Source: Pseudarthrobacter sp. ATCC 49987 | GTDB lineage: Bacteria; Actinomycetota; Actinomycetes; Actinomycetales; Micrococcaceae | Reading direction: 5' to 3' | DNA: 64,000 nt | Assembly: GCF_009928425.1 (NCBI RefSeq) | Contig: NZ_JAABNS010000001.1 | Coordinates: forward strand, 248,001-312,000 | In this document: positions 1 through 64,000 of the stretch, piece by piece | How positions within the stretch are numbered: position 1 is the first letter of the stretch | Layout: the number at the start of each line of letters is the position of its first letter | Notes under the pieces: model-generated | The model's database searches: none | What the model was told of the DNA's origin: nothing | The model's input: only the letters and a program-made list of their open reading frames with translations | Program-made: the position numbers and the translations under genes

Positions 1-1
1 C

Positions 2-2257
2 GCGATCATCCCCGCCGACATGCGGCTGCTGAGTGCGAAGGACCTGCTCTGCGATGAAAGCATCCTGACCGGGGAATCCATGCCGGTCAGCAAGGACCCC
101 GCGCCCGTCCCCGGCGCGGCGGCGCTGGGGGACCTGACGTCGTGCCTGTTCATGGGCACGGTGATCCAGGCCGGCAACTGCACCGGTCTGGTGGTCGCCA
201 CCGGCGGCCGGGCCGAATTCGGCCGGATCGCCCTGGGACTCGGGGAGCGCCAGCCCCAGACCGAATTCCAGCTGGGCCTCCAGCGCTTCTCCTTCCTGCT
301 GCTCCAGGTGGCGATCGGCCTCACCTCCCTGATCTTTATCGCCAACCTGCTGCTGCAGCGGCCCGTCATTGAGTCGCTGCTGTTCTCGCTCGCGATCGCC
401 GTCGGGATCACACCGCAGCTGCTGCCCGCCATCGTCAGCACAAGCCTGGCCACGGGAACCCGGCAGCTGGCTAAGCGCAAGGTCCTGGTCAAACGGCTGG
501 TCTGCATTGAGGACCTCGGCGACATGGATGTTCTGGTGACGGACAAGACCGGGACGCTGACGGAGGGCCGGATCAGCTTCACGTCAGCCCTGCCTGCCGG
601 GCCCGGCATCTCCGCCGGCGAACTGCTGACCCTGGGGCTCCTTGCCACCGAAGCCGACTACGTGGAATCCCAGGCATCCCCGGTGGGCCTGAACCCTCTG
701 GACGCCGCGCTGTGGGCATCCGCCGCCGCGGCCGCCTTCGCGCCCGCCCGGTATGAGCGCCTCGACGTCATCGACTTCGACCATCTGCGGCGGCGGACCA
801 GCGTGCTGGTCAGCGAGGCGGGCGCCGCGGCCCGCATGGTCACCAAGGGGTCACCTGAAGATGTCCTGGCGCTCTGCGGAGCCACACCGGCCAGCGTCCA
901 GGCGATGCTGGACGAACAATTCGACGCCGGATCCCGGGTGGTTGCCGTCGCGACCCGGGCGGCCGATGGCCTGACGGCGATCGGGCCCGCCGACGAAAAA
1001 GACCTGGTCCTCGCAGGGTTCCTGATCTTCCTGGACCGGCCCAAGGCCACCGCACGCGCCTCCCTGGACCGGCTCGAGGAGCTCGGCATCACGGTCAAGA
1101 TTGCCACGGGGGACAACGCGAAAGTGGCCGAAAAGGTCTGTGACGAACTCGGGGTGCTCTCCGGCGGAACACTGACCGGCGCCACGGTCGAGGCCATGTC
1201 CGATGCGGAACTGGCCGCCGCGGCGCGTGAGGCCAGCATCTTCGCCCGCGTCTCGCCCGAACAGAAGGCCCGGATCATCAGGCTGCTGCGGCAGAGCGGC
1301 GGGTCCGTCGGGTTCATGGGCGACGGCGTCAACGACGCACTGGCGCTGCACGCCGCGGACATCGGCATCTCGGTCGACAGCGCCACCGACGTCGCCAAGG
1401 ATGCCGCCGACGTCGTGCTGCTGGACAAGGACCTGGGCGTCCTGGCCGAAGGCGTGATGGAGGGCCGGCGGATCTTCGCCAACACCATCAAATACGTCCT
1501 GATGGGCACGTCCAGCAACTTCGGCAACATGTTCAGCGCCGCCACGGCCTCCGTGGTCCTGAGCTTCCTGCCGATGCTGCCGGGACAGATCCTGCTGAAC
1601 AACCTGCTCTATGACGCCGGCCAGCTCGCCATCCCGGGGGACCGGGTGGACAAGGAACAGCTCCTGGCGCCATCTCACTGGGACATCGGTTTCATCCGGC
1701 GCTTTATGTTCCTTTTCGGCCCGATCAGCTCACTGTTCGATTTCGCCACGTTCGCCCTGATGCTGTTCGCCTTCGATGCTGTTCCGGGCGAATTCCGGGC
1801 CGGCTGGTTCATCGAGTCGATCGTCACGCAGACGCTGATCATCTTCGTCATCCGGACCCGGCGGGTGCCCTTCTTCCGCAGCCGGCCGTCGCTGGGCCTG
1901 GTCGGCGCGTCCCTGGGCGTAGTGGCCCTCGGCGTCTACCTGCCGCTCTCGCCGCTGGCCGGTGTGCTTGGCTTCGATCCGCTGCCGGTCCCGTTCTTCC
2001 TCGCCCTGCTGGGGATGGGCGCGGTGTACCTGGTGCTGGTTGAACTGGCCAAGCTCTGGTTCTACGCCCGCGCCGCGCAGCAGCCTGTCCCGCTGCGGCC
2101 CCGGGCGGTCCCGCGGCGCGGCACGACGCACCACATCGCGCGCCGTGCCGCGCGGTTCAGCACGGCGAAGGCCGGCCCGTTGCTCCACAACCGGGGACCG
2201 GGGCGGCGGCGCGGCCGAATCCGGGCACAAAGGCCCTCACATCCCGGGGGCTCCTGA
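2..2257 (+). CDS. mgtA: Magnesium-translocating P-type ATPase (3' part)
   Basis: Inner-membrane P-type ATPase of the MgtA/MgtB family (P3B), expected to drive Mg2+ uptake. The reading frame is open from base 2, so the N-terminus and the first membrane helices lie outside the window; 751 residues are visible out of a usual ~900. The actuator motif TGES, the phosphorylation loop DKTGTLTEG (near base 542) and the hinge GDGVNDA (near base 1320) are all present. The family-typical stretch NNLLYDAGQLAIPGDRVDKE around 1600-1655 separates it from Ca2+ or heavy-metal ATPases. Several hydrophobic segments follow. After the last helix (about base 2080) there is an odd Arg/Pro/Gly-rich tail of about 55 residues with no obvious function. 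Confidence 0.93.
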   Translation, partial: AIIPADMRLLSAKDLLCDESILTGESMPVSKDPAPVPGAAALGDLTSCLFMGTVIQAGNCTGLVVATGGRAEFGRIALGLGERQPQTEFQLGLQRFSFLLLQVAIGLTSLIFIANLLLQRPVIESLLFSLAIAVGITPQLLPAIVSTSLATGTRQLAKRKVLVKRLVCIEDLGDMDVLVTDKTGTLTEGRISFTSALPAGPGISAGELLTLGLLATEADYVESQASPVGLNPLDAALWASAAAAAFAPARYERLDVIDFDHLRRRTSVLVSEAGAAARMVTKGSPEDVLALCGATPASVQAMLDEQFDAGSRVVAVATRAADGLTAIGPADEKDLVLAGFLIFLDRPKATARASLDRLEELGITVKIATGDNAKVAEKVCDELGVLSGGTLTGATVEAMSDAELAAAAREASIFARVSPEQKARIIRLLRQSGGSVGFMGDGVNDALALHAADIGISVDSATDVAKDAADVVLLDKDLGVLAEGVMEGRRIFANTIKYVLMGTSSNFGNMFSAATASVVLSFLPMLPGQILLNNLLYDAGQLAIPGDRVDKEQLLAPSHWDIGFIRRFMFLFGPISSLFDFATFALMLFAFDAVPGEFRAGWFIESIVTQTLIIFVIRTRRVPFFRSRPSLGLVGASLGVVALGVYLPLSPLAGVLGFDPLPVPFFLALLGMGAVYLVLVELAKLWFYARAAQQPVPLRPRAVPRRGTTHHIARRAARFSTAKAGPLLHNRGPGRRRGRIRAQRPSHPGGS

Positions 2258-2357
2258 CCGATAGTGGGAGGGAGCGGCCAACTGGTCAATTTCCCAGCCT
2301 GCGGAGCGCACGCCTGGATGAGACCCCGGCCGACGTCCCGATTGGAAAGCCATACTG

Positions 2358-3710
2358 ATGAGCATCTTCGAAGACAGGGTCGACGCCGGCCGGCAACTGG
2401 GAAGGCGGCTCGCGGACCTGCGGGGCCAGGACATCGTGGTCCTCGGTCTGCCCCGCGGCGGAGTCCCTGTCGCCTTCGAAGTCGCCGCCGCCCTCGACGC
2501 GCCGCTGGACGTGATCGTGGTGCGGAAGCTGGGTCTTCCGTACCAGCCGGAGCTCGCCATGGGCGCCATCGGCGAGGGTGGCGCCCGGGTGCTCGAAGAA
2601 CACGTGCTGGCCCAGGCCCGGGTCAGTGACGCTGAGCTGCAGGCCGTCGAAGACCACGAACGCGCCGTGCTGGAGAACAGGGTGGCCCGTTTCCGGAAGG
2701 GCCGGACCCGGCAGGATCTCACCGGGCGCATCGCGGTGATCGTCGACGACGGGATCGCCACCGGATCCACCGCCAGGGTCGCCTGCCGGATCGCCCGGAA
2801 GCTCGGCGCCGCCAGGGTCATCCTGGCCGTTCCGGTCGCCCCTGCCGACACTCTCAGGAGCCTGACCGAGCCCGACGAAGTCGTCTGCCTCGCCACGCCG
2901 CACCAGTTCTCCGCGGTTGGCTACCACTACCGCGATTTCTCCCCCACCGAAGACGACGAGGTGGTCCAACTCCTCGACGCCGCGGCCAAGCGCCTGCAGA
3001 ACTCGCCGCAGACGTCCCGGAAGCCGGCCGCGGCCAGCGCGCAGGACGCCGCCGAGTTCGATGAGGAGGTCGAAATCCCGTCACGCGGGGTGCGCCTCCA
3101 GGGCCAACTGCACCTGCCGGTCCCTGCCCGGGCCGTGGTTCTGTTCGCGCACGGCAGCGGCAGCAGCAGGCACAGCCCGCGGAACAGGTACGTGGCGGGG
3201 GTCCTGCAGCAGGCGGGGCTCGGAACCCTGCTGCTGGACCTGCTGACACCGGCGGAGGAACGGAACCGCGCCAACGTCTTCGACATCGAACTTTTGGCAC
3301 GCCGGCTGTCCTCGGCCACGGACTGGCTCGCCACCCGGCAGGACACGTCCTCCTGCGCCATTGGCTATTTCGGAGCCAGCACGGGTGCCGGGGCCGCGCT
3401 CTGGGCCGCCTCCGAGCCAACCGCCCGGATCGACGCCGTCGTCTCCCGCGGCGGCCGCCCCGACCTGGCCGGACCCCGGCTCTCCGCCGTCCGGGCGCCC
3501 ACGCTCCTCATTGTCGGCAGCTACGACTACGAGGTGCTGGAACTCAACCGCAAGGCGAAGTCCATGATGCGCTGCCCCAACCAGCTGGCCGTCGTCCAGG
3601 GCGCCACCCATCTCTTTGAAGAACCCGGTACGCTGGCGGCGGCTGCCATCCTCGCCCGGGACTGGTTCGTCGACTACCTGCTGCAGGCCGAAACCAATCC
3701 CCAGGAGTAA
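2358..3710 (+). CDS. Phosphoribosyltransferase fused to an alpha/beta hydrolase
   Basis: A 450-residue two-domain protein. Residues 1-215 are a type I phosphoribosyltransferase fold with a clear PRPP loop, VIVDDGIATGST (residues about 126-137). Residues about 230-445 are an alpha/beta hydrolase of the dienelactone-hydrolase type with nucleophile elbow GASTG (Ser near 339), a following Asp in SYDYEVLE and a terminal His in GATHLFEE (near 416). The ATG at 2358 directly begins the PRTase fold. The next gene follows after 4 bases, suggesting co-transcription. Domain calls are firm; substrates of either domain are unknown, and the hydrolase half could act on an ester or peptide rather than a nucleotide product. 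Confidence 0.85.
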   Translation: MSIFEDRVDAGRQLGRRLADLRGQDIVVLGLPRGGVPVAFEVAAALDAPLDVIVVRKLGLPYQPELAMGAIGEGGARVLEEHVLAQARVSDAELQAVEDHERAVLENRVARFRKGRTRQDLTGRIAVIVDDGIATGSTARVACRIARKLGAARVILAVPVAPADTLRSLTEPDEVVCLATPHQFSAVGYHYRDFSPTEDDEVVQLLDAAAKRLQNSPQTSRKPAAASAQDAAEFDEEVEIPSRGVRLQGQLHLPVPARAVVLFAHGSGSSRHSPRNRYVAGVLQQAGLGTLLLDLLTPAEERNRANVFDIELLARRLSSATDWLATRQDTSSCAIGYFGASTGAGAALWAASEPTARIDAVVSRGGRPDLAGPRLSAVRAPTLLIVGSYDYEVLELNRKAKSMMRCPNQLAVVQGATHLFEEPGTLAAAAILARDWFVDYLLQAETNPQE

Positions 3711-3714
3711 CAGC

Positions 3715-4128
3715 ATGAGCTACACCTACACCGCCGTCGTCCCGCTGAACTGGGAGGACGCCGTCGCGAAGACGCGCGCGGCGCTCGCCGCCCAGGGCTT
3801 CGGGATACTCTCGGAAATTGATGTGCGTGCCACCTTTGCCGCCAAACTCGGCGAGGACGCCGCGGAAGCCCTGGGAGACTACGTCATCCTCGGTGCCTGC
3901 AATCCGATGCTCGCCAGCAGGGCATTGGCCGCCGAGCCGGAAATGGGGGCGCTCCTGCCCTGCAACGTGGTGGTGCGCCGCGGGACCGGGGCCACCGCGA
4001 CGACGGTCCATGCCATCGACCCGCAAACCATGGTCCAGCTCAGCGGCGCCCCTGCGGTCCGCGAGGTGGCGGAGGACGCCGGCACCCGCCTGCGCGCTGC
4101 CATGGCCGAACTGGCCGCGGCGGACTGA
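3715..4128 (+). CDS. DUF302 domain protein
   Basis: A 137-residue soluble protein matching the DUF302 family: an N-terminal strand-helix segment (YTYTAVVPLNWEDAVAKTR), the conserved GFGILSEIDV block and the ACNPMLASRAL segment. DUF302 proteins have no established reaction; they often sit beside redox or metal-stress genes. The ATG at 3715 lies 4 bases after the stop of the PRTase-hydrolase fusion, so the two are probably one transcript. A longer in-frame reading from 3616 only overlaps the upstream gene and was not used. Confidence 0.85.
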   Translation: MSYTYTAVVPLNWEDAVAKTRAALAAQGFGILSEIDVRATFAAKLGEDAAEALGDYVILGACNPMLASRALAAEPEMGALLPCNVVVRRGTGATATTVHAIDPQTMVQLSGAPAVREVAEDAGTRLRAAMAELAAAD

Positions 4129-4132
4129 TCGG

Positions 4133-4864
4133 TCAGGCCCCGTGCACCTTGTGGGGGCCGCCGGCCCGGTGGCGGTAGGCGTAGACCAGCAGCGCCACAC
4201 CGGCGATCACCAGGAGCACCGGGACGAAGAACTCGCTTGCGGTGAGCAGCGCTGTGGCCTGCACCGCGAAGATGAGCCCCAGCACGGCCAGGACCGCAGC
4301 CGGAATCAGCGGCCACTTCATCCGTGATGGCTCCGCAGCCCCGGGCTGGCCGGACAGGGCTGCCGGCTGGCCCGGACCGGGAGCGGTGCGGATGGGAACG
4401 AGGGAAAGCGCCGCGAACGTGGCGGCCAGGCCCAGGAACAGGACGGCGGCAACCGGCATGCCTTCCCAGTTCTCCGGGAGGGCCACCACGAGGGCAAGCG
4501 TCAGCATCACGCCGCAGGGGATCAGCGCCCACCAGTTGGAGCGTTCGCGCACGTACACCGCGCCGAAGCCCGCGCCCATAAACAGGAACAGGAAGGAGCC
4601 GGCCCAGTACGCCGCGGGGCCCGGCCAGAGCTGGGTGATCACGATGACCGCCGCCAGGCCCAGGAACACGGAACCTGGAATAGCGGCCCACCAGTTGTCC
4701 CGGCTGCGGAAAAACACGGTGATGAAGCCGGTCCCGGCCGCTGCGAAAATCAACGGCCACACGAGGACCGCGCTGTTGAGGATCCCGAGCAGGTCCAGCA
4801 GCAGGAGGACACCGGCCGCCATCAATGCGATGCCGGCGATGATGCTTGTTTTTGCCGATTTCAC
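4133..4864 (-). CDS. Multi-pass membrane protein of unknown function
   Basis: A 243-residue, very hydrophobic protein with about eight predicted membrane segments arranged as pairs of short helices, each pair separated by a short basic or tryptophan-containing loop (RSRDNWW, RERSNWW). The two RxRxNWW loops suggest an internal duplication. The GTG start at 4864 is chosen because GGGGAGG lies 6-7 bases upstream; a longer in-frame reading to 5002 lacks hydrophobic character. It resembles LiaF/LiaI-like transmembrane-region proteins by pattern only. It converges on the DUF302 gene with 4 bases between them. Function unknown. Confidence 0.75.
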   Translation of the reverse strand: MKSAKTSIIAGIALMAAGVLLLLDLLGILNSAVLVWPLIFAAAGTGFITVFFRSRDNWWAAIPGSVFLGLAAVIVITQLWPGPAAYWAGSFLFLFMGAGFGAVYVRERSNWWALIPCGVMLTLALVVALPENWEGMPVAAVLFLGLAATFAALSLVPIRTAPGPGQPAALSGQPGAAEPSRMKWPLIPAAVLAVLGLIFAVQATALLTASEFFVPVLLVIAGVALLVYAYRHRAGGPHKVHGA

Positions 4865-4955
4865 CGTTTGCCTCCCCGGAACCCGGCGGGCGGCTGCGGA
4901 CCGCCCCTGAACTTCGAGGCTATTCCGGCGGGGGCCGCGAGGGTAGGGCACAAGG

Positions 4956-5678
4956 TCATGGACGCCGCCTGCGGCCCGGCTGGCGGCCGCGATCCTCGGC
5001 ACGGGACTTGATGCCCAGGAGCATCCGCCGCTCCATGACGAACTGCAGGGGTTCCAGCAGCGGCCTGAGGATCAGCCCCACGGCCAGCGGTGAATAGTCG
5101 TACCGCGTCCGGGACAGGAGCCGCGTGGTGCCGCCGTCGACGGGCTGCAGCACAAACGTCCAGCCGAGCTCCAGCCGGGGGCCAGCGGCTGCACTGCCGG
5201 CCGGGGTGATATTGCCGGTGCGCGGATCCATGGTGCCGCCGAGACCCAGCACGGATCCGGCCTCCATGCGCCGGACCGGGATCCCCATGTCGGGACCCTT
5301 CTTGAAAACCAATGGGATGACATCGCCGACGTCGAGCCGCTGATACTCGGGAAGGATCCGGTCCGCGCTGTGCATGCCGAGGCCCGCGGCGTTCTCCAGC
5401 AGGTCGTAGCTGTACATGCCGCCGCGTCCGGCGCCCAGCTGCACGAGCCACGGCCAGACGCTCGCGGCCGGCGCGTTGACGGTGACGGCCCGCGTGCTCT
5501 GCATCCGGGGCGTCCGGACCAGCTCGTCACCGGGCAGCGGGGCTGAGGACTCCTGGGCAGTCGCACCCCAGCGCAGCATCCGGGGCCGGACAGCGAGGAC
5601 ATAGCCGGCGGCGGCCGCCGCAGCGGCCAAAGCCGCCAGCGGTCCGCGGAGCCGGGAGGAGGCAGCGGACCGGCTCAC
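4956..5678 (-). CDS. SRPBCC-type (START-like) lipid/ligand-binding protein, membrane-anchored
   Basis: A 240-residue protein with one N-terminal hydrophobic anchor (residues about 10-30) followed by a SRPBCC/polyketide-cyclase-like domain: the opening TRAVTVNAPAASVWPWLVQLG motif and later alternating strands (GWTFVLQPVDGGTTRLLSRTRY). Such domains form a deep cavity for hydrophobic ligands. The GTG start at 5678 overlaps the stop of the upstream gene (GTGA), showing translational coupling with the next membrane gene. The C-terminus is Arg-rich. Ligand unknown. Confidence 0.78.
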   Translation of the reverse strand: MSRSAASSRLRGPLAALAAAAAAAGYVLAVRPRMLRWGATAQESSAPLPGDELVRTPRMQSTRAVTVNAPAASVWPWLVQLGAGRGGMYSYDLLENAAGLGMHSADRILPEYQRLDVGDVIPLVFKKGPDMGIPVRRMEAGSVLGLGGTMDPRTGNITPAGSAAAGPRLELGWTFVLQPVDGGTTRLLSRTRYDYSPLAVGLILRPLLEPLQFVMERRMLLGIKSRAEDRGRQPGRRRRP

Positions 5679-6115
5679 CGAACACCGCGTTCCACCGGCT
5701 GGTGCTGCCGTCGCCAATGCGCGACTGCCGACGGGACCAGGAACGCCAGGGCCGGCACGCTCCACAGCCAGAACCCCCAGCCGAAAAGCATCAGTCCCAG
5801 GTGGAATGCGGTCACTCCGGCCCAGCCGACGGTGGCCCACGGCCCGCCCCTGAGCAGCAGGAGGCCGAGGGCAACCTCGCCCAGGGACAGGGCCAGGCCC
5901 CACGCGGCAGGATTTGCCATGAAGACGTCGCGCCAGGCAGCGGTGATGAACGGCAGCAGGGCCCCGTCTGCGAAGTGTCGGTAGAACTCCGGGCCGGCGG
6001 CCACGATCCCGAGGTGGATGCCGCCGGTGAAGAGGAAGAAGCCGCCCACGACCCTTCCCGGCCGTCCGGTGCGCTCCGCGGCCCGGATCCGCTCCGGGGC
6101 CTGCAGCTGAGCCAC
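5675..6115 (-). CDS. Four-helix membrane protein (DoxX-like)
   Basis: A 146-residue protein with four hydrophobic helices, short loops and a basic C-terminal end (AHWRRQHQPVERG). The size and helix count resemble DoxX/DUF-type small membrane proteins, but no diagnostic motif is visible. It sits between the SRPBCC gene (4-base overlap) and the 292-residue membrane gene (5 bases away), so the set is transcribed together on the minus strand. Function unknown. Confidence 0.75.
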   Translation of the reverse strand: MAQLQAPERIRAAERTGRPGRVVGGFFLFTGGIHLGIVAAGPEFYRHFADGALLPFITAAWRDVFMANPAAWGLALSLGEVALGLLLLRGGPWATVGWAGVTAFHLGLMLFGWGFWLWSVPALAFLVPSAVAHWRRQHQPVERGVR

Positions 6116-6120
6116 GGCCC

Positions 6121-6999
6121 CTACCTTTCCGTGCCGGCGCCAGCGCCGGTTTCCGTGGCGGCTTCCGCGGTGAGGGGCCGGCCGGTCCCGTTGCGCCCGG
6201 CCACGCTGCCGGGATTCAGCTCAAGTTTCCACAGGTGCAGCCCTCCCAGCACCAGGAAGAAGGCAGACAGCAGGACCGAGGACCAGAGGGACAACGCGGA
6301 CCCGGGGACGTCGAACAGCGGCTTGAACAGCTCCCCCAGCGCCAGGGAGAAGATCAGCGTGAAGCCGAGCAGGTACAGCGCGGGCATCAACACCAGCCCC
6401 GGCCAGCGGCTGCGGAATGTCAGGACGGCGAGGATGAGGAACGCCGGCATGATGAAGCACAAGTCAAGGATGAAAACGGAGTAGAGCGAATCGATTTGGT
6501 CGCCGTTCCGCATCAGCGGCAGCAGCATGGCAATCCACAGCGGATAGAAGATGAGCGGCTGGAGGAGCGCGCCTGAGGCGGACAGCACCCGGATGCCTTT
6601 TGGCAGCCGTGCCCGCATCGGCCCCTCCGCCCGGAGCTCCACCGCCGTGTAGACCGTCCCCCAGAAGGACAAGGCGAAGACGGCAAGGTACACGAGGTAG
6701 AAGCCGTTGTAGGTCCGCTCAATGGAGTAGATTCCATAGGCGTAGAACAGGTAGCCCAGGATTCCCAGCGCCACGAGCTGTACCTTGGGTTGGCCCCGGC
6801 GCACGGTTACTGCCAGGACCAGCAGGGCAATGCCGGCCACGGCGGACATCAGGTCCTGGGACACTGCGCCGGGAAGCAGGTCCGCTGCCACGACGCCCCG
6901 GTAGATGTCCGGGAACAGCAGCCCCGTCAGTGCGGCGGGGAGGGTCAGCGCACCGGTGAGCAGCCAGAGGGCCCGCACCGGCCACGGGCTGCGGTTCAT
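6121..6999 (-). CDS. Multi-pass membrane protein of unknown function
   Basis: A 292-residue integral membrane protein with about eight predicted helices and a polar 30-residue C-terminal tail rich in Gly, Thr and Ala. I do not recognise the family. Its ATG overlaps the stop of the universal stress protein gene by 4 bases (ATGA), and the next gene starts 5 bases after its own stop. It is therefore the second gene of a four- or five-gene minus-strand operon (7460 to 4956 or 4133). The context suggests a stress- or envelope-related role, which is inference only. Confidence 0.75.
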   Translation of the reverse strand: MNRSPWPVRALWLLTGALTLPAALTGLLFPDIYRGVVAADLLPGAVSQDLMSAVAGIALLVLAVTVRRGQPKVQLVALGILGYLFYAYGIYSIERTYNGFYLVYLAVFALSFWGTVYTAVELRAEGPMRARLPKGIRVLSASGALLQPLIFYPLWIAMLLPLMRNGDQIDSLYSVFILDLCFIMPAFLILAVLTFRSRWPGLVLMPALYLLGFTLIFSLALGELFKPLFDVPGSALSLWSSVLLSAFFLVLGGLHLWKLELNPGSVAGRNGTGRPLTAEAATETGAGAGTER

Positions 7000-7460
7000 T
7001 CCCTCGCCTGGTGTTTGTCCGGGTTATCGCCGACCACCAGCACCGGGCAGTGTGCATGGGCCACGCAGGCACCGCTGACCGATCCCATGACCTGGGCGAG
7101 GAAGCCGCCGCGGCCGCGCCGGCCGACCACCAGAAGCTGGGCGTCCCGGCTCTCCTGCACGAGGACTTTGGCCGGAGGGCCGAACTTCACGGTCCGGGTC
7201 AGGCCTTCCGGGATGTCACCGCCGAAGGCACGTTCGAGGGATTCGTCGACGAGCCGTTTGGCCGTCTCTTCCAGCTGGGTGGTGGTGGGGGAGCTCTCTT
7301 CGGGCAGGTGGGAGGCCAGGAAAAGATCCGACGTGCCCAGGCATGTGACGACCTCCAGGGGCGCGTCAAGGCTCCTGGCCATGCGTCCGGCGAGCCGGAG
7401 CGCCGTCGTCGAGAAATCCGAACCGTCCACGCCCACGACTATCCGCTGATCAGCGTTCAT
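6996..7460 (-). CDS. Universal stress protein (UspA family)
   Basis: A 154-residue single-domain Usp. It opens with the family signature RIVVGVDGSDFST and carries the ATP-binding C-terminal motif as VVGRRGRGGFLAQVMGSVS (G-2x-G-9x-G-S type), so it probably binds ATP. The start used is the ATG at 7460 that places VGVDGS at the usual position; a longer reading to 7502 adds only an unrelated leader. It heads the minus-strand membrane-protein operon, its stop overlapping the next start by 4 bases. Confidence 0.9.
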   Translation of the reverse strand: MNADQRIVVGVDGSDFSTTALRLAGRMARSLDAPLEVVTCLGTSDLFLASHLPEESSPTTTQLEETAKRLVDESLERAFGGDIPEGLTRTVKFGPPAKVLVQESRDAQLLVVGRRGRGGFLAQVMGSVSGACVAHAHCPVLVVGDNPDKHQARE

Positions 7461-7585
7461 TGCCCCAGCCTGCCCGGCCCGCCCCGGCGCGCCTAGGGCC
7501 AAAAGTCACGCGGGGGTGTGCACGGTCCCCGGGCACCTCTAGGGTGGAACAAATCCCACATCGCCCCACAATGCGAGGAGTACTG

Positions 7586-8458
7586 ATGAGAGTTGCTGTT
7601 ACCGGAGGAAGCGGAAAGCTCGGCCGTAGCGTCGTGCGGCGGTTGGGCGAGGACGGCCACGAGGTCACCAACCTCGACCGCACCGGCACGCGGGGGCGCG
7701 GGTTCACCGAGGTGGACCTGCGCAACTACGGCCAGGTGGTGGACGTGCTCCTGGGGCTTGAGGACCGGCACGCAGGGTTCGATGCGGTGGTGCACCTGGC
7801 CGCGATCCCGGCCCCCGGCCACGCCCCGGACGCCGCGACTTTCGAGAACAACATGCTGGCCACGTACAACGTGTTCCAGGCGGCCCGCCGGGCCGGGATC
7901 AAGAAGATTGTCTACGCCTCCAGCGAGACGGTGCTGGGACTGCCGTTCGACGTCGACCCTCCCTATATCCCGGTGGACGAGAAATACCCCGCCAGGCCGG
8001 AAAGCACGTACTCTCTGGTCAAGCACCTCGAGGAGCAGATGGCGATCGAGCTCACCCGCTGGGACCCGGAGCTCAGCATCACCGGGCTGCGCTTCTCCAA
8101 CGTGATGGATCCGGAGGACTACGAGGAGTTCCCCGGTTTCGATGCCGACGCAAAGCTGCGCAAGTGGAATCTCTGGGGCTACATCGACGGCAGGGACGGG
8201 GCACAGGCTGTGGCCCGCGCCCTTGAGCACGGCACGCCGGGGTTCGAGGCGTTCATCATCGCCAACCCGGACACCGTGATGAGCCGTTCCAGCGCCAGCC
8301 TGGCTGCGGAAGTTTTCCCGGACGTGCCCGTCGTCAAAGAGCTCGGTGAGCACGAAACGCTGCTCTCGATTGACAAGGCCATACGCCTCCTGGGCTACGC
8401 GCCGGAGCACAGCTGGCGGAACTACCACCCGCTGCGCACCACTCCCACCGAAGACTGA
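7586..8458 (+). CDS. NAD-dependent epimerase/dehydratase (extended SDR)
   Basis: A 290-residue Rossmann-fold oxidoreductase of the extended SDR type. The nucleotide-binding glycine motif TGGSGKLG begins at residue 6; the active-site pair is YSLVK (Tyr-x3-Lys), preceded by the catalytic Ser in YASSETV. The ATG at 7586 follows GAGGAGT closely. The next gene, an aldo/keto reductase, begins 10 bases downstream, so the pair is likely co-transcribed and may act on the same sugar or aldehyde. The exact substrate is not visible. Confidence 0.88.
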   Translation: MRVAVTGGSGKLGRSVVRRLGEDGHEVTNLDRTGTRGRGFTEVDLRNYGQVVDVLLGLEDRHAGFDAVVHLAAIPAPGHAPDAATFENNMLATYNVFQAARRAGIKKIVYASSETVLGLPFDVDPPYIPVDEKYPARPESTYSLVKHLEEQMAIELTRWDPELSITGLRFSNVMDPEDYEEFPGFDADAKLRKWNLWGYIDGRDGAQAVARALEHGTPGFEAFIIANPDTVMSRSSASLAAEVFPDVPVVKELGEHETLLSIDKAIRLLGYAPEHSWRNYHPLRTTPTED

Positions 8459-8468
8459 GAAGAGTCCC

Positions 8469-9500
8469 ATGAAATACCGCACCCTGGGCACCAGCGGCGC
8501 CGTCGTCTCCACGTACGCGATGGGCACCATGACCTTCGGCGCCGAAGCCACCGAGGAACAGTCCCACGCGATCCTGGATGACTACCTCGCGGCGGGCGGC
8601 AACTTCATCGACACCGCCGATGTCTACGCCTCGGGGGCCTCCGAGGAGATCATCGGCCGCTGGCTCGCCGCGCGCCCGGAGGCCCGGGACCGCGTGGTGC
8701 TCGCCACCAAGGGCCGCTTCCCGACGGGAAAGGCCCCGAACGACGTCGGCACCTCCCGCCGGCACCTGAACCGCGCGCTGGATGAGTCGCTGCGCCGCCT
8801 CGGTGTGGAGCAGATCGACCTGTACCAGCTGCATGCCTGGGATCCCATCACACCCCTGGAGGAATCCCTGCGCTTCCTGCACGACGCCGTCTGCAGCGGG
8901 AAGATCGCCTACTACGGCTTCTCGAATTTCCTGGGCTGGCAGCTGACGAAGGCCGTCCACGTGGCCCGGGCCCACGGCTGGAACGGACCCGTGACGCTGC
9001 AGCCGCAGTACAGCCTGCTGGTCCGCGACATCGAGTCCGAGATCGTTCCGGCCTCGCTCGACGCCGGCATCGGCCTGCTGCCCTGGTCGCCGCTGGGCGG
9101 GGGCTGGCTCTCCGGGAAATACAAGCGGGACCAGCCGCCGGCAGGTGCCACCCGGCTGGGCGAAAATCCGGAACGCGGCATGGAGGCCTGGAAGGCCAGG
9201 AACGCGGACCCGCGCACGTGGCAGATCGTGGACGCGGTGCACGAGATCGCCGGACGGCACGAGGCCAGCGCCGCCCAGGTGGCCCTGGCCTGGCTGGCGG
9301 AGCAGCCGGCCGTGACCTCGGTGATCCTGGGCGCGCGCAGCACGGAACAGCTCGCCGACAACCTTGGAGCTGCGGACCTGCTGCTGACCGAGGGGGAGCT
9401 GATGCGGCTGAGCGAGGTGAGCCGGCCGCGCGTCGGGGTCTACCCGTACGGGCCGATGGCCCAGGAGCAGCGGAGCCGGAAGATCGCCGGCGGCCGCTAG
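8469..9500 (+). CDS. Aldo/keto reductase
   Basis: A 343-residue (beta/alpha)8 NADPH-dependent reductase of the AKR family close to the YajO/tas or Kv-beta-like groups. The catalytic tetrad is visible: Asp and Tyr in DTADVYASG, Lys in VVLATKGRF and His in YQLHAWD. The NADP-binding end shows VILGARSTEQLADNLGA. Start ATG 8469 gives the standard MKYRTLGTSG opening. It follows the epimerase gene by 10 bases and ends 29 bases before the convergent GntR gene. Confidence 0.92.
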   Translation: MKYRTLGTSGAVVSTYAMGTMTFGAEATEEQSHAILDDYLAAGGNFIDTADVYASGASEEIIGRWLAARPEARDRVVLATKGRFPTGKAPNDVGTSRRHLNRALDESLRRLGVEQIDLYQLHAWDPITPLEESLRFLHDAVCSGKIAYYGFSNFLGWQLTKAVHVARAHGWNGPVTLQPQYSLLVRDIESEIVPASLDAGIGLLPWSPLGGGWLSGKYKRDQPPAGATRLGENPERGMEAWKARNADPRTWQIVDAVHEIAGRHEASAAQVALAWLAEQPAVTSVILGARSTEQLADNLGAADLLLTEGELMRLSEVSRPRVGVYPYGPMAQEQRSRKIAGGR

Positions 9501-9529
9501 GGAAGCAACGCGGGGTCAGCCCGCGCCTA

Positions 9530-10324
9530 TCAGATCGCCGCCTCGGATGGGCGCGAAGTGGCCCCGCGTTGTGGTTTTGGGGGCGGGTCCGGGGCGGCGG
9601 GCTGCTGGTGCCTGGACCAGATGTCGCCCATCTCCTCCGAGGACTGCTCCACGATCCGGCTCATCGCGGCGTGTGCCGCGTTCGCCTCGCCGCGCTGGAT
9701 GGCGCTCGCGACGTCGACGTGCAGCTGCAGCGCCTCGTGCTGCGGCAGGTGCGGCATCAGGCCGTGCTCGGTGCGCCCGGTCAGGACCTCGGTGACCAGG
9801 TTGTGCAGCTGGGAAAACATCGGATTTCCGGAGGCCCTGAGCACCGCGGCGTGAAATTCGATATCCAGCCGGAGGAATTCGTCGTGGTCCCCGCGCTGGC
9901 CCGAAGCCCAGAGCCGGGCGGCCTGGGAGACAAGGTCGCTGCCGGCATCCCAGGAGGCGCGCTCGGCGGCGAGGCGGGCAGCCTGTGGTTCGATCGCGCC
10001 GCGGAGTTCGTTCAGCGCCTGCAGCTGCTCCAGGCGTTTGGAGGAGGCGAGCCGCCAGCGGATGACCTGGGGATCGTAGGCATTCCAGGAGTCTTCCGGC
10101 TGTACCACCGTGCCCAGCCGGCGCCGCGATTCCAGCATCCCCTTGGAGGAGAGCACCCGGGTGGCTTCCCGGACCACCGAACGCGACACACCGTGCACTG
10201 TTTCGAGCTCGTCCAGGCGCAGGATCGAATGCGGCGCCAGCGACCCCTCGGCAATGGCAAGTCCCAGCTTGTGGACCAGCACGGAGTGCAGGTCAGCTGA
10301 GGACTCCGCCTTTGGGGTTTTCAT
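9530..10324 (-). CDS. GntR-family regulator (FadR subfamily) of the galactonate locus
   Basis: A 264-residue transcription factor: N-terminal winged helix (residues about 10-75, with the recognition segment GVSRSVVREATRVLSSKGML) and a C-terminal all-helical FCD ligand domain. It is divergent from the sugar-binding protein, permeases, dgoD, aldolase and kinase, so it is likely the DgoR-like repressor responding to galactonate or KDGal (inference from position). Start is uncertain: ATG 10324 is used, while GTG 10348 would add eight residues; neither has a good ribosome site. Confidence 0.87.
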   Translation of the reverse strand: MKTPKAESSADLHSVLVHKLGLAIAEGSLAPHSILRLDELETVHGVSRSVVREATRVLSSKGMLESRRRLGTVVQPEDSWNAYDPQVIRWRLASSKRLEQLQALNELRGAIEPQAARLAAERASWDAGSDLVSQAARLWASGQRGDHDEFLRLDIEFHAAVLRASGNPMFSQLHNLVTEVLTGRTEHGLMPHLPQHEALQLHVDVASAIQRGEANAAHAAMSRIVEQSSEEMGDIWSRHQQPAAPDPPPKPQRGATSRPSEAAI

Positions 10325-10394
10325 AAATAAATCATACGGCTCGGGCACAAGGGGTTGTTTAAGTCTGCTTTATTTCTCTAAGATCGCTTCCAGA

Positions 10395-10416
10395 GCAGAT
10401 GTAACGATGCATCTGC
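10395..10416. promoter_or_regulatory. Perfect 7-bp inverted repeat in the GntR/importer intergenic region
   Basis: GCAGATG and CATCTGC arms flank an 8-base centre. The dyad lies between the divergent GntR gene and the sugar-binding protein, about 50 bases upstream of the latter's ATG. It could be an operator of the regulator or a leader hairpin. It does not match the classic TNGTNNNACNA core of FadR/GntR sites, so the assignment is tentative. Confidence 0.4.
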
Positions 10417-10464
10417 GGCCGGCTGGACAGTGACGCCCGGCCCATAAGAAACCAAGGAGTCGTA

Positions 10465-11760
10465 ATGAAGCGACGTTCGATCATGCAGTACGCGGCTGTC
10501 GCCGCGGCCCTGTCTCTGGGCCTCACCGCCTGCGGCGGAGCCAGCGGCAGCTCCGATGCCAAGACAGCCGGCACGGTCCGGGTCACCCTCGCGAACCACG
10601 TCTGGACCGAAGGCATCAAGGCAGCCATTCCGGAATTCGAGAAGTCCAGCGGCCTCAAGGTTGAACTGACCCAGCTCGGCGAGGACCAGCTCTCGGACCA
10701 GTACAACGTCAAGCTCAACGCCGGCAGCGACGAGATCGACGTCATGATGTACCGCCCCCTGCAGGAGGGCAAGGCGTTCGCGAAGAACGGTTACCTCGCC
10801 GACCTGACGTCCAAGGTCTCCTCGGACTCCAGCTGGGACTGGAAGGACTACCAGGACGGCCCGGTCAAGGCCACTACGGCCGACGGCAAGGTGGTCGGCG
10901 TCCCGATCATCACCGAACGCGAAGTGCTCTACTACCGCAAGGACCTGCTGAAGGCCGCCGGCCTTGAGGTTCCGAAGACCATGGAAGAGCTCGAAGCAGC
11001 CGCCAAGGCCATCAAGGCTTCCTCGCCGGACACTGCAGGCTTCGTGGCCCGCACCGGCAAGTCGGCCGCCGTCACCCAGTTCTCCAGCTTCCTGTACAGC
11101 TTCGGCGGAGACTTCACGGATGCCACCGGCAAGTCCGCCGTCAATACCGACGCCGCCAAGAAGGCCTACGCGTACTATGGCGGCCTGATCAAGAACTACG
11201 GCCCGGCCAACGTCAGCACCGACATGAGCTGGCCCGAGGCGATGGCAATCTTCACCCAGGGCAAGGCCGCCTTCTACACCGAGGCCGACTCGCTCTACAA
11301 GAACGCCACCGACCCGGCCAAGTCCAAGGTCGCCGACACGGTCGGCTTCGCCGCCCTGCCCGCCGGCCCGGCCGGTTCCAAGCCGTACAATATCCCGTCG
11401 TGGGGCCTCGCCGTCAACCAGGCCTCGGGCAACCAGGACAACGCCTGGAAGTTCATCCAGTGGGCCACCAGCAAGGAACGCACCCTCGCAGCCCAGAAGG
11501 CCGGTGTCCCCGGACCCCGCGCCTCCGTCTGGTCCGATCCCGCCGGCACCTCCACCTACCCGAAGGACCTGGCCGAGGCCATCGCAGCCAGCGCCAAGAA
11601 CGGCGTCGGCCACGACCGCCCCGAGGTTGTCACGGTCGGCAAGGCCCGCGAAATCGTCGGCGGCCCGATCGTAGCCACCATCACCGGCGCTGACGCTTCC
11701 GCCGCCGCTGACACGGCCCACGAGGCCTTCCAGAAGTTCCTGGACAGCGAAAAGAAGTAG
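10465..11760 (+). CDS. Sugar ABC transporter solute-binding lipoprotein
   Basis: A 431-residue family 1 extracellular solute-binding protein. It begins with a lipoprotein signal peptide (MKRRSIMQ..., lipobox LTAC, modified Cys23) and continues with the typical ABC sugar-binding core including the GKAAFYTEADSLY segment. It delivers substrate to the two permeases that follow. Located first in the sugar-acid operon, its ligand is probably a hexonate or related sugar acid (inference). RBS AAGGAG lies 5-10 bases upstream of ATG 10465. A strong hairpin separates it from the permeases. Confidence 0.92.
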   Translation: MKRRSIMQYAAVAAALSLGLTACGGASGSSDAKTAGTVRVTLANHVWTEGIKAAIPEFEKSSGLKVELTQLGEDQLSDQYNVKLNAGSDEIDVMMYRPLQEGKAFAKNGYLADLTSKVSSDSSWDWKDYQDGPVKATTADGKVVGVPIITEREVLYYRKDLLKAAGLEVPKTMEELEAAAKAIKASSPDTAGFVARTGKSAAVTQFSSFLYSFGGDFTDATGKSAVNTDAAKKAYAYYGGLIKNYGPANVSTDMSWPEAMAIFTQGKAAFYTEADSLYKNATDPAKSKVADTVGFAALPAGPAGSKPYNIPSWGLAVNQASGNQDNAWKFIQWATSKERTLAAQKAGVPGPRASVWSDPAGTSTYPKDLAEAIAASAKNGVGHDRPEVVTVGKAREIVGGPIVATITGADASAAADTAHEAFQKFLDSEKK

Positions 11761-11798
11761 CGCACCCGGCACACCACGCGCCGCCTACCAAACCGCCC

Positions 11799-11829
11799 GG
11801 CGGGGCGGCGGCCCAGCCGCCGCCCCGCC
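11799..11829 (+). promoter_or_regulatory. Perfect 13-bp GC hairpin between binding-protein and permease genes
   Basis: Arms of 13 bases (GGCGGGGCGGCGG and its complement) around the five-base loop CCCAG. It is not followed by a T-run, so it is a poor intrinsic terminator. Such stems between binding-protein and permease genes are known to stabilise or partly terminate the message and keep the binding protein in excess; that role is inferred. Confidence 0.6.
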
Positions 11830-11871
11830 GCGGCCAGCTCTTCACTTCACCCCCGACTCCTTAGGTGAACC

Positions 11872-12840
11872 ATGTCTGTATTGACCCCTCCCCGCAGTGC
11901 GCAGTCCGGGCCGCCGTCCGGCCGCGGCGCCCGCCGCGCCCCCGGCGCCCGTGAGAACTTCTCCGCCTGGGCCAACCGGCACCGCAAGTGGCTGTTCGCG
12001 GCCCCGGCGATGATCTTCGTCGGTGTCCTCATCGTCTTTCCGCTGGCCTGGACCCTGTACCTGAGCCTGACCGATTCGCAGGGCTCCGTCCGGGCCGCCT
12101 CAGAGTTCGTCGGTCTGCAGAACTACCTGACGGTCCTTTCCGACGCCGAGCGCTTCTGGCCCGCGGTCGGACGCACCCTGTCCTTCACCGGCGTCGCCCT
12201 GGTGTGCGAAGTGGTGCTGGGCATGTGCATCGCGCTGTTGCTGTGGCGCCCGTTCCGCGGCGAAAAGTGGGTCCGCGTGGCCATTCTCCTCCCGCTCGTC
12301 GCCACCCCGGTGGCCGTCGGCATGATGTGGCGGCTGATCTTCGACCCCAACATCGGCTTCGTCAACCAACTGCTCGGCATGGTCGGCATCCCGCCGCAGC
12401 CATGGCTCTCCGGCCAGGACACGGCGCTGGGCACCACCATCTTCATGGACGTGTGGCAGTGGACCCCCATGGTCGTGCTGATCCTGCTCGCCGGCCTGAC
12501 CTCGCTGTCCGAGGAGCCCGACGAGGCTGCCCGGATGGACGGCGCCAACGCCTTCCAGCGCTTCTTCTTCATCACGCTGCCGCTCATGATGCCGACAGTC
12601 ATTGTCGCCATCCTGCTCCGGGGCATCGATGCCCTGAAAACGTTCGACATCCTCTATGCCACCAAGGGCAAGGGCGGCGGATCCTTCCACGAGGTGGAGA
12701 CGCTCAACGTCTACGCCTACGGCCTGAGCTTCGACTACAACCAGTACGGGCTGTCCTCCGCGGTGCTGATCCTGTTCTTCATGATCATCATCGGCTCCAT
12801 GTGGCTGCTGACCATGCGCAAGAAAGCGGTAAGCAAATGA
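11872..12840 (+). CDS. Sugar ABC transporter permease (MalF-type)
   Basis: A 322-residue inner-membrane permease of the MalF/LacF class. After a proline/arginine-rich cytoplasmic start there are six predicted helices; the ATPase-docking EAA loop reads DEAARMDGANAFQRFFFITLP at about residues 216-236. It pairs with the MalG-type permease whose ATG overlaps its stop (ATGA). The substrate is inferred to be the sugar acid processed by the downstream enzymes. Confidence 0.9.
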   Translation: MSVLTPPRSAQSGPPSGRGARRAPGARENFSAWANRHRKWLFAAPAMIFVGVLIVFPLAWTLYLSLTDSQGSVRAASEFVGLQNYLTVLSDAERFWPAVGRTLSFTGVALVCEVVLGMCIALLLWRPFRGEKWVRVAILLPLVATPVAVGMMWRLIFDPNIGFVNQLLGMVGIPPQPWLSGQDTALGTTIFMDVWQWTPMVVLILLAGLTSLSEEPDEAARMDGANAFQRFFFITLPLMMPTVIVAILLRGIDALKTFDILYATKGKGGGSFHEVETLNVYAYGLSFDYNQYGLSSAVLILFFMIIIGSMWLLTMRKKAVSK

Positions 12841-13742
12841 CCGTACTGACCGGAAACACAGAAAACACAGAAGACACAGAAACCGCCAGCACAGCCCGGC
12901 TTGCACCGGCTCCGCGCCCCCGGAAGCCCCTGGGCACCCGCGCCTACAAGGTGTTCCGCGTCGCCGCACTTGTGGCCGTCGTGCTCTTCCTGGTCGCCCC
13001 GCTGTTCTGGATGCTGCTGGCCTCCCTCAAGACCAACGTGGACATCTACGACACGGGCAAGTCGCTCCTCTTCACCCCCACGTTCGAGAACTACGCCAAT
13101 GTGCTGCAGCGGAACAACTACTTCGTCTTCATCTTCAACAGCTTCTGGGTGGCTTTCGTCTCCACGGCCCTGTCGCTGGTCCTGGGCGTGCCCGCCGCCT
13201 ACGCCATGAGCCGCTTCACGATGCACCGCTCGGCGCTCGTGGTCCTGATGGCCCGCGTCATCCCCGGCGTCTCCCTGCTGGTGCCCTGGTACTACGTCTT
13301 CTCCAACCTGAAGATGGTGGGCGGCTTCGAGGTACTGATCCTCAGCCACATGTTCGTCTCGCTGCCGCTGATCGTGTACATCATGATGAGCTACTTCGAT
13401 TCCCTGCCGCTGGAGCTGGAGGAATCGGCCCAGGTGGACGGACTCACCCCGATCGGCGCCTTCCGCCGCATCACCCTGCCGCTCTCCGTCGCCGGCATGG
13501 CCACCGCCGGCATCCTGTCCTTCATCTTCTCGTGGAACAACTTCATGTTCGCCCTGGTGCTCTCCGGCTCCAAGACCAAGACCCTGCCGGTCGCGATCTT
13601 CGACTTCGTCTCCTACGCCAGCATCGACTGGGGCGGACTCATGGCGGCCGCCACCGTGGTCACCATCCCGATCATGATCATTGCGCTCTTCACGCAGAAG
13701 TACATCGTCTCCGGCATGACCGCCGGCGCGACCAAGGGCTAG
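12837..13742 (+). CDS. Sugar ABC transporter permease (MalG-type)
   Basis: A 301-residue permease of the MalG/LacG class with six helices and the EAA loop EESAQVDGLTPIGAFRRITLP. The N-terminal 25 residues are Thr/Glu-rich and contain a short TENTEDTET repeat, unlike typical MalG. The start ATG 12837 overlaps the preceding stop. No ATP-binding subunit is encoded in the locus, so a shared MsmK/UgpC-type ATPase from elsewhere would be required. dgoD starts 7 bases later. Confidence 0.9.
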   Translation: MTVLTGNTENTEDTETASTARLAPAPRPRKPLGTRAYKVFRVAALVAVVLFLVAPLFWMLLASLKTNVDIYDTGKSLLFTPTFENYANVLQRNNYFVFIFNSFWVAFVSTALSLVLGVPAAYAMSRFTMHRSALVVLMARVIPGVSLLVPWYYVFSNLKMVGGFEVLILSHMFVSLPLIVYIMMSYFDSLPLELEESAQVDGLTPIGAFRRITLPLSVAGMATAGILSFIFSWNNFMFALVLSGSKTKTLPVAIFDFVSYASIDWGGLMAAATVVTIPIMIIALFTQKYIVSGMTAGATKG

Positions 13743-13749
13743 GCAACAG

Positions 13750-14898
13750 ATGACACTCATCAGCAGGATTGAGACGTTCCTCGTCGCGCCGCGCTGGCTC
13801 TTCGTCCGGATCGAGACGGACAGCGGGATCGTCGGCTGGGGCGAGGCGAGCTGCGAAGGCCGCAGCGAAACCGTGCGCACCGCCGTCGACCAGCTCTCCG
13901 AGCTGCTCATCGGCAACGATGCGCTCCGGATCGAGGACCACTGGCAGGTGATGACCAAAGGCTCGTTCTACCGCGGCGGGCCCATCCTGGCCAGCGCCGT
14001 GTCCGGGCTGGACCAGGCCCTCTGGGACATCGCCGGCAAGCACTTCAACACCCCCGTGCACCAGCTCCTGGGCGGCCACGTCCGCGACCGGATCCGGATG
14101 TACGGCTGGGTGGGCGGGGACGAGCCCAACGAGGTGGCCGACCAGATCAGCGCCCAGCTGGAAGTCGGGCTCACCGCGGTGAAGATGAACGCCAGCGGCC
14201 GCATGAGCCCCATCGCCTCGGTGGCGGAGCTCGACGGCGTCGTCCGCCGCGTCGCCGCCGCCCGCGAGGTCCTCGGGGACCACCGCGACGTCGCGGTCGA
14301 CTTCCACGGCCGCTTCAGCCTCGCCAATGCCCGCCGGGTGGCGCCGCTGCTCGAACCGTACCGGCCCTTCTTCCTCGAAGAGCCGGTGGTCCCGGAAAAC
14401 ACGCACATGCTCCGGGAGTTCACCTCCTCGACCACGACGCCGGTCTCCACCGGCGAGCGGCTCTACAGCCGGCAGGAATTCCTGCCCGCGCTGCAGGCCG
14501 GCATCGCCGTGGCCCAGCCGGACCTCTCACACGCCGGCGGCATCACCGAGGTCCGCAAGATCGCCTCGCTCGCCGAAATCTACGAGGTCCAGCTGGCCCC
14601 GCACTGCCCACTCGGACCGCTCGCCCTGGCAGCGTGCCTGCAGGTGGGTTTCGCCACGCCCAACTTCCTGATCCAGGAACAAAGCATCGGCATCCACTAC
14701 AACCAGGGCGCCGAAGTCCTGGACTACGTGGTGGACAAATCCCCGCTGAAGTTCGTGGACGGGCACATCGAACGACTGACCGGCCCGGGTCTCGGGATCG
14801 AAATCGACGAGGCCGTGGTCCGCGCCGCGGACAAGCGCGGCCACGCCTGGCGCGGACCCGTCTGGCGGCACCCCGACGGAGCCTACGCAGAATGGTGA
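13750..14898 (+). CDS. dgoD: D-galactonate dehydratase (enolase superfamily)
   Basis: A 382-residue mandelate-racemase subgroup enzyme converting D-galactonate to 2-keto-3-deoxy-D-galactonate. Metal ligands are seen at Asp184 (VDFHGR), Glu210 (LEEP) and Glu236 (GERLY); the acid/base residues are His186 and His285 (APHCPLG). These positions and the flanking blocks SHAGGITE, QEQSIGIHYNQG match characterised DgoD closely. The gene lies between the importer and the KDPGal aldolase, fitting a DeLey-Doudoroff route. Confidence 0.92.
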   Translation: MTLISRIETFLVAPRWLFVRIETDSGIVGWGEASCEGRSETVRTAVDQLSELLIGNDALRIEDHWQVMTKGSFYRGGPILASAVSGLDQALWDIAGKHFNTPVHQLLGGHVRDRIRMYGWVGGDEPNEVADQISAQLEVGLTAVKMNASGRMSPIASVAELDGVVRRVAAAREVLGDHRDVAVDFHGRFSLANARRVAPLLEPYRPFFLEEPVVPENTHMLREFTSSTTTPVSTGERLYSRQEFLPALQAGIAVAQPDLSHAGGITEVRKIASLAEIYEVQLAPHCPLGPLALAACLQVGFATPNFLIQEQSIGIHYNQGAEVLDYVVDKSPLKFVDGHIERLTGPGLGIEIDEAVVRAADKRGHAWRGPVWRHPDGAYAEW

Positions 14899-14903
14899 AT
14901 CAC

Positions 14904-15590
14904 ATGACCGACAACCCGAGCATGGACCTGACGCCGGAGGCCCTGCTGGCCGGAATCCGGGAGACCCGGCTGGTCGCCATTGTGCGCGGCACCGACGGCG
15001 GCGCCGCCGCGAAGGCGGCCCTCGCTGTGATGGATGAGGGCTTCCGCTACGTCGAAATCGCCCTGACCACCCCGGGGGCGCTGGAGGCCATCCGCGCCGT
15101 CCGCGCCGCCGCCCCGGACGGCTGCTTCGTCGGCGCCGGCACCGTGCTGACCGAGCAGGACGTGGAACGCGTGGCCGCGGCGGGCGGCCAGTTCATGGTT
15201 ACCCCGGCGCTGGCAACCTCCATCCAGGAATCCGCCCGCCTCGGGATCCCGGTCCTGGCCGGGGCACTGACGCCCACCGAGGCCTACGAGGCCATGACCC
15301 GGGGTGCCACCGCGGTGAAGCTCTTCCCCGCCTCCATCGGCGGACCGGGCTACCTCAAGGCCCTGCGCGACCCCTTCCCGGGGATCCCCTTCATCGCCGT
15401 CGGCGGCGTGGGACTCGAGGAGGCGTCGGGCTACTGGCAGGCGGGCGCCGTCGCCATCGGCCTGGGCGGACCGCTCTTCGGGGATGCCGGCTCCGGCGGC
15501 GACCTCGCCCCGGTGCGGGACCGCGCCCGCGGCTTCGTGGCGCTCGCCGCCGAATTCGACCGCCGGACCGCCGCGGAGAGCCGGCCGTGA
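14904..15590 (+). CDS. dgoA: 2-dehydro-3-deoxy-6-phosphogalactonate aldolase
   Basis: A 228-residue class I aldolase of the KDPG/KDPGal family, splitting KDPGal into pyruvate and glyceraldehyde 3-phosphate. The Schiff-base Lys is Lys139 in AVKLFPAS; the catalytic Glu is Glu51 in YVEIALTTP; the phosphate-binding GGVG loop follows. The ATG at 14904 is preceded by GGTGA at 5 bases, which overlaps the end of dgoD; an in-frame ATG at 14892 is also possible. Start overlaps and spacing show a tight operon. Confidence 0.9.
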   Translation: MTDNPSMDLTPEALLAGIRETRLVAIVRGTDGGAAAKAALAVMDEGFRYVEIALTTPGALEAIRAVRAAAPDGCFVGAGTVLTEQDVERVAAAGGQFMVTPALATSIQESARLGIPVLAGALTPTEAYEAMTRGATAVKLFPASIGGPGYLKALRDPFPGIPFIAVGGVGLEEASGYWQAGAVAIGLGGPLFGDAGSGGDLAPVRDRARGFVALAAEFDRRTAAESRP

Positions 15591-16585
15591 TTCCCGGACC
15601 TGTGCTTCCCGTCCCGGGGATTCCTGACCTGCTGACCTTCGGGGAATCGATGGTGTCGCTGCGCTCCGCCGGTCCGCTCTCCGCCGGCGGCTCCCTGGGC
15701 ATGCACGTGGCCGGGGCGGAATCCAACGTGGCCGTCGGCGTCGCCCGCCTCGGCCACCGGGTGGGCTGGGCCGGAGTCCTCGGCGCCGACCCGCACGGTG
15801 AATTCATCCTGCGGCAGCTGCGCAGCGAGGGCATCGCGGTGCACCACCGCGAGGACGCCGGCCGCGGCACCGGGGTGATGTTCCTCGAACAGCGCACCGC
15901 CGACGTCACCCGGGCCTTCTACTACCGCGCCGGGTCCGCCGGATCCACGCTCAGCCGGGACGACGTCGACGCGGCCTTCCGGGACGGCGCCCGGGTCCTG
16001 CACCTCACCGGGATTACCGCCGCCCTCAGCCAGGAGGCGCGGCGGGCCGTCGAGTACGCGGCCGCCCGTGCTGCCGGCGAAGGCCTGGAAGTGTCCCTCG
16101 ACGTCAACTACCGCGGCAAGCTCTGGTCCCGGGACGAGGCACGCGCCGTCCTCACCCCGCTGGCCCGGTACGCCAGCATCCTGATCGCCTCCGACGACGA
16201 ACTCGGCCTGGTCGCCTCCGGTGGTGGCTGCGCCGCAACGGCCGACGACGCCGACACGGCCATGGCGGCCGAACTCCTGGACCGCGGGGTGCGGGAGGTC
16301 GTGGTCAAGCGCGGCGCGGCCGGCGCCGGCGTCCACACCGCCGCCGGCCGGTGGGAAACGCCCGCCGTGCCGGTCACCAGCATCGACACCGTGGGCGCCG
16401 GCGACGCCTTCACCGCCGGCTACCTCTCAGCCCTGCTCGACGGCGAGGACGTGGCCGGCCGCCTGCAGCGCGGCGCCCTCGCCGGAGCCTTTGCCGTCAG
16501 CACCGCCGGTGACTGGGAAGGCCTGCCCCGCCGGAGCGAGCTCGCGCTGCTGGGGGCCACGCCCAGCGGAACCACCCAACGCTAA
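15587..16585 (+). CDS. PfkB-family 2-keto-3-deoxygluconate/galactonate kinase
   Basis: A 332-residue ribokinase-fold sugar kinase. The N-terminal GESMVSL and [14 protein letters not shown] blocks and the C-terminal PfkB signature [17 protein letters not shown] (catalytic Asp273) are intact. By position between dgoA and a second dehydratase it should phosphorylate 2-keto-3-deoxygalactonate to KDPGal, replacing the unrelated DgoK used in enterobacteria (inference). The GTG start at 15587 overlaps the stop of dgoA by 4 bases. Confidence 0.87.
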
Positions 16586-16655
16586 GGCCCGGCCCGCTGG
16601 CCGGCCGCCTCCAGCACCATCTACAACACACCGACACGGAAAGCCTGGACCCACT

Positions 16656-17885
16656 GTGAAAATCATTGCCGCGGAAGTCTTCGTGACCAGCCCCTCCCGT
16701 AACTTCGTGACCCTGCGGATTACCACGGACGACGGCGTGACCGGGATCGGCGATGCGACCCTGAACGGGCGTGAGCTCGCGGTGGCCGCGTACTTGAAGG
16801 AGCATGTGGCGCAGCTGCTGATCGGCAAGGACCCGCACCGGATCGAGGACACCTGGCAGTTCCTGTACCGGTCCTCGTATTGGCGCCGCGGCCCGGTGAC
16901 GATGGCCGCGATCGCCGCGGTGGACATGGCCCTGTGGGATATCAAGGGCAAGGTGGCCGGGATGCCGGTCTACCAGCTGCTGGGCGGGGCGTCCCGGAAT
17001 GGGCTGCGCGCCTATGGGCACGCCTCGGGTGCGGACCTGGAGTCGTTGTTTGATTCGGTCCGGGAGCACCTGGAGCTGGGCTACAAGTCGGTGCGGATCC
17101 AGACGGCCGTGCCGGGGATCAAAGCCGTGTACGGGGTCGCGGCGCAGGCGCAGGCCTCGGGGGAGCGGTACGACTACGAGCCCGCCGGGCGCGGGGCGTT
17201 CCCGGTGGAGGAGGACTGGGATACCCGGGCGTACCTGCGGCACCTGCCGACCGTGTTCGAGGCGGTCCGGAACGAGTTCGGCCCGGAGCTGCCGCTCCTG
17301 CATGACGGGCACCACCGGATGACGCCGATCCAGGCCGCGAAGCTGGGCAAGGCGCTGGAGCCGTATGACCTGTTCTGGCTGGAGGACTGCACCCCGGCGG
17401 AAAACCAGGAGGCGCTGCGCCTGGTCCGGCAGCACACCACGACGCCGCTGGCGATCGGGGAAATCTTCAACACCGTTTTCGATTACCAGACGCTGATCAA
17501 GGAACAGCTGATCGACTATGTCCGGGCCGCCTCCACGCACTTCGGCGGGATCTCGCCGCTGAAGAAGGTCATGGACTTCGCCGCGCAGTACCAGATCAAG
17601 TCCGGGTTCCACGGGCCCACGGACATTTCCCCGGTCGGGTTCGCCGCGCAGCTGCACGTGGGCCTGGCGATCCACAACTACGGCATCCAGGAATATATGC
17701 AGCACTCGGATAAGACCAACGAGGTCTTCGAGCAGTCCATGACGTTCGTGGACGGGTACCTGCACCCGGGGGACAAGCCCGGCATCGGCGTGGAATTCAA
17801 CGAGGAAGCCGCTGCGGCCTTCCCCTACCAGCAGGCCTACCTGCCCTACAACCGCCTCGTCGACGGAACTGTCCACGACTGGTGA
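16656..17885 (+). CDS. ManD/RspA-type sugar-acid dehydratase
   Basis: A 409-residue enolase-superfamily enzyme of the D-mannonate/D-gluconate dehydratase (ManD, RspA) group. Metal ligands Asp217 (LHDGHH), Glu243 (WLEDC) and Glu269 (GEIFN) are present, with the catalytic-loop His residues 219/220 and the later HGPTDISP segment. It would yield 2-keto-3-deoxygluconate, feeding the kinase just upstream. GTG 16656 gives the family start [12 protein letters not shown]. Codon use leans to G-ending codons (CGG, GTG, GCG, GGG) unlike the C-ending bias of the genes before it, a possible sign of separate acquisition. Its 3' end is tandemly repeated downstream. Confidence 0.9.
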
Positions 17886-17922
17886 TCGGCCACGACTGGT
17901 GATCGTCCACGCCTGGTGACGG
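17872..17922. repeat. Three tandem 17-bp copies of the ManD gene 3' end
   Basis: Copies at 17872-17888, 17889-17905 and 17906-17922. Each contains CCACG(A/C)CTGGTGA, that is the last codons His-Asp-Trp plus stop. The first copy is the real gene end; the other two follow the stop codon. Copy 2 differs from copy 1 at one base; copy 3 has further changes. This looks like replication slippage at the gene end. Confidence 0.85.
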
Positions 17923-17964
17923 TTCCGGGCCGGAACGTCCGGGCACGAGACCTGCGACAAAAAA

Positions 17965-18004
17965 AGGTCCCGGGCGGGATTCGATGCTCATCCGCCCGGG
18001 ACCT
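17965..18004. terminator. Bidirectional intrinsic terminator
   Basis: A 13-bp GC-rich stem (AGGTCCCGGGCGG with its complement) around a 14-base loop. A run of A's at 17959-17965 gives a T-tract on the minus strand, and CTCTTT follows on the plus strand. It lies between the convergent ManD and 69-residue genes and can end both. Confidence 0.85.
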
Positions 18005-18059
18005 GGCTCTTTGCGCGTCAGGCGAGTGCTGCTGACAGCCGCTCAAGGCTGTGCCGGGA

Positions 18060-18269
18060 TCAGTGAATGAGTTCCCGGGTCACGCCGAAGGGGACCTGCT
18101 CGGACAGCGCTGCCGTGTAGTGGCCGGGCTTGTGCCGCGTGATCAGGATTCCGTGCGTCCCGGTGGCCATAGCGATCCGCTGGAGTCCGCGTACGGCGTC
18201 GTCGAGCCGTTCGTCGAGGACCTGGCGGCTGTCGACCTGGATCTCAATGCACTCAGCTACTGCGGTCAT
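18060..18269 (-). CDS. Small conserved protein of unknown function (69 residues)
   Basis: A compact soluble protein: an acidic strand (ECIEIQVDSRQ), a helix (LDERLDDAVRGLQRIAMATG), then GILITRHKPGHYTAALSEQVPFG. The pattern suggests a small alpha/beta fold; I cannot assign a family. AAGGA lies 8 bases upstream of ATG 18269, and a strong terminator follows, which supports a real monocistronic gene. The upstream region is unusually AT-rich for this genome, consistent with a regulated promoter. Confidence 0.72.
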   Translation of the reverse strand: MTAVAECIEIQVDSRQVLDERLDDAVRGLQRIAMATGTHGILITRHKPGHYTAALSEQVPFGVTRELIH

Positions 18270-18299
18270 GGTTCTGTTCCTTCTTGGGTTTCACGTCTC

Positions 18300-18343
18300 G
18301 GCCCCAATGATTGAAGCGACAATAACGTCATATTTATGGGGCC
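18300..18343. promoter_or_regulatory. AT-rich promoter segment bounded by inverted GGCCCCA/TGGGGCC
   Basis: Seven-base inverted arms at 18300-18306 and 18337-18343 enclose a 30-base AT-rich stretch (TGATTGAAGC...ATATTTA). It stands out against about 65-70 percent GC surroundings and lies 30-75 bases upstream of the 69-residue gene on the minus strand. It is a candidate promoter with operator arms; no clear -35/-10 pair can be fixed. Confidence 0.35.
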
Positions 18344-18460
18344 GTCAAATCTCTGCGCCGGGTTCAACCGGGCCGGTCCGGACCGGTAGTTCGGCGGGCG
18401 CGTCCCGCGCGCCGCTGACCTGCGCTTCCTTCGCCGCCGGTGTCGCTGCCGTGAGTGTGG

Positions 18461-19561
18461 TCACCCGGTCACAACCGTGAATCCAGTTTCCGGATAGCGG
18501 ACGCCGTTGACCTGGAGCTGCAGGGCGTGGTCGCCGGAGTGGTGGACCCGGGTGGTCATCTGACGGAACGCATGACGCTTCGAAAATGTCCGGGCTTCGC
18601 CCGGCCCGAGGACGGCCGTTCCGAGCTTGAACACCTTCTCTGCCCGGGAACCGTTGGCCTTGGCATAGTGCACGACATAGTCCACGGCAAGGCGTGCCTC
18701 CGCCGGCCCGGTATTGGAGACCTCGAAATCGAAGGAGAGCACCCCGGGCAGCTGGACGACGGCGCGGTCCAGCCTGGGCGGCGTCACGGCGAGCGACGCC
18801 GGCGGGAACCCCAGCAGCTCCAGAGCGCCGGGGTGGGCCTTCTTGATGAGGGTCCGCAGGCCGTGGCGGACCACCTTGGGCGTGTTCGCGTCCGGCGCGG
18901 CCATCCATCTGGCGGCGGCAGCAACCACTTCGTCGGGGGCGTGGCGGGCCAGGTCGTTCAGATGGTTGGCCACCGACCGTCGGACGTCCTCGACCGGGTC
19001 ACGGTACAGGGCGTCGAGGATCGGCAGGGTAGCGGCGGGCCGGGCCGTGATCTCCGGAACGCGGATCGCCCATGGCAGGTATGCCCGGGTGCCCTCGCTG
19101 GCAAGCCGGCGGACATGCCAGTCCGGGTGGGAGGTCCAGCCCTGGATGACGGCCAATGCCCGGTTCAGATCGGCGGCGAGCATCCGCCGGATCGCGAATT
19201 CACCGGTGAGCCGCGGCGTCAGCTCAGCGAGGAGCCACAGGCAGTCCTCGAAATCGCCGGGCCCCGTCCCGGCCAAGGCCAGGGTGGCCGCTGTCTCGCT
19301 CACGGGCCAGATCATCCAGCCGGTGAAGCCCGGGTCCTCCAGCGCCAGGCGGAAGAGGGCCGCCGCGCCGGCGTAGTCCCCGGACAGGTCAGTGAGCATG
19401 GCACTGCTCAGGAGGTCGGTGCGTTCCCGCAGGCTCAGTCGGTCGAGCTGTCCGGCCTTTTCGGCAAGGTGGGGGAAGCGGAGGCCGGGTGAAGCCTCGG
19501 CGAGGATCCGCTCCAGCGAGCCGACCACGCGCGGGTTGATCAGTTCATTCATGACGCCCAT
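18461..19561 (-). CDS. DNA alkylation repair-like HEAT-repeat protein
   Basis: A 366-residue helical-repeat protein of the AlkC/AlkD type. Helical pairs cover residues about 20-260, with the recognisable block SHPDWHVRRLASEGTR and YRDPVEDVRRSVANHLND. The C-terminal 100 residues form a separate beta-rich region (LSFDFEVSNTGPAEARLAVDYVVHY) resembling an immunoglobulin-like fold seen in some AlkC-type proteins. Role: probable removal of alkylated bases; activity unproven. ATG 19561 is used; ATG 19552 is an alternative. Confidence 0.8.
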   Translation of the reverse strand: MGVMNELINPRVVGSLERILAEASPGLRFPHLAEKAGQLDRLSLRERTDLLSSAMLTDLSGDYAGAAALFRLALEDPGFTGWMIWPVSETAATLALAGTGPGDFEDCLWLLAELTPRLTGEFAIRRMLAADLNRALAVIQGWTSHPDWHVRRLASEGTRAYLPWAIRVPEITARPAATLPILDALYRDPVEDVRRSVANHLNDLARHAPDEVVAAAARWMAAPDANTPKVVRHGLRTLIKKAHPGALELLGFPPASLAVTPPRLDRAVVQLPGVLSFDFEVSNTGPAEARLAVDYVVHYAKANGSRAEKVFKLGTAVLGPGEARTFSKRHAFRQMTTRVHHSGDHALQLQVNGVRYPETGFTVVTG

Positions 19562-19651
19562 CGCTTCAGGCTACCGGCGTAAGGTCCGCGGGACCTGCCG
19601 GGCAGCCCCAGGCGCCCGCGCGCCGGAACCGCGATATTCTTCACGAGGAAA

Positions 19652-20467
19652 ATGTCCACACACGGTGCAGAGGCGGATACGGGAATGGCAGAAGGAAGAA
19701 CCGGGAAGTCGCCCGGCCGGTGGCGGGTCTTCCACGACAAGTTCGTGGTGGAGGAACGCTACATGAGCGTGCAGGACCGCAAGAACCTGTACAGGATCGC
19801 CGTCGGGCTCATGATCGTTGGCGCCGTGCTGTTCTTTATGATCCTTGCCGGGGTCCTGCAGCACGGCGGGCTCACTGCAGGCGACGAACCTGTCCGTACC
19901 TGGCTCCTGACCCTCCGCTCCGAACCGCTCACCACGTTCATGATCATCCTCGCGATCATCTTCGGCCCCGTGGCCCTGCCGATCATCATCCTTGTGGTGA
20001 CCGTGGCCTGGGGCCTGCTGGCCAAGCATGCCTGGCGGCCGATGCTCCTCGCCGGCGCCATGCTCACCGGCGTCATCCTTGCCCAGATCATCGGGCGCAC
20101 CATCGGGCGCCAGCGCCCGCCCGTGGACCTGATGCTCTTCGGCGCCGACTTCACCTTCTCCTTCCCGTCGGGGCATGTCCTGGGTGCCTGTGACTTCCTG
20201 CTGGTCACCGCATTCCTGATCGCCTCGCGCCGGCAGAGCCGCGTCGCCGCCGTGGTGGCCTTCGTCCTGGCCGGCGTCGGGATCTTCTTCGCCGCCGTGA
20301 GCCGGCTGTACCTGGGCTATCACTGGCTGACCGACGCCATGGCCTCGCTGTCCATCTCGTTTGTGATCCTGGGTGGGGTGATCGCCCTGGACACCTGGCG
20401 CACCGCCCGCATCCGTGGTGAACAAATCACCGGAACGCTCTCGAAGGCCGACACCACCCAGCCATAG
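19652..20467 (+). CDS. PAP2-family membrane phosphatase
   Basis: A 271-residue membrane protein with a 40-residue cytoplasmic start and six predicted helices. The PAP2 signature is complete: GRQRPPVD (domain 1), PSGH (domain 2) and SRLYLGYHWLTD (domain 3, SR-x5-H-x3-D). Such enzymes remove phosphate from phosphatidic acid, undecaprenyl pyrophosphate or similar lipids. ATG 19652 follows GAGGAA. Divergent from the alkylation-repair gene, it stands alone. Confidence 0.9.
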   Translation: MSTHGAEADTGMAEGRTGKSPGRWRVFHDKFVVEERYMSVQDRKNLYRIAVGLMIVGAVLFFMILAGVLQHGGLTAGDEPVRTWLLTLRSEPLTTFMIILAIIFGPVALPIIILVVTVAWGLLAKHAWRPMLLAGAMLTGVILAQIIGRTIGRQRPPVDLMLFGADFTFSFPSGHVLGACDFLLVTAFLIASRRQSRVAAVVAFVLAGVGIFFAAVSRLYLGYHWLTDAMASLSISFVILGGVIALDTWRTARIRGEQITGTLSKADTTQP

Positions 20468-20532
20468 CCCCCGCGCCCGCCCGGGGCGGCGCCGGGATGC
20501 CGGGGCCCTTCACGTCAATGGGGGCCCAGTGT

Positions 20533-20826
20533 TCAGCTCCGGCCTGAGCGGAGGCGGTCCACCTCGGTCCGCAGCCGGGCATTGACCGCCTCCAGCTCCA
20601 GCACTTTGGCCACCCCTGCCAGGTTGAGCCCCTCCTCCAGCAGTTCGCTGATCCGCCGCAGCACCGCCAAATCCGCATTGCTGTACTGCCGCGTTCCTCC
20701 GGCGGTGCGGTCCGGCGTCACCAGGCCCTTCCGCTCGTAAAGCCTGATGTTCTGCTGCCCGGTCCCGACCAATTGGGCCACCACGGAAATCGCGTAGACG
20801 CCGAGCTCCTGACCCCGTTCCGTCAC
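20533..20826 (-). CDS. MerR-type HspR-like heat-shock regulator
   Basis: A 97-residue MerR-family regulator: winged helix residues 8-75 (YAISVVAQLVGTGQQNIRLYERKGLVTPDRT...TRQYSNADLAVLRRISEL) and a short coiled-coil tail. Length and the sequence around NIRLYE match HspR. AAGGAGA lies 6 bases before the GTG start at 20826. It is divergent from hsp20 and a J-domain gene rather than from dnaK, so its targets are probably this small-chaperone set. Confidence 0.85.
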   Translation of the reverse strand: MTERGQELGVYAISVVAQLVGTGQQNIRLYERKGLVTPDRTAGGTRQYSNADLAVLRRISELLEEGLNLAGVAKVLELEAVNARLRTEVDRLRSGRS

Positions 20827-20889
20827 GGTTCTCCTTTGCAGTCTCCAGGCACTGGTTCCGGTGTGCCAACACTTTCCTCTTGCATCAGT

Positions 20890-20918
20890 TTGGCACTGGT
20901 GCTATAAAAAATCTATAT
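20890..20918 (+). promoter_or_regulatory. Candidate promoter of the hsp20 gene
   Basis: TTGGCA at 20890-20895 and CTATAT at 20913-20918, 17 bases apart, resemble a housekeeping sigma promoter. It sits about 70 bases before the Hsp20 start, in the gap divergent from the HspR-like gene. A second GGCACTGGT occurs near 20848, so this may be a repeated regulator half-site. Confidence 0.45.
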
Positions 20919-20943
20919 CCACCACCACAGATAATCTCTCTGG

Positions 20944-20957
20944 TTGGATACATCCAA
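20944..20957. promoter_or_regulatory. TTGGAT-N2-ATCCAA dyad upstream of hsp20
   Basis: A perfect 6-bp inverted repeat with a 2-base centre, located downstream of the candidate promoter and 32 bases before the Hsp20 ATG. It fits a roadblock-type operator for the neighbouring HspR-like regulator. It does not resemble the known HAIR element CTTGAGT-N7-ACTCAAG. Confidence 0.4.
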
Positions 20958-20988
20958 AGGATAGAACTCTCGCATGAAGGAGTGGGAA

Positions 20989-21417
20989 ATGATGTTGATG
21001 CGTACGGACCCGTTCCGTGACCTGGACCGGCTGACCCAGCAGGTCTTCGGGACGGCGGCACGGCCGGCTGCCATGCCGATGGACGCATGGCAGGAAGACG
21101 GCGAATTCGTCGTCGCGTTCGATCTTCCCGGCGTCAACGTTGACTCGGTGGACCTCGACATTGAGCGCAACGTGCTCACCGTCCGGGCCGAACGGCGCGA
21201 CCCGACCCAGCCCAACGTTGAGCTGATTGCCTCGGAGCGGCCACGCGGCGTTTTCAGCCGCCAGCTCATCCTCGGCGACACCTTGGACACCGAGAAGGTC
21301 AAGGCGCACTACGCCGACGGCGTCCTGACGCTCCGCATTCCGGTGCAGGAACAGGCCAAGCCGCGGAAGATTGAAATCACTCACACGCAGGACAACTTGC
21401 AGGAGATCGGGAAGTAG
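20989..21417 (+). CDS. Hsp20-family small heat-shock protein
   Basis: A 142-residue alpha-crystallin-domain chaperone that holds unfolding proteins. The domain runs from [18 protein letters not shown] to [18 protein letters not shown], with the AxxxxGVL-type motif seen as [13 protein letters not shown]. The start ATG 20989 is chosen because AAGGAG lies 6 bases upstream; an ATG at 20974 overlaps that ribosome site. It leads a plus-strand set with the J-domain gene and an unknown gene. Confidence 0.92.
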
Positions 21418-21522
21418 CTGGGGCGGGCGGATTGCGTCCGGCCGTCGACGAATGCCGGGGACCAGACCGTGCCCGCCGGGCCGTCTGGTCCCCGCCTGGT
21501 CCATCCGAGGGGGAGTGCACCG

Positions 21523-21891
21523 ATGAATCGTGACCCGAGCGGCTTCTACGCCGCGTTGCACGTAACGCCGGATGCGACGCCGGCCCAGATCCAGCGGGCT
21601 TTCCGGGCGCTGATGCGCCTCCGCCATCCCGACGTCGAAGCGTCCTCCGGCGCTCTGCCCGAGGCGTCCTCCGGTGCCCTGCCCGACGGCGGGGAGGACG
21701 CGCGGCGCATCCTGGAGTCATTCGCGGTCCTGCGGAATCCGAAATCACGGGCAGAGTACGACCCCGCTTCCCAGCCCGCACATCCCGGTGGCACCATCGC
21801 GGGAAGCCGGGAAATTCCGGTGCGCCACCACCGGGACAGGCAGCCCGTGCTGCGGGTCACCCCGGTGCGGTGGGAACGGGGCCCGCAGTGA
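21523..21891 (+). CDS. Short J-domain (DnaJ-like) protein
   Basis: A 122-residue protein with an N-terminal J domain (FYAALHVTPDATPAQIQRAF, HPD motif in LRHPDVE, then RRILESFAVLRNPKSRAEYD). It lacks G/F and zinc-finger regions, so it is a type III J protein likely to recruit a DnaK. Right after HPD there is a tandem duplication of EASSGALP that lengthens the loop between helices II and III/IV. The C-terminal 40 residues are basic and disordered-looking. GAGGGGGAG precedes the ATG. Confidence 0.87.
   Translation: MNRDPSGFYAALHVTPDATPAQIQRAFRALMRLRHPDVEASSGALPEASSGALPDGGEDARRILESFAVLRNPKSRAEYDPASQPAHPGGTIAGSREIPVRHHRDRQPVLRVTPVRWERGPQ
21637..21684 (+). repeat. 24-bp tandem duplication inside the J-domain gene
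   Basis: Two adjacent in-frame copies (21637-21660 and 21661-21684) each encode EASSGALP. They differ at three bases, all silent, so the duplication is not brand new. The insertion falls just after the HPD loop. Confidence 0.85.
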
Positions 21892-21955
21892 CGACGGTGC
21901 CGGCACCCGGCCACGACACACCGGGTCCCGAAACACCAAAAGAAGGAGGGCAGCC

Positions 21956-22345
21956 ATGAGCGCACGGCGACGCTACGATTCGCTGCTGTTGCCGGTCTTC
22001 CACGAGCGGTTCGTGGCCCGGTGGGGCGAGGGGACCGCCCCGTTTCTTGACCCGGAGGCCCACGAGGCACCGTTGCCGCGGGCCCAGTGGATCAACGTCG
22101 ACACCGGGGCCGCGCTTGCCGTGGTTCCCATCTGGACCGCCGATGACAGCCAGCACCGGTCTTTCGGCGTCTTCTACCTGCCGCCGGCCGGCGACATCTG
22201 GGTGCTTCGGCCGGGGTACACGAGCTACCTGGAGCCCACGGTGGATGAGCTTGAGAAACTTCAGGCCCTGCGGAACGACGCGTTCAAGAAGGCCGTGGCG
22301 CACGCCAAGGAGTTCCTGTTCGGGCCTGTTGCCCCAGTGTATTGA
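21956..22345 (+). CDS. Unknown protein of the heat-shock island (129 residues)
   Basis: A soluble 129-residue protein with a strong ribosome site (AAGGAGG) 8 bases before ATG 21956. It begins basic (MSARRRYDSLLLPVFHERF) and contains aromatic-rich strands (RSFGVFYLPPAGDIWVLRPGYTSYLEP) and a helical C-terminus. No motif that I recognise. The position directly after hsp20 and the J-domain gene suggests a protein-quality or stress role; this is inference. Confidence 0.72.
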   Translation: MSARRRYDSLLLPVFHERFVARWGEGTAPFLDPEAHEAPLPRAQWINVDTGAALAVVPIWTADDSQHRSFGVFYLPPAGDIWVLRPGYTSYLEPTVDELEKLQALRNDAFKKAVAHAKEFLFGPVAPVY

Positions 22346-22460
22346 GTCTCCGCAGGAGCCTTTCCGCAGAAGCTCCGGCACGCTGGCGCCGGTCGTGGCG
22401 CGCGGGTGCGCCGCGGCCTAAAATCAGTCAACTGCCCGAAACTACATAGGGGATCCACTG

Positions 22461-23960
22461 ATGAGAGCATCCGCCAAAGACCTGGCCGCCCTGCTGCCGC
22501 CGCGCTTCACTCTGGGCGTGGCGACCGCAGCCTTCCAGATCGAAGGTGCCCTGGACGAGGACGGACGCGGTCCCTCGGGTTGGGACCATTTCGCCGCCAA
22601 GCCCGGTGCGATCGTGGCGGACCACAGCCCCGCGGTTGCCTGCGACCATTACCACCGGATGCCCGAAGACGTGGCCCTGATGAAGGAACTCGGGGTCGAT
22701 TCCTACCGTTTTTCTTTCTCCTGGTCGCGCATCCAGCCCGGCGGCAGCGGTCCGGTCAACCCCGCGGGCCTCGACTTCTATGACCGGCTGATTGACCTGC
22801 TGCTGGCCAACGGCATCGCACCCATGGCCACGCTGTACCACTGGGATACGCCGCTGGAGCTGGACCAGGCCGGCGGCTGGATGAACCGGGACACGGCCTA
22901 CCGGCTGGGCGAGTTCGCCGCGATCGCCGCGGCCGCGTATGGCGACCGGGTGACCCGCTGGGTGACGGTCAACGAGCCCGCCACGGTCAGCACCAACGGC
23001 TACATGCTGGGGATGCACGCGCCGGGCGAGGCGCTTATGCTGAAGGCGCTCCCGAGCGTCCACCACCAGCTGCTGGGCCACGGCTTGTCGCTGCAGGCGC
23101 TCCGGGCCGCCAACGTGCCGGGCGAAATCGGGATCACGAATGTCTATTCGCCCATGGTGCCTGCCTCGATCAACCCGCTGGACAAGCTCAGTGCCGGTCT
23201 GATGGACATGGCCCAGAACCGGCTTTACGCGGACCCTGTCCTGCTCGGCGAGTACCCCGACACCGTCCGTGCCGCCACCTTCTTCTCCTCCTTCAGCCCG
23301 TCCAGTGAGGACATGAAGCTGATCTCCCAGCCCCTGGACTTCTACGGGCTCAACTACTACATGCCGACCCGGGTGGCGTCCGGTCCGGGCGAGGGCGCCG
23401 TGCCCAAGGGGATGGCCGAGGCCATGGGCGACGACCTGAGCGGCACCGCGCCCGGCGCCCCGTTCCACATTGCGTCATTCCCGGACACCGAGACCACCGC
23501 GTACGGCTGGCCCATCAAACCGGAGTACATGGCCGTCGCGCTTGCGGAAATGGCCGAACGCTACCCCGGCCTTCCGCCGGTCTACATCACCGAGGGCGGG
23601 GCGAGCTTCGAAGACCTCGAGATCCGGGACCCGCAAGGCCGGCTCATCATCCCGGACGAACGCCGGGTGAGCTACCTGGCCGACCATATCGCCACCGCCG
23701 TTGAAGCAACGGCGCCCGGCGGCGCGGCAGAGTCCATTGACCTGCGGGGATACTACGTGTGGTCGCTGATGGACAACTTCGAATGGTCGGGGGGCTACAA
23801 ACAGCAGTTCGGGCTGCTGCACGTGGACCGCGGGACCCAGGAGCGCACCAGGAAGGCATCGTTTTACTGGCTCCAGGAGGTTCTCGCGGCACGGCACCGG
23901 GACCCCGTCCCGGAGATTCCTGCCGCCGCGGCGGCGGCCAGCCGGCGGGCCGGCGCCTAA
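22461..23960 (+). CDS. Beta-glucosidase, glycoside hydrolase family 1
   Basis: A 499-residue cytoplasmic-type GH1 (beta/alpha)8 enzyme. The acid/base Glu172 is in TVNEPATVS and the nucleophile Glu378 in YITEGGAS; the latter has GG in place of the usual NG. The N-terminal FTLGVATAAFQIEGA and the substrate-binding YVWSLMDNFEWSGGY blocks are typical. It would hydrolyse beta-glucosides or beta-galactosides from plant debris. The stop overlaps the stop of the convergent DUF2183 gene (taa 23958-23960, tag on the other strand). Confidence 0.92.
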   Translation: MRASAKDLAALLPPRFTLGVATAAFQIEGALDEDGRGPSGWDHFAAKPGAIVADHSPAVACDHYHRMPEDVALMKELGVDSYRFSFSWSRIQPGGSGPVNPAGLDFYDRLIDLLLANGIAPMATLYHWDTPLELDQAGGWMNRDTAYRLGEFAAIAAAAYGDRVTRWVTVNEPATVSTNGYMLGMHAPGEALMLKALPSVHHQLLGHGLSLQALRAANVPGEIGITNVYSPMVPASINPLDKLSAGLMDMAQNRLYADPVLLGEYPDTVRAATFFSSFSPSSEDMKLISQPLDFYGLNYYMPTRVASGPGEGAVPKGMAEAMGDDLSGTAPGAPFHIASFPDTETTAYGWPIKPEYMAVALAEMAERYPGLPPVYITEGGASFEDLEIRDPQGRLIIPDERRVSYLADHIATAVEATAPGGAAESIDLRGYYVWSLMDNFEWSGGYKQQFGLLHVDRGTQERTRKASFYWLQEVLAARHRDPVPEIPAAAAAASRRAGA

Positions 23961-25027
23961 AGAACGCCGAGCTCCTGCAGGCCCTTGGCCATGCCTGCAC
24001 CGTCCGGGGAGTAGATCCACGGGACCTTGGAGCCGGTGTGGTCCCCGGTGTCCGAGTGGCCGCCGGCCAGCACGGCTTCGCTCGCGGAGAGCTGGCGGAT
24101 GCCGATGGCGGCCACCCGGTCGCCGTGCTGCTGGGCGAAATGCGAGTAGATCGATTCGTCGTGCTGGCCGTTGTCTCCGAAGAGCAGCCAGCGCATCTTC
24201 GGGAATTCCTCGGCCAGCAGTTCCAGGTTGCGGCGTTTGTGCTCCTGGCCGCTGCGGAACCACCGGTCGTGGGTGAGGCCCCAGTCGGTGAGCAGCAGGG
24301 CACCGGAGGGGTACATGTTCCGGGTGATAAAACGTGCCAGGGTGGGGGCCGCGTTCCACGGTCCGGTGGACAGGTAGATCACCGGCGCCTCCGGGTGTTC
24401 GACCATCAGTCGATCCATCAGCACGGCCATGCCCGGCGTCGCCATCCGGGCGCGTTCGTTGAGCACAAAGGTGTTCCAGAGCGCCAGGAAGGGCCGGGGG
24501 AGCGCGGTGACCATGATCGTGTCATCGATGTCGGACACGATGCCCAGCTTGGTCTCGGGGGAAATGACGAAGATCTTCGCGGTGACGGGCTCGGTCCCCT
24601 CGGCGCGCAGCACCGCGGTGTGCCAGCCCGGAGTGAGCTCCACCTGCACGACAGTGTCCACAAGTCCACCGCGGTCCGCCTGCACCCGGGCGGTCACCCC
24701 GCCGATCTCGATCTCCACTTTGGAGTACTGCACCGGCACGGAGGTGAACGCCCGCCAGCCGCGGATGTTCTGGTTGCCGTTCTGGGCCGCCTGCTCCGCC
24801 CGGCTCCCGGGGTTGGGCCTGCTGGTGAGCACCACCCGGCCGAGCACCCGGACCCAGGTGGTTGACCCGTAGCCCTGGTAGGCGACGGTCTGCGGGATGA
24901 AGTCCCAGCGCCGGGCAGTCTTCAGACGGACGCTGTTGACGGTGTCCGAGACCACATGCGCAAGGCGGAAGACCCGGTTGCCGGTGACTGCTTGCTGCCC
25001 GGGTGTGTGCTGTGAGGCCAATTCCAT
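23957..25027 (-). CDS. APP1-like phosphatase domain protein (DUF2183)
   Basis: A 356-residue protein. Residues about 40-140 form a beta-rich N-terminal domain; from about residue 155 a HAD-like App1 catalytic domain begins with DIDDT (Asp166, Asp168, Asp169), followed by YLSTGPWN and LLFGDNGQHDESIY. The family includes yeast App1p phosphatidate phosphatase, so lipid dephosphorylation is the best guess. Start ATG 25027 is used; longer readings run into the DUF72 gene. No signal peptide. Confidence 0.85.
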   Translation of the reverse strand: MELASQHTPGQQAVTGNRVFRLAHVVSDTVNSVRLKTARRWDFIPQTVAYQGYGSTTWVRVLGRVVLTSRPNPGSRAEQAAQNGNQNIRGWRAFTSVPVQYSKVEIEIGGVTARVQADRGGLVDTVVQVELTPGWHTAVLRAEGTEPVTAKIFVISPETKLGIVSDIDDTIMVTALPRPFLALWNTFVLNERARMATPGMAVLMDRLMVEHPEAPVIYLSTGPWNAAPTLARFITRNMYPSGALLLTDWGLTHDRWFRSGQEHKRRNLELLAEEFPKMRWLLFGDNGQHDESIYSHFAQQHGDRVAAIGIRQLSASEAVLAGGHSDTGDHTGSKVPWIYSPDGAGMAKGLQELGVL

Positions 25028-25086
25028 GCCTCCACTCTCCCACAGGGCCCCGGCGCCCCGTTGACTGTGTCCGGAATCGCCGCGGA

Positions 25087-25842
25087 TCAGGCGTCGCCCA
25101 GCAAATGGCGCAGCATCCAGGCGTTCCGCACGGCGTTGCCACCGCCGTCGTTGTTGAAATAGGCAAAGACGTCCTTGCCGGCCGTCTGCCATTCGCGGAT
25201 CCGCTCCGCCCACCAGCGCAGCTCGTCGTCCGAGTAGGAGCCGCCGTAGAGATGCTCCCGGTCCGGGCCATGCAGCCGGAGGTAGACGAAGGCCGCGGTG
25301 GCGCGGAGGACGCACGGGAGTCCCGCGCCGCTCATGACGCAGTAGGCAGTGCCGTGCAGTGCCAGCAACGAGTAGACCCCGGGATCGTCCCAGCTGGGGT
25401 GGCGGAATTCCACGCTGACCCGGATCCAGTCGGGCACCGCCGCCAGGAAATACGCCAGCCGCGCGTCGTCCCGGGCGAAATCCGGCGGGAGCTGGACCAG
25501 CAGCACCGCGCGTTTGTCGCCGAGTTCGTGCCAGCACCGGGCGATCCGCTCGATCCAGGCTTCCGGGGCATAGAGCCTCTTCCCGTGCGTCAATCCGCGC
25601 GGGGCCTTGACGGACAGCAGGAACCCGGGCGGCAGCCGTTGGCGCCAGCTGGCGAAGGAGCTGTCACGGGGCCAGCGGTAGAAGCTGGCGTTGAGCTCCA
25701 CGGTGGTGAAGCGGGCCGCGTAGTGCGCCAGCCGGTCCCTCGCCGGCAGTCCCGGCGGATAGAGCACGTTCTCCCAGTGCTCATAGCTCCAGCCGCTGGT
25801 GCCGATGTGCACCGTCCCGGTCCGGGGTGTGCCCTGGTCCAT
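25087..25842 (-). CDS. DUF72 (YecE-like) TIM-barrel protein
   Basis: A 251-residue DUF72 protein with the family opening HIGTSGWSYEHW, the NASFYRWP segment, VEFRHPSW and the terminal FAYFNNDGGGNAVRNA. The fold is a TIM barrel similar to metal-dependent endonuclease IV/sugar isomerases, but no reaction is established. It lies 59 bases upstream of the APP1-like gene on the same strand and is divergent from the GH15 gene. Confidence 0.88.
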   Translation of the reverse strand: MDQGTPRTGTVHIGTSGWSYEHWENVLYPPGLPARDRLAHYAARFTTVELNASFYRWPRDSSFASWRQRLPPGFLLSVKAPRGLTHGKRLYAPEAWIERIARCWHELGDKRAVLLVQLPPDFARDDARLAYFLAAVPDWIRVSVEFRHPSWDDPGVYSLLALHGTAYCVMSGAGLPCVLRATAAFVYLRLHGPDREHLYGGSYSDDELRWWAERIREWQTAGKDVFAYFNNDGGGNAVRNAWMLRHLLGDA

Positions 25843-25947
25843 CCCGCCCGTTCCTTCCCGGCCCGCTGTGCCCGCCTGGTCCGAAGTTCCGTGTCAGCTT
25901 CTCTGGATCCTAGTCCTCAGGGAAACGGGTGTGGCACTGTAAGTCCC

Positions 25948-27741
25948 ATGGCTCGCATTGAGGATTACGCACTGGTCGGCGATCTGCACACAGCTGCGCT
26001 GATCAGCACCGAAGGTTCGATTGACTGGCTGTGCCTGCCGCGCTTTGACTCGCCGGCCTGCTTCAACGCCCTGCTGGACACGCCCCGGGCCGGGCGCTGG
26101 CTGCTGGCGCCGGAGGGCGGCGGTGAATGCACTCGGCGGCACTACCGCAAGGGCACCCTCATCCTGGAAACGGAGTGGGAGACGCCCACGGGAAAGGTCA
26201 AGGTCATCGACTTCATGCCGCCCCGGGACTCGGTGGCGGACATCGTGCGCATTGTGGTGGGCATCCGCGGCACGGTGCGGATGCGCGGTGAGCTGGTCCT
26301 GCGCTTCGACTACGGCCACATCGTCCCGTGGGTCCGCCACAACGATCGCGGGATCCACGCCATTGCCGGCCCCGACGCCGCGTACCTCGTGACCAAGGCC
26401 CCGCTGCGGGGCGAGCGACTGCAGACCATCAGCGACTTCACCGTCAAGGCCGGCGACCGGGTCCCGTTCGTCCTGACCTGGACCCCGAGCCACCTTGGCC
26501 GTCCCCGCGCAGTGGACCCGGAACAGGTCCTGGCATCGACGGAGGACTTCTGGCAGCGCTGGTCTGCCAAGTGCGTAGTGACCGGACCCTACCGTGCGGT
26601 GGTGCAGCGCTCGCTGATCACACTGAAGGCGCTGACGTTCGCCCCCACCGGAGGAATCGTGGCGGCCGTGACGACCTCGCTGCCGGAGGAGCTGGGCGGC
26701 GAACGGAACTGGGACTACCGCTTCTGCTGGCTCCGGGATGCCACCCTGACGCTCCAGGCGCTGCTCGCGGCGGGCTACACGGAGGAGGCCGCCGCCTGGC
26801 GCGACTGGCTGCTTCGGGCCGTGGCGGGAGACCCCAAGGACCTGCAGATCATGTACGGCATCCACGGCGAGCGCCGCCTGCCCGAGGTGGAACTGCCCTG
26901 GCTGCGGGGGTACGAGGACTCGGCCCCGGTCCGGACCGGCAACGGCGCCGCCGGACAGCTGCAGCTCGATGTCTGGGGCGAGGTGCTGGACTGCCTGTCC
27001 CTGACCCGGAATTCGCTGCTGAAAAGCACCGACGAATCCTGGGACGTGCAGCTGGCCCTGATGGACCACCTGGAGACTGTCTGGCAGGAGCCCGACAACG
27101 GGCTCTGGGAGATGCGCGGACCGCGGCGGCACTTCACCCACTCGAAGGTGATGGCGTGGGTGGCGGCCGACCGCATGGTCAAGGGGGTCCGGGACTTCGG
27201 ACTGCCCGGACCCGCAGACCGCTGGGAGGAACTCCGGGACACCATTCATGCGGACGTTATGGCCAAGGGCTTCGATGCCGCGCGGAACACCTTCGTACAG
27301 TCCTACGGGCGGCCCGAGCTCGACGCGAGCCTACTGCTTATCCCGCGCGTCGGGTTCCTGCCCCCGGATGACCCGCGCGTGGCCGGGACGATTGATGCCA
27401 TCCAGCAGGAACTGACCCACGACGGGTTCCTGCGGCGGTACAAGCCGGCCGAATCCGACGACGGACTACCCGGCGGGGAGGGAGTGTTCCTCGCCTGTTC
27501 GTTCTGGCTGGTCGAGGCGCTCCTGGGGGCGGGCCGGCACCACGAGGCACAGGAGCTGTTCGAGCGGCTGCTGGCGCTGCGCAACGACGTCGGACTCCTG
27601 AGCGAGGAATGGAGCATCGAGGACGGAAGGCAGCTGGGAAATACGCCGCAGGCATTCAGCCATTTTGCCCTCGTGATGAGCGCTTTGGAACTGCATGAGG
27701 ACGGTGTGCGCCGCAGTGATGCGCCGCACCCGGCCCGTTGA
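25948..27741 (+). CDS. Glycoside hydrolase family 15 protein (trehalase/glucoamylase-like)
   Basis: A 597-residue GH15 enzyme with the actinobacterial layout: an N-terminal beta-sandwich (IEDYALVGDLHTAALISTEG, residues 1-220) and a C-terminal (alpha/alpha)6 barrel. Barrel motifs are NWDYRFCWLRDA (near residue 253) and LSEEWSIEDGRQLGNTPQAF (near 552), which carry the catalytic acids. Several actinobacterial members are trehalases. ATG 25948 is the family start; the frame is open far upstream but that part is non-homologous. Confidence 0.87.
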   Translation: MARIEDYALVGDLHTAALISTEGSIDWLCLPRFDSPACFNALLDTPRAGRWLLAPEGGGECTRRHYRKGTLILETEWETPTGKVKVIDFMPPRDSVADIVRIVVGIRGTVRMRGELVLRFDYGHIVPWVRHNDRGIHAIAGPDAAYLVTKAPLRGERLQTISDFTVKAGDRVPFVLTWTPSHLGRPRAVDPEQVLASTEDFWQRWSAKCVVTGPYRAVVQRSLITLKALTFAPTGGIVAAVTTSLPEELGGERNWDYRFCWLRDATLTLQALLAAGYTEEAAAWRDWLLRAVAGDPKDLQIMYGIHGERRLPEVELPWLRGYEDSAPVRTGNGAAGQLQLDVWGEVLDCLSLTRNSLLKSTDESWDVQLALMDHLETVWQEPDNGLWEMRGPRRHFTHSKVMAWVAADRMVKGVRDFGLPGPADRWEELRDTIHADVMAKGFDAARNTFVQSYGRPELDASLLLIPRVGFLPPDDPRVAGTIDAIQQELTHDGFLRRYKPAESDDGLPGGEGVFLACSFWLVEALLGAGRHHEAQELFERLLALRNDVGLLSEEWSIEDGRQLGNTPQAFSHFALVMSALELHEDGVRRSDAPHPAR

Positions 27742-27811
27742 CGAAGTCCCTGACGCCGGGGAAAGGCGGACCTCCGGATTCCCGGCAAACGGTTTTCTTC
27801 CATCCCTTAGA

Positions 27812-27823
27812 TAAGTATACTTA
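27812..27823. promoter_or_regulatory. TAAGTATACTTA palindrome in an AT-rich island
   Basis: A perfect 12-bp palindrome inside TTAGATAAGTATACTTACTAATAT, about 40 bases before the DUF1508 ATG. An AT-rich island of this kind is rare in this GC-rich DNA and suggests an operator or alternative-sigma promoter for the small downstream gene. Confidence 0.45.
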
Positions 27824-27862
27824 CTAATATCCCAACGTGGGGTAGAGGATTAGGAGAGTGCG

Positions 27863-28183
27863 ATGGCTGGATATTTCGAGGTCGTGGACGCGCCCGACGG
27901 CGGCTACCGGATCCGGATGCTTGACGGCGCAGGAAGCCTGATGGCTGTCTCGGTCACGTTCCCCACCAAGAGGGCCGCTGTGGCCGGCATCGCCCAGGCC
28001 CGCGAAATCGCCGGCACCGGCCTCATCCGCGACCGCAGCGCCGGCAGGCAAGCCGTCGCGCCGGCGGCGTCAGCTGCGTCCCTGGCCAGGGTGCCCAGAA
28101 GGACCGCAGGAGGGACCAGCCGCGGCACCACGCTCTCCGTCGGGTCGCTGGCAGCCGGAAAGCGGGCGCGGGCTCATCGCTGA
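27863..28183 (+). CDS. DUF1508 (YegP-like) small protein
   Basis: A 106-residue protein with one DUF1508/YegP domain at residues 1-55 (GYFEVVDAPDGGYRIRMLDG ... TKRAAVAGIAQAREIA) and a basic, disordered-looking tail (RVPRRTAGGTSRG). E. coli YegP has two such domains; this has one. Ribosome site AGGAGAG precedes the ATG. Function unknown, often stress-linked. A second DUF1508 gene lies at 57544-57789. Confidence 0.82.
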   Translation: MAGYFEVVDAPDGGYRIRMLDGAGSLMAVSVTFPTKRAAVAGIAQAREIAGTGLIRDRSAGRQAVAPAASAASLARVPRRTAGGTSRGTTLSVGSLAAGKRARAHR

Positions 28184-28226
28184 CTCGAATCCTGACGGCC
28201 GCCCTGGCCAGGGCCCCGCAGACCCC

Positions 28227-28937
28227 ATGACCGGCCCAACGCCCGGAGCCGGCCGCAAAGCTGCCGTGCTGTTCGACGTCGACGGCACCCTGGTCGACTC
28301 GACGTATCTTCACAGCTTGGCCTGGTGGCAGGCCTTCCGACAGGCCGGCCACGACGTGCCGATGGCGAGCATCCACCGCTCGGTCGGGATGGGCGGGGAC
28401 AAAATCCTCGCCAAACTGCTGCCCGCTGACCGGGACACGGGCGAAGACAGCACCATCATGACCTCGCACGCCGCCGTGTTCTCCACCTTCTGGCCCGCGC
28501 TGCGCCCGCTCGAAGGCGCCCGCGAGCTGCTGGCGGGCTGCCACGACGGCGGTCTCGCCGTGGCACTGGCATCCTCCGCCCGGGAACGCGACCTTGACGT
28601 GCTGCGGGCCACGATCGGAGCCGACGCCTACATCGACGCCGCCACCAGCTCGGCAGACGCGAAGGAGAGCAAACCCGCCCCGGACATCCTCGTGGCCGCC
28701 CTCAACGCCGTGGGTGTGCCGGCAACGGACGCCGTCTACGTGGGCGACGCCGTATGGGACATCTACGCCGCCGGGAAGCTCGGCATCCCGGCCATCGGTC
28801 TGACCTGCGGTGGCACCAGCGAAGCGGAACTCCGGGACGCCGGCGCCGTCGAAATCTACCCGGGCCCCCGGGCGCTGCTGGACAACCTCCGGGACAGCGC
28901 GATCGGACAGCTCGCCGCCCGCGTCCGCCGGAGCTAG
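28227..28937 (+). CDS. HAD-superfamily hydrolase
   Basis: A 236-residue phosphatase of the HAD subfamily IA (phosphoglycolate phosphatase/beta-phosphoglucomutase-like). Motif I is FDVDGT (nucleophile Asp17, Asp19), motif II lies in ALASSARERD, the Lys in SADAKESKPAP and motif IV in YVGDAVWDI. A helical cap follows motif I. The start is weakly defined because no clear ribosome site precedes ATG 28227. Substrate unknown. Confidence 0.88.
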   Translation: MTGPTPGAGRKAAVLFDVDGTLVDSTYLHSLAWWQAFRQAGHDVPMASIHRSVGMGGDKILAKLLPADRDTGEDSTIMTSHAAVFSTFWPALRPLEGARELLAGCHDGGLAVALASSARERDLDVLRATIGADAYIDAATSSADAKESKPAPDILVAALNAVGVPATDAVYVGDAVWDIYAAGKLGIPAIGLTCGGTSEAELRDAGAVEIYPGPRALLDNLRDSAIGQLAARVRRS

Positions 28938-28965
28938 CGGGACCGCCGGCGGCTACAGTGTTTCC

Positions 28966-29292
28966 ATGAATCCACTGGGGGATAGGGAATCCGGACCGCC
29001 GCGCCGCCCGCGGCCGGCACAGTTGGTTGTGCCGCTTGCGGCCGTGGCCCTGCTGGCTGTGGGGGCGGTCCTTCTGTCGATGCCGGTGCGGCAGGAGAGT
29101 TTCGGCTGGTTTGCCTACGCGCCGCTCTCCCAACAGACCTTCGCCGCCCAGGGCCTGCTGATCATGGATGCGGAGAAATGGGCGGGCGTTGTGTTGGCCG
29201 GTCTTGGCCTGGTGACGCTCGCGTTCTGGTCCGGCTACCGTGCCGGCCGGCGCCGCGACCGCCGCGGGGACGGCCAGGCCTCCGCGGGATGA
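28966..29292 (+). CDS. Small two-helix membrane protein
   Basis: A 108-residue protein with two hydrophobic helices (residues about 22-42 and 68-88), a short loop with FGWFAYAPLSQQTF and a basic cytoplasmic tail (RAGRRRDRRGDG). Residues 45-60 resemble small actinobacterial membrane proteins of unknown role. The start ATG 28966 is inferred from the open frame and gene spacing. It follows the HAD gene by 28 bases. Confidence 0.65.
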   Translation: MNPLGDRESGPPRRPRPAQLVVPLAAVALLAVGAVLLSMPVRQESFGWFAYAPLSQQTFAAQGLLIMDAEKWAGVVLAGLGLVTLAFWSGYRAGRRRDRRGDGQASAG

Positions 29293-29356
29293 CATTTCGC
29301 GGCAATGTTGGCGCGCAACACTGCCGTGAACAGCGAACTCGGCATACGCTAGCCGG

Positions 29357-30118
29357 ATGACACGTCATCACCTGCCCGGCCGGGTGGCCGTAGTTACCGG
29401 CGCTGGCTCGGGGATCGGCAGGGCCGTCGCCCGGCTCATGCTCGCTGACGGGTACCGGGTGGTGCTGGCCGGCCGGCGCGAGGCCCAGCTGCTGGAAACC
29501 GGGGCCGGACATGCCCAGGCACTCGCCGTCCCGTGCGATGTCACCGTGCCCGACGACGTCGAGCGGCTTTTCGCCGCCGCCCTCCAGCGCTGGGGACGCG
29601 TGGACGTGCTGTTCAACAACGCCGGAGTGTTTGGGCCTGCCGCCTCCGTGGACGAGATCAGCCTCGCGGACTGGGACGCCACCGTGGCCGTGAACCTGAC
29701 CGGCGCCATGCTCTGCGCCGCTGCCGCCGTGCGGGCCATGAAGGCGCAGTCACCGCAGGGCGGCCGGATCATCAACAACGGCTCGATTGCCGCCCACTCG
29801 CCCCGGCCCCGGACGGTGGCCTACACAGTCACCAAGCACGCCATGACCGGGCTGACCAAGAGCATCGAACTGGACGGGCGCGGGTTTGGCATCACCTGCG
29901 GGCAGATCGACATCGGCAACACCGCCACGGAGCTGATGGACACGATCGGCGTCGACTCCGGGGCTGTCCAGGCCGACGGCAGCAGCCGCGTCGAGCCGAC
30001 CTTCCCGGTCGACGACGCCGCGCGTGCGGTGCTGCTGATGGCCGGGATGCCGCCCTCCGCCAGCGTCGGATCCCTCGTGATCACCGCCGCCGGGATGCCG
30101 TTCATCGGGCGCGGGTAG
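29357..30118 (+). CDS. Short-chain dehydrogenase/reductase
   Basis: A 253-residue classical SDR. The cofactor motif TGAGSGIG starts near residue 15, NNAG is intact, and the catalytic set is Ser in NGSIAAHS with Tyr-x3-Lys in YTVTK. The Arg residues in VLAGRREAQ after strand 2 favour NADP(H). Substrate not predictable. It ends just before the convergent minus-strand SCP-like/asparaginase set. Confidence 0.9.
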
Positions 30119-30142
30119 CCGTAGTCGGGGGAGGCCGGCCCG

Positions 30143-30550
30143 TTAGAGCGGCAGCAGGCCGGAGAGGTCTGCGCGCAGCCCGGAGGCGGCCACCCGGCCG
30201 GCGTCGACGGCTTCTGCCCAGCGCAGCTGTCCGCTGACCATCGCAAGCCAGGTGGCGGCGTCGCACTCGATGACGTTCGGCGGAGTGCCGCGGGTATGCC
30301 GCGGGCCCTCCACACACTGCGTGACGCCGAACGGAGGGACCCGCACCTCCACCGAATTCCCCGGCGCCCGCGCGGTGACCTCCTCCAGGGTGTAGCGCAC
30401 CGCCGTCGCCAGCATGCTGCGGGGGACGGCGACGCCGGCGTCCGGGCCGGTGCCTCCGGCGGACCCAGACGCCGGAGTGTTGGCGGCCTGCCACGCGGCG
30501 AGGGCCGCGCGGCCCTCATCGATGGCGATTCTGCGTCGGGCGACGGCCAT
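30143..30550 (-). CDS. Sterol-carrier-like small protein
   Basis: A 135-residue actinobacterial protein whose C-terminal half resembles the SCP2-like fold (VEVRVPPFGVTQCVEGPRHTRG, then ECDAATWLAMVSGQLRWAEAV). The conserved ATWLAMVSG pattern is typical of the MDMPI/SCP-like group. It follows the asparaginase gene by 2 bases on the same strand and is probably co-transcribed. Ligand and role unknown. Confidence 0.75.
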   Translation of the reverse strand: MAVARRRIAIDEGRAALAAWQAANTPASGSAGGTGPDAGVAVPRSMLATAVRYTLEEVTARAPGNSVEVRVPPFGVTQCVEGPRHTRGTPPNVIECDAATWLAMVSGQLRWAEAVDAGRVAASGLRADLSGLLPL

Positions 30551-30552
30551 GG

Positions 30553-31569
30553 CTAGTCGAGCAGGGCCGAGACGGCGTGGCCGAGACGGATCTTGCCCAC
30601 CGGCCGGCCGCCGCCGAGCACAGGGGAGACCACCTTGTCCAGGACGCTGGCCACTTCCGGGACGTCGACGGCGCCGGCGGCGGCGAGCAGGGTCAGCCCG
30701 ACGAGCGTGGTGGCCCGGATGTTGCCGTCGAGGATCTTGATGGCGACGGAGGCGCCCGCGGGCGTGGCCATCACCAGCACGCCCTCGGCGCCGATCTTGG
30801 CGAGGATGCCGAGGTCGTCCATGACGATCGTGTTGCACTCGCCCTTGCCCTGCACCGCCCACGGGTAGTCCAGCATCGACGTGGCGATCGTGGCGGCGCG
30901 GGCATTGGAGTTCTTGTCCCCGGGGGCCTTGGCCAGCTTGGAGAAGGCCCGGGCCAGTCCGGTCAGGGACACGGCTGCGACGGGGGCGCCGCAGCCGTCG
31001 ATGCCGAGGTGGGCGATGCTTTCGCCGCAGTATTCCTCGATCACGGAGCGGATGCGCTGCTGCAGCGGGTGGTTGGGCTCGAGGTAGCTGCGTGTGTCCC
31101 AGCCGTTCTCGGTGCAGGCCCAGAGGAACGCGGCGTGCTTTCCGGAGCAGTTGAAAGCCAGCTTGGACTTGCCCCGCTCGGAGCGGACCAGCCAGTTCCG
31201 GGCGGTCTCATCCTCGGGCCAGGCGGCCGGGCACTGGAGCTGCTCTTCCTTGACGCCTGCGGCCTTGAGCATGCCCTCGACGACGTCCATGTGGTCCAGC
31301 GAGCCGACGTGGCTGCCGCAGGCGATCGCTGCCTGCGCGCCGCGCAGGGGAACACCGGCCTGCATGGAAGCGAGGGCCTGCAGCGGCTTGAGCGTGGACC
31401 GGGCGTAGACCGGGGTGGTGATGTCGCCCAGTTCGGTGACGACGGTGCCGTCCCCGGCGATGAGGACGGCGGAGCCGATGTGGCGGGACTCCACAAAGCC
31501 GCTGCGTTCAACGACGGCCAGTTCGACGGCGGACTCGACGGTGAAGGTGGCATGCGAATTCAAGGGCAT
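30553..31569 (-). CDS. Asparaginase (AnsA/COG4448-type, asparaginase II family)
   Basis: A 338-residue enzyme of the pfam06089 family, distinct from classic E. coli AnsA/AnsB. Family blocks include VVERSGFVESRHIGSAV near the start, ARSTLKPLQA, ACGSHVG, NCSGKHAAFLWAC and GIDGCGAPV. It is expected to hydrolyse L-asparagine to aspartate and ammonia in the cytoplasm. ATG 31569; a 36-base gap separates it from the molybdoenzyme gene upstream. Confidence 0.9.
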   Translation of the reverse strand: MPLNSHATFTVESAVELAVVERSGFVESRHIGSAVLIAGDGTVVTELGDITTPVYARSTLKPLQALASMQAGVPLRGAQAAIACGSHVGSLDHMDVVEGMLKAAGVKEEQLQCPAAWPEDETARNWLVRSERGKSKLAFNCSGKHAAFLWACTENGWDTRSYLEPNHPLQQRIRSVIEEYCGESIAHLGIDGCGAPVAAVSLTGLARAFSKLAKAPGDKNSNARAATIATSMLDYPWAVQGKGECNTIVMDDLGILAKIGAEGVLVMATPAGASVAIKILDGNIRATTLVGLTLLAAAGAVDVPEVASVLDKVVSPVLGGGRPVGKIRLGHAVSALLD

Positions 31570-31605
31570 GCCGTAAGTCTATGGTGCCCGGGCGGGGATA
31601 CCCGG

Positions 31606-33258
31606 TTATTCCACGGTCACCATCAGTGACTGCCAGCCCGACGCGCCGTCGGGCACCGGATCGGCCCGCTTGTCCGTCTGGACCTCGCCGGTGCCGTCGG
31701 TGGCGCGGGCCTTGATGTAGTGCGGGCCCGGGGTCGCTTCCCAGTCGAAGGACCACTGCCGCCAAGTGACGAGGGAAGCCTCCGTGGAGAGGGTGGCCTC
31801 GGTCCAGGGCCCGTTGTCGATCTGCACCTCAACCTTGGTGATACCGCGCGTCTGGGCCCAGGCGGTGCCGCCGATCGCGACGCGTCCGGCCGGAACCTTG
31901 GCGAAGGACTTCGGGACTTCCACCCGGGCCATGGTCTTGATGGGGCCGCGCTCGGACCAGCCGCGCTGCGTCCAGTACGCCTTGCTGTCCGCGAAACGGG
32001 TGACTTCCAGGTCCACCACCCATTTGGTGGCGGAGACGAAGCCGTACAGGCCGGGGACGACCATGCGCACGGGGTAGCCGTGTTCCAGGGGCAGTGCTTC
32101 ACCGTTCATGCCGATCGCCAGCATGGCGTCGCGGTCGTCCTGCAGGACCTCCAGCGGGGTTGAGGCGCTGAAGCCGTCGATCGAGGTGGAGAGCACCATG
32201 TCCGCGCCGTCCTTGGGACCGGCCATCTTGAGCACCTCACGGATGGGCATGCCCAGCCATTTGGCGTTGCCGGCCAGGTTTCCGCCCACCGGGTTGGAGA
32301 CGCAGGTCAGGGAGACGTGGGATTCGATCAGGTCCGCGTCGAGCAGGTCCTGGAAGCTGAGACGGATTTCCCGGTCCACCAGGCCGTGGACGCGCAGTTC
32401 CCAGTCCTGGACGTTGATCTCGGGCACGCTCAGCGCCGTATCGATGCGGTAGAAGTCGTTGTTGGGCGTCAGCCACGGCGTGACCCCGGGTGCCTTGGAC
32501 TGCACGCCGGCGGGGACGGCAGGGGCCGGCTTCGCCGGGGCGGGGAGCTGAAGGGATTCGCGGGCCTGGGCCACGTTGCTGCGGGCCGCGCTGAGAAGCC
32601 GGCCGCCGGTCGCGGCTATGGCGGAGGCCGCGGCGGTGACCCCGGTTGCGGCGAAGAAGGCGCGCCGGCTGGTGGCGGGACGTTCGGAATCCTTGGCGGC
32701 GAGGTCGGAGGCCATGTCCGGCCACTGCTGCATCCGCCACAGCCGCGTGACCAGGATGCGGAGCACGATCAGGCCGGCCACGGTCCCGATCAGCGAGGGA
32801 ATCGCGTCCAGGGGCTTCACTCCCGCCCGGGTCACGACGCTGGCGACGATCACCGCGCCCATGAGCAGCACACCGGCGACGCCGAGGGCCCACTTGCGGT
32901 ACGCCACGATGCCGAGGATGCAGGCGAGGATCAGGATGGAAACCGCCATGCCGACGAACAGGGCGAGCTTGTCATTGGTGCCGAAGGTGGCGATCGCGAA
33001 ATCCTTCATCCACGACGGTGTGAAGTCGATGAAGGTCGAGCCGAGGGCGAGCACCGGTGTTGCCCGCGCCGTGAAGAACGCACCGATCAGTTCCGCCACG
33101 GACAGGACGACGGCGGCCGCGGCCACCCCCGCCAGCGCGGCCAGGGCGGTGGGTCCGGACAGCTGTTTCGCGGGTGTCCGTTTGCCGGGCCCGGTCCGCA
33201 CGGGCTTCTCTGTGCTGAGTCTGTCCGCGCGGGGCGTCTGCGTGCTGGGCTTGTCCAT
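31606..33258 (-). CDS. Membrane-anchored molybdopterin-dependent oxidoreductase (sulfite-oxidase fold)
   Basis: A 550-residue protein. Residues about 30-190 hold four membrane helices; a SRRAFF-type twin-arginine-like segment follows before a further hydrophobic stretch. The sulfite-oxidase-family Mo domain covers residues about 260-430, with the Mo-liganding Cys319 in LTCVSNPVGG. The C-terminal domain (GTAWAQTRGITKVEVQIDNG) is the Mo-cofactor dimerisation domain. It probably acts at the outer membrane face on an unknown oxide substrate. ATG 33258 is used; upstream the frame only runs through intergenic repeats. Confidence 0.88.
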   Translation of the reverse strand: MDKPSTQTPRADRLSTEKPVRTGPGKRTPAKQLSGPTALAALAGVAAAAVVLSVAELIGAFFTARATPVLALGSTFIDFTPSWMKDFAIATFGTNDKLALFVGMAVSILILACILGIVAYRKWALGVAGVLLMGAVIVASVVTRAGVKPLDAIPSLIGTVAGLIVLRILVTRLWRMQQWPDMASDLAAKDSERPATSRRAFFAATGVTAAASAIAATGGRLLSAARSNVAQARESLQLPAPAKPAPAVPAGVQSKAPGVTPWLTPNNDFYRIDTALSVPEINVQDWELRVHGLVDREIRLSFQDLLDADLIESHVSLTCVSNPVGGNLAGNAKWLGMPIREVLKMAGPKDGADMVLSTSIDGFSASTPLEVLQDDRDAMLAIGMNGEALPLEHGYPVRMVVPGLYGFVSATKWVVDLEVTRFADSKAYWTQRGWSERGPIKTMARVEVPKSFAKVPAGRVAIGGTAWAQTRGITKVEVQIDNGPWTEATLSTEASLVTWRQWSFDWEATPGPHYIKARATDGTGEVQTDKRADPVPDGASGWQSLMVTVE

Positions 33259-33306
33259 ACATGGTCTTCGGAGCCGGGCGGCCCGCGGATTGCCCGCCGC
33301 GCGGGG

Positions 33307-33514
33307 GACATGCCCTCCCCTGAGTTGCAGGGATGAGCATGTTGGCATTATGTCCAGTGGGCGCTGCCGGGGCTGGGCATGTCTCGTGGGTGCGGGAGGC
33401 GGGTTTGCGGGGCATGCCCTCCTGTGGGCTGCAGGGATGAGCATGTTGGCATTATGTCCAGTGGGCGCTGCCGGGGCTGGGCATGTCCTGAGGGTGCGGG
33501 AGGCGGGCATGTCC
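33307..33514. repeat. Two tandem 104-bp intergenic repeats
   Basis: Units at 33307-33410 and 33411-33514, about 90 percent identical with a 58-base identical core (33326-33383 in unit 1). Each contains (G/A)CATGCCCTCC, GATGAGCATG, TTGGCATTATGTCCAGTGG and CTGGGCATGTC. They fill most of the 310-base gap between the molybdoenzyme gene and purD; nothing else is seen there except the purD leader. Confidence 0.9.
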
Positions 33515-33568
33515 GGCGGTGGTCACAGCTTAGGAGCCTGCCCGGTCCACAAAGTACTCTTGGGAACT

Positions 33569-34879
33569 GTGAAGGTACTTGTCATCGGCCCCGGCGGCCG
33601 CGAACACGCCATTGTCCGATCCTTGCTTGCCGACCCGAACGTGTCCGAGGTCCACGCGGCCCCGGGCAACGCCGGCATCAGCAAACTGGTCCCCACACAC
33701 GCCATCGAAGCGAATGATCCCGACGCCGTCGCTGCCCTGGCCACCAAGCTCACCGTTGACCTCGTCGTCGTTGGCCCCGAGGCACCCCTTGCCGCCGGAG
33801 TGTCGGACGCCGTCCGCGCCGCGGGCATCCCCGTCTTCGGCCCCAGCATGGCCGCGGCCCAGCTCGAAGCCTCCAAGGCCTTCGCCAAGGAGGTCATGGC
33901 CGAGGCCGGAGTCCCCACGGCGATGGCCCGGGTGGCGTCCAACGCCGAGGAAGCCGCCGACGCGCTCGACACCTTCGGCGCCCCTTACGTGGTCAAGGAC
34001 GACGGACTCGCCGCGGGCAAGGGCGTTGTTGTCACCAACAACCGGGACGAGGCCCTCGCGCACGCGCAGAGCTGCTTCGATGCCGGCGGCACGGTGGTGA
34101 TCGAGGAATTCCTCGACGGCCCCGAGGTCTCCGTCTTCGTTCTCTGCGACGGCCGCAACACCGTGGCGCTCTCCCCGGCGCAGGACTTCAAACGGATCTT
34201 CGACAACGACGAAGGCCCCAACACCGGCGGCATGGGCGCCTACACCCCGCTGGAATGGGCCCCGGAAGGCCTGGTCCAGGAAGTCCTCGACCGTGTCGCC
34301 CAGCCCACGGTCAACCAGATGGCGCACCGCGGCACCCCGTTCGTCGGCGTGCTCTTCGTCGGACTGGCCCTGACCTCCCGCGGCACCCGCGTGATCGAAT
34401 TCAACGTCCGCTTCGGCGACCCGGAAACCCAGGCCGTCCTCGCCCGCCTCAAGACCCCGCTCGGGGGGCTGCTGATGGCGGCCGCCAAGGGCGAACTGGA
34501 CAAGGTCCAGCCGCTGCGCTGGTCGAAGGAAACGGCCATCGCCGTCGTCGTCGCCGCCGAAAACTACCCGGACGCCCCGCGGACCGGGGACCGCATCCGC
34601 GGGCTCAAGAAAGTCGAGTCGATCGAGGGCGTCCACGTGATCCACGCCGGCACCAGGCTCGACGACGAAGGCAAGGTCGTGTCCGCCGGCGGACGGGTCC
34701 TCGCCGTGGTGGCCCTCGGAACGGACCTGGTGGAGGCCCGGGAACGGGCGTACGACGGCGTCGAACTGGTCCAGCTGGAGGGCAGCCAGTTCCGCACCGA
34801 CATCGGCGGCAAAGCGGCCCGCGGCGAGATCAAAGTCCAGACCCCCGGTACCACCGCTGCCACGAAAGCGAAGGCCTGA
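33569..34879 (+). CDS. purD: Phosphoribosylamine-glycine ligase
   Basis: A 436-residue GAR synthetase, ATP-grasp, step 2 of purine synthesis. The start KVLVIGPGGREHAI is diagnostic, followed by APGNAGI, the ATP-grasp YVVKDDGLAAGKGVVV and EFNVRFGDPETQ near the metal site. GTG 33569 is the start; the frame is open upstream only through the repeats. purC follows after 2 bases. Confidence 0.95.
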   Translation: MKVLVIGPGGREHAIVRSLLADPNVSEVHAAPGNAGISKLVPTHAIEANDPDAVAALATKLTVDLVVVGPEAPLAAGVSDAVRAAGIPVFGPSMAAAQLEASKAFAKEVMAEAGVPTAMARVASNAEEAADALDTFGAPYVVKDDGLAAGKGVVVTNNRDEALAHAQSCFDAGGTVVIEEFLDGPEVSVFVLCDGRNTVALSPAQDFKRIFDNDEGPNTGGMGAYTPLEWAPEGLVQEVLDRVAQPTVNQMAHRGTPFVGVLFVGLALTSRGTRVIEFNVRFGDPETQAVLARLKTPLGGLLMAAAKGELDKVQPLRWSKETAIAVVVAAENYPDAPRTGDRIRGLKKVESIEGVHVIHAGTRLDDEGKVVSAGGRVLAVVALGTDLVEARERAYDGVELVQLEGSQFRTDIGGKAARGEIKVQTPGTTAATKAKA

Positions 34880-34881
34880 GC

Positions 34882-35859
34882 ATGACCACCTCCGAACCCG
34901 CCGTGCCGGACGCCACCGACCCCGCCTCGCCGGCCCCGAGGGGCGGCCTGGACACCGCCACCCCCGACCTGCCCGGCTGGACGCACATCTACTCCGGCAA
35001 GGTCCGCGACCTCTACGTTCCCGCGGACGGGTCCATCACGGAGCGCATCGGCCAGGAGTGTGTCCTGGTCGTGGCCAGCGACCGCATCAGCGCCTACGAC
35101 CACGTCCTCGCCAGTGAGATCCCGGACAAGGGCCGCATCCTGACCCAGCTGAGCCTGTGGTGGTTCGAGCAGCTCGGTGTGGCGCACCACGTGCTTGCGT
35201 CCACGGTCGAGGCCGGTGTGCCCGCCGCCGTGGAAGGGCGCGCGATGATCTGCAAGAAGCTGGACATGTTCCCGGTCGAGTGCATCGCCCGTGGCTACCT
35301 CACCGGCTCGGGGCTCGAGGAGTACCGGCAGTCCCGCACCGTGTGCAGCCTCCCCCTGCCCGACGGACTGGTGGACGGGTCACGGCTCGACGACGCCATC
35401 TTCACCCCCTCCGCGAAAGCCGAAGTGGGCGAGCACGACGAGAACATCACCTACGCCGCCGTCGTCGAAACGGTGGGCGAGGACGTCGCCGCGCGGCTGC
35501 GCGAACTCACGCTGGAGATCTACACCAAGGCCGAGGCGATCGCCCGCGGCCGCGGCATCATCCTCGCCGACACCAAGGTGGAATTCGGCTTCGACGCCGC
35601 CACCGGGGTCATCACGCTCGGCGATGAGGTGCTCACCCCGGATTCCTCACGGTTCTGGGACGCCGCCACGTACGAGCCGGGCAAGGCCCAGCCGTCCTAT
35701 GACAAGCAGTACGTCCGCGACTGGCTGACCTCCGCCAAATCCGGCTGGGACCGTTCCTCGGACGTGCCCCCGCCGGCGTTGCCGGCCGACGTCGTCGCCC
35801 GCACACGCAGCCGCTACGTCGAGGCCTACGAAAAGCTCACCGGCCGGACGTTCGCCTAG
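34882..35859 (+). CDS. purC: Phosphoribosylaminoimidazole-succinocarboxamide synthase
   Basis: A 325-residue SAICAR synthetase. The signature YSGKVRDLY, SDRISAYDHVL, VECIARGYLTGSG and LADTKVEFGF are present. The first 35 residues (Pro/Ala/Thr-rich) are an extension absent from E. coli PurC but usual in actinobacteria. ATG 34882 lies 2 bases after the purD stop, a clear purDC operon. It ends 12 bases before the convergent regulator gene. Confidence 0.95.
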   Translation: MTTSEPAVPDATDPASPAPRGGLDTATPDLPGWTHIYSGKVRDLYVPADGSITERIGQECVLVVASDRISAYDHVLASEIPDKGRILTQLSLWWFEQLGVAHHVLASTVEAGVPAAVEGRAMICKKLDMFPVECIARGYLTGSGLEEYRQSRTVCSLPLPDGLVDGSRLDDAIFTPSAKAEVGEHDENITYAAVVETVGEDVAARLRELTLEIYTKAEAIARGRGIILADTKVEFGFDAATGVITLGDEVLTPDSSRFWDAATYEPGKAQPSYDKQYVRDWLTSAKSGWDRSSDVPPPALPADVVARTRSRYVEAYEKLTGRTFA

Positions 35860-35871
35860 GACCCGGGGCGG

Positions 35872-37134
35872 CTAGGTACCGGCCGCCGCCTGCGCGCGGC
35901 GCTGGGCCAGCCGGATTTCCAGGACGGCGTCCATCGCCTGCTGGACCCGGTCCGAGGCGCCGGCTGCACTGAATTCCTTCTGGGCTTCCTCGAGGTAGAC
36001 GAGGGCCTCGTCGGATTCGCCGGCGGCCTTGAGTGCCTTGCCGAGCAGCAGGGCCACCTCGCCGGCGACGTGCTTGGCCAATGCGTCCTTCTCGGCGTGG
36101 ATCTCCCGCAATTTCTGGACGGCCGCCACAATATCGCCGGTCAGGTAGAGCCAGCGGGCTCGGATGAACGCGACCTCCAGCTGGTCCGTCTTGTTGCCGC
36201 CTACGATCGAGAGCGCCAGCTCGGCGCGTTCGATCGACGTCAGCGTTTCGGGCTCGACGATCCCGGAGGACAGGCGCACGGCGGCGGAGGCCTTGTTGAA
36301 CCGCGCCCAGAGGTCGATGTCGTTGGCGGGGGAGAGCAGCTGTGCCGCCCGCTCGTGGTACTTGATGCCCTCGGTGTAGTCATGGCGCATGAAGGCCACG
36401 TTGCCGATCACCCAGGCGACTTCGCCGGCGAGCTGGGTCATGGAATGGTCGTCCATTTGCTCGTTCATGGCCTGGCAGTATTCCCAGGCCTCATCCAGCC
36501 GGCCGCTTTCGGCCAGGGCCCCGATGAGGGCCCGCAGCGCGCCGATGATCAGGGTGGAGCCCTTAGGCAGTTCGGCGCAGAGCCGCACCGCTTCCTGCGC
36601 GTGTTCGACGGCGACTGCCAGTTGGCCCTGGCCGTGGCACACGGCCGCGAGCATCTGCCGTGCCCGAACGCCCAGGCCCGCCGACTCGGCGGCCATCGGA
36701 TGGTCCAGCAGCCGCTGGACAAGGTCTTGGCATTCCTTGAGCTGGCCCTGCTTCATGAGGCACTCGGCCTGCATGTAGCTCATGTTCCACCAGGCGCTGG
36801 TGTTCCGGGCGTCGAGGGCGATCTGGGCTGCCGCAGCGGCGTGGGTCTCCGCCAGCGGGTAGTCCCGCAGGTCCCACGCCTGGCGTGCATAGAGGCCCGC
36901 CAGGACGTATTCGGCGTCGCCGACCGACACCGGCTGGCTCCAGGCTTCCAGCGCTTTGGGGGCGAGTTCGAGCCGACGGGCGAGCTCCTCGATCACATCC
37001 GCGGTAGGTTCGCGCCGCCCGGTCTCCAGCAGGGAGATGTAGCTGGGCGAGTACAGATCGCGGCCCAGTTCCGCCTGCGTCAGGCCTCGCTCGAGCCGTT
37101 CCGCTCGGAGTTTCTCCCCGAATCCGTTCCCCAC
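35872..37134 (-). CDS. XRE-family regulator with C-terminal TPR domain (RRNPP-like)
   Basis: A 420-residue cytoplasmic transcription factor. Residues about 5-60 are an XRE-type helix-turn-helix (EKLRAERLERGLTQAELGRD, YISLLETGRREP). Residues about 75-410 are tetratricopeptide-like helical repeats, for example YARQAWDLRDYPLAETHAAAAAQIA and EVAWVIGNVAFMRHDYTEGIKYHERAA. This HTH-plus-TPR layout is that of the RRNPP peptide-sensing regulators (Rgg, PlcR, PrgX, NprR). The GTG start at 37134 has AGGAGG 5 bases upstream. It is divergent from a repetitive secreted peptide gene 144 bases away, its likely ligand source (inference). Confidence 0.88.
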   Translation of the reverse strand: MGNGFGEKLRAERLERGLTQAELGRDLYSPSYISLLETGRREPTADVIEELARRLELAPKALEAWSQPVSVGDAEYVLAGLYARQAWDLRDYPLAETHAAAAAQIALDARNTSAWWNMSYMQAECLMKQGQLKECQDLVQRLLDHPMAAESAGLGVRARQMLAAVCHGQGQLAVAVEHAQEAVRLCAELPKGSTLIIGALRALIGALAESGRLDEAWEYCQAMNEQMDDHSMTQLAGEVAWVIGNVAFMRHDYTEGIKYHERAAQLLSPANDIDLWARFNKASAAVRLSSGIVEPETLTSIERAELALSIVGGNKTDQLEVAFIRARWLYLTGDIVAAVQKLREIHAEKDALAKHVAGEVALLLGKALKAAGESDEALVYLEEAQKEFSAAGASDRVQQAMDAVLEIRLAQRRAQAAAGT

Positions 37135-37152
37135 GGGTTCCTCCTAATTCCG

Positions 37153-37204
37153 GACAGTCTTTGTACTAAATGCTTGACAGTCTCTGTGCAAGCCATTTTA
37201 CAAT
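37153..37204. promoter_or_regulatory. Shared control region: two ACAG-N3-(C/T)TGT dyads and promoter-like boxes
   Basis: Direct repeats GACAGTCTTTGTAC (37153-37166) and GACAGTCTCTGTGC (37176-37189) are 23 bases apart, about two helical turns. Each contains an 11-bp dyad ACAG-N3-YTGT (37154-37164, 37177-37187). On the plus strand TTGACA (37174-37179) overlaps the second dyad, with TTTACA 17 bases or TACAAT 19 bases downstream as the -10. On the minus strand TTGCAC-N17-TAGTAC could serve the regulator gene. Arrangement fits autoregulated operators. Confidence 0.55.
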
Positions 37205-37278
37205 GTATGTCAACAAGGGCTCGTGCTGGCTTTGTAATGTGTCCGACTCGCGTTTCCGACTCGTATTGAGGAACCCAC

Positions 37279-37521
37279 ATGATCAAGAAGATTGCAGCTT
37301 CCGTTGCCTTGGCGGGGGCGCTGGCTCTCTCCGCAGCGGCTCCGGCAGTCCTGTCGATAAGTGCTATCGGCAACTGGCCGGATCCGATGGGCATCACCCT
37401 GTCGATCGGCAACTGGCCCGATCCCATGAGCTCCAACCGGGGAAGCCTCTCGGCTATTGGCAACTGGCCGGACCCGATGACCTTCGCCACCAACATCGGC
37501 AACTGGCCGGATCCGATGTAA
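37279..37521 (+). CDS. Secreted precursor peptide with four IGNWPDPM repeats (candidate pheromone)
   Basis: An 80-residue pre-peptide. Residues 1-23 form a Sec signal peptide (MIKKIAASVALAGALALS, cleavage after APA23). The mature part holds the octapeptide IGNWPDPM at residues 30-37, 43-50, 60-67 and 73-80, the last being the C-terminus. Three copies are preceded by Ser or Ser-Ala. Spacers (GITL, SSNRGSL, TFAT) vary. GAGGA lies 6 bases before ATG 37279; a strong terminator follows the stop. The neighbouring divergent XRE-TPR regulator suggests a multi-copy signalling peptide. A RiPP or antimicrobial precursor is possible but no modifying enzyme is nearby. Confidence 0.8.
   Translation: MIKKIAASVALAGALALSAAAPAVLSISAIGNWPDPMGITLSIGNWPDPMSSNRGSLSAIGNWPDPMTFATNIGNWPDPM
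37366..37518 (+). repeat. Four 24-bp units encoding identical IGNWPDPM octapeptides
   Basis: Units at 37366-37389, 37405-37428, 37456-37479 and 37495-37518. Units 1 and 4 are identical at DNA level; units 2 and 3 each differ at two bases, all third codon positions. Protein identity is complete, pointing to selection on the peptide. Confidence 0.92.
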
Positions 37522-37538
37522 GCAGTCGCTCCTTGATG

Positions 37539-37577
37539 GCTCCGGGACACCTGCGCAGGTGTCCCGGAGCTCTTTTT
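37539..37577 (+). terminator. Strong intrinsic terminator of the repeat-peptide gene
   Basis: A perfect 14-bp stem (GCTCCGGGACACCT, tetraloop GCGC) is followed by TCTTTTT. It lies 18 bases after the stop codon, so the peptide gene is a short monocistronic transcript. Confidence 0.92.
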
Positions 37578-37710
37578 GCCCTGGCACCCTCATCGGCTGC
37601 TCCATAACGGCCCTTCTGAGGGGTCAAAACGGCAGTTGTGGAGCAGGCGATGGGGGTTTCGACGGCGGCGCCGGGCAGCCGCCGCCCGGCGGGCACACAG
37701 CGCGCACACA

Positions 37711-37746
37711 AAGAAGAGGGCCTTCCAGCTGGAAGGCCCTCTTCTT
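37711..37746 (-). terminator. Perfect hairpin downstream of tRNA-Pro
   Basis: A 36-bp perfect palindrome (AAGAAGAGGGCCTTCCAG and its complement) ends 4 bases from the tRNA 3' end on the minus strand. The ends form a T-rich CTTCTT/CTTTG context, fitting a terminator of the tRNA transcript. Confidence 0.8.
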
Positions 37747-37749
37747 GAT

Positions 37750-37826
37750 TGGTCGGGATGACAGGATTTGAACCTGCGACCTCGTCGTCCCGAACGACGC
37801 GCGCTACCAAGCTGCGCCACATCCCG
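37750..37826 (-). tRNA. tRNA-Pro (anticodon CGG)
   Basis: The minus strand folds as a full cloverleaf: acceptor CGGGATG with matching 3' strand, D arm with GCGCAGCTTGGTAGCGC, anticodon stem CGTCG/CGACG around loop TTCGGGA, variable loop AGGTC and T arm with GGTTCAAATCC. Anticodon CGG lies at 37790-37792. The CCA end is encoded (37750-37752). Confidence 0.95.
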
Positions 37827-37902
37827 ATCCGTTACTTCAAAAGCAACTTCACAAGAGTATCCGATGGGGGCCCCGGATGCGAAATCGTGCCGCCCGGACG
37901 GT

Positions 37903-39732
37903 TCAGACCAGCGAATCCTTCCAGGCCCCGTGCAGCTGCGCGAAGCGGCCGCCGCCGCCGATCAGCTCCGCCGGGGTGCCGTCCTCGACCACCCGCCCGT
38001 CGTGCACGACGAGGACCCGGTCGGCCGTCTCCACCGTCGACAGGCGGTGCGCGATGATGAGGGCGGTCCGGCCGGTGCCGGCGCCGATCCCCTGCAGCAG
38101 CCCCGCGAGGCCGGCCTGCACGAGCCGCTCGGACGGGATGTCCAGCGAGGACGTGGCCTCGTCGAGGATCAGGACGGCGGGCCGGGCCAGGAAAGCCCGG
38201 GCGAAGCTGATCAGTTGGCGCTGCCCGGCCGAAACCCGGCCGCCGCGCTTGTTGACGTCCGTGTCGTAGCCTTCCGGGAGCTCCTGGATGAACTCGTGGG
38301 CGCCCACCGCCCTGGCGGCAGCCTCGATCTCCTCACGGGAGGCGCCGGGCCGGCCCAGGGCGATGTTGTCCGCCACGGATCCGCTGAACAGGAAGGCCTC
38401 CTGGGTGACCATCACGACATTCCGCCGCAGATCCGCCGTCGCAAGCTCCCGCAGGTCCACGCCGTCGAGCGTGAGGGAACCTGCCGAGACGTCGTAGAAG
38501 CGGGCGATCAGCTTGGCGAAAGTGGATTTGCCGGCGCCGGTCTGGCCGACCAGCGCCACGGTCTGGCCGGCGGGGATGTGCAGGTCCATGGTGGGGATGA
38601 TGACCGGGCCGTCGCCGTAGCGGAATTCGACGCCTTTGAAGTCGATGGTTCCCTTGGCGTCGTGCAGTGCCACCGGGTTCCTGGGCGGCCGGACGGTGGG
38701 GACTTCCTCGAGGAGGCCGGAGACTTTCTCCAGCGCCGCCTGGGCGCTCTGGAAGGAGTTGTAGAACATGGCCATCTGGTCCACCGGCTGGAAGAAGCGT
38801 TTGGTGGACAGGATCAGGGCCAGCAGCACACCGACGGCGAGGTCGCCGCTGAGCACCCGGAAGCCGCCGAACAGCAGGACGACGGCGACGCAGACATTGC
38901 CGATCAGCACCAGGCCGGGCTGGAGGATGCCGTTTAGGTTGATGGAGCGGACCGTGACTTTGCGGTAGTCCTCGGAGAGCCCGGCGTACTGTGCGGCGTT
39001 TTCGCGTTCCTTCCGGAAGGCCTTAACCGCGCGGATGCCGGTCATGGTTTCGACGAAGTGCACGATGAGCCGGGCCGAGACGACGCGGGATTCGCGGAAC
39101 GCGATCTCGGAGTGCTTCTGGTACCAGCGGGCCAGGAAGTACATCGGCACGCCGGCGGCCAGGACCAGGAGCCCGCTGCGCCAGTCGAGGGCGAACACGG
39201 TCACGGCGGTGAAGACCATAAACAGCATCCCCGACGCCAGCGAGCTGATCCCGGAGTCCAGAAGTTCGCGCAGGGCCTCCAGGTCCGAGGTCTGCCGGGC
39301 AATGATCCGGCCAGAGGTGTACTTTTCGTGGAATTCCAGGCTGAGCCGCTGGGTGTGCCGGAAGACCCGGACGCGCAGGTCCAGCAGCATCGCCTGGCTG
39401 AGTCTTGCCGTCGAGGTCACGTACAGGGCCGTGAGGCACGCCGTCGCGACGGCGGCGGCGAGGTAGGCAGCCCCGGTGAGCAGCAGCGGGAGGTTGTCGC
39501 CGGCGCGCAGGGCCGGCAGGGCCCGGTCGATGCCGAACGCTATCAGCGCAGGCCCGGCAACCCGCGCCGCCTGGGACAGCACGACGGCGGCAATTGTCAG
39601 CCAGAACCGCCGGCGGACCGGGCGGATGAGCGAGCCCAGCAGGGCAAGGGAGCGGCGCCGGACGGTCTTGCTCTCGCTCTTGGACAGGTGCGCGTTGTCC
39701 TCGTTCGCGGTGCCGAAGGTGGCGCTGCTCAT
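37903..39732 (-). CDS. ABC exporter subunit (permease-ATPase half transporter)
   Basis: A 609-residue half-transporter: six membrane helices (residues about 35-330) then an ATPase domain with Walker [10 protein letters not shown], Walker [12 protein letters not shown] (catalytic Glu present) and an atypical signature VSAGQ in place of LSGGQ. Its partner, overlapping by 4 bases, has the opposite pattern, so the two should form an asymmetric heterodimer of the TmrAB/BmrCD type. Exports drugs, lipids or peptides; substrate unknown. Confidence 0.92.
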
Positions 39733-41561
39733 CGGGAAACCTCCTCGGCGTTGAGCCCTGACAGATCGGAGTCCAGCAGATCGGAGTCCAGGTCCCGCGG
39801 TTCCGGGTCGAGGCTGGCGATCACGTAGCGGTAGTGGCGGTTCTCGGCGAGCAGTTCGGTGTGGGTTCCGACGGCGGTGATCCGGCCGTCCTCCAGCAGC
39901 GCCACCCGGTCCGCCAGCGCCACGGTGGACGGCCGGTGGGCCACGATCAGCGTCGTGGTGTCGGAGAGCACCTCCCGCAGCCGGGTCTCGACGAGTTCCT
40001 CGGTGTGGACGTCCAGGGCGGAGAGCGGATCGTCCAGGACCAGGACCCTGGGCCGGGCGGCGATGGCGCGGGCCAGGGCGATGCGCTGGCGCTGGCCGCC
40101 GGAAAGGCTGAGCCCCTCCTCGCCGATCAGGGTGTCCAGGCCGTTCGGGAGCGAGTAGGCAAAGTGGGCCTGGGCGACGTCGAGCGCCTCCTCCAGGGCC
40201 TCCTCGCGGCGCTCGGCCGGGAGTCCGGCGGGGGCGCCGAGCATCACGTTGTCGCGGACCGAACTGGAGAACAGGGTGGTGTCCTCAAACGCGACGGCGA
40301 CAACCGTGCGGAGCTCCTCGACGCTGAACTCCCGCAGGTCCACCCCGTCGATCGTGATGGAACCGTCGGTGACCTCGTAGAGCCGGGGAACCAGCTGGAG
40401 CAGGGCGCTCTTTCCGCTGCCCGTGATGCCCACCAGGGCCATGGTTTCGCCCGGCCTGATGTCCAGGTTGATGTCTTTGAGGATCCGTTTGTCCGGGGCG
40501 TCCTCATACGCGAAGGTCGCTGCGTTGAAGCTGAGGGCGCCCTTCAGCTCGGCGGGGCGGCGGGCCTGTCCGGGGCTGGTGATGGTGTTCACCGAGTCCA
40601 TCACCTCGAAGTGCCGGTCCACGGCAGTCTTGGCGGTGAGGGCCATCGCCAGCAGCATGCCGCAGAACTCCACCGGCGTGGCGATGACGGCGGCGGTGGC
40701 GAAGAACGCCACGAGGGCGCCGATGCTCAGCTCACCGGTGGAGGCCAACATGACGCCGACGACGAGACCGGCGCCGAGAGCCAGCTCGGGCAGGAGGGTA
40801 ACGACCAGGCTGAAGGTGGCGAGGTGCTTGGCCTTGGCAATCTCCGTCTGGCGGAGCTCCTCGGCCTGCTCGTTGAAGTGTTCCAGCGCCTCGCGGCTGC
40901 GGCCGAACGCCTTGAGCACGCGGATTCCGTGGACCGATTCCTCGACCGTGGTGGCGAGGTCGCCGGCCTGGTCCTGGCTCCGGCGCGCCACCTTGCTGAA
41001 GCGGGTGCGGAACCGGAAGCCATAAATCATGATCGGCACCGCCGCGGCCAGGAAAATCAGCGCCAGCTGCCAGCTCATCGTGAACATCACGACGACGCCG
41101 ATCACCACGGTCAGGGTGGTCACCACGAGCATGATCGCGCCGAAGGCCATCCAGCGGCGCAGGAAGTTCAGGTCCGTCATGGCGCGGGAGAGCAGCTGCC
41201 CGGAGCCCCAACGGTCATGGAAGGAGACCGTCAGGTCCTGCAGATGGCCGTAAAGGGACACCCGCATCCGGGTCTCGACCGTGGTGGCGGGATTGATCAC
41301 GAACTGCCGGCGCAGCGCCACGAGGCCGGCTTCGGCAATGCCGAGGCCGAGGATGATGAGGGAGGCGATCCAGACCGCGTCCGCGCTGCCGCCGGGCTGG
41401 AGGGACTGGTTGATCAGCACCCGCAGCACCTGGGGGGTGGTCAGGGCCACCACGCTCGCGAGCAAGGCGCACAGCAGCCCCATGACCAGCCGCGGAATGA
41501 TCGGCCTGACGTGGGGATAAAGACGGCTGATGGAGGAGAAAAATGAGGTCTGCTTGGCCAT
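39729..41561 (-). CDS. ABC exporter subunit (permease-ATPase half transporter)
   Basis: A 610-residue half-transporter with six helices and an ATPase domain: Walker [10 protein letters not shown], canonical signature LSGGQRQR but Walker [12 protein letters not shown], in which Asp replaces the catalytic Glu. With the neighbouring subunit (Glu present, signature VSAGQ) this gives one full and one degenerate ATP site. It is the first gene of the pair; the upstream region has an operator-like dyad at 41607-41627. Confidence 0.92.
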
Positions 41562-41606
41562 GCCTGCTTCTTAAAACGCGACTGCGAATAACTAACGCAA
41601 CTGGAT

Positions 41607-41627
41607 GTAGTTTCCTGTAGCAACTAC
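41607..41627. promoter_or_regulatory. GTAGTT-N9-AACTAC dyad upstream of the ABC exporter pair
   Basis: A perfect 6-bp inverted repeat with a 9-base centre, 46 bases before the exporter start. Spacing and symmetry fit a MarR- or TetR-type operator; no such regulator gene is adjacent in the window. Confidence 0.45.
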
Positions 41628-41730
41628 CCTAGGCCATCGGGTGACCGGGTTCACAGGTATCTCGACAGCATCAGCATCTCGCCCAGTAATTACATTCCGC
41701 AATGGCCGCCGGGTGTGCCGCTGCACCGCG

Positions 41731-41809
41731 GGACATGTCCAGTCCTGGGTGCGAGGAGTGGGCATAAGTCCACTACGCCCAACCGTGGAGCACAGGGGAG
41801 GGCATGTCC
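41731..41809. repeat. Intergenic repeat of the GG(A/G)CATGTCC family
   Basis: GGACATGTCC (41731-41740), GGGCATAAGTCCACT (41760-41774) and GGGCATGTCC (41800-41809) share the motifs of the repeats near 33.3 and 46.8 kb. The unit is shorter and less regular. It occupies the gap between the metallophosphoesterase and ABC exporter genes; apart from it and the dyad at 41607 nothing else is seen there. Confidence 0.7.
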
Positions 41810-41833
41810 CCCGGGGTAGGGGAGCGTGCGCGT

Positions 41834-42781
41834 TCAGGAACGCGGAGTGAGCGTGAGCAGCACGGCCTCGGGCTTGCAGGCGATCCGGACCGGGGCGAAG
41901 CGCGAGGTGCCGATGCCGCCGGAGACGTTTACCGGCGTCGTGCGTCCCTTGCTTTCCCAGTCGTGCAATCCCTTGGCGCGCCAGGTCGGGAGGTCGCAGT
42001 TGGCGACGAGGGCCCCGAAGCCGGGGACGCAGATCTGGCCGCCATGGGTGTGGCCGGCCAGCAGGAGGTCGGCGCCGTCCTCGGTGAAGTGGTCCAGGAC
42101 GCGCTGGTACGGGGCGTGGATGACGGCGATTCGGAGGTGCGGTCTGGCATCCTGCCGCCTGGTTCCGCGGGGCCAGCCGGCGTACTGCTCGAGTCCCAGG
42201 TGCGGGTCGTCGACGCCGGAGAAGTCCAAGCGCAGGCCCCTGATCACGAGCGACTGGCAGCGGTTGGTCAGGTCCACCCAGCCGCCCATGCCAAAGCCGG
42301 CACGCAGCCGCGGCCAGTCCAGCGGGGCAGGGTCCTTGGGCTTGACGGACGGGCCCAGGAAGTACGAGGCGGGGTTCTTCAGCCGCGGGGCGAAGTAGTC
42401 GTTGGAGCCGGGAACGAAGACGCCGGGGAACTTCATCAGCGGACGCAGCGACTCCAGCACGGGTTCCACTGCCTTGGCGTGGCTGAGGTTGTCGCCCGTG
42501 TTCACCACCAGGTCCGGTTCCAGTTCCGCCAGCGAGGACAGCCAGGCGGCCTTGCGGTGCTGGCCGGGCACGAAGTGGATGTCGCTGAGGTGCAGCACCC
42601 GGATCGGGCCGAAACCGGGAGGAAGGATCGGCAGGGTCTCTTTGCGCAGGACGAACTGGTTCTTCTCCCACAGCCCGTACCCGGTGGCGGCGGCACCCGC
42701 CATGGCGCCGGCGCCGGCGGTTACGGCAAAGCCGCGCCCGATGCTTCGGACGCGGCTTGCCAGGGTGTTGGTGGCGGCCAT
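41834..42781 (-). CDS. Metallophosphoesterase (YaeI/YkuE-like)
   Basis: A 315-residue calcineurin-type phosphoesterase with one N-terminal hydrophobic segment. Metal motifs in order: HLSDIHFVPG, NTGDNLSHAKA, PGSNDYF (a GNHD variant with Ser-Asn-Asp) and AGHTHGGQI. Proteins of this class are UDP-diacylglucosamine or cell-wall-related phosphoesterases; exact substrate unknown. It starts 3 bases after the stop of the PBP gene, and in actinobacteria this gene commonly follows ponA. Confidence 0.88.
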   Translation of the reverse strand: MAATNTLASRVRSIGRGFAVTAGAGAMAGAAATGYGLWEKNQFVLRKETLPILPPGFGPIRVLHLSDIHFVPGQHRKAAWLSSLAELEPDLVVNTGDNLSHAKAVEPVLESLRPLMKFPGVFVPGSNDYFAPRLKNPASYFLGPSVKPKDPAPLDWPRLRAGFGMGGWVDLTNRCQSLVIRGLRLDFSGVDDPHLGLEQYAGWPRGTRRQDARPHLRIAVIHAPYQRVLDHFTEDGADLLLAGHTHGGQICVPGFGALVANCDLPTWRAKGLHDWESKGRTTPVNVSGGIGTSRFAPVRIACKPEAVLLTLTPRS

Positions 42782-42784
42782 CGC

Positions 42785-45064
42785 TTAGGGACTCTTGCCG
42801 GGCGTGGTGTCCGACGGCGCCGGGCTCGCCTCGGGCGCCGGGCTGGACGGGGCCGGCGTCGCCTGCGTCGACGGCTTGGGGGCCGGCACCGGGGCCGGCA
42901 CCGGGGCCGGGCCGGTCACCAGGTTCGACGGCGGTGCCGTGAACGGGTTGGTGCCGTAGGCCGGTGCCACCTGGGACATGAAGTTCGAGAACTGCGGGCC
43001 CGCGATCATGTAGCCGTCGATGGCCTTGTAGAACTTGCCGTTCAAGGTCAGGTTGCGTCCGGGCCGGTCCTGGCCGCCCAGGGCGTCGCCGAACCAGGAC
43101 GCCGTCGCCAGGCCGCTGGTGAAGCCGACCACCCAGGTGGAGTTGTTGGGGTCGTTGGTGCCGGTCTTGGCGGCGACCGGGAAGCTGGTCTTCGTGGAGA
43201 TCCGCGGCTGGATCAGCGAGCCGGAGCCGCGGTTGAGGACTTCCTGCAGCGCGAAGGTCACGCCGCGGGCAACTTCCGGCTTGATCGCGTCGCGGCAGCT
43301 GGTGGCCTGGGCCGGCAGCTGGGCGCCGGCCGCGTCCGTCACCGATTCAATGGCGATCGGCTCGCAGTACTTGCCGTCGTTCGCGAAGGTGGCGAACGCG
43401 CTGGCCATGGTCAGCGGCGAGGTCTGGGTGGCACCGATCAGGTTGGACAGCCGCGTCATGGGAACGGGCTCGTTGGTCTGGCCCGCATGGATTCCCACGG
43501 CGTCGACGATCTTCTGGATGCCGCAGAGGTCCACCTGGGCCGCCGTGGCGAACGTCATGGTGTTGATCGAGTTCGCCAGGCCGTCAACGACGGTCATGTT
43601 CTTGTAGTAGCCCTCTTCGGCGTTCTGCAGGTCCTCGGCGGCGCCGAGGCCCTTCTCCGCCGTGTTGTAGGCGCCGTCCACGGGGGTGGGGCAGGTGTTC
43701 TTCCACCTGTAGTTCAGCGGGTACCTGCGCACGGAACCGTTGAGGACCGTGTTCATGGACTTGCCCTCGTTGAGCCACTCGGCGAAGGTGAACGGCTTCA
43801 TCGTGGAGCCGGGCTGGAAACCGCCCAGGCCGCCGAGGTCGTTGCCCTTGGCGTCCTTCATGTCAACGTTGAAGTTGATGACGTTGTTGAACTTTCCCTC
43901 GGCTTCCAGGAACTGGGTGTTCTGCGCCATCGAGATGATCTTGCCCGAGCCCGGCTGCACGGACACCAGCGAGGCGCCCCACTTGTCCGGGTTCGCCCCG
44001 GCGGAGCCGTCCACCTGGGCCTGGGCCACTGCCTGGGCGTTGGGGTCCAGCGTGGTCTTGATGGTCAGGCCGCCGCGGAACACCTTCCGCACCCGGGCGT
44101 CGGCGTCAGCGCCGTAGGCCGGGTTATTGAGCAGCAGGTGCAGCACATAGTCGCAGAAGTAAGGTGCCGAGGCCGAGTACGCGCAGCCCTGGCGTGCCGG
44201 CGTGACTTTCGTTTCCACCGGGGTGGCCACGGCGGCGTCGTAATCTGCCTTCTGGATCTTTTTCTGCGTCAGCATGGACTGGAGCACCAGGTCGCGGCGG
44301 ACCTTGGCGTTCTCCGGGTTGGTGATCGGATCGTAGAAGGACGGGCTGTTGACCAGGCCGGCGAGGAGCGCCGCCTGCGGCAGGGTAAGGTCCTTGGCGG
44401 TGGTGCTGAAGAAGAACTTGGAGGCGGCCTCGATGCCGTAGGCGTCACGGTTGAAGAACACGATGTTGAGGTAGCCCTCGAGGATTTCTTCCTTCGTGAA
44501 CTTCTTCTCCAGGGCGATCGCGAGCTTCATTTCCCGGAGTTTGTCGCCGACGCCCTTGTTCACGCCGTTCAGGAGGACCTGGTCGCCCTTGCCCTCGGCC
44601 TCGAGGGAGGAGTTGATGACGTTGTTGACGTACTGCTGGGTGATGGTGGACGCGCCCTGCTTGTTGCCGCGGGCGGTGCTGACCAGCGCGCGCATGATGC
44701 CGGTGGTGTCCACGCCGCCGTGCTCGTAGAAGCGGCTGTCCTCGATGGCGATGACCGCGTCCTTGATGTACGGCGACATCTTGTCAAGGGAAACTTTGGT
44801 GCGGTTTTCCGCGTAAAGGCTGGCGATCACACTGCCGTCTGAGGCCAGGATCGTCGTCGACTGGCTGGGCGGGTCCACTTTCAGTTCGGCCGGCAGGGTC
44901 TCGAAGAACTTGATCGAGCCGCTGGCCGAGCTGCCGGTAACGGCGGCCGCGGGGACCAGTAGTCCCGCCACCAGGACGCCGCAAATGGCGCTCACGCCCA
45001 GGAAAAGAAGGATCTTTCCGAGGGTGGTGGCCGTGTCAAATAAAGGGTTCTTACCAGTCGCCAT
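42785..45064 (-). CDS. Class A penicillin-binding protein (transglycosylase/transpeptidase)
   Basis: A 759-residue bifunctional peptidoglycan synthase. A single N-terminal anchor helix is followed by the GT51 transglycosylase domain (EDSRFYEHGGVD, then GASTITQQYVNN) and the transpeptidase domain with SxxK (GSTMKPF), SxN (NSINTMTF) and KTG (AAKTGTND). The C-terminus is a Pro/Ala/Ser-rich tail of about 60 residues. Start ATG 45064 has GGAA close upstream; GTG 45073 is an alternative. It is co-directional with the metallophosphoesterase. Confidence 0.94.
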   Translation of the reverse strand: MATGKNPLFDTATTLGKILLFLGVSAICGVLVAGLLVPAAAVTGSSASGSIKFFETLPAELKVDPPSQSTTILASDGSVIASLYAENRTKVSLDKMSPYIKDAVIAIEDSRFYEHGGVDTTGIMRALVSTARGNKQGASTITQQYVNNVINSSLEAEGKGDQVLLNGVNKGVGDKLREMKLAIALEKKFTKEEILEGYLNIVFFNRDAYGIEAASKFFFSTTAKDLTLPQAALLAGLVNSPSFYDPITNPENAKVRRDLVLQSMLTQKKIQKADYDAAVATPVETKVTPARQGCAYSASAPYFCDYVLHLLLNNPAYGADADARVRKVFRGGLTIKTTLDPNAQAVAQAQVDGSAGANPDKWGASLVSVQPGSGKIISMAQNTQFLEAEGKFNNVINFNVDMKDAKGNDLGGLGGFQPGSTMKPFTFAEWLNEGKSMNTVLNGSVRRYPLNYRWKNTCPTPVDGAYNTAEKGLGAAEDLQNAEEGYYKNMTVVDGLANSINTMTFATAAQVDLCGIQKIVDAVGIHAGQTNEPVPMTRLSNLIGATQTSPLTMASAFATFANDGKYCEPIAIESVTDAAGAQLPAQATSCRDAIKPEVARGVTFALQEVLNRGSGSLIQPRISTKTSFPVAAKTGTNDPNNSTWVVGFTSGLATASWFGDALGGQDRPGRNLTLNGKFYKAIDGYMIAGPQFSNFMSQVAPAYGTNPFTAPPSNLVTGPAPVPAPVPAPKPSTQATPAPSSPAPEASPAPSDTTPGKSP

Positions 45065-45101
45065 GTTTTCCACTTTACCGGCAAGTACTAGGCTTTAGAT
45101 C

Positions 45102-45257
45102 ATGACCAAATGGGAGTACGCCACGATTCCGCTCATCATCCACGCCACAAAGCAGATTTTGGACCAGTGGGGTGACGACGGCTGGGAGCTTGTCCAGGTT
45201 GTCCCGGGCCCCGAAGGAAACGGCCTGGTTGCCTACCTGAAGCGGGAGAAGCAGTAG
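45102..45257 (+). CDS. DUF4177-type 51-residue protein
   Basis: A small protein MTKWEYATIPLIIHATKQIL..., with the WEYATIP opening and the GDDGWELVQVV core typical of DUF4177. Function unknown. It is divergent from the PBP gene and starts 2 bases before the RidA gene begins after its stop, so the two are surely co-transcribed and possibly coupled. Confidence 0.85.
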   Translation: MTKWEYATIPLIIHATKQILDQWGDDGWELVQVVPGPEGNGLVAYLKREKQ

Positions 45258-45259
45258 CC

Positions 45260-45829
45260 ATGAGCAGTCCCGCATCTGCCGCTCCGGGCACGTCCGGTGT
45301 CGCCGGAACCCCGGCCCACAGCACCGCCGGATCGGGCGCGTCGTCCGCCGTCGAGCAGCGACTTGCCGAGCTCGGCCTGACCCTGCCGGAGGTGGCCGCC
45401 CCGGTGGCCGCCTATGTCCCCGCCGTGATTTCCGGCAACCACGTCTACACCTCGGGCCAGCTGCCGTTCATTAACGGCAAGCTGGAGGCGACCGGCAAGG
45501 TGTCCTCCGGCACCGAGGGCGCCACGGACGAGGCCACGGTCTCGCCCGAAGCGGCCAAACAGTACGCCGCCGTGTGCGCCGTCAACGCCCTGGCCGCCGT
45601 CAAGAGCGTCATCGGGGACCTTGACCGCATCACCCGGATCGTCAAGGTCGTCGGGTTCGTCGCCTCCGACCCGTCCTTCACCGGCCAGCCCGGTGTTATC
45701 AATGGCGCGTCCGAACTCCTCGGCAAGGTCCTCGGCGACGCCGGCCAGCACGCAAGGTCCGCCGTCGGCGTGGCTGTACTCCCGCTCGACTCCCCGGTAG
45801 AAGTCGAACTGATCGCCGAATTCGCGTAG
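45260..45829 (+). CDS. RidA/YjgF-family protein
   Basis: A 189-residue RidA-like protein, which deaminates reactive enamine/imine intermediates of amino acid metabolism. A non-conserved Ala/Ser-rich leader of about 30 residues precedes the domain; the core contains YVPAVISGNHVYTSGQLPF and the later KVVGFVASDPSFTGQPGVING. The usual substrate Arg (in the SDxxxFxxxNxVY type motif) is not evident, so it may be a Rid2/Rid7-like variant. It follows the DUF4177 gene by 2 bases. Confidence 0.87.
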   Translation: MSSPASAAPGTSGVAGTPAHSTAGSGASSAVEQRLAELGLTLPEVAAPVAAYVPAVISGNHVYTSGQLPFINGKLEATGKVSSGTEGATDEATVSPEAAKQYAAVCAVNALAAVKSVIGDLDRITRIVKVVGFVASDPSFTGQPGVINGASELLGKVLGDAGQHARSAVGVAVLPLDSPVEVELIAEFA

Positions 45830-45841
45830 AGGTCAGTTCCT

Positions 45842-46753
45842 GTGCCTCAGTTAGCCCGTCGACTGTTTGCCCTCCCCCCGGATCTTGAGGGGGCGGCCCG
45901 CAGCTGGCTTGAACACGGCGAACGGACCCCCCGCGCGGCCCGGTTCGCGTCCTCGGTGGTGCTGCTCCGTGATTCGCCCACCGGGCTGGAGACCTGGCTG
46001 GGATACCGGCCCGGCTCGTCCCCGCTGGGTGTTCTCGCCTTCCCGGGCGGGTCGCTGGAGGCGTCCGACGACGACGCCGTCGGCTGGCTGGGCCCCTCGC
46101 CGCAGCATTGGGCCGAGCAGATGGGTACCGCCGACGTCGGACTGGCGCGCCGCCATGTGGTCGGTGCCGTCCGCGAACTGTTCGAGGAAACCGGCATTCT
46201 CCTGGCCGGACCGGACCTGTCCACCACGGTCGAGGCGACGTCCACGGCCGAGTGGATGCGGGCCCGGGTGGCGGTGGCGGAGCAGGAGAAGTCCTTCACC
46301 GAGGTGCTCGCCAAGCGCGGGCTTTCAGTGCGGTCGGACCTGCTGAAGCCGCTGGTCAACTGGCTCAGCCCGGACTTCGCGCATCGCCGGTTCAACACCC
46401 GCTATTTCGCGGCCACTGTCCCGATGAACCAGCAGCCCTCGTTGCTGGCCAGCAAGGGTGTGTGGGGCCGGTGGGTCTGTGTCCGCAAGGTCGTCGACGG
46501 CCGGAACACCTCCACGCTGGGCGATGAGGTCGGCCAGGAGAACACGGTCGGACGCACGCTCGGCCAGCTCCTGGTGCCCGGCTCGGAGATCATGCTCGAG
46601 AAGATGGCTTCCGCGAACGGCTGCATCGCGTACCTGAGTTACAAGCGCAAGGCCCACGTCTACCAGCCGAAGCTGGTCGAGGAAGACGGACAGCTCATGC
46701 TCGAGGTCGAGGCGGCCAAGACCGTCGCCGGAGAACCCCAGCGAGAACGCTGA
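45842..46753 (+). CDS. Nudix hydrolase with insertion in the Nudix box (NUDT19-like)
   Basis: A 303-residue Nudix protein. The first half of the box (FPGGSLEASDDDA) is separated from the second half (RELFEETGI) by about 35 residues, an arrangement known in the NUDT19 group of CoA diphosphatases. Downstream LVNWLSPDFAHRRFNTRYF is also typical of that group. The GTG start at 45842 follows RidA by 12 bases. Likely CoA or acyl-CoA hydrolysis (inference). Confidence 0.83.
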   Translation: MPQLARRLFALPPDLEGAARSWLEHGERTPRAARFASSVVLLRDSPTGLETWLGYRPGSSPLGVLAFPGGSLEASDDDAVGWLGPSPQHWAEQMGTADVGLARRHVVGAVRELFEETGILLAGPDLSTTVEATSTAEWMRARVAVAEQEKSFTEVLAKRGLSVRSDLLKPLVNWLSPDFAHRRFNTRYFAATVPMNQQPSLLASKGVWGRWVCVRKVVDGRNTSTLGDEVGQENTVGRTLGQLLVPGSEIMLEKMASANGCIAYLSYKRKAHVYQPKLVEEDGQLMLEVEAAKTVAGEPQRER

Positions 46754-46798
46754 CGGCCCGGTTCAGGGGTCCCGGACCATCCGCTACCCACCACCACT

Positions 46799-47072
46799 GG
46801 ACATGCCCTCCGGTGGCCTGGGCTGTTGGACAGGATGGCATTGTGCTCACTCGTTGCGGCGAGGAATGGGCATGTCCCCTGGGCACCCGACAAGGATTGG
46901 AATGTTCCGCGGTCATGGCCCCCAAGATTGGGCATGCCCTCCGTTTTGCCAGCACGCCACTGGACATGTTCCTCGCCAGGCCGTGCCAGTGGACAGGATG
47001 GCATTATGTCCACTCGTCGCCGCCAGGAATGAGCATGTCCCGCGGGCCGGGAGGCAAAGAATGGGCATGTCC
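46799..47072. repeat. Cluster of GG(A/G)CATG(C/T)CC motifs between Nudix and Crp genes
   Basis: At least six motif copies: GGACATGCCC 46799, GGGCATGTCC 46868, GGGCATGCCC 46930, GGACATGTTCC 46962, GAGCATGTCC 47031 and GGGCATGTCC 47063. Between them ACAGGATGGCATTRTG occurs twice (46830 and 46992). The same elements build the 33.3-kb repeats. The 400-base gap holds no gene that I can support; short frames crossing it are repeat artefacts. Confidence 0.85.
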
Positions 47073-47100
47073 CGCGCCGGGGAGTCCTGCAGGCTTAACC

Positions 47101-47139
47101 ACCGAAGGCCGGCTCCGTTTTCACGGGCCGGCCTTCGGT
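47101..47139. terminator. Hairpin between Nudix and Crp genes
   Basis: A 13-bp stem (ACCGAAGGCCGGC and complement) with a 13-base loop. No good T-run follows on either strand, so the terminator call is only probable. It would end the minus-strand Crp transcript. Confidence 0.55.
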
Positions 47140-47156
47140 GTGCTGCCCAAAAAGGC

Positions 47157-47834
47157 TTAGCGGGAACGCTGGCGGAGGCGCTGCATGTCGAGGATGACGA
47201 CGGCGCGGGCCTCCAGCCGCAGCCAGCCGCGCTGCACGAATTCCGCGAGGGCCTTGTTGACCGTTTCGCGGGAAGCACCGACCAGCTGGGCGAGTTCTTC
47301 CTGGGTGAGCTCGTGCGCCACCAGGACGCCGTCGGTCGCCGGACGGCCGAAGCGGTCCGCCAGGTCCAGCAGGGCCTTGGCCACGCGGCCCGGAACGTCG
47401 GAGAAGACGAGGTCGGACAGGGAATCGTTGGTGCGGCGCAGGCGGCGGGCCAGGGCCTGCAGCAGCTGCGCCGAGACCTCCGGGCGGGTGCGCAGCAGGG
47501 CGTTGAGGCTCTCATTCTTCAGCCCGGCCAGACGCGTTTCCGAGACAGCCGTGGCCGTGGCGGTGCGCGGGCTCGGATCGAACAGTGCCATTTCGCCGAA
47601 GAGCTCGCCCGGGCCCAGGATGGCGAGCAGTGACTCCCGGCCGTCCGGGGACGTGCGTCCGAGCTTGACCTTGCCGGAGACGATGAAATAGAGCTGGTCG
47701 CCCTGGTCACCTTCCCGGAATACCGAGGCTCCGCGTGAGAGGTCCACCTCGGTGAGTTCGTCCGTCAGCAGACGGAACGCCTCGTCGTCGAGCGTGGCGA
47801 AAAGGGGTGCGCGGCGCAATACCTCGATATCCAT
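47157..47834 (-). CDS. Crp/Fnr-family regulator (GlxR-like)
   Basis: A 225-residue cAMP-receptor type regulator. The cyclic-nucleotide pocket is intact (GELFGEMALFDPSPRTATA), followed by the dimer helix and the HTH (LTQEELAQLVGASRETVNKALAEF). Close to GlxR of Corynebacterium and Crp of Mycobacterium, a global regulator of carbon metabolism. CAGGAGA lies 6 bases before ATG 47834. Single gene divergent from the MarP-type protease. Confidence 0.92.
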   Translation of the reverse strand: MDIEVLRRAPLFATLDDEAFRLLTDELTEVDLSRGASVFREGDQGDQLYFIVSGKVKLGRTSPDGRESLLAILGPGELFGEMALFDPSPRTATATAVSETRLAGLKNESLNALLRTRPEVSAQLLQALARRLRRTNDSLSDLVFSDVPGRVAKALLDLADRFGRPATDGVLVAHELTQEELAQLVGASRETVNKALAEFVQRGWLRLEARAVVILDMQRLRQRSR

Positions 47835-48038
47835 GAAATCTCCTGACTAACTGTGTCGGCTGGGGCGCTTCAGCCATTGTTTCAGAATTTTTGCGCTTCT
47901 GTGACGTACTTGGCACCCAGGCGCGCCAAACGTCATGCCAAAGGAAGCCGGGGGCACTGTCCCGGCCACCGCCCGCGCGCGGCAAACTGTCAGCCCGCGC
48001 CGGTAGAATTGGGGCTTACCTGCCTGTAAGGAGCATCG

Positions 48039-49223
48039 GTGTTCGGCTTGACCATCTTGGACCTCGTGTTGATTGTGACGCTGTTGTCCTACCTGTTCCA
48101 CGGCCTGCGCAACGGCTTCCTCGTCACGGTCGGCGGCATCGCCGGGTTCGCCGCGGGTGCCGTGGCGGCGTTTGTGTCCGTCCCCATCGTCAGCGGCCTC
48201 GTGCCGGACAGCGGCTGGCGCCTCACGGCGATCATTGCCACCGCTGTGCTGCTGATGGTCCTGGGCCACGGTCTGGGGACCGCCATCGGTCGCAGGGTCC
48301 GCAGTGTCGTCCGGATCAGGCCGCTGCGGTCCGTGGACCGCCTGGCCGGAGGCGGCGTCAACGTTGTGGTCTCCGCCCTGGTCATGTCGATGCTCGCTTT
48401 CAGCATCGGAGCGCTCGGCGTTCCGTTTGTCTCCCAGCCGCTCGCCGAGTCCAGGGTGATCGGCTTCATCGACGGCGTGACCCCCGTCCCGGTGAAGACC
48501 TCCATGGCCCAGTTGCGGTCCGCCGTGATCGGCGGGGGCATTCCGACGCTGTTTGAGGGCATCGGACAAGGCCAGCCGGTGGCTGTCCCGGACACCAGCA
48601 CCGACACGCCGGCGCTGAACAACGCCGCGGCTTCGGTCCTGAAGATCGCGGGAACTGCTTACCAGTGCGGACAGAACCAGACCGGAACCGGTTTTGTAGT
48701 TTCGCCCGGCCGGGTGGTCACGAACGCCCATGTGGTGGCCGGGGTGCCGGAACCTGTCGTGGAGATCCCGGGCGGCGGTGCCCTGCCCGGGCGGGTGGTG
48801 TACTTCGACGCCCAGCATGACCTCGCTGTGGTGGCCGTGGACGGCCTGCGCTCGGCACCGCTGCCGCTGAGCTCCGACCTGCCCCCCGGCAGCCCGGCCG
48901 CGTTTGCCGGCTACCCCCATGGCGGTCCGTTCCAGTCCAAACCGGCCACGGTGCAGGACATTACGACGGTGCTGGTCCCGGACATCTACGGCAACAACCC
49001 CGCACCGGAGGATGTCTACCGGCTCGCCGGGGACGTCCAGCCGGGCAACTCGGGTGGCCCGCTGCTGACCATGGACGGCCAGGTGGCTGGCGTGGTCTTC
49101 GCCAAGGCGACGGCGGAGTCTTCGCTCGGTTACGCCATCACCATGGCGGATCTGGGGCCGGTGGCCGCGCGGGCGCCGGGTCTGGGCAGCGCCGTTTCCC
49201 CGGGCCAGTGCATCCAGAAGTAG
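48039..49223 (+). CDS. MarP-type membrane serine protease
   Basis: A 394-residue protein with four membrane helices (CvpA-like domain, residues 1-120) and a periplasmic chymotrypsin-like protease. The catalytic residues are in TNAHVV (His), HDLAV (Asp) and GNSGGP (Ser). Mycobacterial MarP of the same layout protects against acid and cleaves RipA. GTG 48039 follows TAAGGAG by 6 bases. A TAGAAT box at 48004-48009 may be the -10. Confidence 0.9.
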   Translation: MFGLTILDLVLIVTLLSYLFHGLRNGFLVTVGGIAGFAAGAVAAFVSVPIVSGLVPDSGWRLTAIIATAVLLMVLGHGLGTAIGRRVRSVVRIRPLRSVDRLAGGGVNVVVSALVMSMLAFSIGALGVPFVSQPLAESRVIGFIDGVTPVPVKTSMAQLRSAVIGGGIPTLFEGIGQGQPVAVPDTSTDTPALNNAAASVLKIAGTAYQCGQNQTGTGFVVSPGRVVTNAHVVAGVPEPVVEIPGGGALPGRVVYFDAQHDLAVVAVDGLRSAPLPLSSDLPPGSPAAFAGYPHGGPFQSKPATVQDITTVLVPDIYGNNPAPEDVYRLAGDVQPGNSGGPLLTMDGQVAGVVFAKATAESSLGYAITMADLGPVAARAPGLGSAVSPGQCIQK

Positions 49224-49226
49224 CTG

Positions 49227-50324
49227 CTAGAGCCACTCCAGGCTTTGGCCGTGCGGTCCGGCGATCGCCATCGGGTTCCCGTTGTGCAGCAGCAGGAACC
49301 GGCCGCGGAGACGGGACTCGTCCATTTCGGGGACCACGCTGGAGCCATCCGCCTGGATGATCACCGTGTGACCCTCGTTGGAGAGCCAATGGCAGCCGCG
49401 TTCGACGGCGAGCCGGGACATGGTGCCGCGGAACCGGTCCCTGGCGGCCGCATCGAGATAGGCCATGACAGCGCTGTGGAACACCACCAGCGTGGCGTCC
49501 GACGGCGCCTGCGCGGCGAGGACGAGGAGCTGGTCGTTGAGGTCCCCGGCCACGAGGAGGGGCGGGTCGGCCTGCGCGATGGCGATCGCCCGGCGCAGCC
49601 GCTCGCGCCGGAAATCCTGCTCTGGCCAGATCAGTGCCTCCAGCCATGCGACGTCGTCGGGGTCCCGGACGTCGAGGGGGTTGAGGTCGATCCCCGCACG
49701 CCACACCACCTGCGGGAGTGCTGCCGGCAGCGGGACAGGGCCGGAGACGGCGCAGCCCAGGACCGGGTAACTGCCGGGGGCGGCGCCGGCGGGGGCCAGC
49801 CGCGTGACCGCTGCGCCGGCGTCGTACTCATAGCCGTAGCGGTCCGGAAACAGGACGAGCCCGGCCGAGGCCCCGACCTCGATGAGTGCCAGTGGGCGCC
49901 CGCCGGCGGCGGCGATCTGCGCCAGGGACGGCAGCAGGGTGGCGCAGCGCCCGGCCTCGTTGGTCTGGGTGGCGCGGCTGAGCACGATCCGTGAAACGTC
50001 CTCCCAGCGGTGGTCCAGGAACGCCCGGAAGCCCGGGTACGGGCTGATCTGCGCGCCGAGGAACCGGGCTGCGGCGAGCATCAGCAGGGGCTGGCGCTTG
50101 TTGTGCGGCCACTCGTCGATCCGCTGGATCAGCTCCGGGTCCTCCGCGATGCCCGCCGACCACGCGGCGTAGCACTCGGAGTTGCCGGGCGCGTCAACCG
50201 TGCCGAAGTGCCGATACCACTCCGCAGTGGCCGACTCCCGTGCGCCCGACCCGGCAGGGCCGGACTCCGCAGTAGCGGACTCCGCTGGACCCGGTTCGCC
50301 GCTGGCGGGACCACGGGAGGGCAT
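49227..50324 (-). CDS. DUF2332 family protein
   Basis: A 365-residue actinobacterial DUF2332 protein. It has a repetitive N-terminus (ESATAESGPAGSGARES), then RHFGTVDAPGNSECYAAWSAGIAE and later LVVFHSAVMAYLD and the C-terminal GHTVIIQADGSS. The fold is likely Rossmann methyltransferase-like by the IEVGASAGL glycine loop, but no activity is known. It starts 2 bases after the aroQ stop and is co-transcribed. Confidence 0.82.
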   Translation of the reverse strand: MPSRGPASGEPGPAESATAESGPAGSGARESATAEWYRHFGTVDAPGNSECYAAWSAGIAEDPELIQRIDEWPHNKRQPLLMLAAARFLGAQISPYPGFRAFLDHRWEDVSRIVLSRATQTNEAGRCATLLPSLAQIAAAGGRPLALIEVGASAGLVLFPDRYGYEYDAGAAVTRLAPAGAAPGSYPVLGCAVSGPVPLPAALPQVVWRAGIDLNPLDVRDPDDVAWLEALIWPEQDFRRERLRRAIAIAQADPPLLVAGDLNDQLLVLAAQAPSDATLVVFHSAVMAYLDAAARDRFRGTMSRLAVERGCHWLSNEGHTVIIQADGSSVVPEMDESRLRGRFLLLHNGNPMAIAGPHGQSLEWL

Positions 50325-50326
50325 GC

Positions 50327-50800
50327 TCAGTCCCGGCCGGCCTGCAGACCGGCGAGGTACTCGACGGCGAACCGGTAGCCCAGGATCCCGGCGCCGGCAA
50401 TCACGGCCTTGCTGATGTCCGAGAGGTAGGAATGGTGCCGGAACTCCTCACGGGCATGGACATTCGTGATGTGGACCTCGACGGCGGGCAGTTGCACCGC
50501 GGAGATGGCGTCCCGGATGGCCACTGAGGTGTGGGTGTAGGCGCCGGCGTTGATCACGATGCCGATGGCCGTGCCGCGGGCGGCGTGGATGGCGTCCACG
50601 AGGGCACCCTCATGGTTCGACTGGAAGCACTCGACAGCGAGGCCGTGCGCCGCGCCGGCGTCCTTGGCGAGTTGTTCGACGTCGGCCAGAGTGGCGGTGC
50701 CGTATTTTTCGGGTTCGCGGGTGCCGAGCAGGTTCAGGTTGGGCCCGTTGAGGACCAGGATGGTGCCGCGGCCGGCGCCGTCGGGGGTGGCTTCACTCAT
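50327..50800 (-). CDS. aroQ: 3-dehydroquinate dehydratase, type II
   Basis: A 157-residue type II DHQase, converting 3-dehydroquinate to 3-dehydroshikimate in the shikimate pathway. Diagnostic blocks: [17 protein letters not shown] (catalytic Tyr and Arg), [15 protein letters not shown] and [16 protein letters not shown] (catalytic His). The start ATG 50800 gives a normal length; a longer reading adds an Arg-rich leader. DUF2332 follows. Confidence 0.95.
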
Positions 50801-50903
50801 GTCTGCCAATGTATCGCGTTGTGTTGCGGGCCGCCGCACCCAACGGCGGAAAGGGCACCGGATGACAGCCCGGGAAGCCACCGGCCGGCGCTGCACCGGC
50901 CTC

Positions 50904-50932
50904 TGGCAAGTACCGGACGGCCTGCCTAGACT
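50904..50932 (+). promoter_or_regulatory. Candidate promoter of the secreted beta-propeller gene
   Basis: TGGCAA (50904-50909) and TAGACT (50927-50932) are 17 bases apart, a housekeeping-type pair, about 68 bases upstream of the ATG at 51001. CGGAG near 50990 could be the ribosome site. Confidence 0.45.
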
Positions 50933-51000
50933 TTAAGGGACCATCGTGCGGACCTCCCGTACTGGTAAGCCCGCGCGGAAGCCCGATCTCGGAGCACATC

Positions 51001-51978
51001 ATGCGCAACATCCATGCAGGAAAATCAATCCGCCGGGCCGCCGGGGGCCTCCTTGCCCTCGCGGCATTTTTCGTGCCGGCGCCCCTGGCCACCGCCTCCG
51101 GAACGCACCGGGACGACCGGTCCCCGGTGATCAGGCTGCCCGGCGCCACCGGTGCCGAAGGCATCGCCGCAGGCGAGGGCAGCACGTTCTTCGCCGGCGA
51201 CCGGCTCAACGGCAACATCTTCCGGGGGGACATCACAACAGGCAGTGCAAGACTGTTCATCAAGGCGCCGGAAGGCCGGGCAGCCCTCGGCATGAAGGTC
51301 GACCGGGACCACGACCTACTTTTCGTGGCGGGCGGTGCCACCGGCCAGGCCTATGTGTACGACCTGGAGACGAAGACGACCGTAAAGGTCTACGAGCTGG
51401 CGCCGGCTGGCACCAGCTTCATCAACGATGTCACCCTGACCCGCGACGGCGCGTGGTTCACCAACTCCCGCGCCGGCGAGCTTTACCGGATCCCGCTCAG
51501 CCGCGACGGGAAACCGGGCGAGGTCCGGACCCTGGCGCTTGGGGCGCCCGCCGGCACCGTCGATGACGGGTTCAACCTCAACGGAATCGCCGCCGCCGAC
51601 GAAGGACAGAAGCTGATCGTCGCCCATACCGGCCGCGGCGCACTGTACGCCGTGGACCCGGAGGACGGCTCGAACAAGAAGATCGACGTCACGGACGCCT
51701 CCGGTGCCCCGGTCACGCTGGCGAACGTCGACGGCATCGTCGTCCGCGGCAGCACGCTCTGGGCCGTGCAGAACCTCTCCAACCAGGTCAGCAGGATCGA
51801 ACTGAACGGCTCACTGGGCAGGGGCCACGTGGAGGAAGCCATCACCAGCAAGAACTTCGACGTCCCGACGACGGCGGCGCTGTTCGGCGATACCCTCGCC
51901 CTGGTCAACGCGAAATTCACGACGCCCGCGGCGACGAGCTTCGAGGCAGTCCTCGTCAAGGCCTGCTCCGGCGGCTGA
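51001..51978 (+). CDS. Secreted SMP-30/gluconolactonase-like beta-propeller protein
   Basis: A 325-residue protein with a Sec signal peptide (MRNIHAGKSIRRAAGGLLAL, cleavage after ATA near residue 34). The mature part is a beta-propeller of repeated strands such as DHDLLFVAGGATGQAYVYDL and DEGQKLIVAHTGRGALYAVDP, as in SMP-30/strictosidine-synthase-like proteins. Homologous streptomycete proteins are sometimes labelled superoxide dismutase without basis; I see no metal site for that. Substrate unknown. Confidence 0.82.
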   Translation: MRNIHAGKSIRRAAGGLLALAAFFVPAPLATASGTHRDDRSPVIRLPGATGAEGIAAGEGSTFFAGDRLNGNIFRGDITTGSARLFIKAPEGRAALGMKVDRDHDLLFVAGGATGQAYVYDLETKTTVKVYELAPAGTSFINDVTLTRDGAWFTNSRAGELYRIPLSRDGKPGEVRTLALGAPAGTVDDGFNLNGIAAADEGQKLIVAHTGRGALYAVDPEDGSNKKIDVTDASGAPVTLANVDGIVVRGSTLWAVQNLSNQVSRIELNGSLGRGHVEEAITSKNFDVPTTAALFGDTLALVNAKFTTPAATSFEAVLVKACSGG

Positions 51979-51993
51979 GCACGGGTTAACCGG

Positions 51994-52033
51994 CGACGGC
52001 GCCACCCACCAGAGGTGGGCAGCGCCGCCGTCG
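51994..52033. terminator. Hairpin between convergent propeller and acs genes
   Basis: Outer stem CGACGGC/GCCGTCG encloses an inner CCACCC/GGTGGG stem. No clear T-run; probably a shared termination structure for both convergent genes. Confidence 0.5.
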
Positions 52034-52054
52034 AACCGTACCCGGCCGGACCGG

Positions 52055-54073
52055 CTATTTCCGGAGCGAGTGCGCGATCTGGGCCATCACGGTGTTGTCG
52101 GCCAGTGTGGTGGCGTCGCCGACCTCGCGTCCTTCCGCGACGTCCTTGAGCAGGCGGCGCATGATCTTGCCGGAGCGGGTCTTGGGCAGTTCGGGCACCA
52201 CGAGGATGGTCTTGGGCTTGGCGATCGGCCCGATCTCCTTGCTGACGTGGTTCCGGAGTTCCTGCACGATCGTGTCCCCGGTGTCCACGGCGTCCCCGCG
52301 CAGGATCACGAACGCGACGACCGACTGCCCGGTGGTTTCGTCGGCAGCGCCCACGACGGCGGCCTCGGCCACCGCGGGGTGGGACACCAGCGCCGACTCG
52401 ATTTCTGCGGTGGAGAGCCGGTGGCCGGAAATGTTCATCACGTCATCGACCCGGCCGAGCAGCCAGATGTCGCCGTCCTCGTCCTTCTTGGCGCCGTCGC
52501 CGGCGAAGTACATGGTCTCGAAGCGGGACCAGTAGGTTTCCTTGAAACGCTCCGGGTCGCCCCAGATGCCGCGCAGCATGGCCGGCCACGGCTCGCGGAT
52601 CACGAGGTAGCCGCCGGAGCCGTTGGGCACGGACTCGCCGGCCTCGTCCACGACGTCCACGGCGATGCCGGGCAGCGGCACCTGGGCGGAGCCGGGCTTG
52701 GTGGCCGTGACACCCGGCAGCGGGGCGATCATCTGCGCGCCGGTCTCGGTCTGCCACCAGGTGTCCACGATCGGCGCCGGGTGTTCCTTCCGTTCGCCGT
52801 TCTTGCCGGCGTTGCCGCCGATGACCTCGCGGTACCACATCCACGCTTCGGGGTTGATGGGTTCGCCGACGGAGCCCAGGACCCGGATCGAGGAGAGGTC
52901 CGACTTCGCGGGGATCTCCTTGCCCCACTTCATGAACGTCCGGATGGCGGTGGGGGCGGTGTAGAGGATGGAGACCTTGTACTTCTCCACGATCTCCCAC
53001 CAGCGGCCCTGGTGCGGGGAATCCGGGGTGCCCTCATACATCACCTGGGTGGCGCCGTTGAGGAGCGGGGCGTAGGCGACGTACGAGTGCCCGGTGATCC
53101 AGCCGACGTCGGCCGTGCACCAGTAGACGTCGGTCTCCGGGTGCAGGTCGAAGACGGCCTTGTGGGTGTAGGCGCCCTGGGTGAGGTACCCGCCGGTGGT
53201 GTGCAGGATGCCCTTGGGCTTTCCGGTGGTGCCGGAGGTGTAGAGGATGAAGAGCGGATGCTCGGAGTCGTGCCCGACGGCGGTGTGCTCGGCGGAGGCG
53301 GTCCCGACCGTGTCCGCCCACCAGTGGTCACGGCCGTCGTGCCAGTCGACGTCCTGGCCGTTGCGCTTGACCACGACAACGTTCTGCACGGTGTGGCCAT
53401 CATGGGCGAGCGCCTCGTCGACGGCCGGCTTGAGCGCGCTGGGCTTGCCGCGGCGGTAGGTGCCGTCCGCGGTGACGACGAGCTTGGCTTCGGCGTCGTC
53501 GATCCGGGAGCGGAGCGCCTCGGCGGAGAAGCCGCCGAAGACCACCGAGTGGATGGCGCCGATCCGGGCGCAGGCCAGCAGCGTGATGACGGCCTCGGGA
53601 ATCATCGGCAGGTACACGGCCACGCGGTCGCCCTTGGCGACGCCGAGGGACTCGAAGGCGTTGGCGGCCTTCTTGACCTCCTCGGTGAGCTGGGCGTACG
53701 TGTAGGTGCGGGTATCGCCGGGTTCGCCCTCGAAGTAGATCGCGACCCGGTCCCCGTGGCCGGCCTCGACGTGGCGGTCCAGCGCGTTGTAGGCCGCGTT
53801 GACCTCGCCCCCGACAAACCACTTCGCAAACGGAGGGTTGGACCAATCCAGGGCCTGGCTGAAGTCCTTGCTCCAGGTCAGCAGCTCGCGGGCCTGCTTC
53901 GCCCAGAACGCTGGCCGGTCGGCGTCTGCCTCGGCGTAGTCCGCGGCACTGACCACCGCGTTGGCGGCGAATTCGGGGGAGGGGGCGAACTTACGGTTCT
54001 CCTGCGACAGGTTTTCGAAGGCATCGCCTTGCGGGGCCTGCGTCGTCGTGGAGCCGGGGGTCTGCTGGGACAT
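52055..54073 (-). CDS. acs: Acetyl-coenzyme A synthetase
   Basis: A 672-residue AMP-forming acetate-CoA ligase. Motifs: [12 protein letters not shown] (P-loop), [31 protein letters not shown] and the C-terminal [11 protein letters not shown] whose Lys is the known acetylation site. Start ATG 54073 has TGAGG 7-8 bases upstream. A 440-base gap precedes it, shared with the next divergent gene, with a GTGTG-N6-CACAC palindrome. Confidence 0.95.
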
Positions 54074-54225
54074 GGTGAACCTCATCATTCATCGATCCTT
54101 GCTGCGCGGGACCCCCGTTCCGCCGCACGGCCGGGCCGATTGCGCGGCGCCGGGCATGGGCTGGTCACGGACGTACCGCAAAGAGCTGTTCCGAAATACA
54201 CACTAATGCCTGAGCCGTCTGCAAC

Positions 54226-54241
54226 GTGTGCCGCGTCACAC
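54226..54241. promoter_or_regulatory. GTGTG-N6-CACAC palindrome in the acs upstream region
   Basis: A 16-bp perfect-arm palindrome about 155 bases upstream of acs. It resembles the Crp/GlxR consensus TGTGA-N6-TCACA in shape, but the TGTG/CACA cores are two bases closer, so binding is doubtful. Nothing else distinctive is seen in the 54074-54515 gap. Confidence 0.3.
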
Positions 54242-54515
54242 AGCGAACCGTGAGCGGTGTTTGTTAAGCGCCGAATGGCGGCCGCTGGCCCTGTGCGCGC
54301 ATCACGCGCACAATGTGACGCTGGACCAGCACAGCCCGCCGGGGCCCGATTCTGAACCCTCATCCCCGGCTTGTCAGCTAGTGATCGGCCAGCCACTTGA
54401 CTAGGCTGAGATGAAGTTGTGACATCCGATGGAGGCGACGGGACCGCTCGCGGTCCCCGCTTGGCCTGCCGTTAGACGGTGCTGTCCAGAGTGCCGCCAT
54501 GCTAAGGAGAACCGA

Positions 54516-55895
54516 ATGAACGAGCAAACAAACGGCCAGCTTAAGCCGCCTGCCGAAAGCCAGGGCAACGGTGGCGCGGACCGGTCCGGCGGTTATGGGG
54601 AGGCACCCCGTTTCACGGTGGACAAGGCCAACGGGAAGACGGCCGGCAAGAAGAACGAGGCGGTCCTCGGACCGTTCACCATCCGCGATCTCACTGTTTT
54701 CGGCTCGACGCTGATCCTCTTTGTCGCCTCCCTGCTCCCGATGTTTGCGGTCCGCTACAACCTGTGGAACCTGGGAAGCCTGTTCTTCCTTGGCCTCGGA
54801 ATTCTGCTGCCCGTGATTGTGGCCGCCCTGTTCGTGGCGCGCCGCCTCAGCCCGGAAACGAAGATCCGGATCGGCTCCCTGTCGGTGGACCAGTTCGGTT
54901 CCGTGGTGGCCTCCTTCGCTGTCGCGTTCTTCTTCCTCGCCGTCGCAGGGGCCTACGACCCCCGAATGTTGCTCGCGCTCGTCGGCGCCCTCGGGCTTTT
55001 TGCGGCCACCGTGCTGGGCCGCCTGATCCCCTTCTTCGCCGGGGACTTCCTGGGCCGCGCAGAAGTGCCGGCCCACGTCGTGGCCCGCGAGTCAGCGGTC
55101 CCTGTCCGCAAACCCCGCGCCCCCAAGGCGCCAAAGGAAGCCAGCGACGAGACGGCGCCCAAAGCCGCCGGAACCAGCGCCGTCGCGGGCTGGGCCAAGC
55201 GGATGACCTCGGGCGGTCAGTCCGACGCCGGGCACGCGGCAGGCGCCGCGGGTGCCGCCGGCGCAGTTGCAGCAAGCGGTGCCGCGGCAACTCCGGGTGC
55301 CGCGCCGGCCGCGGCCGGTGCCCCGGCCGGTACTGCAGTCCCGACGCCGGCCCCCGCCCACGGATCACCGGCCGAGGGTCCCGCACCCACTCCGGTCGTC
55401 AGCTCCCCGGAGACCCAGGTCTCGGGAATCGTGCCCGCCGCCGCACCGGAGGCGCCGGCAGCCGCCGGGCAGACCCAGGCAGCCGCCGTCGTGCCCGCCG
55501 CCAAAGCCCCGGCCGGGGAGCAGGCCCAGGAGGCACAGGCCCGTGCCGCCGCAGCCGCCGAGGAAACCCGCGCCGCGGAGGTTCCCGCAACGTCCAGCAG
55601 CAGCGCCCCCACCACGGTGAATCCGCGGGTCCGCCAGCCGGAGCCGATCGGTGCCACCGTCGACCCGGCAAGCCGCCCCGAGGACCACGGCGAACAGCCC
55701 GTCCATGAGGCATTCTGGTTCGCCGTCGCCCAGCCCCGCACCGCAGTGGATGAACACAGCGGCGCACCGGCTTTCGTGATTGAACCGGGCGGCTGGGTGC
55801 TTGCCCTTGAGGACCGTGGCCACGAATTCCTGGTCCAGCACACCGACGGCCGGGTCGGCGTGCTCCGCGACCTCAGCAACATCGAGCGCGGTTAG
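54516..55895 (+). CDS. Ala/Pro-rich membrane protein of unknown function
   Basis: A 459-residue protein with three parts. Residues 1-60 are polar; residues about 65-175 hold four membrane helices; residues about 185-390 are a low-complexity Ala/Pro/Gly-rich linker; and the last 60 residues form a small conserved-looking domain (EAFWFAVAQPRTAV ... VLALEDRGHEFLVQHTDGRVG). Ribosome site AAGGAGA precedes ATG 54516. The linker may span the cell wall or crowd the cytoplasm. Function unknown; nth follows 9 bases later. Confidence 0.75.
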   Translation: MNEQTNGQLKPPAESQGNGGADRSGGYGEAPRFTVDKANGKTAGKKNEAVLGPFTIRDLTVFGSTLILFVASLLPMFAVRYNLWNLGSLFFLGLGILLPVIVAALFVARRLSPETKIRIGSLSVDQFGSVVASFAVAFFFLAVAGAYDPRMLLALVGALGLFAATVLGRLIPFFAGDFLGRAEVPAHVVARESAVPVRKPRAPKAPKEASDETAPKAAGTSAVAGWAKRMTSGGQSDAGHAAGAAGAAGAVAASGAAATPGAAPAAAGAPAGTAVPTPAPAHGSPAEGPAPTPVVSSPETQVSGIVPAAAPEAPAAAGQTQAAAVVPAAKAPAGEQAQEAQARAAAAAEETRAAEVPATSSSSAPTTVNPRVRQPEPIGATVDPASRPEDHGEQPVHEAFWFAVAQPRTAVDEHSGAPAFVIEPGGWVLALEDRGHEFLVQHTDGRVGVLRDLSNIERG

Positions 55896-55904
55896 CCCGC
55901 CCCA

Positions 55905-56804
55905 GTGGCCATCGAGTCCAGCAACCCGGCCCCCGCCACCGCCACACCCGGCACCAAGGGCGCCGGCACCAGGAGGACCGGCGCCAACGGCGCTGGCGCC
56001 ACAAGTGCCGTCCCGCGGGCCGCGGGGGAGTCCCTGCTGGCGCTGAAACGGCGCGCCCGACGGATCAACAAGGCGCTCGCGGAGCAGTATCCGTACGCCC
56101 ATGCGGAACTTGATTTCCGCAGCCCGTTTGAGCTGGTCGTGGCCACGGTGCTATCGGCGCAGACCACGGATGTGACGGTCAACCAGATCACGCCCCTGCT
56201 GTTTGCCCGTTATCCTGACGCGCGGAGCATGGCGGAGGCGGACCCCGCCGAGCTGGAGGCCATCATCAAACCCACCGGGTTCTTCCGGGCCAAGTCCCGG
56301 AACCTGATGGCGCTGTGCAACCGGCTCATGGATGAGTACGACGGCGAGGTACCCGGCAGGCTGGAGGATCTGGTGACGCTTCCCGGCGTCGGGCGGAAAA
56401 CCGCGAACGTGGTGCTCGGCAACGCGTTCGGTGTCCCGGGGATCACGGTGGATACCCACTTCGGCCGGCTTGCCAGGCGTTTCGGGTGGACCGGGTCCGA
56501 CGACCCGGTCCGCATCGAGGCGGACGTCGCGGAACTGTTCGAGCCCCGCGACTGGACCATGCTCTCGCACCGGGTGGTGTTCCACGGCCGGCGTGTGTGC
56601 CATTCCCGCAAGCCTGCCTGCGGGGCCTGCGCCGTCGCGAACTGGTGCCCGAGTTATGGGATGGGGGAGACGGATCCGGAGAAGGCCAGGGAGCTGCTGA
56701 AGTACGAACTGGCGCCGGGGCAGGAGGAGTTGCTGTCGAAGCTCCTCGCCGAGACGCACCGTGCAGCAGAAATCCGGATGGAATCCCAGAGGAAGCCGCT
56801 GTGA
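55905..56804 (+). CDS. nth: Endonuclease III (DNA glycosylase/AP lyase)
   Basis: A 299-residue bifunctional glycosylase removing oxidised pyrimidines. The HhH motif [18 protein letters not shown] precedes the catalytic Asp in [12 protein letters not shown]; the 4Fe-4S ligands are C-x6-C-x2-C-x5-C ([17 protein letters not shown]). A 45-residue Thr/Gly/Ala-rich N-terminal extension is present; GTG 55905 is used but a later GTG near the end of the extension is possible. It overlaps the next gene by 4 bases. Confidence 0.93.
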
Positions 56805-57499
56805 CCGCCCGGCAGGACCTCATTGATCTGGTGGCCGCGGTGGAAGCCGGAACGGCGCCGTCCCCCGATCCGCGCTGGCAGGAACTCGGGGTCGAGCCCG
56901 GCGACCGGATCCGCCGCGCGGCCGTGCTGATGCTCTTCGGCTCACTCGATGATGTCCCGGCGACCTCGGTCAAACTGCTCGCCCCCGCGGACCTGGATGT
57001 CCTCCTGCTGCAGCGGGCCCAGACCCTGGATGACCATCCGGGGCAGGTCGCTTTCCCCGGCGGCGGCATCGACCCGGGCGAATCCGTCATCGAGGCCGCC
57101 CTGCGGGAAGCGGAAGAGGAAACCGGGCTGGATCCCGCCGGCGTCGAGGTCCTCGGTGTGATGCCGGAATTGGCCCTTCCCCGCGGAAACTTCCTGGTGA
57201 CGCCGGTCCTGGGCTGGTGGGCGTCCCAGTCGCCCGTGCGGGTGGTGGACTATGGCGAGTCCGCGCAGGTCTTCCGCGTCCCGGTCCGGGACCTGCTGGA
57301 TCCGGACAACCGCGTGATGGCCACCGTGACCCGTGCGGGGCAGACCTTCCAGAGCCCCGCTTTTACCGTCAATGACGTGGTGGTCTGGGGCTTTACCGGG
57401 ATGATCCTCAACCAGCTTTTCGACCAGCTGGGGTGGGCAGCCCCGTGGAACCGCGGGAGTTTGCTCAGCGTGGATGCCTGGAGCAGGCTGCACGGCTGA
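56801..57499 (+). CDS. Nudix hydrolase, CoA pyrophosphatase type (NudL-like)
   Basis: A 232-residue enzyme with the CoA-pyrophosphatase signature [21 protein letters not shown] and a complete Nudix box [24 protein letters not shown]. Expected to split CoA into 4'-phosphopantetheine and adenosine 3',5'-bisphosphate. The GTG start at 56801 overlaps the nth stop (GTGA), so both are translated from one message. Confidence 0.9.
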
Positions 57500-57543
57500 G
57501 GCAGGTCCTCCGCGCAGTCCCTACCTGGAGGCCAGCGCAGTCC

Positions 57544-57789
57544 CTATCTGGATGCCAGGGTGACGCCGGGCCGTGCAGCGGCCTTCCGCTGGGCTGGCTG
57601 GCCGTGGGCCCGGGACTTATCGACGATCAGCCCGGTCGCGGCGTTCTCCCGTACGGCGTTGATGCCCGCGGCAGCGCCCTTGATCGTGTTGAACAGCGGT
57701 GAAACGGCGACCACCGTTCCATCGGGTGCCGTCAGCTTGAAGAAGTACTTCTTCCCGCCGGCCTCGGCGATCTCAAAAATTCCAGCCAA
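57544..57789 (-). CDS. DUF1508 (YegP-like) small protein
   Basis: An 81-residue one-domain YegP protein (AGIFEIAEAGGKKYFFKLTA ... FNTIKGAAAGINAVRENA) with a basic tail. The start is TTG at 57789, because GGGGAGG lies 7 bases upstream and no ATG or GTG fits the domain boundary; a longer reading to 57957 has no homology-like content. Role unknown. Compare the other DUF1508 gene at 27863. Confidence 0.8.
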   Translation of the reverse strand: MAGIFEIAEAGGKKYFFKLTAPDGTVVAVSPLFNTIKGAAAGINAVRENAATGLIVDKSRAHGQPAQRKAAARPGVTLASR

Positions 57790-57928
57790 TGTGTTGCCTC
57801 CCCAAACTATGCGTCCTTGCATGGCCGGCGCACCTCGGATCAATGACCGGCCCTTCCGAGGGTAATCGCCGTCACAGGGGGTGCACAACGCTACTGACGG
57901 GTACGTTACGACAGGCGGCTCCGGCCTA

Positions 57929-59650
57929 CTATTTGGCGTTGTCGTAGGAGTCCACAACGGCGACGCTCACCGGGAATTCCACGGGGATCCGGCCAAACAG
58001 CAGTTCCTTCGCGGCGCTCGCCGCTTCCTCGATGGCCCGGGTGCAGTCGGCCACCGCGGCCTCGGGGCAGTGGACCATGACTTCGTCATGCAGGAAGAAA
58101 ACCAGTTCCCCGGCGGGGCCGCCGTCCGCACGCATGGCGCGGAGCCGGCGTCGCAGTTCTGCCAGCCAGCAGGCCGCCCAATCGGCAGCGGAACCCTGGA
58201 CCACAAAGTTGCGGGTGAACCGGCCGCGCGAGCGGGCGATCGAATCGGCCCGGCGCTGTTCCTCGGCGCTGGTGGACTGCTGGCTTTGCAGCCAGCGGTC
58301 GGACGGCGGCGGGCTGCTGCGGCCCAGTCGCGAGGTCACCGTCCTGCCGGCCTCCCCCTCGCGGGCTGCCTGCTCCACGAAACCGACGGCACGCGGGTAG
58401 GTGCGGGTCAGTTGCGGCATCAGGCGTCCGGATTCGCCGGTTGTTGCCCCGTAGATGGCACCGAGCAGCGCCACCTTCGCCTTGGCGCGGTCGCCGCCGA
58501 AGCCCTGTGCGGCGATGCCGGCATACAGGTCCTTGTCGCGGGCCGCTTCAGCCATTTTGGCGTCCTGCGCCAGCGCCACGAGCACCCGGGGCTCGAGCTG
58601 GGAGGCGTCGGCGACGATCAGCTTGTGGCCCGGATCGGCATGCACCGCGCCACGGATCTGGCGCGGGATCTGCAGCGCCCCGCCGCCGCGGGAAGCCCAG
58701 CGTCCGGAGACCACCCCGCCCACCACATACTCCGGCTGGAACCGGCCGTTTTTTACCCAGGCATCCAGCCAGGCCCAGCCGTTGGCGGCGTGCAGGCGTG
58801 AAAGCTTCTTGAACGCCAGCAGCGGCTCGATCGCCGGGTGGCTGGATTCCTTCAGTTCCCACTGCCGGGTGGTCTTCACTTCGATGCCGTTCCGGTGCAG
58901 GGCCCGCATGAGCTCCTGCGGGGAGTCCGGGTTCAGCGAGGGGGAATTCAGCAGCTGCCGCAGCTGTGCGGTGAGCGCCTCCAGCTTGGCCGGACGGTGC
59001 CCCAGCGGAGGCCGTGGGCCGAGGTAGTCCGCGAGGATCTGCTCATGCAGTTCCTCGCGCCACGGCACTCCGGTGTGCTGCATCTCCGCCGCGATCATGG
59101 CACCGGCCGACTCGGCCGCGAGCAACAGCTGGAGACGCTGCCTGCGGTTGTCGCCGGGACGTTCGACGCCGGCCCCGCCCACCTGGGCGAGGGCCTCCTG
59201 CTGGGCGGCGTATTCGGCGCGGAGGTCCTCGGGGCTGCGGCTGGGCGTCCGGCGCAGGCCGGGATCCTCGAACAGGGCACCCTGGTCGGCCGGCGGCGGT
59301 GGCGGCTGAAGTGACCGCGGCGGCGGCAGCTCATCATCCTGGGTCAGTTTCTCGGCGTGCTGCGCATACGCGGTGTGGGCGGTGAACTCCGAGTGCGCCA
59401 GGATCGCGCCGCACAATGTGAGGTCGTAACAGCGTTCCAGTTCGACCCCGGCAGCCAGCAGGGCAGGGTACCAGTCCTGGGTGCGGTGCCAGATCCAGCG
59501 CGGCCGCCGCTGTTCGAGTTCACGCACGACGCCGGCCAGCCCGGCGGCGCTTACGACGCGCGGTTCCGGGGTGGCCGGGTGCGGGGCGCCGTCCGCCGTG
59601 AGTTCCTGGAGGGCTGCGCCGTCAGCGTGGGCGGCGAGCAGCAGGTACAT
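57929..59650 (-). CDS. PolA-like protein: family A polymerase with degenerate 3'-5' exonuclease region
   Basis: A 573-residue actinobacterial protein related to DNA polymerase I. The polymerase motifs are altered: motif A VADASQLEPRVL (usually DYSQIELR), motif B DRAKAKVALLGAIYG, motif C FFLHDEVMVH. The N-terminal 200 residues resemble the proofreading fold but lack an obvious DEDD set, and residues 140-170 are Pro-rich. No 5' nuclease. Known relatives are annotated bifunctional 3'-5' exonuclease/DNA polymerase. ATG 59650; the longer open frame to 60511 is antisense to the tad cluster. Confidence 0.85.
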   Translation of the reverse strand: MYLLLAAHADGAALQELTADGAPHPATPEPRVVSAAGLAGVVRELEQRRPRWIWHRTQDWYPALLAAGVELERCYDLTLCGAILAHSEFTAHTAYAQHAEKLTQDDELPPPRSLQPPPPPADQGALFEDPGLRRTPSRSPEDLRAEYAAQQEALAQVGGAGVERPGDNRRQRLQLLLAAESAGAMIAAEMQHTGVPWREELHEQILADYLGPRPPLGHRPAKLEALTAQLRQLLNSPSLNPDSPQELMRALHRNGIEVKTTRQWELKESSHPAIEPLLAFKKLSRLHAANGWAWLDAWVKNGRFQPEYVVGGVVSGRWASRGGGALQIPRQIRGAVHADPGHKLIVADASQLEPRVLVALAQDAKMAEAARDKDLYAGIAAQGFGGDRAKAKVALLGAIYGATTGESGRLMPQLTRTYPRAVGFVEQAAREGEAGRTVTSRLGRSSPPPSDRWLQSQQSTSAEEQRRADSIARSRGRFTRNFVVQGSAADWAACWLAELRRRLRAMRADGGPAGELVFFLHDEVMVHCPEAAVADCTRAIEEAASAAKELLFGRIPVEFPVSVAVVDSYDNAK

Positions 59651-59768
59651 AGGGACAATTCTGCCCTGCCGGACGGAGTCCCCCGTGCACGTGGTTCCAG
59701 GAGTCTGCTTGTCCACATAGCGGCGGGCGCGGGTTACGGCGGCTCCGGACGACCGGAAGAGTAACAGC

Positions 59769-60914
59769 ATGAGCAGGCACCAGCGATCACGTTCCGGGCC
59801 CAATCCCGGGCCTGACATTGGGTCGTTGGCCGGGCCAAATCCCGGGTCGGGCCCCGCGCCGTGGCTGCCGGAGGAGTCGCCGGAGACGCTGCTGGTCACA
59901 GGACTCGAAGTGCTGCGCGGTGAAGTCGAACGCGTCGCGGCGGCGTCCGGCGGCCAGCTGCGCACGGTGGCGGACATCAGGGAGGCGGCGCCCTTCTGGG
60001 ACGCGGCGGCGGTGGTGCTCCTCGGCAGCGACATCAGTGAGCTGCCGCCGCGGGGACGTTCGCCGGCCGTGCTCGTTGGCCTCAGCGGGGACGGCGACGG
60101 CTTGTGGCATCTGGCCGCCGCCGTCGGCGCCGAACGGGTCGCCGTGCTGCCCGATGCCGCATCCTGGCTCGCCGAGTACCTCAGCCGCTCCCGCACTCCC
60201 GAGCCCGGCGGACTCGTCCTCGGAGTAGTCGGCGGCTGCGGAGGCGCAGGGACCAGCACAGCAGCCGTGTGGCTCGCCCACGCTGCGGCCCGGCAGGGTG
60301 TCCGGGCCCTGCTTGTGGACGGCGACCCGTGGGGCGGAGGCCTGGAGCTGGCGCTCGCCGCCGAGGAAACACCCGGCCTCCGCTGGCCGGATCTGGCCGA
60401 CGCCAGGGGCACGATCGATCCCCGCCAGCTCGCCGATTCGCTGCCCCTGGCCGGCGGATTCCCCTTCCTGTCCTGGCCCGGGACCAAGGAGCGCCACGCC
60501 GGAGTGGACAACGGAGTTGTGGCCGGCGTGCTGGACGCCGCCCGGCGCGGTTACGAACTCGTCATTGTGGACATTGGCCGGGGACGGGAAGCCCTGCGGA
60601 CCTTCGCCTGGGACTGCGACCGGTTGATCGTTGTCGCGCCCGCGCTGCTGCGGGCTGCCGTGGCAACGGCCCGGCTCCTGCAGGACCTCCCCGCGGTCGA
60701 GACCGTGCTGGTGGTGCGGGGCAAATCCGGGGCCTGCCTGGAGGCAGAGCTGATTGCCGAGTCCGTGGGGCTGCCCCTGGCCGGGATCATGCCGGACGTC
60801 AGGCGCGCCGCGGCCGCCACGGAGCTCGGGCGTCTGCTGGACACCGGACGGCAGCGCAAGGTGCAGCGGTTTGCCGGCATGGTCCTTGGCTTCGGCGCCG
60901 GAGCGCCCGGGTGA
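59769..60914 (+). CDS. CpaE-like septum/secretion protein of the tad cluster (Ssd-type)
   Basis: A 381-residue MinD/ParA-fold protein of the actinobacterial CpaE-like group found next to tadA. The P-loop is VVGGCGGAGTST, which lacks the deviant-Walker lysine, so ATP binding may be weak or absent. DGDPWGGGLEL and VIVDIGRGRE follow. N-terminal 120 residues form a receiver-like part with no phospho-Asp set. Positions tad machinery or affects septation (inference). Overlaps tadA by 4 bases. Confidence 0.87.
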   Translation: MSRHQRSRSGPNPGPDIGSLAGPNPGSGPAPWLPEESPETLLVTGLEVLRGEVERVAAASGGQLRTVADIREAAPFWDAAAVVLLGSDISELPPRGRSPAVLVGLSGDGDGLWHLAAAVGAERVAVLPDAASWLAEYLSRSRTPEPGGLVLGVVGGCGGAGTSTAAVWLAHAAARQGVRALLVDGDPWGGGLELALAAEETPGLRWPDLADARGTIDPRQLADSLPLAGGFPFLSWPGTKERHAGVDNGVVAGVLDAARRGYELVIVDIGRGREALRTFAWDCDRLIVVAPALLRAAVATARLLQDLPAVETVLVVRGKSGACLEAELIAESVGLPLAGIMPDVRRAAAATELGRLLDTGRQRKVQRFAGMVLGFGAGAPG

Positions 60915-62239
60915 GCGCCCATTCGGCACCGGGGCCCCCGGACGCCGGTGCCAGCCCGGGCGCCCCGCGCTACCGGCCGCCCGCGCGCGCCTCCCTTGAC
61001 GCGCGGCTGCTGGAGTCCGTCCGCGCATCCGTCATGTCCGACGCCGGGCCGGTGACACCCTCGCGCGTGGCTGCCGCCGTGCAGGCGAGCGGACGCCTGC
61101 TGGGCACGGCCGGAGCCCTGGCCGCGGTCGAGGGGATCAGCGCGGAACTCAACGGCCTCGGCCCCCTGCAGGCGCTGGTCCGGGACCCGGCTGTGACAGA
61201 CATTTTCGTCAACGGCCCTGGTTCGGTCTGGCTGGACCGCGGTCACGGACTCGAACGGGCGCCGGTCGGGTTCTCCGGTGAGCCGCAGGTCCGGGCACTG
61301 GCGGCCCGGCTGGTGTCGGCGGGCGGGCGGCGCCTGGACGATGGTTCCCCCTGCGTCGACGTCCGGCTCGACGGCGGCTTCCGGGTCCATGCTGTCCTGC
61401 CGCCGGTCTCCACGGCGGGGACACTCCTGAGCATCAGGATCAGGCGTGACCGGGTCTTCTCGATGGATGAGCTGCGGCGGAACGGCATGTTCGGGCCATT
61501 GCTGCAGACCGTGCTGGAACGCATGATGGCACACCGGTTGAGCTTCCTGATCAGCGGCGCCACCGGGTCGGGGAAGACAACCCTGCTCGCCACGCTCCTG
61601 GGCCTGTGTCCGCCGGGCGAACGGCTGGTCCTGCTTGAGGACGCCGCGGAACTCAATCCGGTCCACCCGCACGTTGTGTCGCTGGAGGCGCGGCACGGCA
61701 ACTTGGAAGGTGGCGGCGTCGTCGATCTGGGCGAGCTCGTGCGGCAGTCCCTCCGGATGCGGCCGGACCGGCTGGTGGTGGGCGAGTGCCGCGGGGCCGA
61801 GGTGCGGGAGCTGCTGGCGGCCATGAATACCGGCCATAGCGGAGGCGGTGGAACCATTCACGCGAACACCGCGGCTGACGTGCCAGCGAGGTTGGCTGCT
61901 TTGGGTGCGTTGGCCGGGATGTCCCAGGACGCGGTGCGCCTGCAGGCGGCCAGCGCCCTCGACGCCGTGGTCCACGTGGCACGGATGAACAATGAGCGGA
62001 CCGTGGCCTGCATCGGGGTGCTCGAAGACGGCCCGGGCGGCTTGGTGGTCAGCTCCGCGCTGGACGTTTCCGCCGCAGCGGTCCGTTGCGGGCCCGCCTG
62101 GCCGCGGTTGGCGCGCCGCCTCGGAATGGACCCCTGGGACACGGACCCCGCCGGCCCCGGGGGAGTGGAGTCCGGGTCAGCCCGGCCACAGGACAGGGCG
62201 CTGCGCAAGGACCCGGGCAGGGGCCCTGAATGGCCGTGA
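60911..62239 (+). CDS. tadA: TadA/CpaF-family secretion ATPase
   Basis: A 442-residue VirB11-like ATPase powering Flp pilus assembly. Walker A GATGSGKTT, Asp box LLEDAAEL, Walker B VVGECRGAEVRELL and His box GGTIHANTAAD are intact. The C-terminus (GVESGSARPQDRALRKDPGR) is a variable tail. GTG 60911 overlaps the previous stop; tadB starts inside its last 10 bases. Confidence 0.92.
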   Translation: MSAHSAPGPPDAGASPGAPRYRPPARASLDARLLESVRASVMSDAGPVTPSRVAAAVQASGRLLGTAGALAAVEGISAELNGLGPLQALVRDPAVTDIFVNGPGSVWLDRGHGLERAPVGFSGEPQVRALAARLVSAGGRRLDDGSPCVDVRLDGGFRVHAVLPPVSTAGTLLSIRIRRDRVFSMDELRRNGMFGPLLQTVLERMMAHRLSFLISGATGSGKTTLLATLLGLCPPGERLVLLEDAAELNPVHPHVVSLEARHGNLEGGGVVDLGELVRQSLRMRPDRLVVGECRGAEVRELLAAMNTGHSGGGGTIHANTAADVPARLAALGALAGMSQDAVRLQAASALDAVVHVARMNNERTVACIGVLEDGPGGLVVSSALDVSAAAVRCGPAWPRLARRLGMDPWDTDPAGPGGVESGSARPQDRALRKDPGRGPEWP

Positions 62240-63057
62240 TAGTTGTAGCCGTCCTGGCTCTCGCCGTGTTCCTGGCGCTCTCGGCTCCGGGAGCCCCGCG
62301 CCGCCGGATCCGTGCGGCGTTGGCTGGGGTACGGAGTGGCCCCGCCAGCGGCTCCCCAACGGCTCTCCGCGGACTTCGCCGTTGGCGGCGCCGGGACGCA
62401 CCGCCGGTCCCGATGACATTACTCGTGCAGCAGATGTCGGCTTTGCTGAAAGGCGGCCGGACCCCCTCGCGGTTATGGGACGAGCTGTGGCTCCTGCATA
62501 TGGGGGAATCCTCTGCGCCCTTGCCCGGGGAGGGAGCTTCCGGCCGGACGTCGGCGCTGGCCCCCGGATCCGTGCGGATGCTGGCTGCCGCCCGCGCGGC
62601 AGCCATGCGCGGGTCTCCCGTGGGGTCGGCCATCCGCTCCGCCGGGGCGGCCGCGTCCGGTGGGACAGGCGCCGGGAAGATCCGGCGAAGCCGTGCAGGC
62701 GCGGGAGTGCGTGAGCGCCGCGTCTGGTTCCAGCTCGCCGCGTGCTTTGACATAGCAGAGGCCGCGGGCTCCCCGCTGGCGGACGTGTTGACGCGATTTG
62801 CGGCCCAGTTGGAGGCCGAGGACGACGCCGAGGCCGCCCGCCAGACGGCGCTGGCGGGGCCCCGTGCGACGGTTCGGCTGCTGACGTGGCTTCCGTTCCT
62901 CGGGCTGGGCTTGGGTGTGCTGCTGGGAGTGGATCCTGTCGAGGTGCTGGGAACCCCTTGGGGAGCCGCGGCGCTCACGGCGGGACTCGCCCTCACCATG
63001 GCTGGCCGGATCTGGTCGGCCCGGCTTGTCCGGGTGGCTGAAGGAACTCGGCCGTGA
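62230..63057 (+). CDS. tadB: TadB-like type II secretion F-domain protein
   Basis: A 275-residue membrane protein with one N-terminal helix, a long cytoplasmic GSPII_F domain (PVPMTLLVQQMSALLKGGRT ... ACFDIAEAAGSPLADVLTRFA) and two C-terminal helices. The first 60 residues are Arg/Pro-rich. It forms the inner-membrane platform with TadC. ATG 62230 lies within tadA by 10 bases, and tadC overlaps its end. Confidence 0.87.
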   Translation: MAVIVVAVLALAVFLALSAPGAPRRRIRAALAGVRSGPASGSPTALRGLRRWRRRDAPPVPMTLLVQQMSALLKGGRTPSRLWDELWLLHMGESSAPLPGEGASGRTSALAPGSVRMLAAARAAAMRGSPVGSAIRSAGAAASGGTGAGKIRRSRAGAGVRERRVWFQLAACFDIAEAAGSPLADVLTRFAAQLEAEDDAEAARQTALAGPRATVRLLTWLPFLGLGLGVLLGVDPVEVLGTPWGAAALTAGLALTMAGRIWSARLVRVAEGTRP

Positions 63058-63665
63058 CGGCAGACGTCGCGGGCCTTGCGGTGCTGGCAGTCCTGGTGGC
63101 CGCGGCCGCCACCGCGTATTCCGACCGTGGCATGGCCAGGCGGCGACTCCGGCGCCAGACGCAGCGTGCCCCCGGCGCCGGAAGCCGGGGCCGCATAAAC
63201 GACGGGGTCGAGCTGCCCGGGGCATCCGGAGGGCACGGGCTCGATGATGCCGCCATGATGCTCGAGCTGGTCGGCGCGATGCTCGATGCGGGAGCCGGAC
63301 TCTGCCGGGCCCTGGCGCTGCTGGCCGCACTGGCAACACCCGACATCCGTGGTCCACTGCGCCCGGTCGTGGCGGCGCTCACGATCGGCGCCGATTGGGA
63401 CACGGCCTGGCGCGGCGCCGATGTCCGGTCGCCAGGACTTCTCGCCGTGCGCGATGCGCTGGGATTTGCCGCGCTCACCGGAGCCCCGTCCTCCGCCATT
63501 CTCTACGCCCAGGCGGCGCGCATGAGGCGCGGACAGTTCCGGAGCGCGGAGAAACAAGCCGCCGCCCTCGGAGTGAAGCTCGTGGTTCCCCTCGGATTGT
63601 GCTCGCTGCCGGCCTTCGTATGCCTGGGCGTCATACCGGTCCTGCTGGCGATGCTCCCGGGCTGA
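63054..63665 (+). CDS. tadC: TadC-like type II secretion F-domain protein
   Basis: A 203-residue membrane protein with GSPII_F features (MMLELVGAMLDAGAGLCRALALLA and later GAPSSAILYAQAARMRRGQFR, EKQAAALGVKLVVPLGLCSLPAF). Shorter than TadC of Aggregatibacter, as usual in actinobacteria. GTG 63054 overlaps tadB by 4 bases. The next gene begins 160 bases on. Confidence 0.85.
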   Translation: MTADVAGLAVLAVLVAAAATAYSDRGMARRRLRRQTQRAPGAGSRGRINDGVELPGASGGHGLDDAAMMLELVGAMLDAGAGLCRALALLAALATPDIRGPLRPVVAALTIGADWDTAWRGADVRSPGLLAVRDALGFAALTGAPSSAILYAQAARMRRGQFRSAEKQAAALGVKLVVPLGLCSLPAFVCLGVIPVLLAMLPG

Positions 63666-63824
63666 CCCCAGCGGTGGACATCTGCGGTGGGAAGCCTTCC
63701 TCCACAGTGCGTGTCCGGAAGGGGTTTTCCACTTGCAGGGACGAGCCACTTACGCGTCACCGGCCGGGCCGGAAGAGTCTAGGAACAGCCGGCGCCCGCC
63801 GGAAGCGAAGGAAAGGAAAAGTCC

Positions 63825-64000
63825 ATGTCAATCCATCACACTGAGCCCGCCGGTACACGCAGGGCCCAGCAGATCCATGCCGGGACCGGGACCGGGAACG
63901 CCGGGATCCGGGAAATCTATCCCGGGGCCAGCATTCCTGCCCGGCGCCGGGCACGAAGGCTCAGCCGGCTCTTTGGCTCCGAGGAAGGAATGGCGACGGC
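63825..64000 (+). CDS. DUF4244-type protein of the tad cluster (5' part)
   Basis: The first 58 residues are in the window: a polar, Arg-rich lead (ARRRARRLSRLFGSEEG) then MATA at the cut. In actinobacterial tad clusters the next residues would be the EYAI hydrophobic pilin-like helix of DUF4244 or Flp. GAAAGGAAA precedes ATG 63825. It may be the small structural pilin. The call rests on context and the SEEGMATA pattern. Confidence 0.65.
   Translation, partial: MSIHHTEPAGTRRAQQIHAGTGTGNAGIREIYPGASIPARRRARRLSRLFGSEEGMAT

Follow-up and report, generated by a model that had tools for sequence, protein, structure and literature searches.

The closest described systems are the RRNPP pairs, such as PlcR/PapR and NprR/NprX of the Bacillus cereus group, Rap/Phr, and the ComR/ComS and Rgg/SHP pairs of streptococci, the precursors of the last two being usually single-copy. 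Gamma-butyrolactone signals are small molecules made by enzymes and sensed by TetR-type receptors. The first-pass annotation of the DNA described here had held that known systems usually carry a single pheromone copy, which is too strong, as Rap-Phr systems include Phr precursors in which the pheromone is present up to eight times, multi-copy Phr of phi3T and phi105 among them (PMC11343458, available passages). In Actinobacteria, gamma-butyrolactones serve cell-cell signalling, and a 2016 review of their quorum sensing reports LuxR-type genes for Arthrobacter, together with cyclic or modified peptides and butyrolactones, its available passages making no mention of the kind of peptide signal considered below (PMC4748050). 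RRNPPA proteins have been studied among Firmicutes (PMC9765709), and an analysis describing actinobacterial signals as typically small molecules covered only Firmicutes and viruses (PMC10075063); on the available parts of both sources, the absence of such systems elsewhere is thus partly a matter of where people have looked. Within the openly licensed PMC literature, preprints being outside its scope, neither an IGNWPDPM-type peptide nor RRNPP-like systems of Actinobacteria were found (for the latter including the available parts of PMC13220807), an absence that is not proof. For a link to nsdA, no paper was found in the same literature either.

Here, a locus of Pseudarthrobacter sp. ATCC 49987 is described within a window of 64,000 nucleotides, the whole stretch of DNA analysed, from a genome of 4.40 Mb in 3 contigs (Arthrobacter group, G000). 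It is read as an RRNPP-like pheromone/receptor pair in Actinomycetota, with a probability of roughly 0.8.

The regulator, the repeat precursor and their promoter region

The features of the locus are the following, with positions counted in the window.

35872-37134, minus strand: XRE-type HTH plus TPR regulator, 420 aa, GTG start (ORF, Pfam and AF2 model); putative intracellular peptide receptor
36613-36759, minus strand: codons of regulator residues 126-174 (TPR2-TPR3), counted from the GTG at 37134; patch covarying with peptide residue 1
37174-37213, plus strand: promoter/operator-like 40-nt element TTGACA-N28-TGTCAA with TTTAC inside, conserved, in the divergent intergenic region
37279-37521, plus strand: 80-aa precursor, ATG start, with a signal-peptide-like N-terminus and four IGNWPDPM repeats; homologues found
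37279-37356, plus strand: signal-peptide-like region, residues about 1-26, with KK, hydrophobic core and AxA-type sites, judged by eye without SignalP
37366-37389, plus strand: IGNWPDPM copy 1, residues 30-37
37405-37428, plus strand: IGNWPDPM copy 2, residues 43-50
37456-37479, plus strand: IGNWPDPM copy 3, residues 60-67
37495-37518, plus strand: IGNWPDPM copy 4, residues 73-80, the exact C-terminus, ending at the stop
37538-37571, plus strand: intrinsic terminator of the precursor gene, 15-bp stem plus T-run, folding z = -6.8

Both divergent ORFs are present as first annotated, that is, a 420-residue HTH-plus-TPR regulator facing an 80-residue signal-peptide-like ORF. The regulator has an N-terminal XRE-type HTH, as do the transcription-factor subfamilies of RRNPP, matching HTH_31 (1.8e-11) and HTH_3 (7.8e-11), and its HTH profile compared with solved structures places PlcR first (3e-11, in the HTH only), followed by an immunity repressor (5.6e-11). 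The remainder matches TPR_12 (4.6e-10), as well as TPR_14 and TPR_2, and is predicted by AF2 to form a TPR solenoid over residues 71-419 with a mean pLDDT of 78.8, residues 1-68 being below 50. Regulators 97% identical to this one occur in Pseudarthrobacter oxydans CC185 and Arthrobacter sp. AL12. In addition, the genome holds nine matches to SBP_bac_5, the oligopeptide-binding family.

The precursor has no Pfam match; its residues K3, K4 and I5 are invariant across 17 alignment rows, and the protein is probably exported, as its N-terminal pattern suggests. The four octapeptides are identical, and comparison of the 24-nt copies confirms that they differ at third positions only, all synonymous, copies 1 and 4 being identical. 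When the 80 residues were shuffled, any 3-mer reached at least four copies in only 19 of 20,000 shuffles, and a fourfold 8-mer therefore cannot be put down to chance. The C-terminal position of the last copy and the strong terminator had also been correctly recognised. Directly downstream of the precursor gene, a tRNA-Pro(CGG) lies on the opposite strand (37750-37826). A tandem repeat of two 104-bp copies (91% matches) at 33305-33507 immediately precedes the coding start of purD, near 33569.

Such repeats could also be the cores of a multi-core RiPP or antimicrobial, the XRE-TPR gene being a mere pathway regulator and the ABC exporters at 37903-41561 exporting the product. Repeated cores with variable spacers resemble multi-core RiPP precursors, and two ABC exporter genes lie directly beyond the tRNA-Pro; however, no tailoring enzyme is present among the Pfam-scanned neighbours (molybdopterin oxidoreductase, purD, purC and the ABC pair), the precursor N-terminus resembles a Sec signal peptide, and covariation with residue 1 of the core would be surprising for a pathway regulator without affinity for the product. 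This explanation is considered quite improbable.

Regarding the promoter-like boxes that had been proposed for the precursor gene, a strict sigma-70 scan gave no promoter there, but the TTGACA/TTTAC element stands, as the distances within TTGACA-N28-TGTCAA with TTTAC are constant in 86 of the 90 intergenic regions of related loci. Some letters of the element were already demanded by the search pattern, so it is the constant spacing that is the real finding. The element is present at the locus in 37/37 same-genus genomes, with a single extra site, of three mismatches, in one of them (G022). Searches with the whole element and with its 19-nt downstream part returned the home promoter and scattered sites of 2-3 mismatches, with no regulon visible. 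The simplest reading of this arrangement is a putative regulator site overlying the promoter of the precursor.

Co-occurrence of the two genes and selection on the core

The precursor was searched in 99 genomes, 61 of the same genus (this one included) and 38 from other families of the order. Each of the 61 same-genus genomes gave a match, with E no higher than 4.3e-5, and the 38 others gave no convincing match (best E 0.005). In 61/61 same-genus loci the regulator is divergent and lies 122-144 nt from the precursor start, being split by a frameshift in one (L008). A sole locus among them has a degenerate core, GNWPYPV, present once, and retains the regulator (L061, genome G015). Across 395 genomes of the family, the precursor profile matched 105, in 8 of 32 genera; among 36 further precursor regions fetched, 35 hold the regulator or a TPR-only relative, the exception being a leaderless copy (L097).

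Starting from the regulator, a search of one-per-species genomes gave 267 relatives, of which the best 80 were kept, all named Arthrobacter, Pseudarthrobacter or Paenarthrobacter. A precursor gene lies beside the regulator in all of the best 80 of 267 loci, as scored by script in 79 and read by eye in L290, four of them having only one intact copy. Thus, a small precursor, predicted to be exported by signal-peptide pattern only, is found next door from both directions (61/61 from the peptide side; 80/80 among the best 80 of 267 from the regulator side), and the two genes co-occur rather than scatter. The pairing expected in Micrococcaceae is therefore observed, but it is not confined there, since related pairs are seen beyond this family, as described below.

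Spacers and copy number (up to eight) vary among precursors while the core hardly changes, its lineage forms being IGNWPDPM, VGNWPDPM, IGNWPDPA, TGNWPDPV, SGNWPNPM, VGNWPDPS, FVGNWPDAV, VGNWPDRF, PGNWPD, KIGNWPDG and AVGIWPNS. Agreement between copies was assessed in 145 distinct pairs (out of 169), 140 having two or more copies; the copies are uniform over eight residues in 127 of these 140 genes, compared with a mean of 32.5 and a maximum of 47 in 1000 permutations. Codon differences between copies within genes are 1068 synonymous versus 52 non-synonymous, against a mutational opportunity of 13:59, although copy pairs are not independent. This pattern indicates that purifying selection acts on the peptide, and the anticipated conservation of the repeats as peptides among species is borne out. 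Moreover, the eight-residue conserved core suggests a mature linear peptide of about 5-10 residues, like those that proteases release in RRNPP systems.

A mobile origin of the precursor was also considered and rejected: there were no matches in 50,697 phage records and one chance match in 72,556 plasmids (E up to 10), and a pattern scan of viral contigs gave at least 120 stretches, none of the 120 translated holding a repeat protein like the precursor family.

In seven genomes, leaderless ORFs carry 2-4 copies of the same cores, e.g., RIGNWPDPM (L062-L067 and L097), with no regulator within the stretches fetched. In genome G029, one core of such an ORF reads TGNWPDPM, which is also the type found in the main system of this genome. 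The leaderless ORFs suggest that intracellular peptide supply can matter, and they would fit a cell-autonomous loop, where the peptide is the ligand of the regulator but reports the state of secretion, cell wall or proteases through export-import timing, instead of cell density; having essentially one operator-like site per genome would agree with this too. Such a loop is nevertheless regarded as unlikely, as the signal-peptide-like N-terminus is retained through the genus and the lineage-specific peptide types resemble signalling specificity.

Covariation of peptide residue 1 with TPR2-TPR3

For the pheromone/receptor reading, what was seen concerning a peptide in the TPR groove is the covariation of its residue 1 with TPR2-TPR3, so that binding there is a prediction from aligned sequences. 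The set comprised 143 regulator/peptide pairs, with 8 changes of residue 1 along the regulator tree, and included an Ile/Val subset of 134 pairs with 5 changes. The covarying regulator columns are 127, 132, 164, 165, 167, 169 and 174, with 168 for the Thr/Ser types, and of 661 column-residue tests, the 12 that ranked highest involve 7 distinct columns, all within residues 127-174. Residue 132 is Leu in 80/80 Ile-type pairs and aromatic in 54/54 Val-type pairs (Trp 45, Tyr 6, Phe 3), while all eight Thr/Ser-type pairs combine Leu132 with Arg168, the other 135 pairs having Gly168. A small residue opposite Ile and a large one opposite Val is what a pocket would do. Supported independent switches of residue 1 agree in 4/4 cases, which is weak as a sign test. 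For peptide residue 8 (M versus others), no clean covarying regulator column was found. Counted from the conserved GxL motif, residues 127, 164, 167 and 168 occupy TPR positions 12, 9, 12 and 13, and residue 132 occupies position 17; we take positions 9, 12 and 13 to be concave and ligand-contacting, 17 not being among them.

As both genes are neighbours inherited vertically, the covariation might come from shared ancestry, given that the locus occurs throughout the genus sample and that residue 1 changes only 8 times on the tree, or 5 when only Ile and Val are counted. The same test was thus applied as a control to 14 signal-peptide traits, equally neighbouring, taking the top 25 column-residue tests per trait. 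The ten traits with three or more independent pairs reached at best 2.67 of 4, showing no comparable covariation; two traits with only one or two pairs reached their ceiling, and signal-peptide column 9 ranked regulator residues 167 and 165 top, at 1.6 of 7 pairs. Together with the clustering of the covarying residues in TPR2-3 and their size compensation (Ile with Leu; Val with Trp, Tyr or Phe), this leaves hitch-hiking highly improbable, and the regulator has very probably evolved together with the peptide as its sensor.

In the proposed mechanism, the precursor would leave the cell through Sec, and extracellular proteases would release several identical peptides around IGNWPDPM, which oligopeptide permeases would re-import. 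The peptide would then bind in the TPR groove of the XRE-TPR protein encoded divergently, residue 1 sitting in a pocket formed by TPR2 and TPR3 (around residues 127/132/164-168), and binding would alter the action of the HTH at TTGACA-N28-TGTCAA, the element in the promoter region that both genes share. The precursor, and probably the receptor as well, would thereby come under feedback control; the sign of this feedback, a dependence on cell density and further targets would belong to the same proposal. If true, the phylum of Streptomyces would have a peptide signal that is sensed inside the cell and open to direct testing, its gene pair occurring in all 61 same-genus genomes examined. As the peptide is short and may be unmodified, adding a synthetic version would be straightforward, and the swap between Ile/Val and Leu/Trp132 would offer a ready-made specificity switch for experiments.

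Related pairs in the class and comparison with known systems

A second pair, system B, is located in the same genome outside the window (G000:C1:2982044-2983033, corresponding to L251:6030-7154 and 7263-7415). It consists of an HTH-less TPR protein, sharing 38% identity with the regulator in the TPR part, and a divergent secreted-like ORF of 50 aa whose end reads VQAVNWWPNSTPKN, and it adjoins a HAMP-GGDEF-EAL gene, a Rap-like architecture. The ORFs of its relatives end in IGWWPN, VGWWPH and VNWWPN. A gene with a GGDEF motif occurs in 10 of 13 HTH-less TPR loci checked, and Pfam GGDEF plus EAL in all three examined (L361, L251, L359). In L361 (1477-4007) the TPR-only gene overlaps the start of the GGDEF-EAL gene, an arrangement that suggests peptide input to cyclic-di-GMP.

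With a widened profile, 89 of 394 class genomes have a relative of the regulator. The class-wide scan was given 67 loci, the regulator being located by script in 59, and in 38 of these 59 scorable loci a secreted-like ORF diverges from the regulator and shows CC or WP at its C-terminus or close to it, the CC/WP criterion having been fixed after examples had been seen. The 38 comprise 12/17 loci of the order search (L345-L364) and 26/42 of the class search (L368-L414), 17 of the latter 26 coming from one family (f38); as background, 464.8 strand-kb yielded 15 ORFs of this kind, which gives 0.014 expected per scan window. Two loci were reached twice (L350 and L368; L352 and L369), and L357 is system B of the present genome. 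By reading alone, more candidates were noted at L348, L354, L359, L373, L380, L390, L397-L401, L405 and L414, as well as same-strand ones at L353 and L355. No CC/WP-type ORF was found at L347, L352/L369, L356, L370, L375, L392, L396, L402, L404, L406, L409, L412 and L413.

The forms are diverse. In another family of the order, an XRE-TPR homologue faces an ORF with TVGGSWPT three times (L350), and EPNWPTMCC, QPDWPGMCC and ALNWPKCC bridge the two types, WP and CC. XRE-TPR regulators of other actinomycete families have small CC-ending secreted-like ORFs beside them (L371-L374, L376-L389, L391, L393, L394, L397-L401, L403, L405, L410, L411), the two cysteines of L410 being one residue before the end; L382 (1123-1287) and L386 (1032-1289) have a second one on the other side of the same regulator. 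In family f37, secreted-like ORFs upstream of regulator homologues carry DIEWP twice (L408:781-990) and DISWP three times (L414:570-848), and in L348 a leaderless 29-aa ORF ending in VGDWPD, upstream of 1501, diverges from an XRE-TPR gene.

Plasmid homologues of an f38 regulator amounted to 16 records, six of which were viewed (five Streptomyces, one Streptosporangium). A CC-ending secreted-like ORF was seen in L417 alone, downstream on the same strand; the scan found none in the other five of six, which shows that the class-wide rule has exceptions. An XRE-TPR homologue is also present on the unverified phage contig MT836207.1, with no secreted peptide seen beside it. The comparison of profiles A2 and A4 is uninformative, because their alignments share sequences. 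As a lead, related TPR proteins elsewhere in the class thus appear often to lie beside small secreted-like WP/CC ORFs. On balance, we lean towards Actinomycetes having their own class-wide RRNPP counterpart, in which short exported WP or terminal-CC peptides ([IV]GNWPDPM in Arthrobacter; xWPxMCC, GDISWP and TVGGSWPT in other families) are read by two kinds of receptor, XRE-TPR proteins and, coupled to cyclic-di-GMP genes, TPR proteins lacking an HTH; this counterpart would have originated, or spread, independently of the Bacillota set, and would have been overlooked owing to the very small size of its precursors and the focus of surveys on Firmicutes.

Concerning common ancestry with Rap, NprR, PlcR, Rgg, ComR, PrgX or AimR, no subfamily-specific Pfam or NCBIfam model was among the regulator matches, and in fold searches NprR/Rap matches were not above other TPR proteins, RRNPP being not separable from these. 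The likeness to PlcR/PapR and NprR/NprX is the PlcR profile match, in the HTH only; unlike them, the present system belongs to Actinomycetota, with a divergent precursor gene and a WP-centred peptide that 140 of 145 pairs carry in 2-8 copies, the copies being uniform in 127. ComR/ComS and Rgg/SHP have in common with it an XRE-type regulator with a peptide groove, and ComR HTHs match the profile (E 1.8e-7), but they belong to another phylum and this match again covers the HTH only. Rap has no HTH, unlike the XRE-TPR regulator; its HTH-less counterpart is the paralogous system B, which differs from Rap/Phr in standing beside GGDEF-EAL genes and not a phosphorelay. A multi-copy actinobacterial version had been proposed as a new branch: as far as the passages on Phr go, Bacillota already have multi-copy precursors, so that the novelty lies not in the repeats but in the phylum and the signal family, both of which are new.
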